A stretch of 39,951 nt of DNA, taken from Pseudomonadota bacterium. Lineage in GTDB: Bacteria > Pseudomonadota > Gammaproteobacteria > Burkholderiales > Gallionellaceae. This document shows, in pieces, positions 1 through 39,951 of this stretch (positions are counted from its first letter, which is position 1; each line of letters opens with the position of its first letter). Made by a program: the position numbers and the translations under genes. The notes under the pieces are model-generated. The model had not been told where the DNA came from and made no database searches. It saw nothing but the letters and a program-made list of their open reading frames with translations. The stretch is taken from assembly GCA_026399735.1 (NCBI GenBank), contig JAPLQK010000109.1, positions 1 to 39,951 of the forward strand. The letters are read 5' to 3'.

Positions 1-506
1 TATATTTTGTTAATACCGTCCTTGTGTAAAGTTTGGTAAGAATTGCGCGCATTTTCAAACGTGTTGTCGGAAGCGTCTTCCATCCAGCGCACCGGTACCT
101 GAAAATCCTGTTCCAGCGAAGCGCGCATTTGCTCAGCTTCTGAAGTGCTGTTGCCGAGCGGCATGCCGCCGGTTACCAGAATCGGCAGCTTGAATTCGCG
201 TTGCAGTCTGGCGCCATAACGCAGGCGCACCAGCGTGGCGTCGCTGACGGTGTCATGAGCTGCATATTCCGGTGCGTGAAAGTAACTTCCGCCGCCCAGT
301 ATCACGATCGCCTGAGCGGCGGCTGGATTTTGCTTCAGCGGTTGTGCTTCGATCAGGTGTAAGGCGCCTTCGGCGATATACGGCGTCGAAGCTGCCCAGA
401 GCAAGGCGAATGTAACGATGATCAGTCGCCGCGCCGCCCTGGGGTGGCGATAAATGAGTCCGATGCCTATCAGCAGCATGAGCAGCAGGCTCAGCGGCGG
501 CAGCAT
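1..506 (-). CDS. YdcF/DUF218 (ElyC/SanA-like) membrane-anchored protein, partial
   Basis: The gene runs off the left edge; about 168 residues from the N-terminus are visible. It starts at an ATG (506-504) with a hydrophobic N-terminus (MLPPLSLLLMLLIGIGLIYR), a short basic stretch and a second hydrophobic segment, so it is probably membrane anchored. A DUF218 core follows, with the family motifs VILGGG, LVTGG and a downstream E-D-S-NTFENA signature. Members of this family (YdcF, SanA, ElyC) are linked to envelope or peptidoglycan metabolism, but their reaction is mostly unproven, so no substrate is assigned. The C-terminal end lies outside the window. Confidence 0.8.
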   Translation of the reverse strand, partial: MLPPLSLLLMLLIGIGLIYRHPRAARRLIIVTFALLWAASTPYIAEGALHLIEAQPLKQNPAAAQAIVILGGGSYFHAPEYAAHDTVSDATLVRLRYGARLQREFKLPILVTGGMPLGNSTSEAEQMRASLEQDFQVPVRWMEDASDNTFENARNSYQTLHKDGINKI

Positions 507-722
507 TTACAAATCAAGAACAAATGCTAGTTCAGTTTTGATTTGCAATCATCCACTGATGTGTTTGTCAGTAAGCTTCACAGAAGCATTGCGTTGCTGG
601 CAAGGGTGTTGGAAGAGTTGAGCTAGATAGCCTCGTGTTAAAGAATTAACCTTCGTGATTGGATTGCCGACCTTAAGTATCTTGTATTGCTCGTAATTAT
701 AAATTTTACATCTCTTTTATGC

Positions 723-751
723 TTGACTTGTTTGTTTTTGGTGAGTAAGAT
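723..751 (+). promoter_or_regulatory. Sigma70-type promoter for the 781-2088 cassette
   Basis: TTGACT (723-728) and TAAGAT (746-751) are separated by 17 bases and lie 30 bases before the ATG at 781. Both hexamers are close to consensus. The location fits transcription of the three-gene cassette. Inferred by eye. Confidence 0.5.
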
Positions 752-780
752 CGCATTTGCTAAATAAGGGCGAGGCAAAA

Positions 781-1278
781 ATGACAACAAATAATCTGGT
801 TTTAACTATCGGTGTGCCTGTTAGCACAGGCCTTTTTATTCAACTTTCTGACTTCCTGCGCGAAAAGAATGATCCTCGTGATCCCGTACTTGTTGTATCG
901 GATGCAATAGAGTACTGGCTCGCGAATGCAGATTGGAAGCCAGAGTTATTGATTGAAGAAAGTAACAAGATTAGTCGCGGCTATCAGTGGAAAAAACTTT
1001 TCCTCCCTCATGGCACTGAGCTAAGAATGCAGTACAAAGGTACAAATTTCTACGCGAAAGTTGAAGGTGAGGAAGTGATTTATGATGGCAAGTCAGTATC
1101 TCCAGCTTCAATGGTTAATTCCATATCCGGAACAAGTAGAAGTGCATGGCGTGATATGTGGTTTAAACGACCTGATGATAAACAATGGTTGCCTGCAATA
1201 GACTGGAGCAAGGAAAAAGAAAGTCAAAGAGAACTTGGTCAAAAATTGCTCGATGAGTTCATGGGCGCGGTGAAATAA
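781..1278 (+). CDS. Hypothetical protein, first gene of a three-gene accessory cassette
   Basis: I do not recognise this 165-residue soluble protein. The frame is open from a TTG at 757, but that codon lies only a few bases after the predicted -10 element, and the ATG at 781 (MTTNNLVLTIG) follows a purine-rich stretch, so 781 is preferred. There is no signal peptide or membrane segment. The N-terminal half has a hydrophobic/acidic pattern (VVSDAIEYWLAN) that could be a small helical or ribbon-helix-helix-like element; the C-terminal half is basic and tryptophan-rich. The stop is one base before the ATG of the next gene, so the two are very likely co-transcribed. Base composition is more AT-rich than the housekeeping genes downstream, as expected for acquired DNA. 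An antitoxin or accessory role is possible but unproven. Confidence 0.6.
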   Translation: MTTNNLVLTIGVPVSTGLFIQLSDFLREKNDPRDPVLVVSDAIEYWLANADWKPELLIEESNKISRGYQWKKLFLPHGTELRMQYKGTNFYAKVEGEEVIYDGKSVSPASMVNSISGTSRSAWRDMWFKRPDDKQWLPAIDWSKEKESQRELGQKLLDEFMGAVK

Positions 1279-1279
1279 A

Positions 1280-1558
1280 ATGACAACACTTACACAGCAC
1301 GCAGCGATGCGAATGCAGCAACGCGGTATTCCGCTGATGGTCGATCAACTACTTGATCTGTATGGGCAGGAAGAATATGACGGGCATGGAGCTGTCACTC
1401 TCTACCTTAACAAAACCAGTATTCGAAACATGGAGCGTGATTTTGGTCGTAGCCCGGTATCGCGGCTTGCAGAATGGTTTGATGCCTATAAAGTGAAAAG
1501 CACTGATGGCTTCACAATCACTGTTGGTCATCGTACTCGCCGTCTCTGGAGAAAATAA
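1280..1558 (+). CDS. Small DUF4258-like protein, possible toxin-type nuclease fold
   Basis: This 92-residue basic protein opens with HAAMRMQQRGIP, which resembles the N-terminal H-x-x-x-R-M-x-x-R-x-I signature of DUF4258 and related small toxin-like families. It ends in a basic tail (GHRTRRLWRK). It begins 1 base after the previous stop, and its own TAA shares one base with the ATG of the following gene, so the three genes form a tight operon. DUF4258 members have been proposed as RelE/BrnT-like toxins. That suggests a toxin paired with a neighbour, but the similarity is judged by eye from a short motif. Confidence 0.55.
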   Translation: MTTLTQHAAMRMQQRGIPLMVDQLLDLYGQEEYDGHGAVTLYLNKTSIRNMERDFGRSPVSRLAEWFDAYKVKSTDGFTITVGHRTRRLWRK

Positions 1559-2088
1559 TGGGAGCAGATGCAATCAAAGTATCAATATCCCCGAATCTGT
1601 CAGGCATTCCGTCATCGTTCGATGTTTCCTTCACAACGGCGATCGAAATGCTGCATATTCTTGCGCTCGGTAAGTGGGAATCAACCGCACCTGAACTAGG
1701 AATGACAGGCGTGCGCAACGGAATATCGCTCAAAAATAGTCAACAGGCGCGGCTCCATTATCTTCTGGAGGGTATTGGGGTGATCAATTCAGAGCATACG
1801 TATTCCACACTGGCAGTGAAAACACGTAATCCAAAAGGGAATACGGATTCAAAGATTACAAAGAGGAAGCCTGAACAGGGGCTTGCCCTGAATGGTCGCT
1901 GGTACCTTGATTGCTGCTTGAATCTGGGGCAAAAACTGGAAGTTGTTGATGCACTCAGTCACTTGGGTTATTCAAGGGGATTTATAAAGATTGCGAAATT
2001 TTTCGTTGAAGGTATTCTACTAACCAAAACGCCCATCAAGGCCGATACTGGCGCGGCTTTCAAAAACCGTAACGGGCATCCGTTTTAA
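1558..2088 (+). CDS. Hypothetical protein, third gene of the accessory cassette
   Basis: This 176-residue soluble protein has no signal peptide, membrane segment or family motif that I recognise. Its ATG overlaps the stop of the preceding gene by one base (TAATG), a translational-coupling arrangement. The middle is polar and lysine-rich (KTRNPKGNTDSKITKRKPEQ), followed by a more hydrophobic part containing a CC pair (WYLDCCLNLGQ). Its size and linkage to a DUF4258-like gene would suit an immunity, antitoxin or regulatory partner, but nothing in the sequence proves it. No recognisable terminator follows. Confidence 0.55.
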   Translation: MGADAIKVSISPNLSGIPSSFDVSFTTAIEMLHILALGKWESTAPELGMTGVRNGISLKNSQQARLHYLLEGIGVINSEHTYSTLAVKTRNPKGNTDSKITKRKPEQGLALNGRWYLDCCLNLGQKLEVVDALSHLGYSRGFIKIAKFFVEGILLTKTPIKADTGAAFKNRNGHPF

Positions 2089-2222
2089 CTTATAACTGGT
2101 AGCGGGGTTTTATTGAAAAGTTGTTGCAGGTCGCGTAAACCAGCGAAGAATCGGCAGGTTGAGAGCTTGCTTTTTACTTGTAATGGCATATGTAAGCAAT
2201 CAAAAATAATTAAGGAGATGTA

Positions 2223-2624
2223 ATGTTCAAATTATCTAAAATAATACCACTAATAGCCGTAACCCTATGTTTAGTAAGTTGTGGGGCAACAATGGTGAAG
2301 CCAGTAAACACTGGAAGTAAATATGCGCCATTAAATGAAAACAACGGAGATGGTGAAGTATTTTATCGGTTAGGCATAATGGATGCTTTTAATACATCTC
2401 AAAGAGAAAGCGCATACAAGCAAATGTTTGAGCAATGTAACGGTAAATATAATATTACTAATGAATGGACTGATGAGCAAAACTCTAGCAGCGGCTTTTC
2501 ACAATCATCAGCGAGAGGCTATGCAAATAATAATCAAGCGAATGCAAAGGGGCAAAGTAGCAGCGCATACTCTAGTGGCACCACTCTTTATCAGCACATT
2601 ACATTTAGATGTGATGGTAAGTAG
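2223..2624 (+). CDS. Small secreted lipoprotein of unknown function
   Basis: This 133-residue protein has a clear lipoprotein signal peptide: basic start (MFKLSKI), a hydrophobic core and the lipobox LVSC with Cys at about residue 20, so it should be lipidated and attached to an envelope membrane. AAGGAG about 6 bases upstream is a strong ribosome binding site and fixes the start. The mature part is polar. A Ser/Asn/Gln-rich low-complexity stretch at about residues 90-120 precedes a C-terminal segment ending in FRCDGK, whose Cys could pair with the Cys in MFEQCNGK. The gene is AT-rich and sits beside a secreted repeat protein, so both may belong to one acquired surface module. The function is unknown. 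Confidence 0.65.
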   Translation: MFKLSKIIPLIAVTLCLVSCGATMVKPVNTGSKYAPLNENNGDGEVFYRLGIMDAFNTSQRESAYKQMFEQCNGKYNITNEWTDEQNSSSGFSQSSARGYANNNQANAKGQSSSAYSSGTTLYQHITFRCDGK

Positions 2625-2654
2625 AATTTAAAAAGGCGCCCAAGGATGGTCGAA

Positions 2655-2983
2655 ATGAAAAAATAATTACCGTAGCTACTTTAATGATCTCAATGGTAAA
2701 TGTTCAGGCTCAGACTAGTTGCCAGCAGATTGGTAATCAGTACATCTGCAATGATGCGTCTGGCAATAGTTCTACAACCCAGCAGATAAGTAATCAGCGA
2801 ATTACCAGTTACAGCGATGGCGAGTCTGCAATTAGCCAGCAAATTGGTAATCAGCGCGTCACTCACTATAGTAACGGTATAAGCGCAACCACTCAGAAGA
2901 TAGGTAATCAAACAATAACGAACTACAGTGATGGGCATACGGTTTCCTGTCAAAATATTGGTAATCAGCGCGTATGTAACTGA
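2655..2983 (+). pseudogene. Secreted 19-residue repeat protein, frameshifted in an A-run within the signal peptide
   Basis: The intact reading frame (ATG at 2684) encodes four 19-residue repeats of the type QIGNQRxTxYSDGxSAxx and a partial fifth. The ends are capped by matching Cys motifs (CQQIGNQYIC and CQNIGNQRVC), suggesting a disulfide-closed beta-solenoid. An upstream ATG at 2655, preceded by AGGA, reads only three codons (ATG AAA AAA TAA). Adding one A to the six-A run (2658-2663) would give MKKIITVATLMISMVNVQAQ, a textbook signal peptide continuing directly into the repeats. I therefore read this as one secreted protein of about 109 residues interrupted by a -1 homopolymer slip. It could be a sequencing error, a true pseudogene or a phase-variable switch. 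Confidence 0.65.
2726..2980 (+). repeat. 57-bp in-frame tandem coding repeat
   Basis: The repeat protein has a strict 19-residue (57-base) period, with units starting at residues 15, 34, 53, 72 and 91 of the frame beginning at 2684. Each unit starts Q/K/N-I-G/S-N-Q. Units are diverged at the DNA level, so this is an old coding duplication and not a CRISPR array. Confidence 0.75.
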
Positions 2984-3264
2984 ATTTGTACGATAATTGT
3001 GCAAATTTAATGCCGATTCACCCCCTGTGCGCCGCCGAAGATAGTCAGCAAACAGCAGTGCAGTTGGGCGAGGATTGTTTGAGCACGTGGCCGCAAAGCG
3101 GATCGTGCGAGTTCCGCAGCACCGCTGTTTGTGAGCTATCAAGGGGCAAGCCGCTTGGGGGACATCAGGCAGGCGGCGCGGCAAACCAGCTGCCGGGCTG
3201 CCACCGGCAAAAGTAAAAATTAATAGCGTTGCAGCCTGCTTACGCCGGCAAATTAAAATATCAT
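2984..3264. other. Spacer without a supported gene
   Basis: This GC-rich stretch between the repeat protein and the rplM promoter holds short overlapping open frames on both strands. None has a convincing start, family motif or codon pattern. Part of the plus strand looks like a decayed coding fragment (short peptides in two frames), possibly the end of an old element. I see no RNA gene in it. Confidence 0.4.
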
Positions 3265-3294
3265 TTGACATGGGGCAGGTGCATGAACTAGAAT
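3265..3294 (+). promoter_or_regulatory. Promoter of the rplM-rpsI operon
   Basis: TTGACA (3265-3270) and TAGAAT (3289-3294) are separated by 18 bases, 46 bases before the rplM ATG. The perfect -35 and near-consensus -10 suit a strongly expressed ribosomal protein operon. Confidence 0.65.
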
Positions 3295-3339
3295 TCGCGC
3301 CCTTCGAGGTTTCAATATAGAATTATAGGGTTAGTGGAT

Positions 3340-3661
3340 ATGAAAACATTTTCCGCAAAAGCACACGAAGTCCAGCACGAATGGCTTCTGGTTGATGCTG
3401 CAGATCAAGTGCTCGGCCGGTAATAAAGCTGAAGCCAAGCTGTATCATCGCCATACAGGTTATCCTGGTGGACTGTACACGACGAATTTCACCAAAATGC
3501 AAGGCCGTCATCCGGCCCGCGTTCTGGAAAAAGCAGTCAAGGGCATGTTGCCTAAGGGCCCGTTGGGCTACGCGATGTTGCGCAAAATGAAGGTGTATGC
3601 AGGTTCTGCTCATCCTCATGAAGCACAGCAACCGACACTCATTAACTTGTTGAAGGCTTAA
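3340..3661 (+). pseudogene. rplM: 50S ribosomal protein L13, with an internal out-of-frame deletion
   Basis: The first 27 codons encode a normal L13 N-terminus ([15 protein letters not shown]...VLGR) and then hit TAA at 3421. One base out of frame, the sequence resumes at 3422 with [17 protein letters not shown] and continues through the hallmark [16 protein letters not shown] to a normal C-terminus at 3661. Compared with the usual 142-residue L13, about 39 codons are missing between VLGR and (VTG)NKA, roughly 116 bases. The missing part contains the RGKHK...HVDTGD core. The short GGCCGGT at the junction could be a deletion or mis-join point. L13 binds 23S rRNA early in 50S assembly and is normally essential, so an assembly artefact or a second intact copy should be considered. 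It is followed by rpsI 2 bases later, the usual pair. Confidence 0.85.
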
Positions 3662-3663
3662 TC

Positions 3664-4056
3664 ATGACTGTCTCTTATAACTACGGAACAGGTCGTCGCA
3701 AGAGCGCGGTGGCACGTGTTTTTATCAAGGCTGGCAAGGGCGATATCGTTGTAAACGACAAACCTGTTGATATCTATTTCTCACGTGAAACCGGCCGCAT
3801 GATTGTGCGTCAACCGTTGGGTCTGACCGATACACTGGGTCAGTTCGATATCATGGTTAACGTATCCGGCGGCGGTGAAAACGGCCAGGCGGGTGCAGTT
3901 CGTCACGGCATCACACGTGCCCTGATCGACTACAACGCAGACTTCAAGCCTGTGTTGAAGGCAGCCGGTCTGGTTACACGCGATGCGCGTGAAGTCGAAC
4001 GTAAGAAAGTGGGCTTGCGTAAAGCTCGCCGCAGGAAACAGTTCTCCAAGCGTTAA
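3664..4056 (+). CDS. rpsI: 30S ribosomal protein S9
   Basis: This is a full-length 130-residue S9, a small-subunit protein whose C-terminal tail reaches the P-site tRNA. The N-terminus ([16 protein letters not shown]), the central [15 protein letters not shown] and the basic tail [14 protein letters not shown] ending in the invariant Lys-Arg are all present. It starts 2 bases after the rplM stop and is followed by a strong intrinsic terminator. It appears intact, although its operon partner rplM is damaged. Confidence 0.98.
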
Positions 4057-4073
4057 TCGTTTGGTTGGATTGC

Positions 4074-4097
4074 AAAACCGCCTTCGGGCGGTTTTTG
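4074..4097 (+). terminator. Intrinsic terminator after rpsI
   Basis: An AAAACCGCC...GGCGGTTTTT hairpin with a TTCG tetraloop and a T-run lies 17 bases after the rpsI stop. It is a classic rho-independent terminator that closes the ribosomal operon before argC. Confidence 0.9.
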
Positions 4098-4132
4098 CTT
4101 TATCATGCCGTGTAATTACGAAAGGGGCTGCG

Positions 4133-5161
4133 ATGATCAAGGTTGGCATAGTAGGCGGAACGGGGTACACCGGCGTAGAGTTGCTGCGTTTGTTGGCCTT
4201 ACATCCACAGGTTAAATTGCAGGTGATCACTTCGCGCGCGGATGCCGGCACCCGCGTCGATCAGATGTTCCCGAGTCTGCGCGGTTTCGTCGATCTGCTG
4301 TTCGTTCATCCGGATGAAGCGCATCTTGAACAGTGCAATCTGGTTTTTTTCGCCACGCCCAACGGCATTGCAATGCAGCAGGCGCGCGTGCTGCTGGATG
4401 CGGGTGTCAGGGTGATCGATCTGGCGGCGGATTTCCGTTTGCAGGACATTGCATCCTGGGAAAAATGGTATGGCATGACGCATGCCTGTCCTGACCTGGT
4501 CGCAGAAGCTGTGTATGGCTTGCCGGAAATCAACCGCGAGAAAATCAAATCGGCCCGGCTGATTGCCAATCCCGGCTGTTATCCGACCGCTGTGCAACTG
4601 GGGTTTATTCCCCTGCTGGAAGCGGGCGTAATCGAGCCGGGCAGTCTGATCGCCGATGCCAAATCGGGCGTGTCGGGTGCCGGCCGTCGTGCGGAGATTC
4701 CTGCACTATTTGCCGAGGCCGGGGATAACTTCAAGGCTTACGGCGTTGCAGGGCATCGACATCTTCCTGAAATTAAACAAGGACTTGCGAGTATTCTCGG
4801 CGGCGGTGTGGGGCTGACGTTTGTGCCGCATTTAACCCCCTTGATACGCGGCATTCACGCGACGCTGTACGGCAAACTGACACGCGATGTGGACTTGCAG
4901 GCTTTGTTCGAACAGCGTTACGCCGGCGAATCCTTCGTCGATGTGATGCCCGCAGGCTCACATCCCGAAACCCGTTCGGTCAGAGGGTCGAACCGTTGCC
5001 GTATCGCCGTACACCGGCCGCAGGGCGGCGACACCGTGGTGGTGCTGTCGGTGATCGACAATCTGCTGAAGGGCGCGGCAGGTCAGGCGGTGCAGAACAT
5101 GAACATCATGTTCGGTTTTCCTGAGAATATGGCGCTGAATATCGTTCCGTTATTGCCGTAA
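4133..5161 (+). CDS. argC: N-acetyl-gamma-glutamyl-phosphate reductase
   Basis: ArgC catalyses the NADPH-dependent reduction of N-acetylglutamyl phosphate to its semialdehyde, the third step of arginine synthesis, in the cytoplasm. The 342-residue protein has the nucleotide-binding N-terminus [11 protein letters not shown], the active-site motif NPGCYPT with the catalytic Cys at residue 149, and a C-terminal dimerisation domain with AGHRHLPEI. The frame is open upstream to 3983, but that would overlap rpsI and the terminator. The ATG at 4133, preceded by AAAGGGG, gives the family-typical start MIKVGIVGG. Confidence 0.96.
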
Positions 5162-5216
5162 ATGGCTGCGCGAGGTTCCCATTAAAGCGTGGCGTCGCGC
5201 CCGACGGGGCTTCAGT

Positions 5217-5918
5217 ATGCGCCCCCTGTCGGTGCGTCCGCATATTGCCTGGTATTATCGCTGGAGTATGGTGTTGCCGTTCGTGCTGGCAGCGGCAGGA
5301 CTCGTCTGGTTCGCCTATGACAGCGGGCTGGAATTTGCCGGTTTTCATCGCAGTGAGACGCAGCGTGAACTGACCCGGTTGCAGGCAAGCCTTGCCAGGC
5401 TCAGCGTTGAAAATGTGGAGTTGGGTAAGCGGATTGCGCAATATCAGCAGCAAATTCAGATGGAACAGGGCCGCAGTCAGGAAACGGCGCGACAGATGAA
5501 GAGTCTGACTGATGACAATGCCCGTTTGCAGGACGACTTGAGTTTTTTTCAGAATCTGACCGCTGCAAACGGCAAGGAAGGGGAATTGGCGATTCACCGG
5601 CTGAGTCTGGAACGCGATAAAATTCCGGGAGAGTACCGTGTGCGTATGCTGCTGGTGCAGAGTGGCCAGCGCGTAAAGGAGTTCGAGGGAGGCTATGAAT
5701 TGATTGCGACACTGGTGCAAAACGGTCGTAAATCAACACGGCTATTTCCCTCCACAGAGTCAGGACATGACCTCTTTGCGCTAAAATTCAAGTATTATCA
5801 GCGACTGGAACAAAATCTTCGACTTTCACCCGATGTGCAGTTGCAGAGCATTCAGGTAAGATTGTTCGAACAGGGGGTGCATGAACCTCGCGTACGGCAA
5901 AGCGTCAATCTTTTTTAG
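5217..5918 (+). CDS. Single-pass membrane protein with coiled coil (DUF6776-like)
   Basis: This 233-residue protein has one membrane segment at about residues 19-36 (VLPFVLAAAGLVWFAY), then a long heptad-like region (about 45-115, rich in Leu, Gln and Arg) predicted to form a coiled coil in the periplasm. The C-terminal part is compact and beta-like. Proteins of this layout are commonly found between argC and bactofilin in betaproteobacteria and have been grouped as DUF6776; that naming is from memory and fits length, topology and location. Together with the bactofilin 15 bases downstream it may act in cell-envelope organisation. The function is not established. Confidence 0.75.
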   Translation: MRPLSVRPHIAWYYRWSMVLPFVLAAAGLVWFAYDSGLEFAGFHRSETQRELTRLQASLARLSVENVELGKRIAQYQQQIQMEQGRSQETARQMKSLTDDNARLQDDLSFFQNLTAANGKEGELAIHRLSLERDKIPGEYRVRMLLVQSGQRVKEFEGGYELIATLVQNGRKSTRLFPSTESGHDLFALKFKYYQRLEQNLRLSPDVQLQSIQVRLFEQGVHEPRVRQSVNLF

Positions 5919-5933
5919 TCCGGGGAGAAGCCG

Positions 5934-6338
5934 TTGTTCAACAAGAAGCACAGCAAGCCGCAAAACCGCATCGATACCCTGATAGGTACAGGAACGGTCA
6001 TCGATGGGAATATCAGTTTCAGCGGGGGTATGCGCATAGACGGGCAGGTGAACGGTGACGTGATCGCAGCACCCGGCAAGCCGTCGACGCTGGTGTTGAG
6101 TGAGCAAGGATGTGTGCACGGCGAGGTGAACGTGACGCATCTGGTGGTCAACGGGGTGATCAGCGGGGCAGTGACCGCCAGTGAATATCTGGAACTCCAT
6201 GTAAAGGCGCGAGTCACAGGCGACGTGCATTACAAGCTGCTGGAAATACAGGCAGGCGCAGTTCTTGACGGGCGTCTGAACCACATCAACCTGGCTGACC
6301 ATGAAAAAGTTGTGGTATTAAAAACAGGTATTAATTAA
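5934..6338 (+). CDS. Bactofilin family cytoskeletal protein
   Basis: The 134-residue protein has the bactofilin (DUF583/CcmA-like) beta-helix core: [29 protein letters not shown] followed by repeated hydrophobic/glycine strands ([22 protein letters not shown]). Bactofilins polymerise without nucleotides and position envelope or cell-shape factors. Translation starts at TTG (5934) behind a strong GGGGAG site about 7 bases upstream; no ATG would keep the N-terminus. It lies 15 bases after the coiled-coil membrane protein and 17 bases before erpA. Confidence 0.9.
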
Positions 6339-6355
6339 TAATCTTAGGAGAAATC

Positions 6356-6709
6356 ATGAATGCAACGACTGAAGTAGCACAAGACCTGCTGGTTTTTACT
6401 GACAACGCAGCAGCCAAAGTAAAACAACTGATTGTGGAAGAAGGCAATCCGGATCTTAAATTGCGCGTGTTTGTCAGCGGCGGCGGCTGTTCCGGCTTTC
6501 AGTACGGTTTTACCTTCGATGAAGTGGTCAACGAAGACGATACGGTGCTGGACAAGGACGGCGTGCAACTGCTGATCGACCCTATGAGCTTTCAATATCT
6601 GGCCGGCGCCGAAATCGACTACACGGAAGGTCTGGAAGGTTCGCAGTTCGTCATCAAGAACCCGAATGCCACCACCACCTGTGGTTGCGGATCCTCGTTC
6701 TCGGCGTAA
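6356..6709 (+). CDS. erpA: Iron-sulfur cluster insertion protein ErpA
   Basis: This A-type carrier of 117 residues receives Fe-S clusters from the assembly machinery and delivers them to apoproteins. The three conserved cluster cysteines are in [11 protein letters not shown] and the C-terminal CGCGSSFS. The N-terminus ([13 protein letters not shown]) and [15 protein letters not shown] match ErpA rather than IscA. TAGGAG precedes the ATG and a strong terminator follows. Many Fe-S enzymes in this window (Qmo, Hdr, NapFGH, NapA, NirJ) would depend on such carriers. Confidence 0.95.
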
Positions 6710-6738
6710 ATACGCAGTATTTTCAAATAGATGCAGAA

Positions 6739-6768
6739 CGGGCCGGATTTTATCCGGCCCGCTTTTTT
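6739..6768 (+). terminator. Intrinsic terminator after erpA
   Basis: A 10-bp perfect stem CGGGCCGGAT / ATCCGGCCCG (6739-6748 and 6752-6761) with a three-base loop is followed by six T residues (6763-6768), 30 bases after the erpA stop. Confidence 0.92.
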
Positions 6769-6896
6769 AAAGCCGTAAAGTAGTCGTTGGTGATGTGCTG
6801 AGTAAAAAACCAGTCCAGACAGGAGCCATGGTGCATAACCGCATGCCACGTCGGTCTTAGATCCGCTAAGAATAGATCCGGATAGTTCGGGGTTAT

Positions 6897-8048
6897 TTAT
6901 TGCGATTTGGGTTTCGGGCGCTTACCGATCTTCACTTTTGAAGCTAGTTCAGTTCCGCTGCGCAGCACTTTAATCTCGACAGTTTTACCGGGCGGCAGGT
7001 TGGATACGGTGTCCAGCATGGAACTCCAGTTGTCTATTGCACGGTTGTCAATTGACACCAGAATGTCCCTTGTCTTGATCCCGGCCTTTTCTGCCGGGCT
7101 GTTGCGGATTACTTCGGTTATCAATACGCCGTGTACATCACTGAGTTTGAATGACGCTATCATTTCGGGCGTGAGTTCCTGCACGGCAGCCCCTATCCAT
7201 CCGCGTGTTACCGAACCCGTCTGGATGATTTGTTCCATGGTCTTTTTCGCGATCGTCGCCGGTATTGCGAAGCCGATTCCCAGTGATCCGCCATTGGGCG
7301 AATAGATCGCGCTGTTGATGCCGATCAGGTTGCCATTGACGTCTACCAGCGCTCCGCCGGAATTACCCGGGTTGATGGCGGCATCGGTCTGGATGAAATT
7401 TTCAAAGGTATTCAGACCGAGATGGTCGCGTTTAAGTGCGCTGATGATGCCCATTGTGACGGTTTGACCGACGCCGAAGGGATTGCCGATTGCCAGCACC
7501 ATGTCGCCGACATGCGCAGTTTCGGGATGACCAAAGGTGACGGAGGGTAAATTGCCGGGCAGTTCAATCTTGATTACCGCAAGGTCCATTTCAGGGTCAG
7601 AACCAATGACATGTGCGCGTGCTTTCCGGCCATCTGCCAAGGCGACTTCGATCTGGTCAGCCGCTTCGACAACATGGTGATTGGTGAGGATAAAGCCGTC
7701 AGCGCTTACAATTACGCCTGAACCCAGACTGGCGCTTTGTTGCGGCGAGCTTTCCTGGTCGCCGAAGAAGAAGCGGAAGCGAGGATCATCGACGAAGGGG
7801 TTGGCCGGCGTTTTGATGGTGGTGCTGGTGAAAATATTCACGACTGAAGGCATGGCTTTTTTTGCGGCCACGCTCAAGCCGGTGCTGGGTAATGCACCAT
7901 CGGTCGAAGGGGCTGCACTTTCATACAGTGTGACGACCGTGTTGCGCGCCGCAGTGGGCAGCAGTTCGGGTCTGAGCGTATGCACAATGAACAGCAAAGC
8001 CAGTGCGATGGTTACAGTTTGAGTGAATAACAGCCAGTGTTTACGCAT
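6897..8048 (-). CDS. DegS/HtrA-like periplasmic serine protease, one PDZ domain
   Basis: The protein is anchored by an N-terminal membrane helix (about residues 8-23) and exposes a trypsin-like protease domain and a single C-terminal PDZ domain to the periplasm. The catalytic triad is visible: His125 in TNHHVV, Asp155 in DLAVIK and Ser230 in NPGNSGGAL. At 383 residues with one PDZ and a membrane anchor it resembles DegS/AlgW, the site-1 proteases of the sigma-E stress pathway, rather than two-PDZ DegP. The open frame extends 18 codons further to 8102, but that would run into the divergent gene at 8092; MRKHWLLF at 8048 is the better start. No rseA/rseB homologue is nearby, so the substrate is unknown. 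Confidence 0.92.
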   Translation of the reverse strand: MRKHWLLFTQTVTIALALLFIVHTLRPELLPTAARNTVVTLYESAAPSTDGALPSTGLSVAAKKAMPSVVNIFTSTTIKTPANPFVDDPRFRFFFGDQESSPQQSASLGSGVIVSADGFILTNHHVVEAADQIEVALADGRKARAHVIGSDPEMDLAVIKIELPGNLPSVTFGHPETAHVGDMVLAIGNPFGVGQTVTMGIISALKRDHLGLNTFENFIQTDAAINPGNSGGALVDVNGNLIGINSAIYSPNGGSLGIGFAIPATIAKKTMEQIIQTGSVTRGWIGAAVQELTPEMIASFKLSDVHGVLITEVIRNSPAEKAGIKTRDILVSIDNRAIDNWSSMLDTVSNLPPGKTVEIKVLRSGTELASKVKIGKRPKPKSQ

Positions 8049-8091
8049 GGTAAGATGAATCGGATGTTGTATTGATAATTCAGGGAAAAAT

Positions 8092-8838
8092 ATGAAACTC
8101 ATTCAGTTGCGCGATTATAACGCAAGCCTGTTGCAAACCGCTCAATTCAAGGATTATTGCCCGAACGGGATTCAGGTCGAAGGGCGGGAGGAGGTGCTGC
8201 GCATCGCCACGGCGGTAACAGCTTCGCAGCAGGTGATCGATGATGCTATCAACTGGGGCGCAGATGCGATTGTCGTGCATCACGGCTATTTCTGGCGTAA
8301 TGAAGATGCCTGCATTGTCGGTATCAAGAAGAAGCGTATCGCGCAACTGTTAAAAAATGAAGTAAGTCTGCTGGCATACCATTTGCCGCTTGATGCGCAC
8401 CCTGAGTTTGGCAACAACGCGCGACTCGGCAGACTGTTCGGTTTGACGGAGCAAGGCCGTTTTGGCGAACAGAACATTGCGTGTTTCGGTACGCTGGAGG
8501 CCGTGCAGACGTTAGCACGATTTTCAGAAGTGGTCGCGTCCGGCTTGCAGCGCAAGCCCCAGGTTATCGGTGACGCCGGCCGGATGATACGGCGAGTGGC
8601 ATGGTGCAGCGGTGGCGCTCAGGGTTATTTCGAGGCCGCCATTGCGCTGGGTGTGGATGCTTTTCTGACCGGAGAAATTTCTGAACAAAATTATCATCTT
8701 GCCAATGAAACGGGCGTGGCCTTTATCGCGGCAGGTCATCACGCGACCGAGCGTCCGGGTATACAGGCACTGGGGGAACATCTGGCGGCCCAGTTCAATC
8801 TGGAACATCGATTTTTCGATCAGAACAACCCGATTTAG
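8092..8838 (+). CDS. Nif3-like dinuclear metal-center protein (YbgI/GCH-I type 2 family)
   Basis: This 248-residue protein has the Nif3/YbgI signature: YCPNGIQVEG near the start, the metal-site IVVHHGYFW, LPLDAHPEFGNNARLG in the middle, and a C-terminal TGEISEQNYHLANE...AAGHHATERPG. The conserved His/Glu/Asp set for two metal ions is intact. The family forms toroidal hexamers. An annotation as GTP cyclohydrolase 1 type 2 is common but the physiological role is uncertain. It is divergent from the DegS-like gene with only 43 bases between start codons. Confidence 0.93.
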   Translation: MKLIQLRDYNASLLQTAQFKDYCPNGIQVEGREEVLRIATAVTASQQVIDDAINWGADAIVVHHGYFWRNEDACIVGIKKKRIAQLLKNEVSLLAYHLPLDAHPEFGNNARLGRLFGLTEQGRFGEQNIACFGTLEAVQTLARFSEVVASGLQRKPQVIGDAGRMIRRVAWCSGGAQGYFEAAIALGVDAFLTGEISEQNYHLANETGVAFIAAGHHATERPGIQALGEHLAAQFNLEHRFFDQNNPI

Positions 8839-8941
8839 GCATGGACAGTCAAGGATTGCTATAATTGCGCCGCATCAACCGTATCACGATTGCGGTGGCG
8901 GTTTCTTGATGAGACGATGCCGGTTATTAACAAGGAGTCGC

Positions 8942-9406
8942 ATGAAACGTTACAAAGATTTGGTTGATGATGCGCTTACCCGTGTTAAGGAAATCCAGCC
9001 GTGGGATCTGAGCAAGCAGCTGGCTGCCGGCCGGCAATATATTCTGCTCGATGTGCGTGAGCCCTGCGAGTTCGACACGCTGCGTATGCCCGGTACCATC
9101 AACGTGCCGCGCGGTGTATTGGAGCAATCCTGCGAGTGGGATTTCGATGAAACTGTGCCGGAACTGGTCAATGGACGCGATCGCGAGATCGTAGTCATTT
9201 GTCGTTCGGGTTACCGTTCGGTACTCGTTGCCGATGTGATGCAACAAATGGGCTTTAGCCGGGTGGCCTCACTTAAAAGCGGGGTGCGGGGTTGGAACGA
9301 TTTTGATCAGCCGCTGCTGGATGTATCCGGCAGTGTTGTGGATGGCGATGCGGCGGATGAGTTGCTGATGCCGAGACTGCGGCCCGAACAGCGCCAGCCG
9401 AAATAA
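8942..9406 (+). CDS. Rhodanese-like sulfurtransferase
   Basis: A single rhodanese domain fills this 154-residue cytoplasmic protein. It has ILLDVREPCEFDTLRMPGTINVPRG near residue 40 and the active-site loop CRSGYRS with the persulfide-forming Cys. The frame extends upstream to 8699 inside the Nif3-like gene, but the ATG at 8942 behind CAAGGAG is clearly the start. A thioredoxin-like gene follows 41 bases later, suggesting a small thiol/persulfide relay. The sulfur donor and acceptor are not evident. Confidence 0.9.
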   Translation: MKRYKDLVDDALTRVKEIQPWDLSKQLAAGRQYILLDVREPCEFDTLRMPGTINVPRGVLEQSCEWDFDETVPELVNGRDREIVVICRSGYRSVLVADVMQQMGFSRVASLKSGVRGWNDFDQPLLDVSGSVVDGDAADELLMPRLRPEQRQPK

Positions 9407-9447
9407 TACCGAATCATAAATGAGCATGAAACCAAACGAGGCTGACT

Positions 9448-9804
9448 TTGAGTAATTATTCCTGCAATGTAGAAGAAGATAGTTTTGATGCACTGGTGGT
9501 GGCGCGATCGCATGAAATCCCGGTGCTGGTCGATATCAGCGCGGACTGGTGCGCACCTTGCAAGGTGCTGGCACCCCTGCTGCACAAGATGGTCACCGTT
9601 TACGACGGAAAATTCATGCTGGGCATGGTGGATGCTGACGAAAACATGAAGATTGCCGGTCGGCATAAGGTGAGAGGCTTCCCCACCGTCGTGGCCTATA
9701 GTCACGGTGTGGAAGTGGCGCGTTTTCACAGTTCGCAGACGGAAGGTTTTTTGCGCGAGTTCATCGAACGTTTGATTGAGCGGCATGCCGCCCCTCAGGA
9801 TTAG
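9448..9804 (+). CDS. Thioredoxin-like protein
   Basis: This 118-residue cytoplasmic protein has a thioredoxin fold with the redox motif WCAPCK, VDADEN after the first helix unit and the cis-Pro in RGFPTV. It lacks a signal peptide. The start is TTG at 9448, preceded by GAGG; the nearby ATGs are out of frame. Residues around the motif (VLVDISADWCAPCKVLAPLL) are close to TrxA, but the N-terminus is longer than in thioredoxin 1, so it is called thioredoxin-like. It probably works with the adjacent rhodanese. Confidence 0.9.
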   Translation: MSNYSCNVEEDSFDALVVARSHEIPVLVDISADWCAPCKVLAPLLHKMVTVYDGKFMLGMVDADENMKIAGRHKVRGFPTVVAYSHGVEVARFHSSQTEGFLREFIERLIERHAAPQD

Positions 9805-9875
9805 CGTGTTAGGGCAAGCGTCATCTTCGGATGACGTGCTTTCCCATAAGAAACGCTGCAAAAAACTTCAGGCAT

Positions 9876-9917
9876 AAAAAATCGCAGGCTTATCGGTCAA
9901 AACCGATAAGCCTGCGA
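9876..9917 (-). terminator. Intrinsic terminator for the tusE/dsrC-like gene
   Basis: A perfect 16-bp inverted repeat (TCGCAGGCTTATCGGT at 9882-9897, complement at 9902-9917) with a CAAA loop is followed on the minus strand by six U residues (A-run 9876-9881). It ends minus-strand transcription 22 bases past the stop of the DsrC-like gene and could also limit read-through from the thioredoxin-like gene. Confidence 0.9.
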
Positions 9918-9938
9918 GAACAGCAACCTTTTTTGAGC

Positions 9939-10232
9939 TTACACGCAGCCGGTAGGTTTTGGCATGCCGCCGTATTTTGTGATCGGTTTCATCGGACCAG
10001 TCATCCATAGTTCGAATACCTCTTTCTGATCTTCGCCTATGTGCTTGGCAAATTTTCGTATTGGTGGTACCGAACCAAACTGCTCGTAAAATTCACGCGC
10101 TTTCATGATCTGATCCCACTTTTTATCATTCAGCTCATAGTCATCAGCTTCAGCCATTGCGCGGCCAATTTCCGGTGTCCAGTCACTCATATCGACGAGA
10201 TATCCGTCTCCATCACGATTTGGGATTTGCAT
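9939..10232 (-). CDS. DsrC/TusE-family sulfur relay protein with a single C-terminal Cys
   Basis: The 97-residue protein matches the DsrC/TusE/DsvC family: DGYLVDMSDWTPEIG near the start, PPIRKF in the middle and the swinging arm ending GGMPKPTGCV with the conserved penultimate Cys. The second arm Cys that true DsrC carries 11 residues earlier is replaced by Thr (PITKYGGMPK), so the trisulfide chemistry of sulfite-reductase DsrC is unlikely. This makes it TusE-like or one of the DsrC paralogues found in sulfur oxidisers. It lies in a minus-strand group with a nitroreductase and sqr, which supports a sulfur-carrier or regulatory role rather than tRNA thiolation alone. No tusBCD or dsr genes are in the window. 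Confidence 0.88.
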   Translation of the reverse strand: MQIPNRDGDGYLVDMSDWTPEIGRAMAEADDYELNDKKWDQIMKAREFYEQFGSVPPIRKFAKHIGEDQKEVFELWMTGPMKPITKYGGMPKPTGCV

Positions 10233-10332
10233 AGTTTTACCTTTGAATTCAGAAAAAGAACAACTATTAGACTATACCCGAGTGTAATAGTCAATTACTC
10301 TGACGGGGGATGTGCCTGTCCGACAAACGCAT

Positions 10333-10917
10333 TTACAAAATTTGCGCCGCTTCATCAAAGGAAAGGCGTGGACCGCGCGGAAATAAACCGGAGGCATCAC
10401 CATAGCCAAGATTGATCAGAAAGTTGGATTTAATTGAGGTGCCGGAGAAGAACTCCTGATCAATTTTGGCATTGTCAAAACCGGACATGGGGCCTGCATC
10501 AAGTCCAAGTGCGCGCGCGGCAAGAATCAGATAAGCGCCTTGTAATGTGGCGTTGCGAAAAGCAGTCGTGTCAATCAGGGATTGGTTTCCGGCAAACCAG
10601 GCGCGTGCATCGGCATGCGGGAACAGTTGCGGCAGTTTTTCATAAAATTCGTGATCCTGCGCAATGATGGCGGTGACGGGCGCTGTGCGCGTCTTGTCGA
10701 TGTTACCCGGGATCATCGCGGACAGTAAACGCTGTTTGGCGGATGGACTCTTTACGAAAATAATACGTGCCGGGCAGGAGTTCGCACTGGTTGGGGCCCA
10801 TTTCATCAGATCATAAATCTGGCAAAGCTGCTCGTCGCTGACAGGCTTGTCCTGCCATGCGTTGTGCGTGCGTGCGGTACGGAAGAGTGTATCCAGACTA
10901 CGTTCGTCGAGTTGCAT
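10333..10917 (-). CDS. Nitroreductase family flavoprotein (RutE/HadB-like)
   Basis: This 194-residue FMN-dependent oxidoreductase starts [21 protein letters not shown] at 10917, where the RutE/HadB subfamily begins; the open frame upstream to 10974 adds a non-family extension. Conserved parts include [12 protein letters not shown] (FMN phosphate contact), [24 protein letters not shown] and the C-terminal INLGYGD. RutE reduces malonic semialdehyde in pyrimidine breakdown, but no rut genes are nearby, so the physiological substrate is unknown. It lies between the DsrC-like gene and sqr on the same strand. The sqr terminator at 10966-10992 probably gives it a separate promoter. Confidence 0.88.
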
Positions 10918-10965
10918 GGGGTTTATCCTCTTTTGTGGAATGACGTGACAGTATAGAGCAGAATG

Positions 10966-10992
10966 AAAAAACACCCCCTGATTCGGAGGTGT
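10966..10992 (-). terminator. Intrinsic terminator after sqr
   Basis: Read on the minus strand, an ACACC(T)CC...GG(G)GGTGT stem with one mismatch and a 6-base loop is followed by a U-run (A-run 10966-10971). It lies about 30 bases beyond the sqr stop. Confidence 0.75.
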
Positions 10993-11023
10993 CTTCGCAG
11001 TGTTGTTCAGGGGCAGATGCGGA

Positions 11024-12295
11024 TTACTTCAGTTTTTCAATGCCCATAATTTTGAGGATGCTGCCCTCGTAGAATGGTTCTGAAGTGCCCTTTTTCATTT
11101 TGCGGATAAAGTATTTCTCGAAGGCAATCTTGGCCAGATGCACCCATTTTCCTTCGGAAAACCAGTTCACATTGCGGGGCGGAATTTGCGGTATAGCCAC
11201 GAATGCGACGCCGCTGTCACCAAAGTCTGCCAGACAGATGGCGTTCCAGGTGGCTTCCCTGTCTGCCGGAATGCCGTTGAGATCGGCATAAATATTGTAC
11301 ACACTGGCTGTTACCATGGATTCAATCATGTAGCCTGTCTTGGGGGTCCCAACCGGAACCGGCGTTGCTTCCACCGGCGGAATGGCGACGCAAACGCCCA
11401 CGGCGAAAATATTTTTGTATTTCGGATTGCGCTGATGTTTGTCCACCACGACAAAACCGCGTGCCTGAACCAGTCCGTCGATACCGAACACGGCATCCAC
11501 ACCCTTGAATGCGGGCAGCATCATGCTGTATTTGAACGGCAGTTCGTGTTTTTTAATTTCCATACCCATGTCGTCGTGTTCAGTGACATACATTTTGCCG
11601 GATTCAACCTTGGTCACCTTGGCATTGCAGATCCATTTGATGTGTTTGTCGCGCATGCCCGATTCGAGTATGCCCTTGGAGTCGCCCACACCGCCCAGAC
11701 CCAGATGGCCGATGTAGGGTTCAGCGGTGACAAAAGTCATCGGAACCTTGTTGCGAATCTTGCGACGACGCAGGTCCGTTTCCATAATGAATGCGTATTC
11801 ATAAGCAGGACCATAGCAGGAAGCGCCCTGTACCGCACCGACCACGATGGGGCCCGGCTCATCGCAGAACTGCTCCCATTCATCGTGTGATTTCATTGCG
11901 TGGTCAATATGGCAGACCGAGTGTGTGTGACCGCCATGTGGACCCAGGCCTTCAACTTCATCAAATGCAAGTTTAGGGCCGGTGGCAATAATCAGATAAT
12001 CGTAGTCAACCATCTTTCCGTCATTGAGTTCAAGCTGGTTTTGGTCTGGATGAACGCGTTTGACGCCTGTAGAGATGAAGCTGATTCCTTTGCGCTCCAG
12101 ATAGGTGCGTACTGGTAACTCAACCTGCTTGCGATTGCGCCATTTCACGCCTACCCACGGATTGGATGGCATAAAATTGAAATTTTCGGTATTCGATACG
12201 ACCGTAACCTTATGCGTATTATTAAGCTTCTCGCGCATTTCGTAGGCTGCGGGCATACCACCAATACCAGCTCCCATAATTACTACGTGTGCCAT
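11024..12295 (-). CDS. sqr: Sulfide:quinone oxidoreductase, type I
   Basis: Sqr is a monotopic, FAD-containing enzyme that oxidises sulfide to polysulfide/sulfur and passes electrons to the quinone pool. The 423-residue protein has the N-terminal dinucleotide motif [16 protein letters not shown], the family segment [34 protein letters not shown]-like sequence, [20 protein letters not shown] and a C-terminal amphipathic region ([22 protein letters not shown]) for membrane attachment. Redox cysteines fall at HSVCHID, GASCYG and [11 protein letters not shown], matching the three essential Cys of the Acidithiobacillus-type enzyme. AGGGAG precedes the ATG. The gene lies 65 bases downstream of a NarL-type regulator on the same strand, suggesting regulatory linkage. 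Electrons would feed the quinol used by Nap and the cytochrome chain to NirS. Confidence 0.93.
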
Positions 12296-12360
12296 GCTTT
12301 TCTCTCCCTTTGGTATAGTTGATTGAAATGACTACGGTTACTGCCGATTTGATGATGCGC

Positions 12361-13035
12361 TCAGTTTTGCAACGTATCATCGTTGTGATGCGTTTCCTGC
12401 TCTTTGGTGAACAAGACGGCTGCCTTCACGCGTGAAGACAGATTGAGTTTGTTCAGAATGTGACGCACATGCTGTTTCACGGTGTCGTAACTGATCTTCA
12501 AGGTTAATGCGATCGCCTTGTTGCTCTCGCCACGTGATAGCAATTGCAATATTTCGCGCTCACGTTCGGTCAGTAATTTAAGCGAACTCTTTTTCTCCTG
12601 GTCAGGCTGTTCGTCGCGCAACATTTCGATCATCTTTACGGTCATCGCGGGAGCGACGACCAGTTCGCCTGCTGCGACGCGACGGATTGCATCAACCACT
12701 TCATCAGGCGCCATATCTTTGAGTAAATATCCGCGCACGCCGGCACGAATGGCATTTTTCAGATCGACTTCAGAATCGCTCATGGTAAGCATGATGGCAG
12801 GTGTCATGTAGCCTTCATGGCGCAGTTGATTCAGCAAGGAAATGCCGTCCAGAGGCTTCATGCGCAGATCAATGATCAGCAGGTCCAGCTTTATTTTTAA
12901 CAGCGTGCGTAATTCGGTAATGTTGTCGGTTGTGCCTACCACATCAAAATCGTAGCAATTTGCGAGTAGTTCACTTAAGCCTCGCCGGCACAGGCATTGG
13001 TCATCGATCAGTACTATTTTCAACTTGTCGCTCAT
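12361..13035 (-). CDS. NarL/FixJ-type response regulator
   Basis: This 224-residue regulator has a receiver domain with the acidic pocket (LIDDQ), phosphoacceptor Asp56 (LLIIDLRM), the conserved Thr/Ser (TMSDSE) and Lys (YLLKDM). A C-terminal LuxR-type helix-turn-helix follows (LTEREREILQLLSRGESNKAIA...VKQHVRHILNKL). Its ATG overlaps the stop of the upstream kinase by 4 bases (ATGA), so the pair is translationally coupled. The architecture is that of NarL/NarP. Targets may include sqr immediately downstream or the nir/nap genes, but I could not identify heptamer sites with confidence. Confidence 0.9.
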   Translation of the reverse strand: MSDKLKIVLIDDQCLCRRGLSELLANCYDFDVVGTTDNITELRTLLKIKLDLLIIDLRMKPLDGISLLNQLRHEGYMTPAIMLTMSDSEVDLKNAIRAGVRGYLLKDMAPDEVVDAIRRVAAGELVVAPAMTVKMIEMLRDEQPDQEKKSSLKLLTEREREILQLLSRGESNKAIALTLKISYDTVKQHVRHILNKLNLSSRVKAAVLFTKEQETHHNDDTLQN

Positions 13036-14267
13036 TGTGTTGCTCTCCAGTCCATCGATGGTTTGGGAAAAAATAATTGAAGGTGCGTACCCTGGCCTGC
13101 GTGACTTTCTACCTTGATGGTGCCGCCAATTTTGTGTGCGCGTTCACGCATGATCATCATGCCATAATGACCTTCCACCGGAGAGAATGTGGATGCACCG
13201 ATTCCGTTGTCTTCAACGGTGAATACGTAGTAGCCAAAGCTGGTATCGACAAACAAGCGCGCATGGGTAGCGCCAGAATGTCTGGCAATGTTGTTCAGCG
13301 CTTCATGGACAATGTAGTAGGTTTGAATTTCGTGTTCGAGCGGGAGCTCAAGATCGACCAGCCGGTTATGGTATTCGAGTACGATTTTGTTGCGTTTGCA
13401 AAACTCAGTAGCGAGTTCATGCAATGCAACAGACAATCCGCCATGGTTCATTTCACAACGAAAGCCTTTAACCAGTTCACGTGCGCTCTTCTGCGCAATT
13501 TCCAGTGCATCATCCAGATCGCCTGCATAGCGGGTCAGCATTGAATTGTTGCAGTTGCGAGAGGCTTCCAGCAACAGACTCACGCGCATGCGAGCGTAAG
13601 TCAGCGTTTGTGCCAGCGAATCATGGATGTCATTTGCAATTGCAAGACGTGCGGCTAGCCGCTCGATGCGTTGAGTTTCCCTGTTTACATAGGAATGCTC
13701 TACTGCTGCGCTAATTGCTTCGGCAAAAGCAGAGGCATGATTGATAGCTAGGCTTGCGGCTTCGGGCGTTGTGGTAAAAAAAAGCGTCAGAATGCCAAGC
13801 GGGGTATTGTGTGTGCTGAAAGATTCAAGTGGTGTGGTAATCAGTGCCTGAAAGCTGCAATGAGTGTGCTGGCAGTGCTGTCGTAGTTTGCAGTTGCTGA
13901 TGTCTGAAATCTGGATGGTCTGATTCAGGTTTGATATATCGCTGGCTTCACAATCCAGGCCGGTAAAGTTTTCTGCTTCAGTTTGCAGTTCGCTGCAAAA
14001 TCCTGCTGAACTGATGATAGGCAGGCTCAGACCGTCAGGGGAGATCAGCCGCACTAATCCGGCAGAAGCGCCGATTATTTTGAGGGCGTTTGCCAGAAAA
14101 ACTTCCAACAGCGTTTTCAACTCGCCAATACGCGGCGCAGTAAATTCATGTGTCAGGCAAACCTCAACACCGCCACCCTGTCCGGGAGGCGTAAATTCTG
14201 GATCGCGTATCCACGAAAATTCACTACGTGCCGTGTCCGGATAAATAGGGATCATTTTTTTGAGCAT
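13032..14267 (-). CDS. NarX-like histidine kinase, cytosolic, with a Cys-rich GAF domain
   Basis: The C-terminal half is a HisKA_3/HATPase_c kinase of the NarX/DegS class: phosphoacceptor His in ANDIHDSLAQTL, N-box HEALNNIARHSGA, G-boxes DNGIGAS and GQGTHLQLFFP. The N-terminal half is a GAF-like sensor with five cysteines at about residues 91-137 (FCSELQ, LDCEAS, NCKLRQHCQHTHC), similar in placement to the NarX/NarQ cysteine cluster, and could bind a metal or Fe-S cluster. No membrane segment is visible, unlike NarX, so the signal is probably cytoplasmic (redox, O2, NO or sulfur species). The frame is open to a GTG at 14402, but a good promoter at 14302-14330 lies inside that extension, so the ATG at 14267 is chosen (411 residues). 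Confidence 0.85.
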   Translation of the reverse strand: MLKKMIPIYPDTARSEFSWIRDPEFTPPGQGGGVEVCLTHEFTAPRIGELKTLLEVFLANALKIIGASAGLVRLISPDGLSLPIISSAGFCSELQTEAENFTGLDCEASDISNLNQTIQISDISNCKLRQHCQHTHCSFQALITTPLESFSTHNTPLGILTLFFTTTPEAASLAINHASAFAEAISAAVEHSYVNRETQRIERLAARLAIANDIHDSLAQTLTYARMRVSLLLEASRNCNNSMLTRYAGDLDDALEIAQKSARELVKGFRCEMNHGGLSVALHELATEFCKRNKIVLEYHNRLVDLELPLEHEIQTYYIVHEALNNIARHSGATHARLFVDTSFGYYVFTVEDNGIGASTFSPVEGHYGMMIMRERAHKIGGTIKVESHAGQGTHLQLFFPKPSMDWRATQ

Positions 14268-14301
14268 TAATCTGCCAGCCAGTTCCGATAAAACATCCGA
14301 C

Positions 14302-14330
14302 AGATTAAGTCTAATTGATTTAATTATCAA
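14302..14330 (-). promoter_or_regulatory. Promoter of the two-component operon
   Basis: On the minus strand TTGATA (14330-14325) and TAATCT (14307-14302) are separated by 17 bases and would start transcription near 14295, just upstream of the ATG at 14267. This supports the shorter start of the kinase. Confidence 0.5.
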
Positions 14331-14697
14331 CAGGCTAATTTTAAAATGGCTTTTTACGCCATCAGGGTTATAAGCATAGTTACCCGATAAGGTTATAGAC
14401 ACGTAATAACCCCGTCGCGCCTAATGACGCAACTCGCAACAACTTGCGCAGTAACGGGTTTTGTTGTTGCTGCCACGGTGTGCAAATAAAAGAGCTGGAA
14501 AATTGAGGTACGGTGCTATTTTTAGCTGACTAATTTTGATACAAAATATTTGACCTGGTGCTATAGTACCAGCGTGTTGAGCAGGGTCTCGCCAGGATCG
14601 CTGTTTTAATATAAATATCTTTATTAATTATATGGTTGTAAATAAATTCAAGATGAAGCCGGGTGGCTGAATGAATACTGTGCGGGATACCAAATAA

Positions 14698-15225
14698 ATG
14701 AAAATCTGCATCGTCTCTGACAGTCATGATCGCGCTGAGCCGCTTGCTGCGGCGATAGTTAAAGCCCAATCGCTGGGTGCCGAGGCTGTGATTCATTGTG
14801 GGGACCTGATCGGCGCGAACACACTGCGCACTTCGCTGAAGCTGGGCATCCCGCTGCATGTGCTGCATGGTAACAATGTCGGCGATCAGATGGCGTTGCA
14901 CAGGATGATGAGCAAGCAAGGCGGGTTGATGACCTATCATGGGCAGGATGCGGAACTGGAATGGGGCGGGCGTCGCATATTCGCCACCCACTATCCGCAC
15001 TATGGCAGAGCGATGGCCTGTACCGGCGATTACGATCTGGTTTGTTGCGGACACAGTCATGTCGCCGAGATTATCTGGCAACCGAATATCAAAGGGGAAC
15101 GAACGCTGCTGGTCAATCCGGGATCTGTATCGGGTATCGGTGCCCCTGGTATCGAAGAGGCGTTCACCTGGATACTGGGCGATCTGGACAAAATGATTTT
15201 TGAAATTCATACGCAGGAGCACTGA
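14698..15225 (+). CDS. Calcineurin-like phosphodiesterase, YfcE/MJ0936 family
   Basis: This 175-residue cytoplasmic metallophosphoesterase carries the full dimetal motif set in order: SDSHD, HCGDL, HGNNVGD, THYPHYG and CGHSHV, then LLVNPGSVSG near the end. These residues bind the Mn2+/Ni2+ pair that activates water for phosphodiester hydrolysis. The natural substrate of the family is unclear. It is divergent from the two-component operon across about 430 bases and ends 46 bases before qmoA, so it could be co-transcribed with the qmo genes, though a functional link is not obvious. Confidence 0.88.
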   Translation: MKICIVSDSHDRAEPLAAAIVKAQSLGAEAVIHCGDLIGANTLRTSLKLGIPLHVLHGNNVGDQMALHRMMSKQGGLMTYHGQDAELEWGGRRIFATHYPHYGRAMACTGDYDLVCCGHSHVAEIIWQPNIKGERTLLVNPGSVSGIGAPGIEEAFTWILGDLDKMIFEIHTQEH

Positions 15226-15271
15226 GTATGCAAACTGTCGGGTATATTAATTCTTATCAGCGGAGGTACGA

Positions 15272-16552
15272 GTGACGGATTCAATCGCAACCAACCAGAC
15301 CATTCTTGTCGTGGGCGGCGGGATAGGCGGCATGACGGCAGCACTGGAGGCCGCAGAATGCGGCAAGCAGGTGATGCTGGTCGAGCGTAACGCCAGCTTG
15401 GGCGGACGTACCGCGCTGCTGTATCGCTATTTCCCTAAAATGTGTCATCCGACCTGCGGACTCGAAATCAATTTGCGCCGACTGAAGGGCAACCGCAATG
15501 TGCGCGTGATGACGATGACCGAGGTGCTCTCTGTGACCGGGCGACGCGGCAATTATTCGGTAACGTTGAAAGTGGCTCCGCGCTACGTCAACGAAAATTG
15601 CACCGCTTGCGGCGAATGCGCCAAGGCGGTCGAGGCCGAAATCGACAACGCATATGAATACGGTCTTGCCAAAACTCGCGCTGCCTATCTGCCGCATGCG
15701 ATGGCTTACCCGCAACGCTACGTGATCGATCCTTCCATCGTCGGCACGAACGATGGTGAGAAGGCGAAAGCCGCCTGCAAGGTGGGTGCGGTTGATCTTG
15801 CCATGCAGGAAGAGACAGTGACGATCAATGTCGGCAGCGTGATCTGGGCGACCGGTTGGAAACCCTACGATGCGGCGAAGATTCAGCCTTACGGTTATGG
15901 TCGCTTTGCCAATGTGATCACCAGCCTTGAATTCGAGCGTCTGGCTGATCCGCACGGGCCTACGGGTGGTAAGTTGCTGCGGCCGTCGGACGGGCAGGTG
16001 GCAAAAAATATCGCGTTCATTCAATGTGCCGGGTCGCGCGACGAAAATCATCTGCGTCATTGTTCGCGCATCTGCTGCATGGCGTCACTGAAGCAGACGC
16101 AATATGTGCGCGAAGCGCATGGTGATGCGGGCAAGTCGACGGTTTATTATATCGATCTGCGCACCATAGACCGTCTTGAAGATTTCTATCAGAAAGTGCA
16201 GCAGGATGCGACGGTTACTTTCGTCAAATCCAAGGTTGCCAAAATTGTCGAAGACAAGGACGGCAACCCGGTATTGCACGGTGTCGATACCGAAGGCTAT
16301 CACCGTTATGCAACGCCTCATGATCTGGTCGTGCTGGCTGTCGGCATGGAACCGGAAGCCAACGGCATCAAGCTGCCTGACGACATGCTGCTCGATTCGT
16401 CCGGTTTCATTGAAGGATCAAAAGATGAGGGCATGTTCGGTGCAGGCGCTGCGACCAGTCCGCTGGATGTGAACCGTGCGGTACAAAGTGCGACGGCGGC
16501 GGCACTCAGGGCGATCAAGGTGATCCATAAAACGGCCACGGTGGAGGGTTAA
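15272..16552 (+). CDS. qmoA: QmoA, HdrA-like FAD/Fe-S subunit of quinone-interacting oxidoreductase
   Basis: QmoA is a soluble FAD flavoprotein related to HdrA that acts with QmoB to exchange electrons with adenylylsulfate (APS) reductase. The 426-residue protein has the FAD motif VVGGGIGGMTAALEAAE, MCHPTCGLE, a cysteine pair region CTACGECAK, and the HdrA-type QCAGSRDENHLRHCSRICC. The start is GTG at 15272 behind GGAGG. It is followed after only 3 bases by qmoB. In reduced-sulfur oxidisers the complex is thought to run in reverse, taking electrons from sulfite-to-APS oxidation. aprAB is not in the window, so the partner must be elsewhere or the module has another role. Confidence 0.9.
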   Translation: MTDSIATNQTILVVGGGIGGMTAALEAAECGKQVMLVERNASLGGRTALLYRYFPKMCHPTCGLEINLRRLKGNRNVRVMTMTEVLSVTGRRGNYSVTLKVAPRYVNENCTACGECAKAVEAEIDNAYEYGLAKTRAAYLPHAMAYPQRYVIDPSIVGTNDGEKAKAACKVGAVDLAMQEETVTINVGSVIWATGWKPYDAAKIQPYGYGRFANVITSLEFERLADPHGPTGGKLLRPSDGQVAKNIAFIQCAGSRDENHLRHCSRICCMASLKQTQYVREAHGDAGKSTVYYIDLRTIDRLEDFYQKVQQDATVTFVKSKVAKIVEDKDGNPVLHGVDTEGYHRYATPHDLVVLAVGMEPEANGIKLPDDMLLDSSGFIEGSKDEGMFGAGAATSPLDVNRAVQSATAAALRAIKVIHKTATVEG

Positions 16553-16555
16553 GAG

Positions 16556-18799
16556 ATGGCTGACAATAAATTTGCTGCATATATCTGTTCAGGCTGCGGT
16601 ATCGGTGACAAGATCGATATCGGTACTTTGGAGAAAATTGCAAAAAAAGAAGGCAAGATGGCGGAGGTGAAGGTCCATCCTTTCCTGTGCTCAACGGAGG
16701 GCGTGCAGCTGATCAGCGACGACATCGCCAATGAGGCCGTCACGCATGTCTGCATCGCAGCCTGTTCGCGCCGCGCCAAGACCGAGGCCTTCTATTTTCC
16801 GACTGTCGCAATGTCGCGCGCCAATCTGCGCGAAGGCGTGCTGTGGGTGGTTGCGGAAGGGGACGCGCATGACGAAGTGCGTCAGGAAATGGCGGATGAC
16901 TATGTGCGTATGGCCTGCGCTGAAGTCAAGAAAATGAAACTGCCTGAAGGCAATCCCAATCACGGCGGCAACAAGCGCATCCTGGTGGTCGGCGGCGGCA
17001 TGTCCGGCATGACTTCTGCTTTGGAAGCGGCGGATGCCGGCTACGATGTGGTGATTGTCGAGAAACAGGCGCTCCTTGGCGGTTGGGGTGCAAAGCTGTG
17101 GAAACGCGTACCGTTTAAGGCGCCGTACGCAGAACCCCAGGATACCGGCGTAGCCGAACTTGCCGCAAAAGTGAGTTCGCATCCGCGTATCAAGGTATAT
17201 GTGGGTTCGACCGTCGCTGAAACGGCAGGCGCACCCGGGCGTTTCAATATTAAAATTGCGCAGGATGCAGACATCGTTGAAGAGACGGTCGGCGCGATCG
17301 TGCAGGCAACCGGCTTTACTTCATATGATATCGCCAAACTGCCGGAACTGGGTGGCGGGCAGGCTAATGTCACCGACCAGGCAGGGCTCGAAGCGCTGGC
17401 GATTGCTGCCAACGGTGCTGCGATTAAACGTGCCGACGGCAAGGTGGTTGAATCCGTCGTGTTCGTCCAGTGTGCAGGGCAGCGCGACGATACCGGCAAA
17501 CATCTGCCTTATTGCTCGGGCCACTGCTGTGCGACCAGCATCAAGCAGGCGATGTATTTCAAGGACGCGAATCCCGATATCAATACCGTGGTGATGTATC
17601 AGGATCTGCGCGTGCCGGGTATGGGTGAGGATTTTTACCGCAGCGCGCAGGACAAGGGGGTGACTTTCACTAAAGGTCGTGCCTCCGGTGTTGAAAGCAG
17701 CGGTTCGGGTTGCCGTGTGAGTTTCCGCGATCTGATCCTCGATGAGGATACCAGTGTGGAGGCTGATCTGGTGGTGCTCGCCACAGGGCAGGTGCCCAGC
17801 GCCGGGGTTGATCTGGAAGCATGGAATCCGGTGGTGATGGCCGCCGATGGCGGGGCCGAGGACGCGAAACAGAAAAAGGCTGAGATGCAGAAGATCTCAA
17901 TCCTGAATCTGAATTACCGCCAAGGTCCTGACATGCCGCAGTTCAAACACGGCTTCGCAGACTCGCATTTCATCTGTTTTCCGTATGAAACACGCCGTAC
18001 CGGCATTTATGCCGCAGGCCCGGTACGCCGCCCGATGGACATGCTGCAGGCGACCGAAGATGCGACCGGCGCTGCGCTCAAGGCGATACAGGCGGTGGAG
18101 AATGCCAGTCTCGGTCGTGCCGCTCATCCGCGTTCGGGCGATCTGTCCTTCCCGACTGCGCGTCTGGAAGGCTGTACACAGTGCAAACGTTGTACCGTGG
18201 AATGTCCGTTCGGTGCGATCGATGAAGATGAGCGGCGTTTCCCCAAGTTCAACGAGGAACGCTGCCGTCGCTGCGGTACCTGCATGGGCGCCTGTCCTGT
18301 GCGCGTGATTTCGTTCGAAAATTACTCGGTGGATACGGTGGGTTCGCAGATCAAGTCTGTCGATATGCCTGACGAATTTTCGGAAAAGCCGCGTATTTTG
18401 ATTCTGGCCTGCGAAAACGATGCGTATCCTGCGCTTGATATGACGGGTCTTTCACGTACCGTTTATTCGGCCTTCGTGCGCGTCATTCCGGTGCGCTGCC
18501 TGGGTTCGGTGAACACCATCTGGATCACCGATGCGCTCAATGCCGGTTACGACGGCGTGATGATGATGGGTTGCAAGAAGGGCGATGACTATCAGTGCCA
18601 CTTCGTCAAGGGCTCCGAGCTTGCGCACTACCGCATGAGCAAAATCGGCGATACACTGACACAATTGGGTCTGGAACCGGAACGCGTGGTGACACACGAG
18701 GTGGCGATTACCGACAATACGCGCGTTGCACAGTACATCAACGACTATGTGGCGCAGATCAACGAAATTGGCATGTCGCCCATGAAGGGCTTCAACTAA
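16556..18799 (+). CDS. qmoB: QmoB, HdrA/MvhD-like subunit
   Basis: At 747 residues this is the large HdrA-type subunit. The N-terminal domain (1-130) contains ICSGCGIGD and CIAACSRRAK. A second FAD-binding unit begins near residue 140 (ILVVGGGMSGMTSALEAADAG), with QCAGQRDDTGKHLPYCSGHCC in its second half. Two [4Fe-4S] ferredoxin motifs follow at about residues 540-585 (CTQCKRCTVECP and CRRCGTCMGACP). The end (about 610-747) is an MvhD-like domain with ILACENDAYPA, VRCLGSVN and MMGCKKGDDYQCHF. This architecture is typical of QmoB and suggests electron bifurcation-like chemistry or branching. It sits between qmoA and hdrC with short gaps. Confidence 0.92.
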   Translation: MADNKFAAYICSGCGIGDKIDIGTLEKIAKKEGKMAEVKVHPFLCSTEGVQLISDDIANEAVTHVCIAACSRRAKTEAFYFPTVAMSRANLREGVLWVVAEGDAHDEVRQEMADDYVRMACAEVKKMKLPEGNPNHGGNKRILVVGGGMSGMTSALEAADAGYDVVIVEKQALLGGWGAKLWKRVPFKAPYAEPQDTGVAELAAKVSSHPRIKVYVGSTVAETAGAPGRFNIKIAQDADIVEETVGAIVQATGFTSYDIAKLPELGGGQANVTDQAGLEALAIAANGAAIKRADGKVVESVVFVQCAGQRDDTGKHLPYCSGHCCATSIKQAMYFKDANPDINTVVMYQDLRVPGMGEDFYRSAQDKGVTFTKGRASGVESSGSGCRVSFRDLILDEDTSVEADLVVLATGQVPSAGVDLEAWNPVVMAADGGAEDAKQKKAEMQKISILNLNYRQGPDMPQFKHGFADSHFICFPYETRRTGIYAAGPVRRPMDMLQATEDATGAALKAIQAVENASLGRAAHPRSGDLSFPTARLEGCTQCKRCTVECPFGAIDEDERRFPKFNEERCRRCGTCMGACPVRVISFENYSVDTVGSQIKSVDMPDEFSEKPRILILACENDAYPALDMTGLSRTVYSAFVRVIPVRCLGSVNTIWITDALNAGYDGVMMMGCKKGDDYQCHFVKGSELAHYRMSKIGDTLTQLGLEPERVVTHEVAITDNTRVAQYINDYVAQINEIGMSPMKGFN

Positions 18800-18809
18800 G
18801 GAACTGGCT

Positions 18810-19433
18810 ATGAGCAATCAGAATCAACAAGCCGTTGCGCGCTATCACAACAACTTCCTCAGGGAAGTCGAGGAACGGGTCGAGGACGGTGACTGGGTCA
18901 AGATGTGCATGCAGTGCGGCGTGTGCGCGGGTTCCTGCCCTCTGGGCAGTGCCTGGGAACATACGCCGCAGAAGATCTTCATGATGATACGTGCGGGCAA
19001 GCGCGATGAAGTGCTCAAATCGGACGCGATGTGGATGTGTACTTCGTGCTACAACTGCATCGTGCGTTGTCCGCGCAAGTTGCCTATTACGCACATCATG
19101 CACGGCCTTGCCAATTATGCACATCGTCTGGATATGGCGCCAAAAGGTCAGCCGACGCGCGTGATTGCCAAGCTGTTCTGGGATAATCTGGTCAAGACCG
19201 GGCGGGTAAACGAATTGAAGTTCTCGCTGGCGATGTATTTCAAGGACGGTTTCGTGCAGGGCATCAAGAATGCGATGGCGATGCAGAGCGCAGGTTTGAG
19301 TCTGGTTAAGGCAAAACGGCTCAATCCGATGGAAATTATCGGCGGACATAAGTGCAAGGACAGCAGCGGCATCAAGAAAATGATTGCCCGTGCGCGCGAG
19401 ATCGAAGACCGCAAGAAGGGCTTTACTTCCTGA
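18810..19433 (+). CDS. hdrC: HdrC-like Fe-S subunit
   Basis: This 207-residue soluble protein carries two [4Fe-4S] motifs, CMQCGVCAGSCPLG starting at about residue 33 and CTSCYNCIVRCPRKLP, as in HdrC and the N-terminal half of QmoC. There is no membrane segment, so the cytochrome b-like part of QmoC is absent. It begins 10 bases after qmoB and is followed 26 bases later by hdrB. The QmoAB-HdrCB replacement is known from Gram-positive sulfate reducers and some sulfur oxidisers. Electrons would pass from its clusters to HdrB. Confidence 0.9.
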   Translation: MSNQNQQAVARYHNNFLREVEERVEDGDWVKMCMQCGVCAGSCPLGSAWEHTPQKIFMMIRAGKRDEVLKSDAMWMCTSCYNCIVRCPRKLPITHIMHGLANYAHRLDMAPKGQPTRVIAKLFWDNLVKTGRVNELKFSLAMYFKDGFVQGIKNAMAMQSAGLSLVKAKRLNPMEIIGGHKCKDSSGIKKMIARAREIEDRKKGFTS

Positions 19434-19459
19434 CGGAAGTTGATGACAGAGAGATAAAC

Positions 19460-20356
19460 ATGGCCAAGAAAAACTATGCGTTTTACCCCGGTTGCTCTTC
19501 ACAGAAGGGTGCATCGGCATCAAACTTTGTTACTTCCATTGGAATGATGTGCGACAAGCTGGATATTCAGCTTAACGAAATTCCGGACTGGAATTGCTGC
19601 GGTGCGTCCATCGGTTACGGCGAAGGCGGAGAATTGCCGCGTCTGGCCCTCAATGCGCGCAATCTGGCGCTGGCCGAAAAGAACCTTCCCGGTCAGGACC
19701 TGGTTTCAGGTTGTCCTGCCTGCTGGCTTTCCACGCGTGAAACCGCTGAAAGGCTGCATCAGCACAGTGATTTGATGGCGGAAACCAATGTGGCGCTCAA
19801 GGAGGCGGGACTCAGTTTCAAGGGCGGCGTCAAGGCGCGCCATATGGTCGAGGTGCTGATCGAAGATGTGGGCTTTGCTGGCATGAAGGCGCAGGTGGTC
19901 AAGCCGTTGGAGGGCCTGAAAATCGCAGGTTACGTCGGTTGTCAGACCAATCGTCCGTTCGGTATTGCCGGTGAGTCCTTCGAGAATCCGATGTATCTGG
20001 ACAAAATGATCGAGACGGTGGGCGCAGAAGCGGTCAGCTACGACCAGAAAGTGACCTGCTGCGGCGGCGCGCTGGCGTTCTCCGAGCCTGAGAAATCACA
20101 GAAGCAGATACGCGACATCGTTGAGTCTGCCTATGACAATGGTGCCGAAATGATCGTCACACCCTGTCAGTTGTGTCAGGCCAACGTGGAAATCTATCAG
20201 TCGGAGATCAACAAGAAGCACGGTACCAAACTCGCCATGCCGGTGATGTATTACTCGCAGTTGATGACCGTTGCCTATGGCGGAAATTCTAAACAGGCCG
20301 GTTTGGACGGAAATATCATTCATTCGCAGAAGCTGCGCGATATCGCCGCAAAATAA
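19460..20356 (+). CDS. hdrB: HdrB-like CCG-domain subunit
   Basis: The 298-residue protein has two CCG domains, with CCGASIGYGEGG and CPACW in the first half and VTCCGGALAF and PCQLCQANVE in the second. These Cys sets bind the noncubane clusters that carry heterodisulfide or related thiol chemistry in HdrB. The ATG at 19460 (MAKKNYAFYPGCSSQKG) is family-typical; the open frame upstream overlaps hdrC and is ignored. With HdrC it replaces QmoC. The electron acceptor (quinone through another protein, a disulfide, or a DsrC-like arm) is not shown by sequence. Confidence 0.92.
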   Translation: MAKKNYAFYPGCSSQKGASASNFVTSIGMMCDKLDIQLNEIPDWNCCGASIGYGEGGELPRLALNARNLALAEKNLPGQDLVSGCPACWLSTRETAERLHQHSDLMAETNVALKEAGLSFKGGVKARHMVEVLIEDVGFAGMKAQVVKPLEGLKIAGYVGCQTNRPFGIAGESFENPMYLDKMIETVGAEAVSYDQKVTCCGGALAFSEPEKSQKQIRDIVESAYDNGAEMIVTPCQLCQANVEIYQSEINKKHGTKLAMPVMYYSQLMTVAYGGNSKQAGLDGNIIHSQKLRDIAAK

Positions 20357-20489
20357 TACTTTTGAACGATCAGACGGTTTTGCACTGTGGAAATTACTGC
20401 CGGGGCGGTGTGATGACAGCATTCGTTTTTTACACAGCACATCTGCCAACGGCTATCATGGCTGTCTCGTTAGATCAGGAGAGACGCAC

Positions 20490-20876
20490 ATGCAACATTT
20501 GACACCAAAAGATGCGCAAAAATTTCTGGGAGACAATCCGGAAGCGGTATTTATCGACGTGCGCAGCGAGATGGAACACATGTTTATCGGACATCCGCGA
20601 GGTTCCATTCTGATCCCCTGGGTAGATGGTCCTGACTGGGATTACAACCCCGATTTTGTTTCGCACGTAAAAAGGGCGGCCAGCGTGAATCGTCCTGTGG
20701 TGCTGATCTGTCGTTCGGGTCGCCGTTCGATTGATGCCGGATTGGCGCTGGAAAAGGCCGGGCTTACGGATGTGTATAACGTATTGAATGGCTTCGAGGG
20801 TGACCTTGATGAACATCATCACCGCAATTCGCACAATGGCTGGCGCTTTGACGGCTTACCCTGGGCGCAGACTTAA
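20490..20876 (+). CDS. Rhodanese-like sulfurtransferase
   Basis: This 128-residue single-domain cytoplasmic rhodanese has VFIDVRSEMEHMFIGHPRGSILIPW and the active-site loop CRSGRRS, followed by a His-rich stretch (DEHHHRNSHNGW) near the C-terminus. CAGGAGAG precedes the ATG at 20490; the open frame further upstream overlaps hdrB. Its location 133 bases after the qmo-hdr genes suggests a persulfide-transfer role in the same sulfur pathway. It differs from the rhodanese at 8942 in length and in lacking the acidic C-terminal extension. Confidence 0.9.
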   Translation: MQHLTPKDAQKFLGDNPEAVFIDVRSEMEHMFIGHPRGSILIPWVDGPDWDYNPDFVSHVKRAASVNRPVVLICRSGRRSIDAGLALEKAGLTDVYNVLNGFEGDLDEHHHRNSHNGWRFDGLPWAQT

Positions 20877-20948
20877 AGTAGCGGTTGGGTTGTTTACCGG
20901 CCTGACAGCGAATTCTTTGTACTGCTCATTTAATTTTGGAAATAACGC

Positions 20949-21350
20949 ATGAATACCTCTGTTCCGGATTTTACTGAAGCTGAACAAAAGCTGGTCACCA
21001 CTGAACTTTTTCATCGTTACGGCAAGCTGATTCCGCTACAGCTTGCTGATAGTGAATTGCAACTCGATTTATCCTCCCCGCACCTGACTTCATGTCCCAC
21101 ACTTTACTGGACAGAACGCGGTGCGCAATTTGTGGTCTGCAAGATCGCGGACGGGCGCTACCGCAGTCAGTTTTTTTATTCTGAAGCCGATCATTATGGT
21201 ACCGGCATAGATGAATATCAGGATCTGCAGGTATGTGTTGTGACCTTATTGCAAGTGCAATCCGATCACGAACGTCAGCTGTCCAATATTTCTTCCGGCG
21301 CCACCGCAATCAACATTGACGTTGATTACGACGGTCCGTTGATGGTCTGA
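20949..21350 (+). CDS. Hypothetical cytoplasmic protein
   Basis: I do not recognise this 133-residue acidic protein. It has no signal peptide, membrane segment or metal-binding motif. Short hydrophobic strands alternate with acidic turns (TLYWTERGAQFVVCKIADGRYRSQFFYSEADHYGTG), suggesting a small alpha/beta fold. It lies 72 bases after the rhodanese on the same strand and ends 9 bases before the convergent DUF934 gene, so a sulfur-metabolism setting is possible. The start is an ATG behind a weak GGAAA. Confidence 0.65.
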   Translation: MNTSVPDFTEAEQKLVTTELFHRYGKLIPLQLADSELQLDLSSPHLTSCPTLYWTERGAQFVVCKIADGRYRSQFFYSEADHYGTGIDEYQDLQVCVVTLLQVQSDHERQLSNISSGATAINIDVDYDGPLMV

Positions 21351-21359
21351 ACCTGATGA

Positions 21360-21761
21360 TTATGCGGCCTGACGCAGCGCATCTGAGCCGAACCCGAGTG
21401 TAGATGATCTTTTGGCGTCCGTTAAGATGGTGCGTAATTCACCTTTATAGCCGTAACGGGTGCGCAACAGGCGGGTATTTGTGTGGTTTTCCTGATCAAC
21501 TTCTATTGCGATTACTGTGAAATCATCAATATCGTTTGCGATCGACTCTGATTCTTCTTCGGCGCTCAGCCAAACACCGAGTGGCCAGCCGTGTTCATAT
21601 TCGCGGTGTATCAGTTCGGCGCGACGCGCCTGCCAGACTGAAAGCGGCACCAGTAACGGACCCACCGGCAATCTTACGTTATCTGGCGTGTCTGTATCAG
21701 CCAGGCGCAGGGTTTTCCATTTGTCAGCTACGATGCGGTCATTCTTGATGAGATTGGACAT
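21360..21761 (-). CDS. DUF934 family protein, divergent
   Basis: This 133-residue protein matches the DUF934 pattern: an N-terminal IKNDRIVADKW, LPVGPLLVPLSVWQARRAELIHRE, a central acidic linker, and TRLLRTRYGYKGELRT near the end. DUF934 genes usually neighbour sulfite reductase (cysI) in assimilatory sulfate reduction and are annotated as accessory to it; no cysI is visible here. The C-terminus after KGELRT departs from the usual RDQLFFLRRCGF form, so it may be specialised or partly degenerate. TTTCC/GGAAA-rich sequence upstream of the start contains a plausible ribosome binding site. Confidence 0.7.
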   Translation of the reverse strand: MSNLIKNDRIVADKWKTLRLADTDTPDNVRLPVGPLLVPLSVWQARRAELIHREYEHGWPLGVWLSAEEESESIANDIDDFTVIAIEVDQENHTNTRLLRTRYGYKGELRTILTDAKRSSTLGFGSDALRQAA

Positions 21762-22017
21762 TTGTTTTCTTCCTTTCGGTATTGATACTTTGATTAAATT
21801 ATTTCTCGCAACTTGTAGGGCGCAGTCTAGCGATATTTTATATGCCTGTTAAATACTTGTTTATTACATCTAAATAACTATTCGATATATGGAGGCGTGC
21901 TAGAAAGTTATTTGCTGTCGCGGCGCAGAATTATGCGGGTGCCTGGAGCTTGTTTTGTATCTAATTGCTTGATTTGTAATATTATTTTTTAATTTTAAAT
22001 ATTGCTTGAGGAATGGC

Positions 22018-23187
22018 ATGATGAAAACCGGTCCGCGCGAAATAGTAACGCCTTTCAGGCCCATTCCGCTGGATGTGCCTGAAGGGATGAAGCACAACGA
22101 ATTTTTCAACAGCATAGAAAATCTCAACGATCTGGTTAACAACAATGGTTTGCTGATCAATCAGGAAAATCTGTTGCTTTACCGCAAGGCGCTGGGGCAC
22201 AGCACCGAATTTGATTGTTCCATTATCTACAATACGTCGAGGACGATACTTAACCCGCTGGGGCGACCGGTCAGGCGAACGCAGGTTGAGGATAATGTAA
22301 AACATGTCTGGAACCGGATGAACCAGATCATCATCGGTTATATGCTGGAACAATATCCCGATCCCGATGAGGCGCTGGTTCTGGCGGGCGAGGCGAGTCT
22401 GGATGCGACCTGGCCGCTGACCTCCCCGGGTGTGCCGAGCATACGCATGCTGCATAACCATTTTGTCGTTTTCCCCAAGCAGGCGTTGCGCGATGCCAAG
22501 CTGGCCGACTCCAATAATCCTAATTTGACCGATGGCGGCCAGCACAGCCTGTTTCAGGCCTACATGCGTGATGTATACCGCAAGTTTTTTTCTCAGGCGC
22601 TGAATCTGAATATCCTGAAACCGGTGAGCGGGGACGACGCACGTATTGGCCTGACTGGATATCCGCAAGGCTTGCCCAGCTGGGAGATACAAGGCGGGGC
22701 GGATGCGCTCGGGAATGTACATTTCTGGCGGGAATACGATGAGGTGCTGAAAGGCTTTATCGATTTTTATCGCACTTTTTTTTCGCAGGTCTCTTCGCAC
22801 AACGCACCGATGTTGCCGGATGTCTATTTTCCGGAACAAGTGGAAGGGGTGCTGCTGTTCAATAACGATTTTATGAAAACGGCGAAGAAGGTGCGTGACC
22901 ACTGTATTGTGGACGCGAAGTATGCCAGTGCGATACGCTGGCAGCCCGCATTCAAGCAGCTGATCTATCGCAACGACGAAGGCAAGCTGATCGTGACTAT
23001 CAGCCAGAATTCCATCGGCAACGCGATCACTGAATTGTTGGGCGTTGTGGTCAGCCGCACCCCGGATGTCGAGGCTTATGCCAGGATCGAACCCGCGCTG
23101 ATCGAACGCCTGCTGGAGGTGCGCCGCCGTCTGATCGAAGCCGATCTGGGCGAGGGAATCGCCACAGCCTACTGGCCGAAGGAATAA
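22018..23187 (+). CDS. Conserved-looking protein of unknown function upstream of nirS
   Basis: I cannot assign this 389-residue soluble protein to a family. It starts at ATG 22018 (or the adjacent ATG 22021) behind TTGAGGA. There is no signal peptide or membrane segment. Notable parts are IRMLHNHFVVFPKQ at about residues 137-150, whose His-x-His resembles the H-x-H motif of histidine-triad/GalT-like phosphotransferases, SLFQAYMRDVYRKFF, and a helical C-terminus rich in Glu and Arg. Its codon use matches the nir genes. It ends 33 bases before the FNR-type box of nirS, so it is upstream of, but not inside, the nirS transcript. A HIT-like enzyme is only a guess. Confidence 0.7.
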   Translation: MMKTGPREIVTPFRPIPLDVPEGMKHNEFFNSIENLNDLVNNNGLLINQENLLLYRKALGHSTEFDCSIIYNTSRTILNPLGRPVRRTQVEDNVKHVWNRMNQIIIGYMLEQYPDPDEALVLAGEASLDATWPLTSPGVPSIRMLHNHFVVFPKQALRDAKLADSNNPNLTDGGQHSLFQAYMRDVYRKFFSQALNLNILKPVSGDDARIGLTGYPQGLPSWEIQGGADALGNVHFWREYDEVLKGFIDFYRTFFSQVSSHNAPMLPDVYFPEQVEGVLLFNNDFMKTAKKVRDHCIVDAKYASAIRWQPAFKQLIYRNDEGKLIVTISQNSIGNAITELLGVVVSRTPDVEAYARIEPALIERLLEVRRRLIEADLGEGIATAYWPKE

Positions 23188-23220
23188 GGGATTGCAGCGT
23201 TTTGCGTATTGTTAAATTTA

Positions 23221-25058
<1,838 letters not shown>

Positions 25059-25077
25059 TATGAAAATATAATTTGGA

Positions 25078-25108
25078 ACACGGGGCAACGCATAATGATG
25101 CTCCGTGT
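25078..25108 (+). other. Intercistronic hairpin between nirS and nirM
   Basis: ACACGGGGCA and TGCTCCGTGT form a 10-bp stem with one G-U pair and an 11-base loop. No T-run follows, so it is more likely an mRNA stabiliser or attenuator that sets nirS above the downstream genes than a full terminator. Confidence 0.55.
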
Positions 25109-25145
25109 AACTCCAAAATATTGAGACACTTAAAAAGGAACTATC

Positions 25146-25475
25146 ATGAAAATACGTTACGCATTGTTGCTGGCTGGTGTCTGTTTGACGGGTGCATCGG
25201 CTGCCAACGCTTCAGTGGATATGGCGCAAGGCGCGGCACTGGCGAAGACTCACAACTGCCTGGCTTGCCATGCAGTTGACCGGAAAATGGTCGGACCTGC
25301 CTATCAGGACGTGGCCAAAAAATACAAGGGCGATAAAGAGGCAGTGGCCATGTTGGTCAATAAAGTAAAAGCTGGCGGCAAAGGTGTATGGGGTCCGATT
25401 CCGATGCCCGCTAATAGCCCGAAAGTCAACGATGCGGATATCAAGACAATGGTGGAATGGGTGTTGGCGCTTTAA
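25146..25475 (+). CDS. nirM: Cytochrome c551/c8-type electron donor to NirS
   Basis: This 109-residue periplasmic protein has a Sec signal peptide (cleavage after ANA, about residue 22), a single heme motif CLACH and the Met ligand in WGPIPMPAN, the standard c551 layout. It would shuttle electrons from the bc1 complex to NirS. AAAAGGAACT precedes the ATG. It follows nirS by 87 bases with a hairpin between. Confidence 0.93.
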   Translation: MKIRYALLLAGVCLTGASAANASVDMAQGAALAKTHNCLACHAVDRKMVGPAYQDVAKKYKGDKEAVAMLVNKVKAGGKGVWGPIPMPANSPKVNDADIKTMVEWVLAL

Positions 25476-25505
25476 CATAAAATGGTAAGCGAACCCGGGG
25501 CGGAC

Positions 25506-25856
25506 ATGGCGGCGGCTGATAGGTTTAAATCAGGACGTCTCATCTTCTTGCTGCTGGGTTTGTTTGCTGCCGGCGGCGCTTGTGCAGCACCCGATGCGGC
25601 GCGTCGGGCCGAGTTGATCCGGATGGTGCGCAACGACTGTGGCTCATGTCACGGCTTGCAACTGACAGGCGGGCTGGGACTCCCGCTGACCCCGGAGGCG
25701 CTCAGAGAAAAACCCGATGACAGTCTGGTGGCGACCATCCTGTACGGACGTCCTGACACGCCGATGCCGCCCTGGCAGGCTTTTCTGAGTGAAGCCGAAG
25801 CCGGCTGGATTGTTGCAAAACTTAAACAGGGATTCCCCGATGTCAGCCCGCATTAG
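25506..25856 (+). CDS. nirC: Cytochrome c55X
   Basis: The 116-residue precursor has an N-terminal signal peptide (LIFLLLGLFAAGGACA) and a single heme motif CGSCH, with a likely Met ligand in DTPMPPW. NirC is a periplasmic c-type cytochrome encoded in nir clusters and implicated in electron supply or heme d1 maturation. The frame also has an ATG at 25482, but the ATG at 25506 places the basic residues just before the hydrophobic core. It overlaps nirF by 17 bases. Confidence 0.88.
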   Translation: MAAADRFKSGRLIFLLLGLFAAGGACAAPDAARRAELIRMVRNDCGSCHGLQLTGGLGLPLTPEALREKPDDSLVATILYGRPDTPMPPWQAFLSEAEAGWIVAKLKQGFPDVSPH

Positions 25857-27012
25857 TTTTTTCGCCTTGATGTTTTTTGCCCTGCAGGGGTGTACGAATG
25901 TGCCTGTGCGCGGAACAGGCGATCTGGGCGTCGTGATAGAGCGCACCACCGGCAGTATCGAAATTATCGAAACCAGCAATCGATCGGTGCTGGGACACGT
26001 TTCCGGTCTGGGAGATCTTTCTCATGCTTCTGTCAATTATTCCCGCGATGGCCGCTATGCCTACGTTTTCGGCAGAGATGGCGGACTGACTAAAGTAGAC
26101 CTGCTGAAAATGTGCGTCGTCAAACGCGTGATGCAGTCCGGCAACAGCATCGGCGGCGCCATTTCGCAGGATGGCCGTCTGGTGGCCGTGGCCAATTACA
26201 CGCCTGGCGGTGTCAAGGTGTTCGATTCCGCAACGCTGGATCTGGTTGCGGATATTCCCGCGCTGGACGCGACGGGCCAACTTTCCAAAGTCGTCGGGCT
26301 GGTGGATGCGCCGGGCAACCGTTTCGTGTGGAGTTTGTTTAATAGCGGCGAGATTTGGGTGGGCGACTTGAAAAATCCGGCACATCCTGTGCTGCAAAAA
26401 TTTACAGGGATTGGCAAAGAACCTTATGACGGCGTAATTACGGCTGATGGCCGCTATTATATGGCTGGTCTGTTCGGCGAGGATGGCCTGGCGCTGCTCG
26501 ATTTGTGGCATCAGGAGGCTGGCGTGAAGCGGGTGCTGAACCATTATGGCCGTGGTGAGCAGAAGTTGCCGGTCTTCAAGATGCCTCACATGGAAGGCTG
26601 GGCGGCAACCGGTAACGAGCTGCTGGTACCGGCGGTGGGACGTCATGAAGTGCTGGTTATCGATGAAAACAACTGGCAGGAAGTGGCGCATATTCCGGTG
26701 CATGGACAACCGGTGTTCGTGGTGGCGCGGCCGGACAATCGCCAGGTATGGGTAAATTTCGCCTTTCCCGATAACGATACCGTACAGGTCATCGATGTGC
26801 CGAGCCGATCGATCGTGCAGACACTCAAACCCGGCAAAGGGGTATTGCATATGGAGTTCACACCGCGCGGCGAATCGGTCTGGGTTTCCGCACGCGACGA
26901 CAACAAACTGACGATCTACGATAGCGAAACATATACCGTGCAAGGCGAACTCACGGCCGACAACCCCAGCGGAATTTTCTTCACGCATCGCGCCAACCGG
27001 ACAGGGTTATGA
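25840..27012 (+). CDS. nirF: Heme d1 biosynthesis protein NirF
   Basis: NirF is a periplasmic propeller protein related to the d1 domain of NirS and required for a late step of heme d1 synthesis. The 390-residue protein has a short lipoprotein-type signal (ALMFFALQGC, Cys at about residue 18), so it is probably tethered to a membrane. Propeller repeats include YSRDGRYAYVFGRDGGLTK, ITADGRYYMAGLFGEDG and MEFTPRGESVWVSARDDNK, close to NirS. The ATG at 25840 overlaps nirC; the upstream open frame is ignored. Its end overlaps the next gene by 4 bases. Confidence 0.93.
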   Translation: MSARISFFALMFFALQGCTNVPVRGTGDLGVVIERTTGSIEIIETSNRSVLGHVSGLGDLSHASVNYSRDGRYAYVFGRDGGLTKVDLLKMCVVKRVMQSGNSIGGAISQDGRLVAVANYTPGGVKVFDSATLDLVADIPALDATGQLSKVVGLVDAPGNRFVWSLFNSGEIWVGDLKNPAHPVLQKFTGIGKEPYDGVITADGRYYMAGLFGEDGLALLDLWHQEAGVKRVLNHYGRGEQKLPVFKMPHMEGWAATGNELLVPAVGRHEVLVIDENNWQEVAHIPVHGQPVFVVARPDNRQVWVNFAFPDNDTVQVIDVPSRSIVQTLKPGKGVLHMEFTPRGESVWVSARDDNKLTIYDSETYTVQGELTADNPSGIFFTHRANRTGL

Positions 27013-28001
27013 ACAAGGTTCTGGAGTCGCATCTGCTCAACGATTATCAGCGTGATTTTCCGCTGGAATCGCACCCTTTCGCCACCATTGCCGCGCGTCT
27101 GGGTGTCGGACAATCTGAGGTGCTGCAAGTATTAAATGACTTGCAGCAGCAAGGCACAATCAGCCGTGTGGGTGCGGTATTTCGTCCGCGCAGCATCGGA
27201 TTCAGTACGCTGGCCGCGTTAGCAGTGGCGGACGGCAAGCTGGAAGAAGTGGCGCAAATGGTCAGCAGTTACACGGAAGTCAACCACAACTACCAGCGGG
27301 AACATCATTACAATTTATGGTTCGTGGCGGCCACCCCGACTGAAGCGGGTTTGCAGCGGGTGTTGAATGAAATAGAGCAACGATCCGGCAGTAAAGTGCT
27401 TGTTTTGCCACTGGTAGAGGACTATCACATCGACTTGGGGTTCGATATGACGGGCTGTAAAACCAAGAGCGCGACTTTCATCGAGAGTCATACCGGTGTG
27501 CCGAGCCAGCCCTATTTGCCGGGCGAACAGGAGAATCGCCTGATTGCCGCCATACAATCCGGGCTGCCGCTGGTTGAACGCCCTTTCAGTGCGGTGGGGA
27601 ATGCGCTGGGTCAGTCCGAAACGGAGGTTATTGACGGAATTGAAAACCTGATTCGGCTGGGCGTAATTAAACGCATCGGGGTGATCGTTCGCCATCACGA
27701 ACTGGGTTATCGCGCCAACGCCATGGTGGTGTGGGACATTGCTGATGATGAGGTCAGACGGCAAGGTTCCTGTCTGGGTCAGCTGGAGTTTGTCACGCTG
27801 TGTTACCGTCGTCCCAGACGCTTGCCTGACTGGCGCTACAACCTGTTTTGCATGATACACGGACACGACCGTGAGGAAGTTATGGCGCGGGTTGATGAGA
27901 TGCGTCAGGGATGCGGCCTGCAAAATACAGCTTATGAGGTGCTGTTCAGCACCCGCCGCTTCAAACAATGCGGCGCACGATATGCGCGGGCGGCAGTCTG
28001 A
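27009..28001 (+). CDS. nirDL: NirD-NirL fusion, siroheme decarboxylase (Lrp-like)
   Basis: The NirDLGH proteins decarboxylate siroheme to didecarboxysiroheme during heme d1 synthesis in the cytoplasm. This 330-residue protein is two AsnC/Lrp-like units in tandem. The N-terminal unit (1-150) has a winged helix and the motif VNHNYQREHHYNLWFV; the C-terminal unit (175-330) has VTLCYRRPRRLPDWRYNLFCMIHG. These correspond to NirD- and NirL/H-type chains. A linker at about 155-170 joins them. The fused form is known in several denitrifiers. It overlaps nirF by 4 bases and nirG by 1 base (TGATG). Confidence 0.92.
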   Translation: MNKVLESHLLNDYQRDFPLESHPFATIAARLGVGQSEVLQVLNDLQQQGTISRVGAVFRPRSIGFSTLAALAVADGKLEEVAQMVSSYTEVNHNYQREHHYNLWFVAATPTEAGLQRVLNEIEQRSGSKVLVLPLVEDYHIDLGFDMTGCKTKSATFIESHTGVPSQPYLPGEQENRLIAAIQSGLPLVERPFSAVGNALGQSETEVIDGIENLIRLGVIKRIGVIVRHHELGYRANAMVVWDIADDEVRRQGSCLGQLEFVTLCYRRPRRLPDWRYNLFCMIHGHDREEVMARVDEMRQGCGLQNTAYEVLFSTRRFKQCGARYARAAV

Positions 28002-28444
28002 TGGATCAACTTGACCGGGCCATCATCAACCAGTTGCAGGGGGATTTTCCCGTCAGCGACGCGCCTTATGCCGAGGTGGCGCAGCGCCTGGGCACCGATG
28101 AGGGAGAATTGCTGGCGCGCATCAAACAACTACTTGCCGACAAGGTGTTGACCCGTTTTGGCCCCATGTACCATGCCGAGCGCCTGGGTGGCGGTTTGAG
28201 TCTCGCGGCGATGAAAATCCCGGCGGAGGAATTCGAACGCGTGGCCGTGATCGTCAATCAAATGCCTGAGGTGGCGCACAATTACGCCCGCGACCATGCG
28301 CTTAACATGTGGTTTGTGCTGGCAACCGAAACGCCGCAAGGGTTGCCCGAAGTACTTGAAAAAATTGAGCATCAAACCGGATATGAAGTTTATAACATGC
28401 CGAAAATAAAGGAATATTTCGTCGAGTTGAAGTTGCAGGTATAA
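28001..28444 (+). CDS. nirG: Siroheme decarboxylase subunit NirG
   Basis: This 147-residue Lrp-like protein has a winged helix N-terminus (MDQLDRAIINQLQGDFPVS) and VAHNYARDHALNMWFVLATE, the D/G-type active-site motif with a conserved His and Arg. It probably forms a complex with NirDL and NirH to remove acetate side chains from siroheme. Its ATG overlaps the nirDL stop by one base. A palindromic repeat element begins 16 bases after its end, separating it from nirH. Confidence 0.9.
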   Translation: MDQLDRAIINQLQGDFPVSDAPYAEVAQRLGTDEGELLARIKQLLADKVLTRFGPMYHAERLGGGLSLAAMKIPAEEFERVAVIVNQMPEVAHNYARDHALNMWFVLATETPQGLPEVLEKIEHQTGYEVYNMPKIKEYFVELKLQV

Positions 28445-28460
28445 CGCTGCCGATGGAGGC

Positions 28461-28569
28461 CGTCATTGCGAGCGAAGTGAAGCAATCCAGTCAATCGAAA
28501 GGGCTTTTAAATAAACGCATCTGGATTGCCGCGTCCCGCCACGATTCTCTCGCGGTCCTCGCAATGACG
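28461..28569. repeat. Interspersed palindromic repeat element between nirG and nirH
   Basis: The 109-base element has perfect 12-base inverted ends (CGTCATTGCGAG at 28461-28472 and CTCGCAATGACG at 28558-28569) and an inner pair GCAATCCAG / CTGGATTGC. The CGTCATTGCGAGCGAAG...GCAATCCAG layout is a widespread noncoding repeat type in proteobacterial genomes. It would fold into a hairpin in the nir mRNA. It is inserted between two genes whose products act together. Confidence 0.85.
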
Positions 28570-28611
28570 TGCGCTGAACATTGTGGTTAATCAGGACAAG
28601 AAATCATACCC

Positions 28612-29085
28612 ATGGACGCTATCGATCGAGCCATTATTCTCGCCACACAGGAAGGTCTGCCGCTGGTTCCGCAGCCTTATCACGCCGTAGCCCAACAGGT
28701 CGGCATCACACCCGCCGACGTGATGGCGCGGATGCGAGTCATGCTGGAGGACGGCGTGATTCGCCGCATCGGAGCCGTACCGAATCATTATGCGCTGGGC
28801 TATAAGGCCAATGGGATGACGGTGTGGGATGTGGCCGATCAGCGCATCGACGAACTGGGTGAACTTATCGGAAAACTGGATTTTGTCAGTCATTGCTACC
28901 AGCGTCCGCGTCATCTGCCTGACTGGCGTTACAACCTGTTTGCCATGGTGCATGGTCACGATCGCGCAGAAACAGCGCAGAAGGCTGCGCTGATCGCCGA
29001 GCTTCTGGGAGACGCCTGCCGCGCCCATGAAATACTCTACAGCACCCGCATCCTGAAAAAAACCGGCTTGCGCATTTCCGGTTAA
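28612..29085 (+). CDS. nirH: Siroheme decarboxylase subunit NirH
   Basis: The 157-residue Lrp-like protein starts MDAIDRAIILATQEGLPLV and carries the L/H-type motif VSHCYQRPRHLPDWRYNLFAMVHGHDR. It closely resembles the C-terminal half of NirDL, indicating duplication within the cluster. It is displaced from nirG by the palindromic repeat (167-base gap), whereas earlier genes overlap. It is followed by an FNR-type box for nirJ. Confidence 0.92.
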   Translation: MDAIDRAIILATQEGLPLVPQPYHAVAQQVGITPADVMARMRVMLEDGVIRRIGAVPNHYALGYKANGMTVWDVADQRIDELGELIGKLDFVSHCYQRPRHLPDWRYNLFAMVHGHDRAETAQKAALIAELLGDACRAHEILYSTRILKKTGLRISG

Positions 29086-29097
29086 AATCTGTCTTCC

Positions 29098-29139
29098 TTG
29101 ATTTGAATCATTCACGCACCGGTTGAATTCGGATAAATT
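29098..29139 (+). promoter_or_regulatory. FNR/DNR-type box and -10 before nirJ
   Basis: TTGATTTGAATCAT (29098-29111) matches TTGAT-N4-ATCAA except for the last base. TAAATT (29134-29139) starts 22 bases after the box, the same spacing as at nirS and napF. It indicates a second regulated promoter for nirJ-nirN. Confidence 0.75.
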
Positions 29140-29182
29140 GATACCAGCGTTATTTATTCGTACCTATTTTCAGGAGGTTTCC

Positions 29183-30352
29183 TTGTTTCGCATCTCCCAG
29201 TTTATGCAGGAAATCGCTCATCCCACCCCGCTCGGGTCAAAGCGCAATCCGCCGGGGCCCGTGGTGATCTGGAACCTGATACGACGCTGCAACCTGACCT
29301 GCAAGCACTGCTACTCGATTTCTGCCGACAAGGATTTTTCCGGCGAATTGTCCAGCAACGAAGTGTACGCCGTGATGGACGATCTGAAGCGCTTTCGCGT
29401 CCCGGTGTTAATTCTTTCCGGCGGTGAACCGCTGATGCGGACGGATATTTTTGAAGTCGCGCACCACGCAAAAAAAATGGGGTTCTATGTCGGACTGTCA
29501 ACCAACGGCACGCTGATCGACGAGGGCAATATCGAGCAAATCGCCGCCGTCGGATTTGATTATCTCGGTGTCAGCCTGGACGGCATCGCGGCAACCCACG
29601 ACAAATTTCGCCGCATGGAAGGGGCCTTCGAGAAATCCATGCAGGGTATCCGGCTTTGCAAAGCGCGCGGCATCAAGGTCGGCATCCGTTTTACGCTGAC
29701 TCAGGACAATGCACAGGATTTACCGGCTTTATTGCAGCTGATGGAGCACGAAGGTCTGGACAAGTTTTACCTGTCCCATCTGAACTATGCCGGGCGCGGC
29801 AACAAGAACCGCCGGGATGATGCTTTTCATCAGACTACGCGTGCGGCGATGGACTTGTTATTTGATACCTGCTGGCGCGCTCAGCAGGCGGGCAAAATAA
29901 CGGAATTCGTCACCGGAAATAACGATGCGGACGGCGTGTATCTGTTGTTGTGGGTGAGAAAAAACTATCCGCATCTGGAAAGCCATATCCGCGCCAAACT
30001 TGAACAGTGGGGCGGCAATTCGTCCGGTGTCAACGTGGCCAATATCGACAATCTGGGCAACGTTCATCCCGACACCATGTGGTGGAATTACACACTGGGC
30101 AATGTGCGGGATCGGCTCTTTTCAGATATCTGGATGGATGTCTCTGACCCCATCATGGCAGGGTTGAAGGCACAGCACCGAGGCGTGACGGGGCGCTGCG
30201 CGGTGTGTGATTATTTCGCGATCTGCGGCGGAAATACCCGGGTGCGTGCCTGGCAGGTGACGGGCGATCCGTGGGCGGAAGACCCGGCATGTTATCTGTC
30301 CGATGAGGAAATCGGCGCGGTAAAGCTGGTAGCAGAGGAGCAGTCGAGATGA
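29183..30352 (+). CDS. nirJ: Heme d1 biosynthesis radical SAM protein NirJ
   Basis: NirJ converts didecarboxysiroheme toward heme d1 by radical removal of two propionates. The 389-residue protein has the radical SAM cluster motif CNLTCKHC (Cys36, 40, 43), SGGEPLMR, and a C-terminal auxiliary cluster region with CAVCDYFAICGG and PACY (SPASM-like). Translation most likely starts at TTG 29183 behind a perfect AGGAGG; the upstream ATG in frame (29123) would add 20 unconserved residues and precede the predicted -10. It overlaps nirN by 4 bases. Confidence 0.95.
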   Translation: MFRISQFMQEIAHPTPLGSKRNPPGPVVIWNLIRRCNLTCKHCYSISADKDFSGELSSNEVYAVMDDLKRFRVPVLILSGGEPLMRTDIFEVAHHAKKMGFYVGLSTNGTLIDEGNIEQIAAVGFDYLGVSLDGIAATHDKFRRMEGAFEKSMQGIRLCKARGIKVGIRFTLTQDNAQDLPALLQLMEHEGLDKFYLSHLNYAGRGNKNRRDDAFHQTTRAAMDLLFDTCWRAQQAGKITEFVTGNNDADGVYLLLWVRKNYPHLESHIRAKLEQWGGNSSGVNVANIDNLGNVHPDTMWWNYTLGNVRDRLFSDIWMDVSDPIMAGLKAQHRGVTGRCAVCDYFAICGGNTRVRAWQVTGDPWAEDPACYLSDEEIGAVKLVAEEQSR

Positions 30353-31890
30353 AATGGATACTTGCCTGCTGTGTGTTTCTTGCGTCGGCAGCGCAGGCCG
30401 CTGAGCCTGTCGAAAAACTTTATGCCACGCATTGCGCCTCCTGTCACGGCGCCGACCGACTGGGTGGCGCAGGTCCTGCGCTGTTGCCGGAAAACCTCGA
30501 ACGCCTGCGACGCCCGGATGCTTCAAAGACGATCGCCGAGGGGCGAGCCGCAAGTCAGATGGCAGGTTTTGCCGACAAACTCTCCAAAGATGAAATTGAA
30601 GCGCTGGTTGTTTTTATCTACGCCGCTTTGCCGCAAACGCCGGTATGGGGCGAAAAGGAAATTTCCGCTTCACATATTCAATACGGTGAGCTTGGCAGCT
30701 TGTCCGACAAGCCGATCTTTAAGGCCGACCCGCTGAATCTTTTTGTCGTTGTCGAATTGGGCGACCATCATGCCACTATTCTGGACGGCGATAAGTTCGA
30801 GCCTGTCATCCGTTTTCCTACGCGCTTTGCGCTGCATGGCGGACCTAAATTCTCGCCGGACGGTCGCTATGTGTATTTTGCCTCGCGCGACGGCTGGATC
30901 AGCAAATTTGATATTTATAACCTTAAAATCGTCGCGGAAACCCGCGCGGGAATCAATAGCCGGAATCTGGCGGTTTCCGGTGACGGCAAGACGATATTAG
31001 TCGGCAATTATTTGCCACATACGCTGGTTTTGTTGAATGCAGATGATCTTTCGCTGATTAAAATCATCGAGGCGGTGGGACAAAATGGCAAGAGTTCGCG
31101 CGTTTCTGCCGTGTATCAGGCGGAACCGCGCGGCAGTTTTATCGCGGCGCTGAAGGATGTCAAAGAGGTGTGGGAAATCTCCTGCGCCGTGCAGAAAAGC
31201 AACTGGCAGCAAAGCTTTGATCCCGCATCGGCTGACATGGTGGTTCGGGAGCGCACCTTCCCGGTGCGGCGCATCGCAGTGGATGACTATCTGGACGATT
31301 TCTTTTTTGATCAGTCTTATCAACACCTTATCAGCACTGCGCGCGAGGGTAAAAAAGGTCATGTGCTGGATCTGGATACGGGGAAAAAAGTAGCCGATCT
31401 GGATGTGCCCGGTATGCCGCACCTGGGTTCCGGCATCACCTGGAATTACCAGGGGCATCCGGTGATGGCGACGCCGAACACGAAAGAGGGCCTGGTCACC
31501 GTGATCGACATGCAAACCTGGCAAACCGTCAAACAGATCCAAACGCCGGGCCCGGGATTTTTCATGCGCAGCCATGAGAATACGCGTTATGCCTGGACTG
31601 ACGGTTTTGCAACCGGCAATCCCCAGAGTCGCGACACGATGACGCTGATAGATAAAAATACATTGGAAGTCGCGCATATCTTGCGTCCTGAGCCCGGCAA
31701 AACGGCCGCTCATGTGGAATTCACCCGCGACGGGAAATATGCCCTGGTCAGCATCTGGGAGATGGACGGCGCGCTGGTGATTTACGATACGGAAACGCTC
31801 AAGGAAGTGAAGCGTATTCCGATGAAGAAGCCCTCCGGCAAGTATAACGTCTACAATAAAATTACCCGCTCTGCCGGCACCAGCCACTGA
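30349..31890 (+). CDS. nirN: Dihydro-heme d1 dehydrogenase NirN
   Basis: NirN is a periplasmic NirS paralogue that introduces the acrylate double bond in the last step of heme d1 formation. The 513-residue protein has a Sec signal peptide (cleaved after AQA, about residue 17), one heme c motif CASCH and a C-terminal beta-propeller domain with SPDGRYVYFASRDGWISK and KKPSGKYNVYNKI, the NirN version of the NirS tail. The ATG overlaps nirJ by 4 bases. The nap operon follows on the same strand after its own box. Confidence 0.94.
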   Translation: MKWILACCVFLASAAQAAEPVEKLYATHCASCHGADRLGGAGPALLPENLERLRRPDASKTIAEGRAASQMAGFADKLSKDEIEALVVFIYAALPQTPVWGEKEISASHIQYGELGSLSDKPIFKADPLNLFVVVELGDHHATILDGDKFEPVIRFPTRFALHGGPKFSPDGRYVYFASRDGWISKFDIYNLKIVAETRAGINSRNLAVSGDGKTILVGNYLPHTLVLLNADDLSLIKIIEAVGQNGKSSRVSAVYQAEPRGSFIAALKDVKEVWEISCAVQKSNWQQSFDPASADMVVRERTFPVRRIAVDDYLDDFFFDQSYQHLISTAREGKKGHVLDLDTGKKVADLDVPGMPHLGSGITWNYQGHPVMATPNTKEGLVTVIDMQTWQTVKQIQTPGPGFFMRSHENTRYAWTDGFATGNPQSRDTMTLIDKNTLEVAHILRPEPGKTAAHVEFTRDGKYALVSIWEMDGALVIYDTETLKEVKRIPMKKPSGKYNVYNKITRSAGTSH

Positions 31891-31948
31891 CTTTGCCCGT
31901 ACCGGGTTTGTTCGCCGCCGCAAAACTTCTTGCGCAAATGTGTTTTTC

Positions 31949-31990
31949 TTGATCCTGATCAATTCATGCGGTTCGTTACAGGATTACATT
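31949..31990 (+). promoter_or_regulatory. FNR/DNR-type box and -10 of the nap operon
   Basis: TTGATCCTGATCAA (31949-31962) is a perfect TTGAT-N4-ATCAA site. TACATT (31985-31990) starts 22 bases after it, giving a class II promoter about 25 bases before the expected napF leader and 58 bases before the napF ATG. Confidence 0.88.
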
Positions 31991-32020
31991 GCTCACTATC
32001 GTTTCAAGTGGAGAAACAGC

Positions 32021-32515
32021 ATGAACCCATCGCGCCGCAGTTTTCTGCGTGGACGCTCAGAGCGTGGCGGGATGCTTGCACGTCCACCCTGGAGTCTGCC
32101 TGAAGCGCTGTTTACCGAACTCTGTACGCGCTGCGGTGACTGCATCGAACATTGCGATGCCAAAATCCTGCATAAAGGTGACGGCGGGTTTCCAAAAATA
32201 TCTTTTGATTCAAATGGTTGCAGTTTCTGCAAAAAGTGTGTGCAGGTATGCAAGAGTGGCGCGCTCAGTTCGGCTGTGACACCGTGGCAGCTCAAGGCCG
32301 TGATCGGCTCTGCCTGTCTGGCACGAAATAAGGTGATTTGCCGTACCTGCGGCGAGCGCTGCGAAGCGGGCGCCTTGAGCTTCCGTCCGACACAGGGCGG
32401 CGTGGCCACACCGCAACTCGATCTTAATCTGTGTACTGGTTGCGGCGCCTGTGTGGCGGATTGTCCCGGTCACGCCATTTCGCTCAGCGACAACTTCGAA
32501 GAGGTGTTTGCATGA
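32021..32515 (+). CDS. napF: NapF, cytoplasmic Fe-S accessory protein for NapA
   Basis: This 164-residue protein has four cysteine clusters: CTRCGDCIEHC, CSFCKKCVQVC, CRTCGERC and CTGCGACVADC, sufficient for three or four [4Fe-4S] clusters. NapF interacts with NapA in the cytoplasm during maturation. The N-terminal SRRSFLRGR resembles a Tat motif, but NapF is not normally exported. GTGGAG precedes the ATG at 32021. It overlaps napD by 4 bases. Confidence 0.92.
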   Translation: MNPSRRSFLRGRSERGGMLARPPWSLPEALFTELCTRCGDCIEHCDAKILHKGDGGFPKISFDSNGCSFCKKCVQVCKSGALSSAVTPWQLKAVIGSACLARNKVICRTCGERCEAGALSFRPTQGGVATPQLDLNLCTGCGACVADCPGHAISLSDNFEEVFA

Positions 32516-32751
32516 ATATCGCCAGTTTAGTGCTGCGCGCACATCCTGAACGGCTAGCCGGCATCCAGCTTGCCGTCTGCGCTATTCCCGGTTCCGAAGT
32601 TCACGCGGTAAGCCATGAAGACGGTCGCATGATTGTGACCGTGGAAGACACCCCGGATCAGTCTTGCGCGGATGGACTGATGAAACTACAACAACTCGAC
32701 CACGTGATGTCCATCACGCTGGCCTACGAACATTCCGAATCAGACAGTTAA
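32512..32751 (+). CDS. napD: NapD, Tat-signal chaperone for NapA
   Basis: This 79-residue ferredoxin-fold chaperone binds the twin-arginine signal of NapA until the molybdenum cofactor is loaded. Family features are the N-terminal IASLVLRAHPERL, IPGSEVHAVSHEDGRMIVTVE and a C-terminal MSITLAYEH. The ATG overlaps the napF stop by 4 bases, and napA begins 12 bases downstream. The reading frame before 32512 is not used. Confidence 0.92.
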   Translation: MNIASLVLRAHPERLAGIQLAVCAIPGSEVHAVSHEDGRMIVTVEDTPDQSCADGLMKLQQLDHVMSITLAYEHSESDS

Positions 32752-32763
32752 GGAGATGCCATC

Positions 32764-35304
32764 ATGACTATGAATCGACGCGACTTTATCAAGGTTAACG
32801 CTATCGCAGCCGCCGCTGCCAGCGCGGGTATTTCGATGCCGGCCATTGCCGCCCGGGCACAGGCTGCAGCGACGGATATTCGTTGGGACAAGGCGGCGTG
32901 CCGTTTCTGCGGTACGGGTTGTTCGGTATTGATCGGCACCCAGAACGGCCGTGTCGTCGCGACTCAGGGCGACCCGGATGCGCCCGTCAATCGCGGTCTC
33001 AATTGCATCAAGGGTTATTTCCTGTCCAAAATCATGTACGGTGCGGATCGCCTCACCCAACCGTTGTTGCGCAAGAAAAACGGCGTATATGACAAGAACG
33101 GTGAGTTTACTCCCGTTTCCTGGGATGAAGCTTTCGGCGTCATGGCGCAAAAGTGGAAGGAAACCCTGAAAAAGGATGGTCCTGCCGGTATCGGCATGTT
33201 CGGCTCGGGGCAGTGGACCATCTGGGAAGGTTACGCCGCCAGCAAGCTGATGAAAGCGGGGTTTCGCTCCAATAATCTGGACCCTAACGCACGTCACTGC
33301 ATGGCGTCGGCTGTGGCAGGATTTATGCGCACCTTCGGGATTGATGAGCCGATGGGCTGCTACGACGATATCGAAAACGCCGATGCCTTCGTGCTATGGG
33401 GTTCCAATATGGCCGAGATGCACCCGATTTTGTGGTCGCGCATCACCGACCGGCGGCTCACCCATCCCGACGCTGAAGTGCACGTGCTGTCGACCTTTGA
33501 GCACCGCTCCTTTGATCTGGCTGACAACGGCATGATCTTTGTTCCACAGACCGATCTGGCCATCCTGAACTACATCTGTAACCATATCATCCAGAGCGGT
33601 CACGTCAATGCCGATTTCGTCAAGGAACACATCAACTTCAAGATCGGTGAAACCGACATCGGTTACGGCCTGCGCCCGGGCAATGCGCTGGAGAAGGACG
33701 CGCAGTTCAACGGTTACCCCGGCGCGGACGGCAAGCCGAAGCACAATCCGAATGACGCCAGAGACAGCAATTTCGAGGAATTCAAAAAATTCGTATCCGA
33801 ATATACGCTGGAAAAAGTCTCCAAGCTTTCGGGCGTGCCTGCAGCCAATCTCAAACGTCTGGCCGAGCTGTATGCGGATCCTGCGAAAAAGATCGTGTCT
33901 TTCTGGACCATGGGGTTCAATCAGCACACGCGCGGGAGTTGGGCTAACAATATGATTTATAACGTACATTTACTGACCGGGAAAATATCGGAACCGGGGA
34001 ACGGCCCGTTCTCGCTCACCGGACAGCCTTCTGCCTGCGGTACGGCGCGCGAAGTGGGGACTTTTTCTCATCGCCTGCCCGCCGACATGATGGTGGCTAA
34101 CCCCGAGCATCGCAAGCATGCCGAGGAAATCTGGCAGCTGCCGGAAGGCACCATACCCGACAAGATCGGGTTGCACGCGGTGGCGCAGAGTCGTGCGCTC
34201 AAGGATGGCAAGCTCAAGTGCTACTGGACGCAGACCACCAACAACATGCAGGCCGGCCCCAATATTAACGGCGAAATCTATCCGGGCTGGCGCAATCCTG
34301 ACACTTTCATCGTGGTGTCCGATGTCTATCCGACGGTTTCCGCGATGTCGGCCGATTTGATCCTGCCGGCGGCGATGTGGGTGGAAAAGGAGGGCGCTTT
34401 TGGCAACGCCGAGCGCCGTACCCAGTTTTGGCGCCAGCAAGTCAAGTCTCCGGGCGAATCGCGTTCCGACCTGTGGCAGTTGATGGAGTTTTCCAAACAC
34501 TTCAAGGTTGAAGAAGTCTGGCCTGCCGAGCTGATCGACAAGAAACCGCAGTACAAGGGCAAAACCCTATTCGACGTATTGTACAAAAATGGCGAGGTCA
34601 ACAAATTCCCGCTGGCGGAACTCAAAACGGTCAACGAACACGCCATCAAGAACTACCGTAACGACGAATCGGATGCCTACGGCTTTTATGTCCAGAAAGG
34701 GCTGTTCGAGGAATATGCGCGGTTTGGCCGCGGACACGGACACGATCTGGCACTGTTCGATATCTATCATAAGGCGCGCGGCCTGCGCTGGCCGGTGGTG
34801 GATGGCAAGGAAACGCTGTGGCGTTACCGCGAGGGTTTCGACCCTTATGTAAAGAAGGGCGAGGGCATCAAGTTTTACGGTCACAAGGACGGAAAAGCGG
34901 TGATTTTCGCGCTGCCCTACCAGAATCCGCCCGAAATGCCGGACAAGGATTTCGACCTGTGGCTGTGTACCGGTCGCGTGCTGGAACACTGGCACACCGG
35001 TTCGATGACGCAACGCGTACCGGAACTGCACCGTGCCGTGCCTGAAGCGCAGGTGTTCATGCATCCTGAAGATGCGACGAAACGCGGTCTGCAACGCGGC
35101 ATGCTGGTGACGGTTGCCTCGCGCCGTGGCGAAATCCGTGCGCGTATCGAAACCCGTGGCCGCAACAAGCCGCCGCTCGGTCTGATATTCGTACCGTTCT
35201 TCGATGAAATGAAGCTGGTGAACAAACTCACCCTTGATGCCACTTGTCCGATTTCGAAACAAACCGACTTCAAGAAGTGTGCTGTCAAGGTCACCAAGGC
35301 GTAA
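32764..35304 (+). CDS. napA: Periplasmic nitrate reductase catalytic subunit NapA
   Basis: NapA reduces nitrate to nitrite in the periplasm with a bis-MGD molybdenum cofactor. The 846-residue precursor has a Tat signal (NRRDFIK, cleaved near AARA), a [4Fe-4S] cluster bound by Cys46, Cys49, Cys53 and Cys81 (CRFCGTGC...CIKG), and the Mo ligand Cys179 in NARHCMAS. Later conserved regions include [45 protein letters not shown] and the C-terminal [21 protein letters not shown] precedes the ATG. Full length and apparently functional. Confidence 0.98.
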
Positions 35305-35314
35305 GGGGTGAGGT

Positions 35315-36076
35315 GTGAACGCTGAAACGACAGGGCCGGCTTTCAAATCGCGGCGGCGCTTTTTAAACAGCATCGCCGGTGCTGCGGGGGCGGGCTGTCT
35401 GATGGCGTTGGGTGCAGGACTGTATGCCCGGCAGGCGAGCGCCTTGCCGGCACAGGCGCTGCGTCCGCCAGGCGCGCTGGAAGAAACTGAGTTCCTGTCT
35501 GCCTGCCTGCGCTGCGGTTTATGTGTTCGCGACTGCCCCTACAAGATATTGAAACTGGCGCCGGTGGGCGAGGCGGTTGCCACCGGCACGCCGTATTTCG
35601 AGGCGCGGGCCATTCCCTGCGAAATGTGTGATGACATTCCCTGCGTCAAGGCCTGCCCGTCGGGTGCGCTGGATCGTGAACTTCGCGACATCAACAAGGC
35701 GAAAATGGGTCTGGCTGTGCTGGTCGATCACGAAACATGTCTGAATTTCCTGGGGTTGCGCTGCGATGTGTGTTACCGCGTGTGCCCTGCGACGAATAAG
35801 GCGATCACGCTGAATATCGTTCACAACCCGCGTTCCGACCGTCATGCCATGCTGCTCCCCACCGTGCATTCCGAGTACTGCACCGGTTGCGGGAAATGCG
35901 AAAAATCCTGTGTGCTGCCCGAGGCGGCGATCAAGGTTTATCCGCTTCATCTGGCAAAAGGAAAATTGCCCGACCATTACCGCAAGGGATGGGAGGAAAA
36001 GGAAAAAGCGGGTGGTTCGCTGATCGGTGAGCAGATCACGCTGCCGGTGCGAGGGCTTGAGGGGAACACACCTTGA
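35315..36076 (+). CDS. napG: NapG, periplasmic ferredoxin-type quinol dehydrogenase subunit
   Basis: NapG works with NapH to carry electrons from quinol to NapAB. The 253-residue protein has a Tat signal ([14 protein letters not shown]), then four [4Fe-4S] motifs: [43 protein letters not shown] and [12 protein letters not shown]. Translation starts at GTG 35315 behind a GGGGTGAGG stretch. Its stop overlaps the napH start by 4 bases. No napC gene is present, so NapGH is the sole visible quinol route. Confidence 0.93.
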
Positions 36077-36906
36077 ACGCTACTCATTCCATTCTGCGCG
36101 CCAACAAGTGGCTGCTGCTGCGGCGTCTGAGCCAGTCCGGTATTCTTGCGCTGTTTATGCTGGGTCCCTGGGCTGGTATCTGGATCGTCAAAGGCAATCT
36201 CTCTTCCAGCCTGACGCTGAAAACCCTGCCGCTCACCGACCCCTACGTGCTGCTGCAATCGTTCGCAGCCGGACATATTCCCTATCAGGCAGCGCTGATC
36301 GGTGCGGCGATTGTTGCAATATTTTATCTGCTGGCGGGCGGACGGGTTTACTGCAGTTGGGTGTGCCCGGTCAATCTGGTCACCGATGCGGCAGCCTGGC
36401 TGCGCCGCAGTCTGGGGTTAAAGGGCGGGCATGCGCCGGATGCCAATACGCGCTACTGGTTGCTGGCTGGCACGCTGATTGCCGCAATGCTGACGCATAC
36501 GTTGGTATGGGAATGGGTTAATCCGGTTTCCATCCTGCACCGCAGTCTGTTGTTCGGCTTTGGTTTGGGTGGATTTATTTTGCTGGCCATTTTTCTCTAC
36601 GACCTGCTGCTGGCAACGCGCGGCTGGTGTGGTCATCTGTGTCCCGTGGGCGCTTTCTACAGTCTGCTCGGTCATTACGCCATCCCGCGTGTGTCCGCAG
36701 TCAAACGCAATGATTGTGACGACTGCATGGACTGTTTCAGAGTTTGCCCCGAGCCGCAGGTGATACGCCCGGCGCTAAAAGAAATCGGCCAGACCAGCCC
36801 CGTTATTAACAGTGCGAATTGCACCCTGTGCGGTCGTTGCATCGATGTCTGCGACAAGGAAGTATTCAATATTACCCATCGTTTTAATCACAGGAGCGAG
36901 TCATGA
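36073..36906 (+). CDS. napH: NapH, membrane quinol dehydrogenase subunit
   Basis: This 277-residue inner-membrane protein has about four membrane helices (for example [16 protein letters not shown] and [14 protein letters not shown]), two CxxxCP motifs facing the cytoplasm ([16 protein letters not shown]), and two C-terminal [4Fe-4S] motifs ([14 protein letters not shown] and [14 protein letters not shown]). It begins at TTG 36073, coupled to the napG stop. It passes electrons from the quinol pool to NapG. It overlaps napB by 4 bases. Confidence 0.92.
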
Positions 36907-37358
36907 AAGCGACAATCATCCAAAAACTGCTCACCCCCTTGCTTGCTTGTTTGTTATTGGCCGCGCCCGTGCATGCGACCGAAGGCGTAGCTCAGGTTCA
37001 GTCATTGCGCGGGATTGATGTTCAGGCAGCCGATCCGGAAACAGTTGTATTTAAGCTGGTGGTGGACCGGGAACCGGTTAAGCGGAATTATGAAAAGCAA
37101 CCGCCAGTGATTCCGCATGAGGTGGAAAATTACAAGATTACCCAGAGCTTTAACAAGTGTCTGGAATGCCACTCCTGGACGGATGCCGAGGAAGGGGGGC
37201 CCACCAAGGTCAGCCGCACCCACTTCAAGGATAGCAGCAGTACCGACGATAGCAATCTTTCGAAACGACGCTATTTCTGCGTGTTATGCCATGTTCCGCA
37301 AACCGATGCGAAACCGCTGGTGGAAAACTCCTTTAAACCAGCCAAAGTCAGGAAATAA
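36903..37358 (+). CDS. napB: NapB, diheme cytochrome c subunit of nitrate reductase
   Basis: This 151-residue precursor has a Sec signal peptide (LLACLLLAAPVHA) and two heme c motifs, CLECH and CVLCH, separated by about 45 residues as in NapB. It carries electrons to NapA in the periplasm. The N-terminal mature part (SLRGIDVQAAD) and the NapA-docking region around PPVIPHEVENYKIT are typical. It ends the recognisable nap operon (napFDAGHB). A long palindrome follows. Confidence 0.94.
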   Translation: MKATIIQKLLTPLLACLLLAAPVHATEGVAQVQSLRGIDVQAADPETVVFKLVVDREPVKRNYEKQPPVIPHEVENYKITQSFNKCLECHSWTDAEEGGPTKVSRTHFKDSSSTDDSNLSKRRYFCVLCHVPQTDAKPLVENSFKPAKVRK

Positions 37359-37456
37359 ACATGAACTGCCCGGCCGATACGTCAGCTCACCTGTTCAGCA
37401 GAATGAAAGCCAGCCCTTGTGTGTAACTGTGTCGGCGTGCTGAGCAAGCCGATACT

Positions 37457-37566
37457 GTTACCCCTCAGCTTGGAGCTCTTGGCGCCGGTTCCCGACTCCT
37501 CTCTTCTCCTCCCAAGGGTCGGGGATGAAGGGTTCCCGCAACGCGAGTTTCAAGCTGAGGGGTAAC
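37457..37566. repeat. 110-base structured palindrome downstream of napB
   Basis: A perfect 16-base inverted repeat, GTTACCCCTCAGCTTG (37457-37472) and its complement (37551-37566), encloses a 78-base interior that contains a smaller inverted pair CCCGAC / GTCGGG (37491-37496 and 37518-37523) and a direct repeat GGTTCCCG (37487 and 37531). It lies between napB and the small membrane protein, 20 bases before that gene. It could be an RNA element in the nap transcript or a non-autonomous mobile element remnant (for example IS200/IS605-type end structures). I could not match it to a known riboswitch. The bases at 37359-37456 hold nothing I can identify. Confidence 0.7.
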
Positions 37567-37586
37567 GCCATGGATCAGCGGGATCG

Positions 37587-37868
37587 ATGAAATACTTACC
37601 AACTGTCCGTCAGGCAGCGATCCATTCCGTCGCCATGATCACGCTCTCCGGCCTGTTTGGCCCCTTGCTGGGCCCGTGGCTGATCAACTGGATTAACCCG
37701 CCCAATGCCTGGGGGAATGCCTCCGTGATCGGTGACTATAGTCTGAAGAACGTTCTGATCTGGGGATTTGCCTTGCTGATGTTCGAGTCCTTTTTCTATA
37801 TAGCCTGGCTAATCAAACAGGGGCGTCGTGACTGGGAAAAGGAACAGCCTAAATCCTGGTATAACTAA
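37587..37868 (+). CDS. Small two-helix membrane protein of unknown function
   Basis: This 93-residue protein has two predicted membrane segments, about residues 16-34 (VAMITLSGLFGPLLGPWLI) and 54-74 (VLIWGFALLMFESFFYIAWLI), joined by an Asn/Pro-rich loop, and a charged C-terminus (KQGRRDWEKEQPKSWYN). I recognise no family. It is on the same strand as nap and 228 bases after napB, separated by the palindrome, so it may be a nap accessory or an independent gene. ATG 37587 is 5' to a plausible start with GGGATCG upstream. Confidence 0.6.
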   Translation: MKYLPTVRQAAIHSVAMITLSGLFGPLLGPWLINWINPPNAWGNASVIGDYSLKNVLIWGFALLMFESFFYIAWLIKQGRRDWEKEQPKSWYN

Positions 37869-37887
37869 ACGCGTTGAATAAATCACC

Positions 37888-37919
37888 CGTTCGCCCTGGG
37901 CCTGTCGAAGGAGCGAACG
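37888..37919. repeat. REP-like short palindromic repeat
   Basis: CGTTCGC (37888-37894) and GCGAACG (37913-37919) flank a CCTGGGCCTGTCGAAGG core. This CGCCCTGAGCCTGTCGAAGG-type sequence is a common interspersed repeat in proteobacteria. The rest of 37869-38187 shows no gene, only the AT-rich run-up to the toxin gene. Confidence 0.7.
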
Positions 37920-38187
37920 ACATTCAGTAGCGTTCTGTTGAATCATTTTGTAACTAATTGATTTGTTTGTATTTAATATAATTTCGGCTGCGAACGAATA
38001 AAATCGGTGCTTCCCTGGCGCCTGCAGACACCACGACTGGCAGCTTTGCAGCAGGCAGTTTTCTGAGCCGTCCATCTCCTGAGTGCCAAAACCGGAAGTT
38101 CGCTCTTCTTTACTTCATACCTGTTTTTTTGCCCAATAATTTGATATTGACACTAGTTAGCTTTATCAGCAGTTGATATACTGCGCC

Positions 38188-38550
38188 ATGCATGCTGACA
38201 ATGGTGTTGATACCCTGCTTGATTTGAACGGAAATATCGTTCAGCAGGAGCACGGATTTTGGGTTGAGATTCATGCCTGGCGCGTTGAGTCTACGGCATT
38301 GATACCACATGGTGTTCGCTACGCTTTAACGCTACATGAACAAAATGGCAAACGGGTGATGGGGTATGACAATGCACATGGCATCAAACCTTCCAGCCGA
38401 TTCAAATATGCAGGGCAAGTTTTACCCTACGATCACAAGCATCGACACATTTCCGATCAAGGCGTGCACTACGAATTCAAGGATGCTTATCAATTACTTC
38501 AGGATTTTTTCACTGACGTAGACAGAGTATTGAAGGAGACGGAAAAATGA
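38188..38550 (+). CDS. TumE-like toxin (DUF6516 family)
   Basis: This 120-residue protein resembles the DUF6516/TumE family, small toxins encoded just before a winged-helix antitoxin. Matching parts include HGFWVEIHAWRVE, HGVRYALTLHEQNGKRVMGYDNAHG, and the HK/YD-rich PYDHKHRH followed by FKDAYQLLQDFFTDV. The chosen start, ATG 38188, lies 6 bases after a -10-like TATACT (38177-38182), so it may be translated leaderless; the in-frame TTG at 38173 would be inside the promoter. It overlaps the antitoxin gene by 4 bases. The mode of toxicity is not evident from sequence. Confidence 0.75.
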   Translation: MHADNGVDTLLDLNGNIVQQEHGFWVEIHAWRVESTALIPHGVRYALTLHEQNGKRVMGYDNAHGIKPSSRFKYAGQVLPYDHKHRHISDQGVHYEFKDAYQLLQDFFTDVDRVLKETEK

Positions 38551-38897
38551 AAAGTATTGTAATAGGTATCATGTCGCAGGAAAAAATTCGTGAGCGCGTC
38601 TACGCGATTGCAAAAGGCGAATACAAGCCAAAACTAAGTGAGCCAAAAATATGGTTCACATCCATGAAATCATTGGCTGAAGTGCTCAGTGACGACAACA
38701 GAGCACTGCTTCATGTGATCAAGGATGCGCAACCTGAGTCTATTTCATCGTTGGCACAAATGACAGGGCGTAAACCGAGTAACCTTTCTCGCACACTTAA
38801 AACGTTGTCCAACTATGGCATTGTTGAAATGAGACGTGAAAAGAACTTTGTGCGCCCAATTGCCAATGCGACTGACTTTCAAATTATGGCGGCCTGA
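38547..38897 (+). CDS. TumA-like winged-helix antitoxin
   Basis: The 116-residue protein has a MarR/ArsR-like winged helix in its second half (SISSLAQMTGRKPSNLSRTLKTLSNYGIVEMRREKNFVRP), the DNA-reading domain of the antitoxin in DUF6516 toxin-antitoxin pairs. The N-terminal part (about residues 1-60) would bind the toxin. GGAGACGG before the ATG at 38547 and a 4-base overlap with the toxin show tight coupling. It probably represses the pair's promoter. A second ATG at 38571 is possible. Confidence 0.78.
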   Translation: MKSIVIGIMSQEKIRERVYAIAKGEYKPKLSEPKIWFTSMKSLAEVLSDDNRALLHVIKDAQPESISSLAQMTGRKPSNLSRTLKTLSNYGIVEMRREKNFVRPIANATDFQIMAA

Positions 38898-38918
38898 TTT
38901 GCATTAACCGATATTGCG

Positions 38919-39815
38919 ATGACAGTTATGCAGCAGCTTGATATTTTTGCCGACTCAGAACCGGTTCAACGAGCTAATGATTTGATTGCTGCTTTAACTC
39001 GCTTTGATGATATAGCTTCGCGACAGGCTATGCGTGAATTGGTGGTAGCAGATCCTGACCATGAAACATTGGACAAATTTCAGGTGCTCTGCGATTTCCT
39101 TGAGCACTGGATCGAGTATATTGCCAAGCCGGACTGCTCAGCTACCGCGACAACAATCGCCACCGAAGAAATACTGATACGTGAGCAGATAATTCCAGCG
39201 TCAATTGTGATGGGCGTAAAGGGCGCTTTGTTGATTCGCAAGTGCTGGGAATCTTTGGCCAGAATATCCGAACAAGCTGGCATTGATCCCAGACAGACGC
39301 ATTGTTTCGCCGCCGAACTCTATTTGCGCGCCGGTCAATTTCAGGAGGTCGTGAGGACAGCCAAAATGATACCGGGTGCGGATATGCGCTCAGCAGTACA
39401 GCGATGGCTGGCATTGGGATACGCGGGGTGTGGCAAAGCAGAACAGGCCAGAAGCGCTGCGCTTCGTTTTGCCTGGTTGTCACCGCAAGAATTTGATGGC
39501 TTTGTTGATGAAATGCAAGATACCGCCTTAGCGCGCGACTGGAGTAACTGTCAGGCTGACCTGGATGAGCTTGATGCAACGTGGTTCCCCGCTTGGTGCG
39601 CAAATGAAAAAGTGGCTGGTGTAACGATACAGGAGAATTTCCCTGTCTGTGAAGGCAGCTCGGCATATAAGCTGGTCGTGAGTCTTTGTTTACGCGAGCG
39701 CAATGGTATCTGTCGCACAGTATTCGAGGCAAGGGCGAGACTGAAACAATTGAACGAAAGTTTCTTTGCTTTTTACATGAGGCGCAGAGACTATCCTCAT
39801 TCTCGTATGAAATAG
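38919..39815 (+). CDS. Hypothetical helical-repeat protein
   Basis: I do not recognise this 298-residue cytoplasmic protein. The N-terminal 100 residues are acidic and helical. The middle (about 125-190) shows TPR-like helical pairs (CFAAELYLRAGQFQEVVRTAKMIPG and WLALGYAGCGKAEQARSAALRFAW), which suggests a protein-interaction scaffold. A Cys/Trp-rich segment and a basic C-terminus follow. It begins 21 bases after the antitoxin stop and may be part of the same accessory island. Its start ATG at 38919 has no strong ribosome binding site; a second ATG lies 9 bases downstream (MTVMQQL). Confidence 0.6.
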   Translation: MTVMQQLDIFADSEPVQRANDLIAALTRFDDIASRQAMRELVVADPDHETLDKFQVLCDFLEHWIEYIAKPDCSATATTIATEEILIREQIIPASIVMGVKGALLIRKCWESLARISEQAGIDPRQTHCFAAELYLRAGQFQEVVRTAKMIPGADMRSAVQRWLALGYAGCGKAEQARSAALRFAWLSPQEFDGFVDEMQDTALARDWSNCQADLDELDATWFPAWCANEKVAGVTIQENFPVCEGSSAYKLVVSLCLRERNGICRTVFEARARLKQLNESFFAFYMRRRDYPHSRMK

Positions 39816-39951
39816 TTAGGTTGGCTGAACTCTCACTGTCGGACGCTCATAGTTGCAAGCCAGCGTGCTGGTGCCGACTGAAATTTCAACTGGGTTAAAA
39901 GTGCCAAAGGCAGCTTTTCGGCATGCAATATCGCACCTTCATGGGCGGTAG
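39816..39951. other. Window end, no supported gene
   Basis: The final 136 bases contain no complete gene, RNA or terminator that I can support. Confidence 0.4.

Follow-up and report, generated by a model that had tools for sequence, protein, structure and literature searches.

The gene rplM, encoding ribosomal protein L13, lies at positions 3340–3661 on the forward strand of the window (i.e., the whole stretch of 39,951 nucleotides analysed here) and its core lacks exactly 116 bases, which, judged from sequence comparisons, is very probably an assembly error in the draft genome. The organism itself most likely has an ordinary L13 of 145 residues. The source assembly (G000) amounts to 2,382,419 bases in 117 contigs, of which the window is contig 105, and is 81.73% complete.

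In a base-by-base comparison, rplM is 322 bases long in the window vs. 438 in all ten relatives, which represent nine distinct rplM sequences (those of L029 and L037 being the same). The exact loss is 38 codons and 2 bases, and the joint falls at 3418–3421, where 79 or 80 gene bases remain to the left of the best break; eight of the ten relatives give exactly these two positions, while L028 and L010 also permit neighbouring ones. Instead of the single open frame of about 142–147 codons that characterizes L13, the window holds two parts in different frames. The 5′ part (3340–3420, 27 codons) encodes the same 27 residues as L022 and L023, with the arginine of codon 27, at the joint, specified by a synonymous codon, and is followed by a TAA stop at 3421–3423. 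Searched on its own, it has no Pfam match, and it aligns with TIGR01066 over positions 4–29 (E 0.01). The 3′ part (3419–3661, 80 codons plus the stop) matches PF00572 over positions 54–119 (E 2e-17), and its 80 residues are all the same as in L022 and L023. For the gene as it stands in the window, the PF00572 score exceeds the cut-off (62.8 vs. 23.8 bits), while the TIGR01066 score falls below it (90 vs. 93.05 bits). When the L022 protein was searched against solved structures, L13 chains were matched over nearly their full length, including the core that is missing here.

The bases immediately upstream of the gene are similar to those of the relatives, and rpsI (ribosomal protein S9; 3664–4056, forward strand) directly follows rplM, the usual placement for L13. 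It is intact, matches PF00380 across residues 10–130, and is 98% identical to its counterpart in L032 and 94% to that in L037, both from Gallionellales draft genomes, which are the closest named relatives by this gene. The organism thus very probably belongs to the Gallionellaceae. The initial annotation, which had described an out-of-frame internal deletion of about 116 bases with both ends conserved, about 39 codons lost, a stop at 3421 and an intact rpsI, was therefore accurate in its numbers. It had also named a GGCCGGT junction, whose reading as a repeat-like joint we do not retain: judged from the sequences of the relatives, the two deletion ends have only one base in common in most cases, and a deletion between direct repeats was rejected for lack of any repeat at these ends in the relatives. 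Further upstream, the region 757–2983 carries five open frames without any Pfam match over the cut-off, and its G+C content is below that found elsewhere in the first 12 kb. Among the best 40 blastn rows between window positions 1–10000 and the loci of the relatives, none extends upstream of 3407, apart from the own copy of the window (L001). This region is perhaps a strain-specific island.

The two kept parts are in excellent condition. Compared with L022, the left part shows two base differences over 26 full codons and the right part 14 over 81 codons (stop included), all of them synonymous. With respect to each of L023, L025, L029, L030 and L032, neither side shows more than one base difference that changes an amino acid. 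Such a nearly unchanged protein in both parts implies that this is not a long-dead gene, and that the deletion, if real at all, must be very recent. DNA identity to the left and right of the joint reaches 97.5% and 94.2% with L022, and 97.5% and 92.6% with L032. Because both sides resemble the same relatives, a join between two unlike organisms at 3419 was rejected; the joint could nevertheless be one between two very close strains.

To see rplM in the context of its own genome, we surveyed 1,179,697 bases of G000 (about half of it, in 73 pieces including the window, with seven all-N contigs left out) against 1.2 Mb of G056, a congeneric genome whose 3.16 Mb form a single contig. Out of 1032 G056 frames, 291 were testable, and in five of these shared genes, rplM included, G000 has lost bases seamlessly and out of frame between conserved flanks, the joints all being exact to within 0–2 bases. 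Along with the 116 bases lost from rplM at 3418–3421 (protein flanks 100 and 99% identical), these deletions affect the gene for elongation factor EF-G (L144, contig C114, near base 1662; 80 bases, protein flanks 98.5 and 98.1% identical), a glycosyltransferase-like gene, so named from a match below the cut-off of its model (L126, contig C11, near 1360; 119 bases, flanks 88 and 89%), ttcA (L207, contig C47, near 17732; 35 bases, flanks 95 and 83%) and a gene of the DsbD_2 family (L138, contig C71, near 1980; 71 bases, flanks 87 and 84%). The broken EF-G gene is the only one, since no further EF-G above the family cut-off was found in the assembly. The reverse survey covered 295 of 1101 frames and revealed no G056 deletion that measured at least 20 bases and had conserved flanks.

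These counts come from split matches. In the first direction, there were ten, of which five were dropped: two G000 insertions (22 and 5 bases), a repeat-like match and two single-base shifts. In the reverse direction, there were six, two of which are the counterparts of the rplM and glycosyltransferase-like deletions already described, while the other four consist of one repeat-like match and three shifts by 1–8 bases. In-frame gaps of five or more residues are about as numerous in both directions (36 in 289 genes and 34 in 295 genes in reverse); ten of the 36 are deletions in G000, the largest spanning 19 residues with poorly matching flanks. Since small in-frame changes of this sort occur in both directions, they were not counted as faults. 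Among them, no in-frame deletion of the seamless kind with conserved flanks was seen in G000, even though the in-frame search would have shown such deletions.

The initial annotation had left three options, i.e., an error of sequence or assembly, an intact copy of rplM elsewhere, or a split L13 tolerated in this lineage, and it is the first that emerges as best supported, because four more such deletions occur in the same genome, including one in its sole EF-G gene. That other genes of G000, including another essential one, are damaged in the same way makes an assembly mistake the most likely origin of the gap in rplM. Likewise, two broken translation genes (EF-G and L13) whose proteins are otherwise nearly unchanged, in a single draft genome, point to assembly rather than to evolution.

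How the error might have arisen is suggested by the conservation of the missing stretch itself. Among six distinct close relatives, 5 of its 115 sites are variable, compared to 6 of 80 in the 5′ part and 41 of 243 in the 3′ part. In a ranking by mean identity over rplM, rpsI and 60 bases upstream (seven loci, two of them identical), the 116-base interval comes 17th of 776 (0.984 vs. a mean of 0.916). Moreover, the longest exact run shared by two loci (59–206 bases) overlaps this interval in 12 of 15 pairs, the duplicate L037 being set aside. When related species live in one sample, a DNA stretch that they share acts as a branching point at which short-read contigs end. The genome was presumably built by short reads from a metagenome, in which case related species sharing a near-identical stretch of rplM would have caused contigs to end there; two such contig ends may then have been joined without the missing piece, and the reads would still carry the lost segment. 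Another family genome, G095, offers a parallel: its L13 gene is spread over two contigs, the first of which stops at gene base 92 while the second starts at base 106, so that the break falls inside the very stretch missing from the window.

Three observations sit less well with an assembly error of this type. First, sequence conservation is not a general reason for the five deletions, because at least two of the others, those of the glycosyltransferase-like and DsbD_2-family genes, are located in less conserved DNA. Second, contig ends cut L13 elsewhere in two other genomes, at gene base 241 in the partial copy of G062 and at gene base 316 in G064. Third, all five deletion lengths (35, 71, 80, 116 and 119 bases) leave a remainder of 2 on division by 3, a coincidence for which random joins do not account (about 1 in 80 by chance, as judged after the fact).

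The distribution of L13 across the family bears on both alternatives to an assembly error. Out of 158 family genomes, 143 yield an L13 match with an E-value not exceeding 0.001, and in 140 of these the protein is full-length without internal stop, the exceptions being the window genome, G064 and G095. The gene is thus intact in the close relatives, including the ten compared base by base. Among the matches listed, none of the 143 genomes has two full-length copies, while G062 combines a full L13 with a partial one, and G095 contains two partial ones. No match at this threshold was obtained in the remaining 15 genomes, including G004 (94% complete in about 50 contigs, yet devoid of an L13 match) and G021; the missing L13 of G004, G021 and the 13 others probably reflects contig gaps.

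Under the first alternative, the deletion is real, in the strain or in part of the population, and an intact rplM resides in the unassembled genome or in other cells. The sequence is indeed clean on both sides of the joint, and in an assembly that is only 81.73% complete, a second copy could be missing. Nevertheless, the search for such a copy, which the initial annotation had called for, returned none in the 117 contigs. PF00572 gives one match only, while TIGR01066 recovers the two parts of rplM (E 1.9e-25 and 0.01) plus two matches at chance level (E of 0.18 or more). Neither is the missing segment found in the assembly when the L022 rplM is used as a DNA query: the 17 matches are the two known parts and 15 at chance level (E of 0.9 or more). 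A copy of the gene, or the missing segment, could still lie in the unassembled part, about 18% of the genome. Combined with the lack of family genomes having two full-length copies among the matches listed, and with four other deletions, including that of EF-G, which a backup rplM leaves unexplained, these results make a real deletion with a backup copy improbable.

The second alternative, a lineage in which L13 is really split, supposes that a free-living bacterium makes the protein as two short pieces or through a frame shift, without 38 core residues, or that L13 is dispensable to it. The amino-acid sequence is kept in both parts and start codons for reading the 3′ frame exist (e.g., TTG at 3392), but the gene contains no sequence taking the place of the missing core, and 140 of the 143 matching genomes have a full-length L13 with no internal stop. 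Furthermore, the joint was found in no other rplM of the 158 family genomes searched, which leaves a split-tolerating lineage without support. A degenerate pattern of the joint matched only the window genome and G008, and the latter match is unrelated, as it is located on contig C14 while the full-length rplM of G008 is on contig C7. L13 is normally essential for the life of the cell. The early steps of large-subunit assembly require five proteins, L13 among them (PMC6736130), and a split or dispensable version of such an early assembly protein would be very surprising. In the consulted portion of another study, 44 of 56 bacterial ribosomal proteins are present in all 995 genomes, and the proteins that this portion names as missing do not include L13 (PMC3353972). 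Altogether, a real split or a dispensable L13 appears very unlikely, even more so than a real deletion with a backup copy.

Returning to the assembly error that we favour, it is supported by five deletions in 291 shared genes vs. none in the reverse comparison of G056, by EF-G and L13 being broken while their protein is otherwise nearly unchanged, and by the strong conservation of the missing stretch, inside which the G095 contig also breaks. As seamless internal deletions affect several conserved genes of G000, a broken gene in this assembly calls for support from reads before any biological interpretation.

Genomes from metagenomes are known to be limited by gaps and local assembly errors, and errors left uncorrected spread incomplete or incorrect gene sequences through public databases, as stated in the consulted part of PMC7111523. 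The case of rplM resembles the local errors described there in that one faulty place results in an incomplete gene; the sign used in that text is missing read support, whereas the window case rests on comparative evidence. With respect to bacterial L13 itself (uL13; TIGR01066/PF00572), the gene of the window differs in lacking 116 core bases and in having its two parts out of frame, while both parts match the family and stand beside rpsI, as in the relatives.
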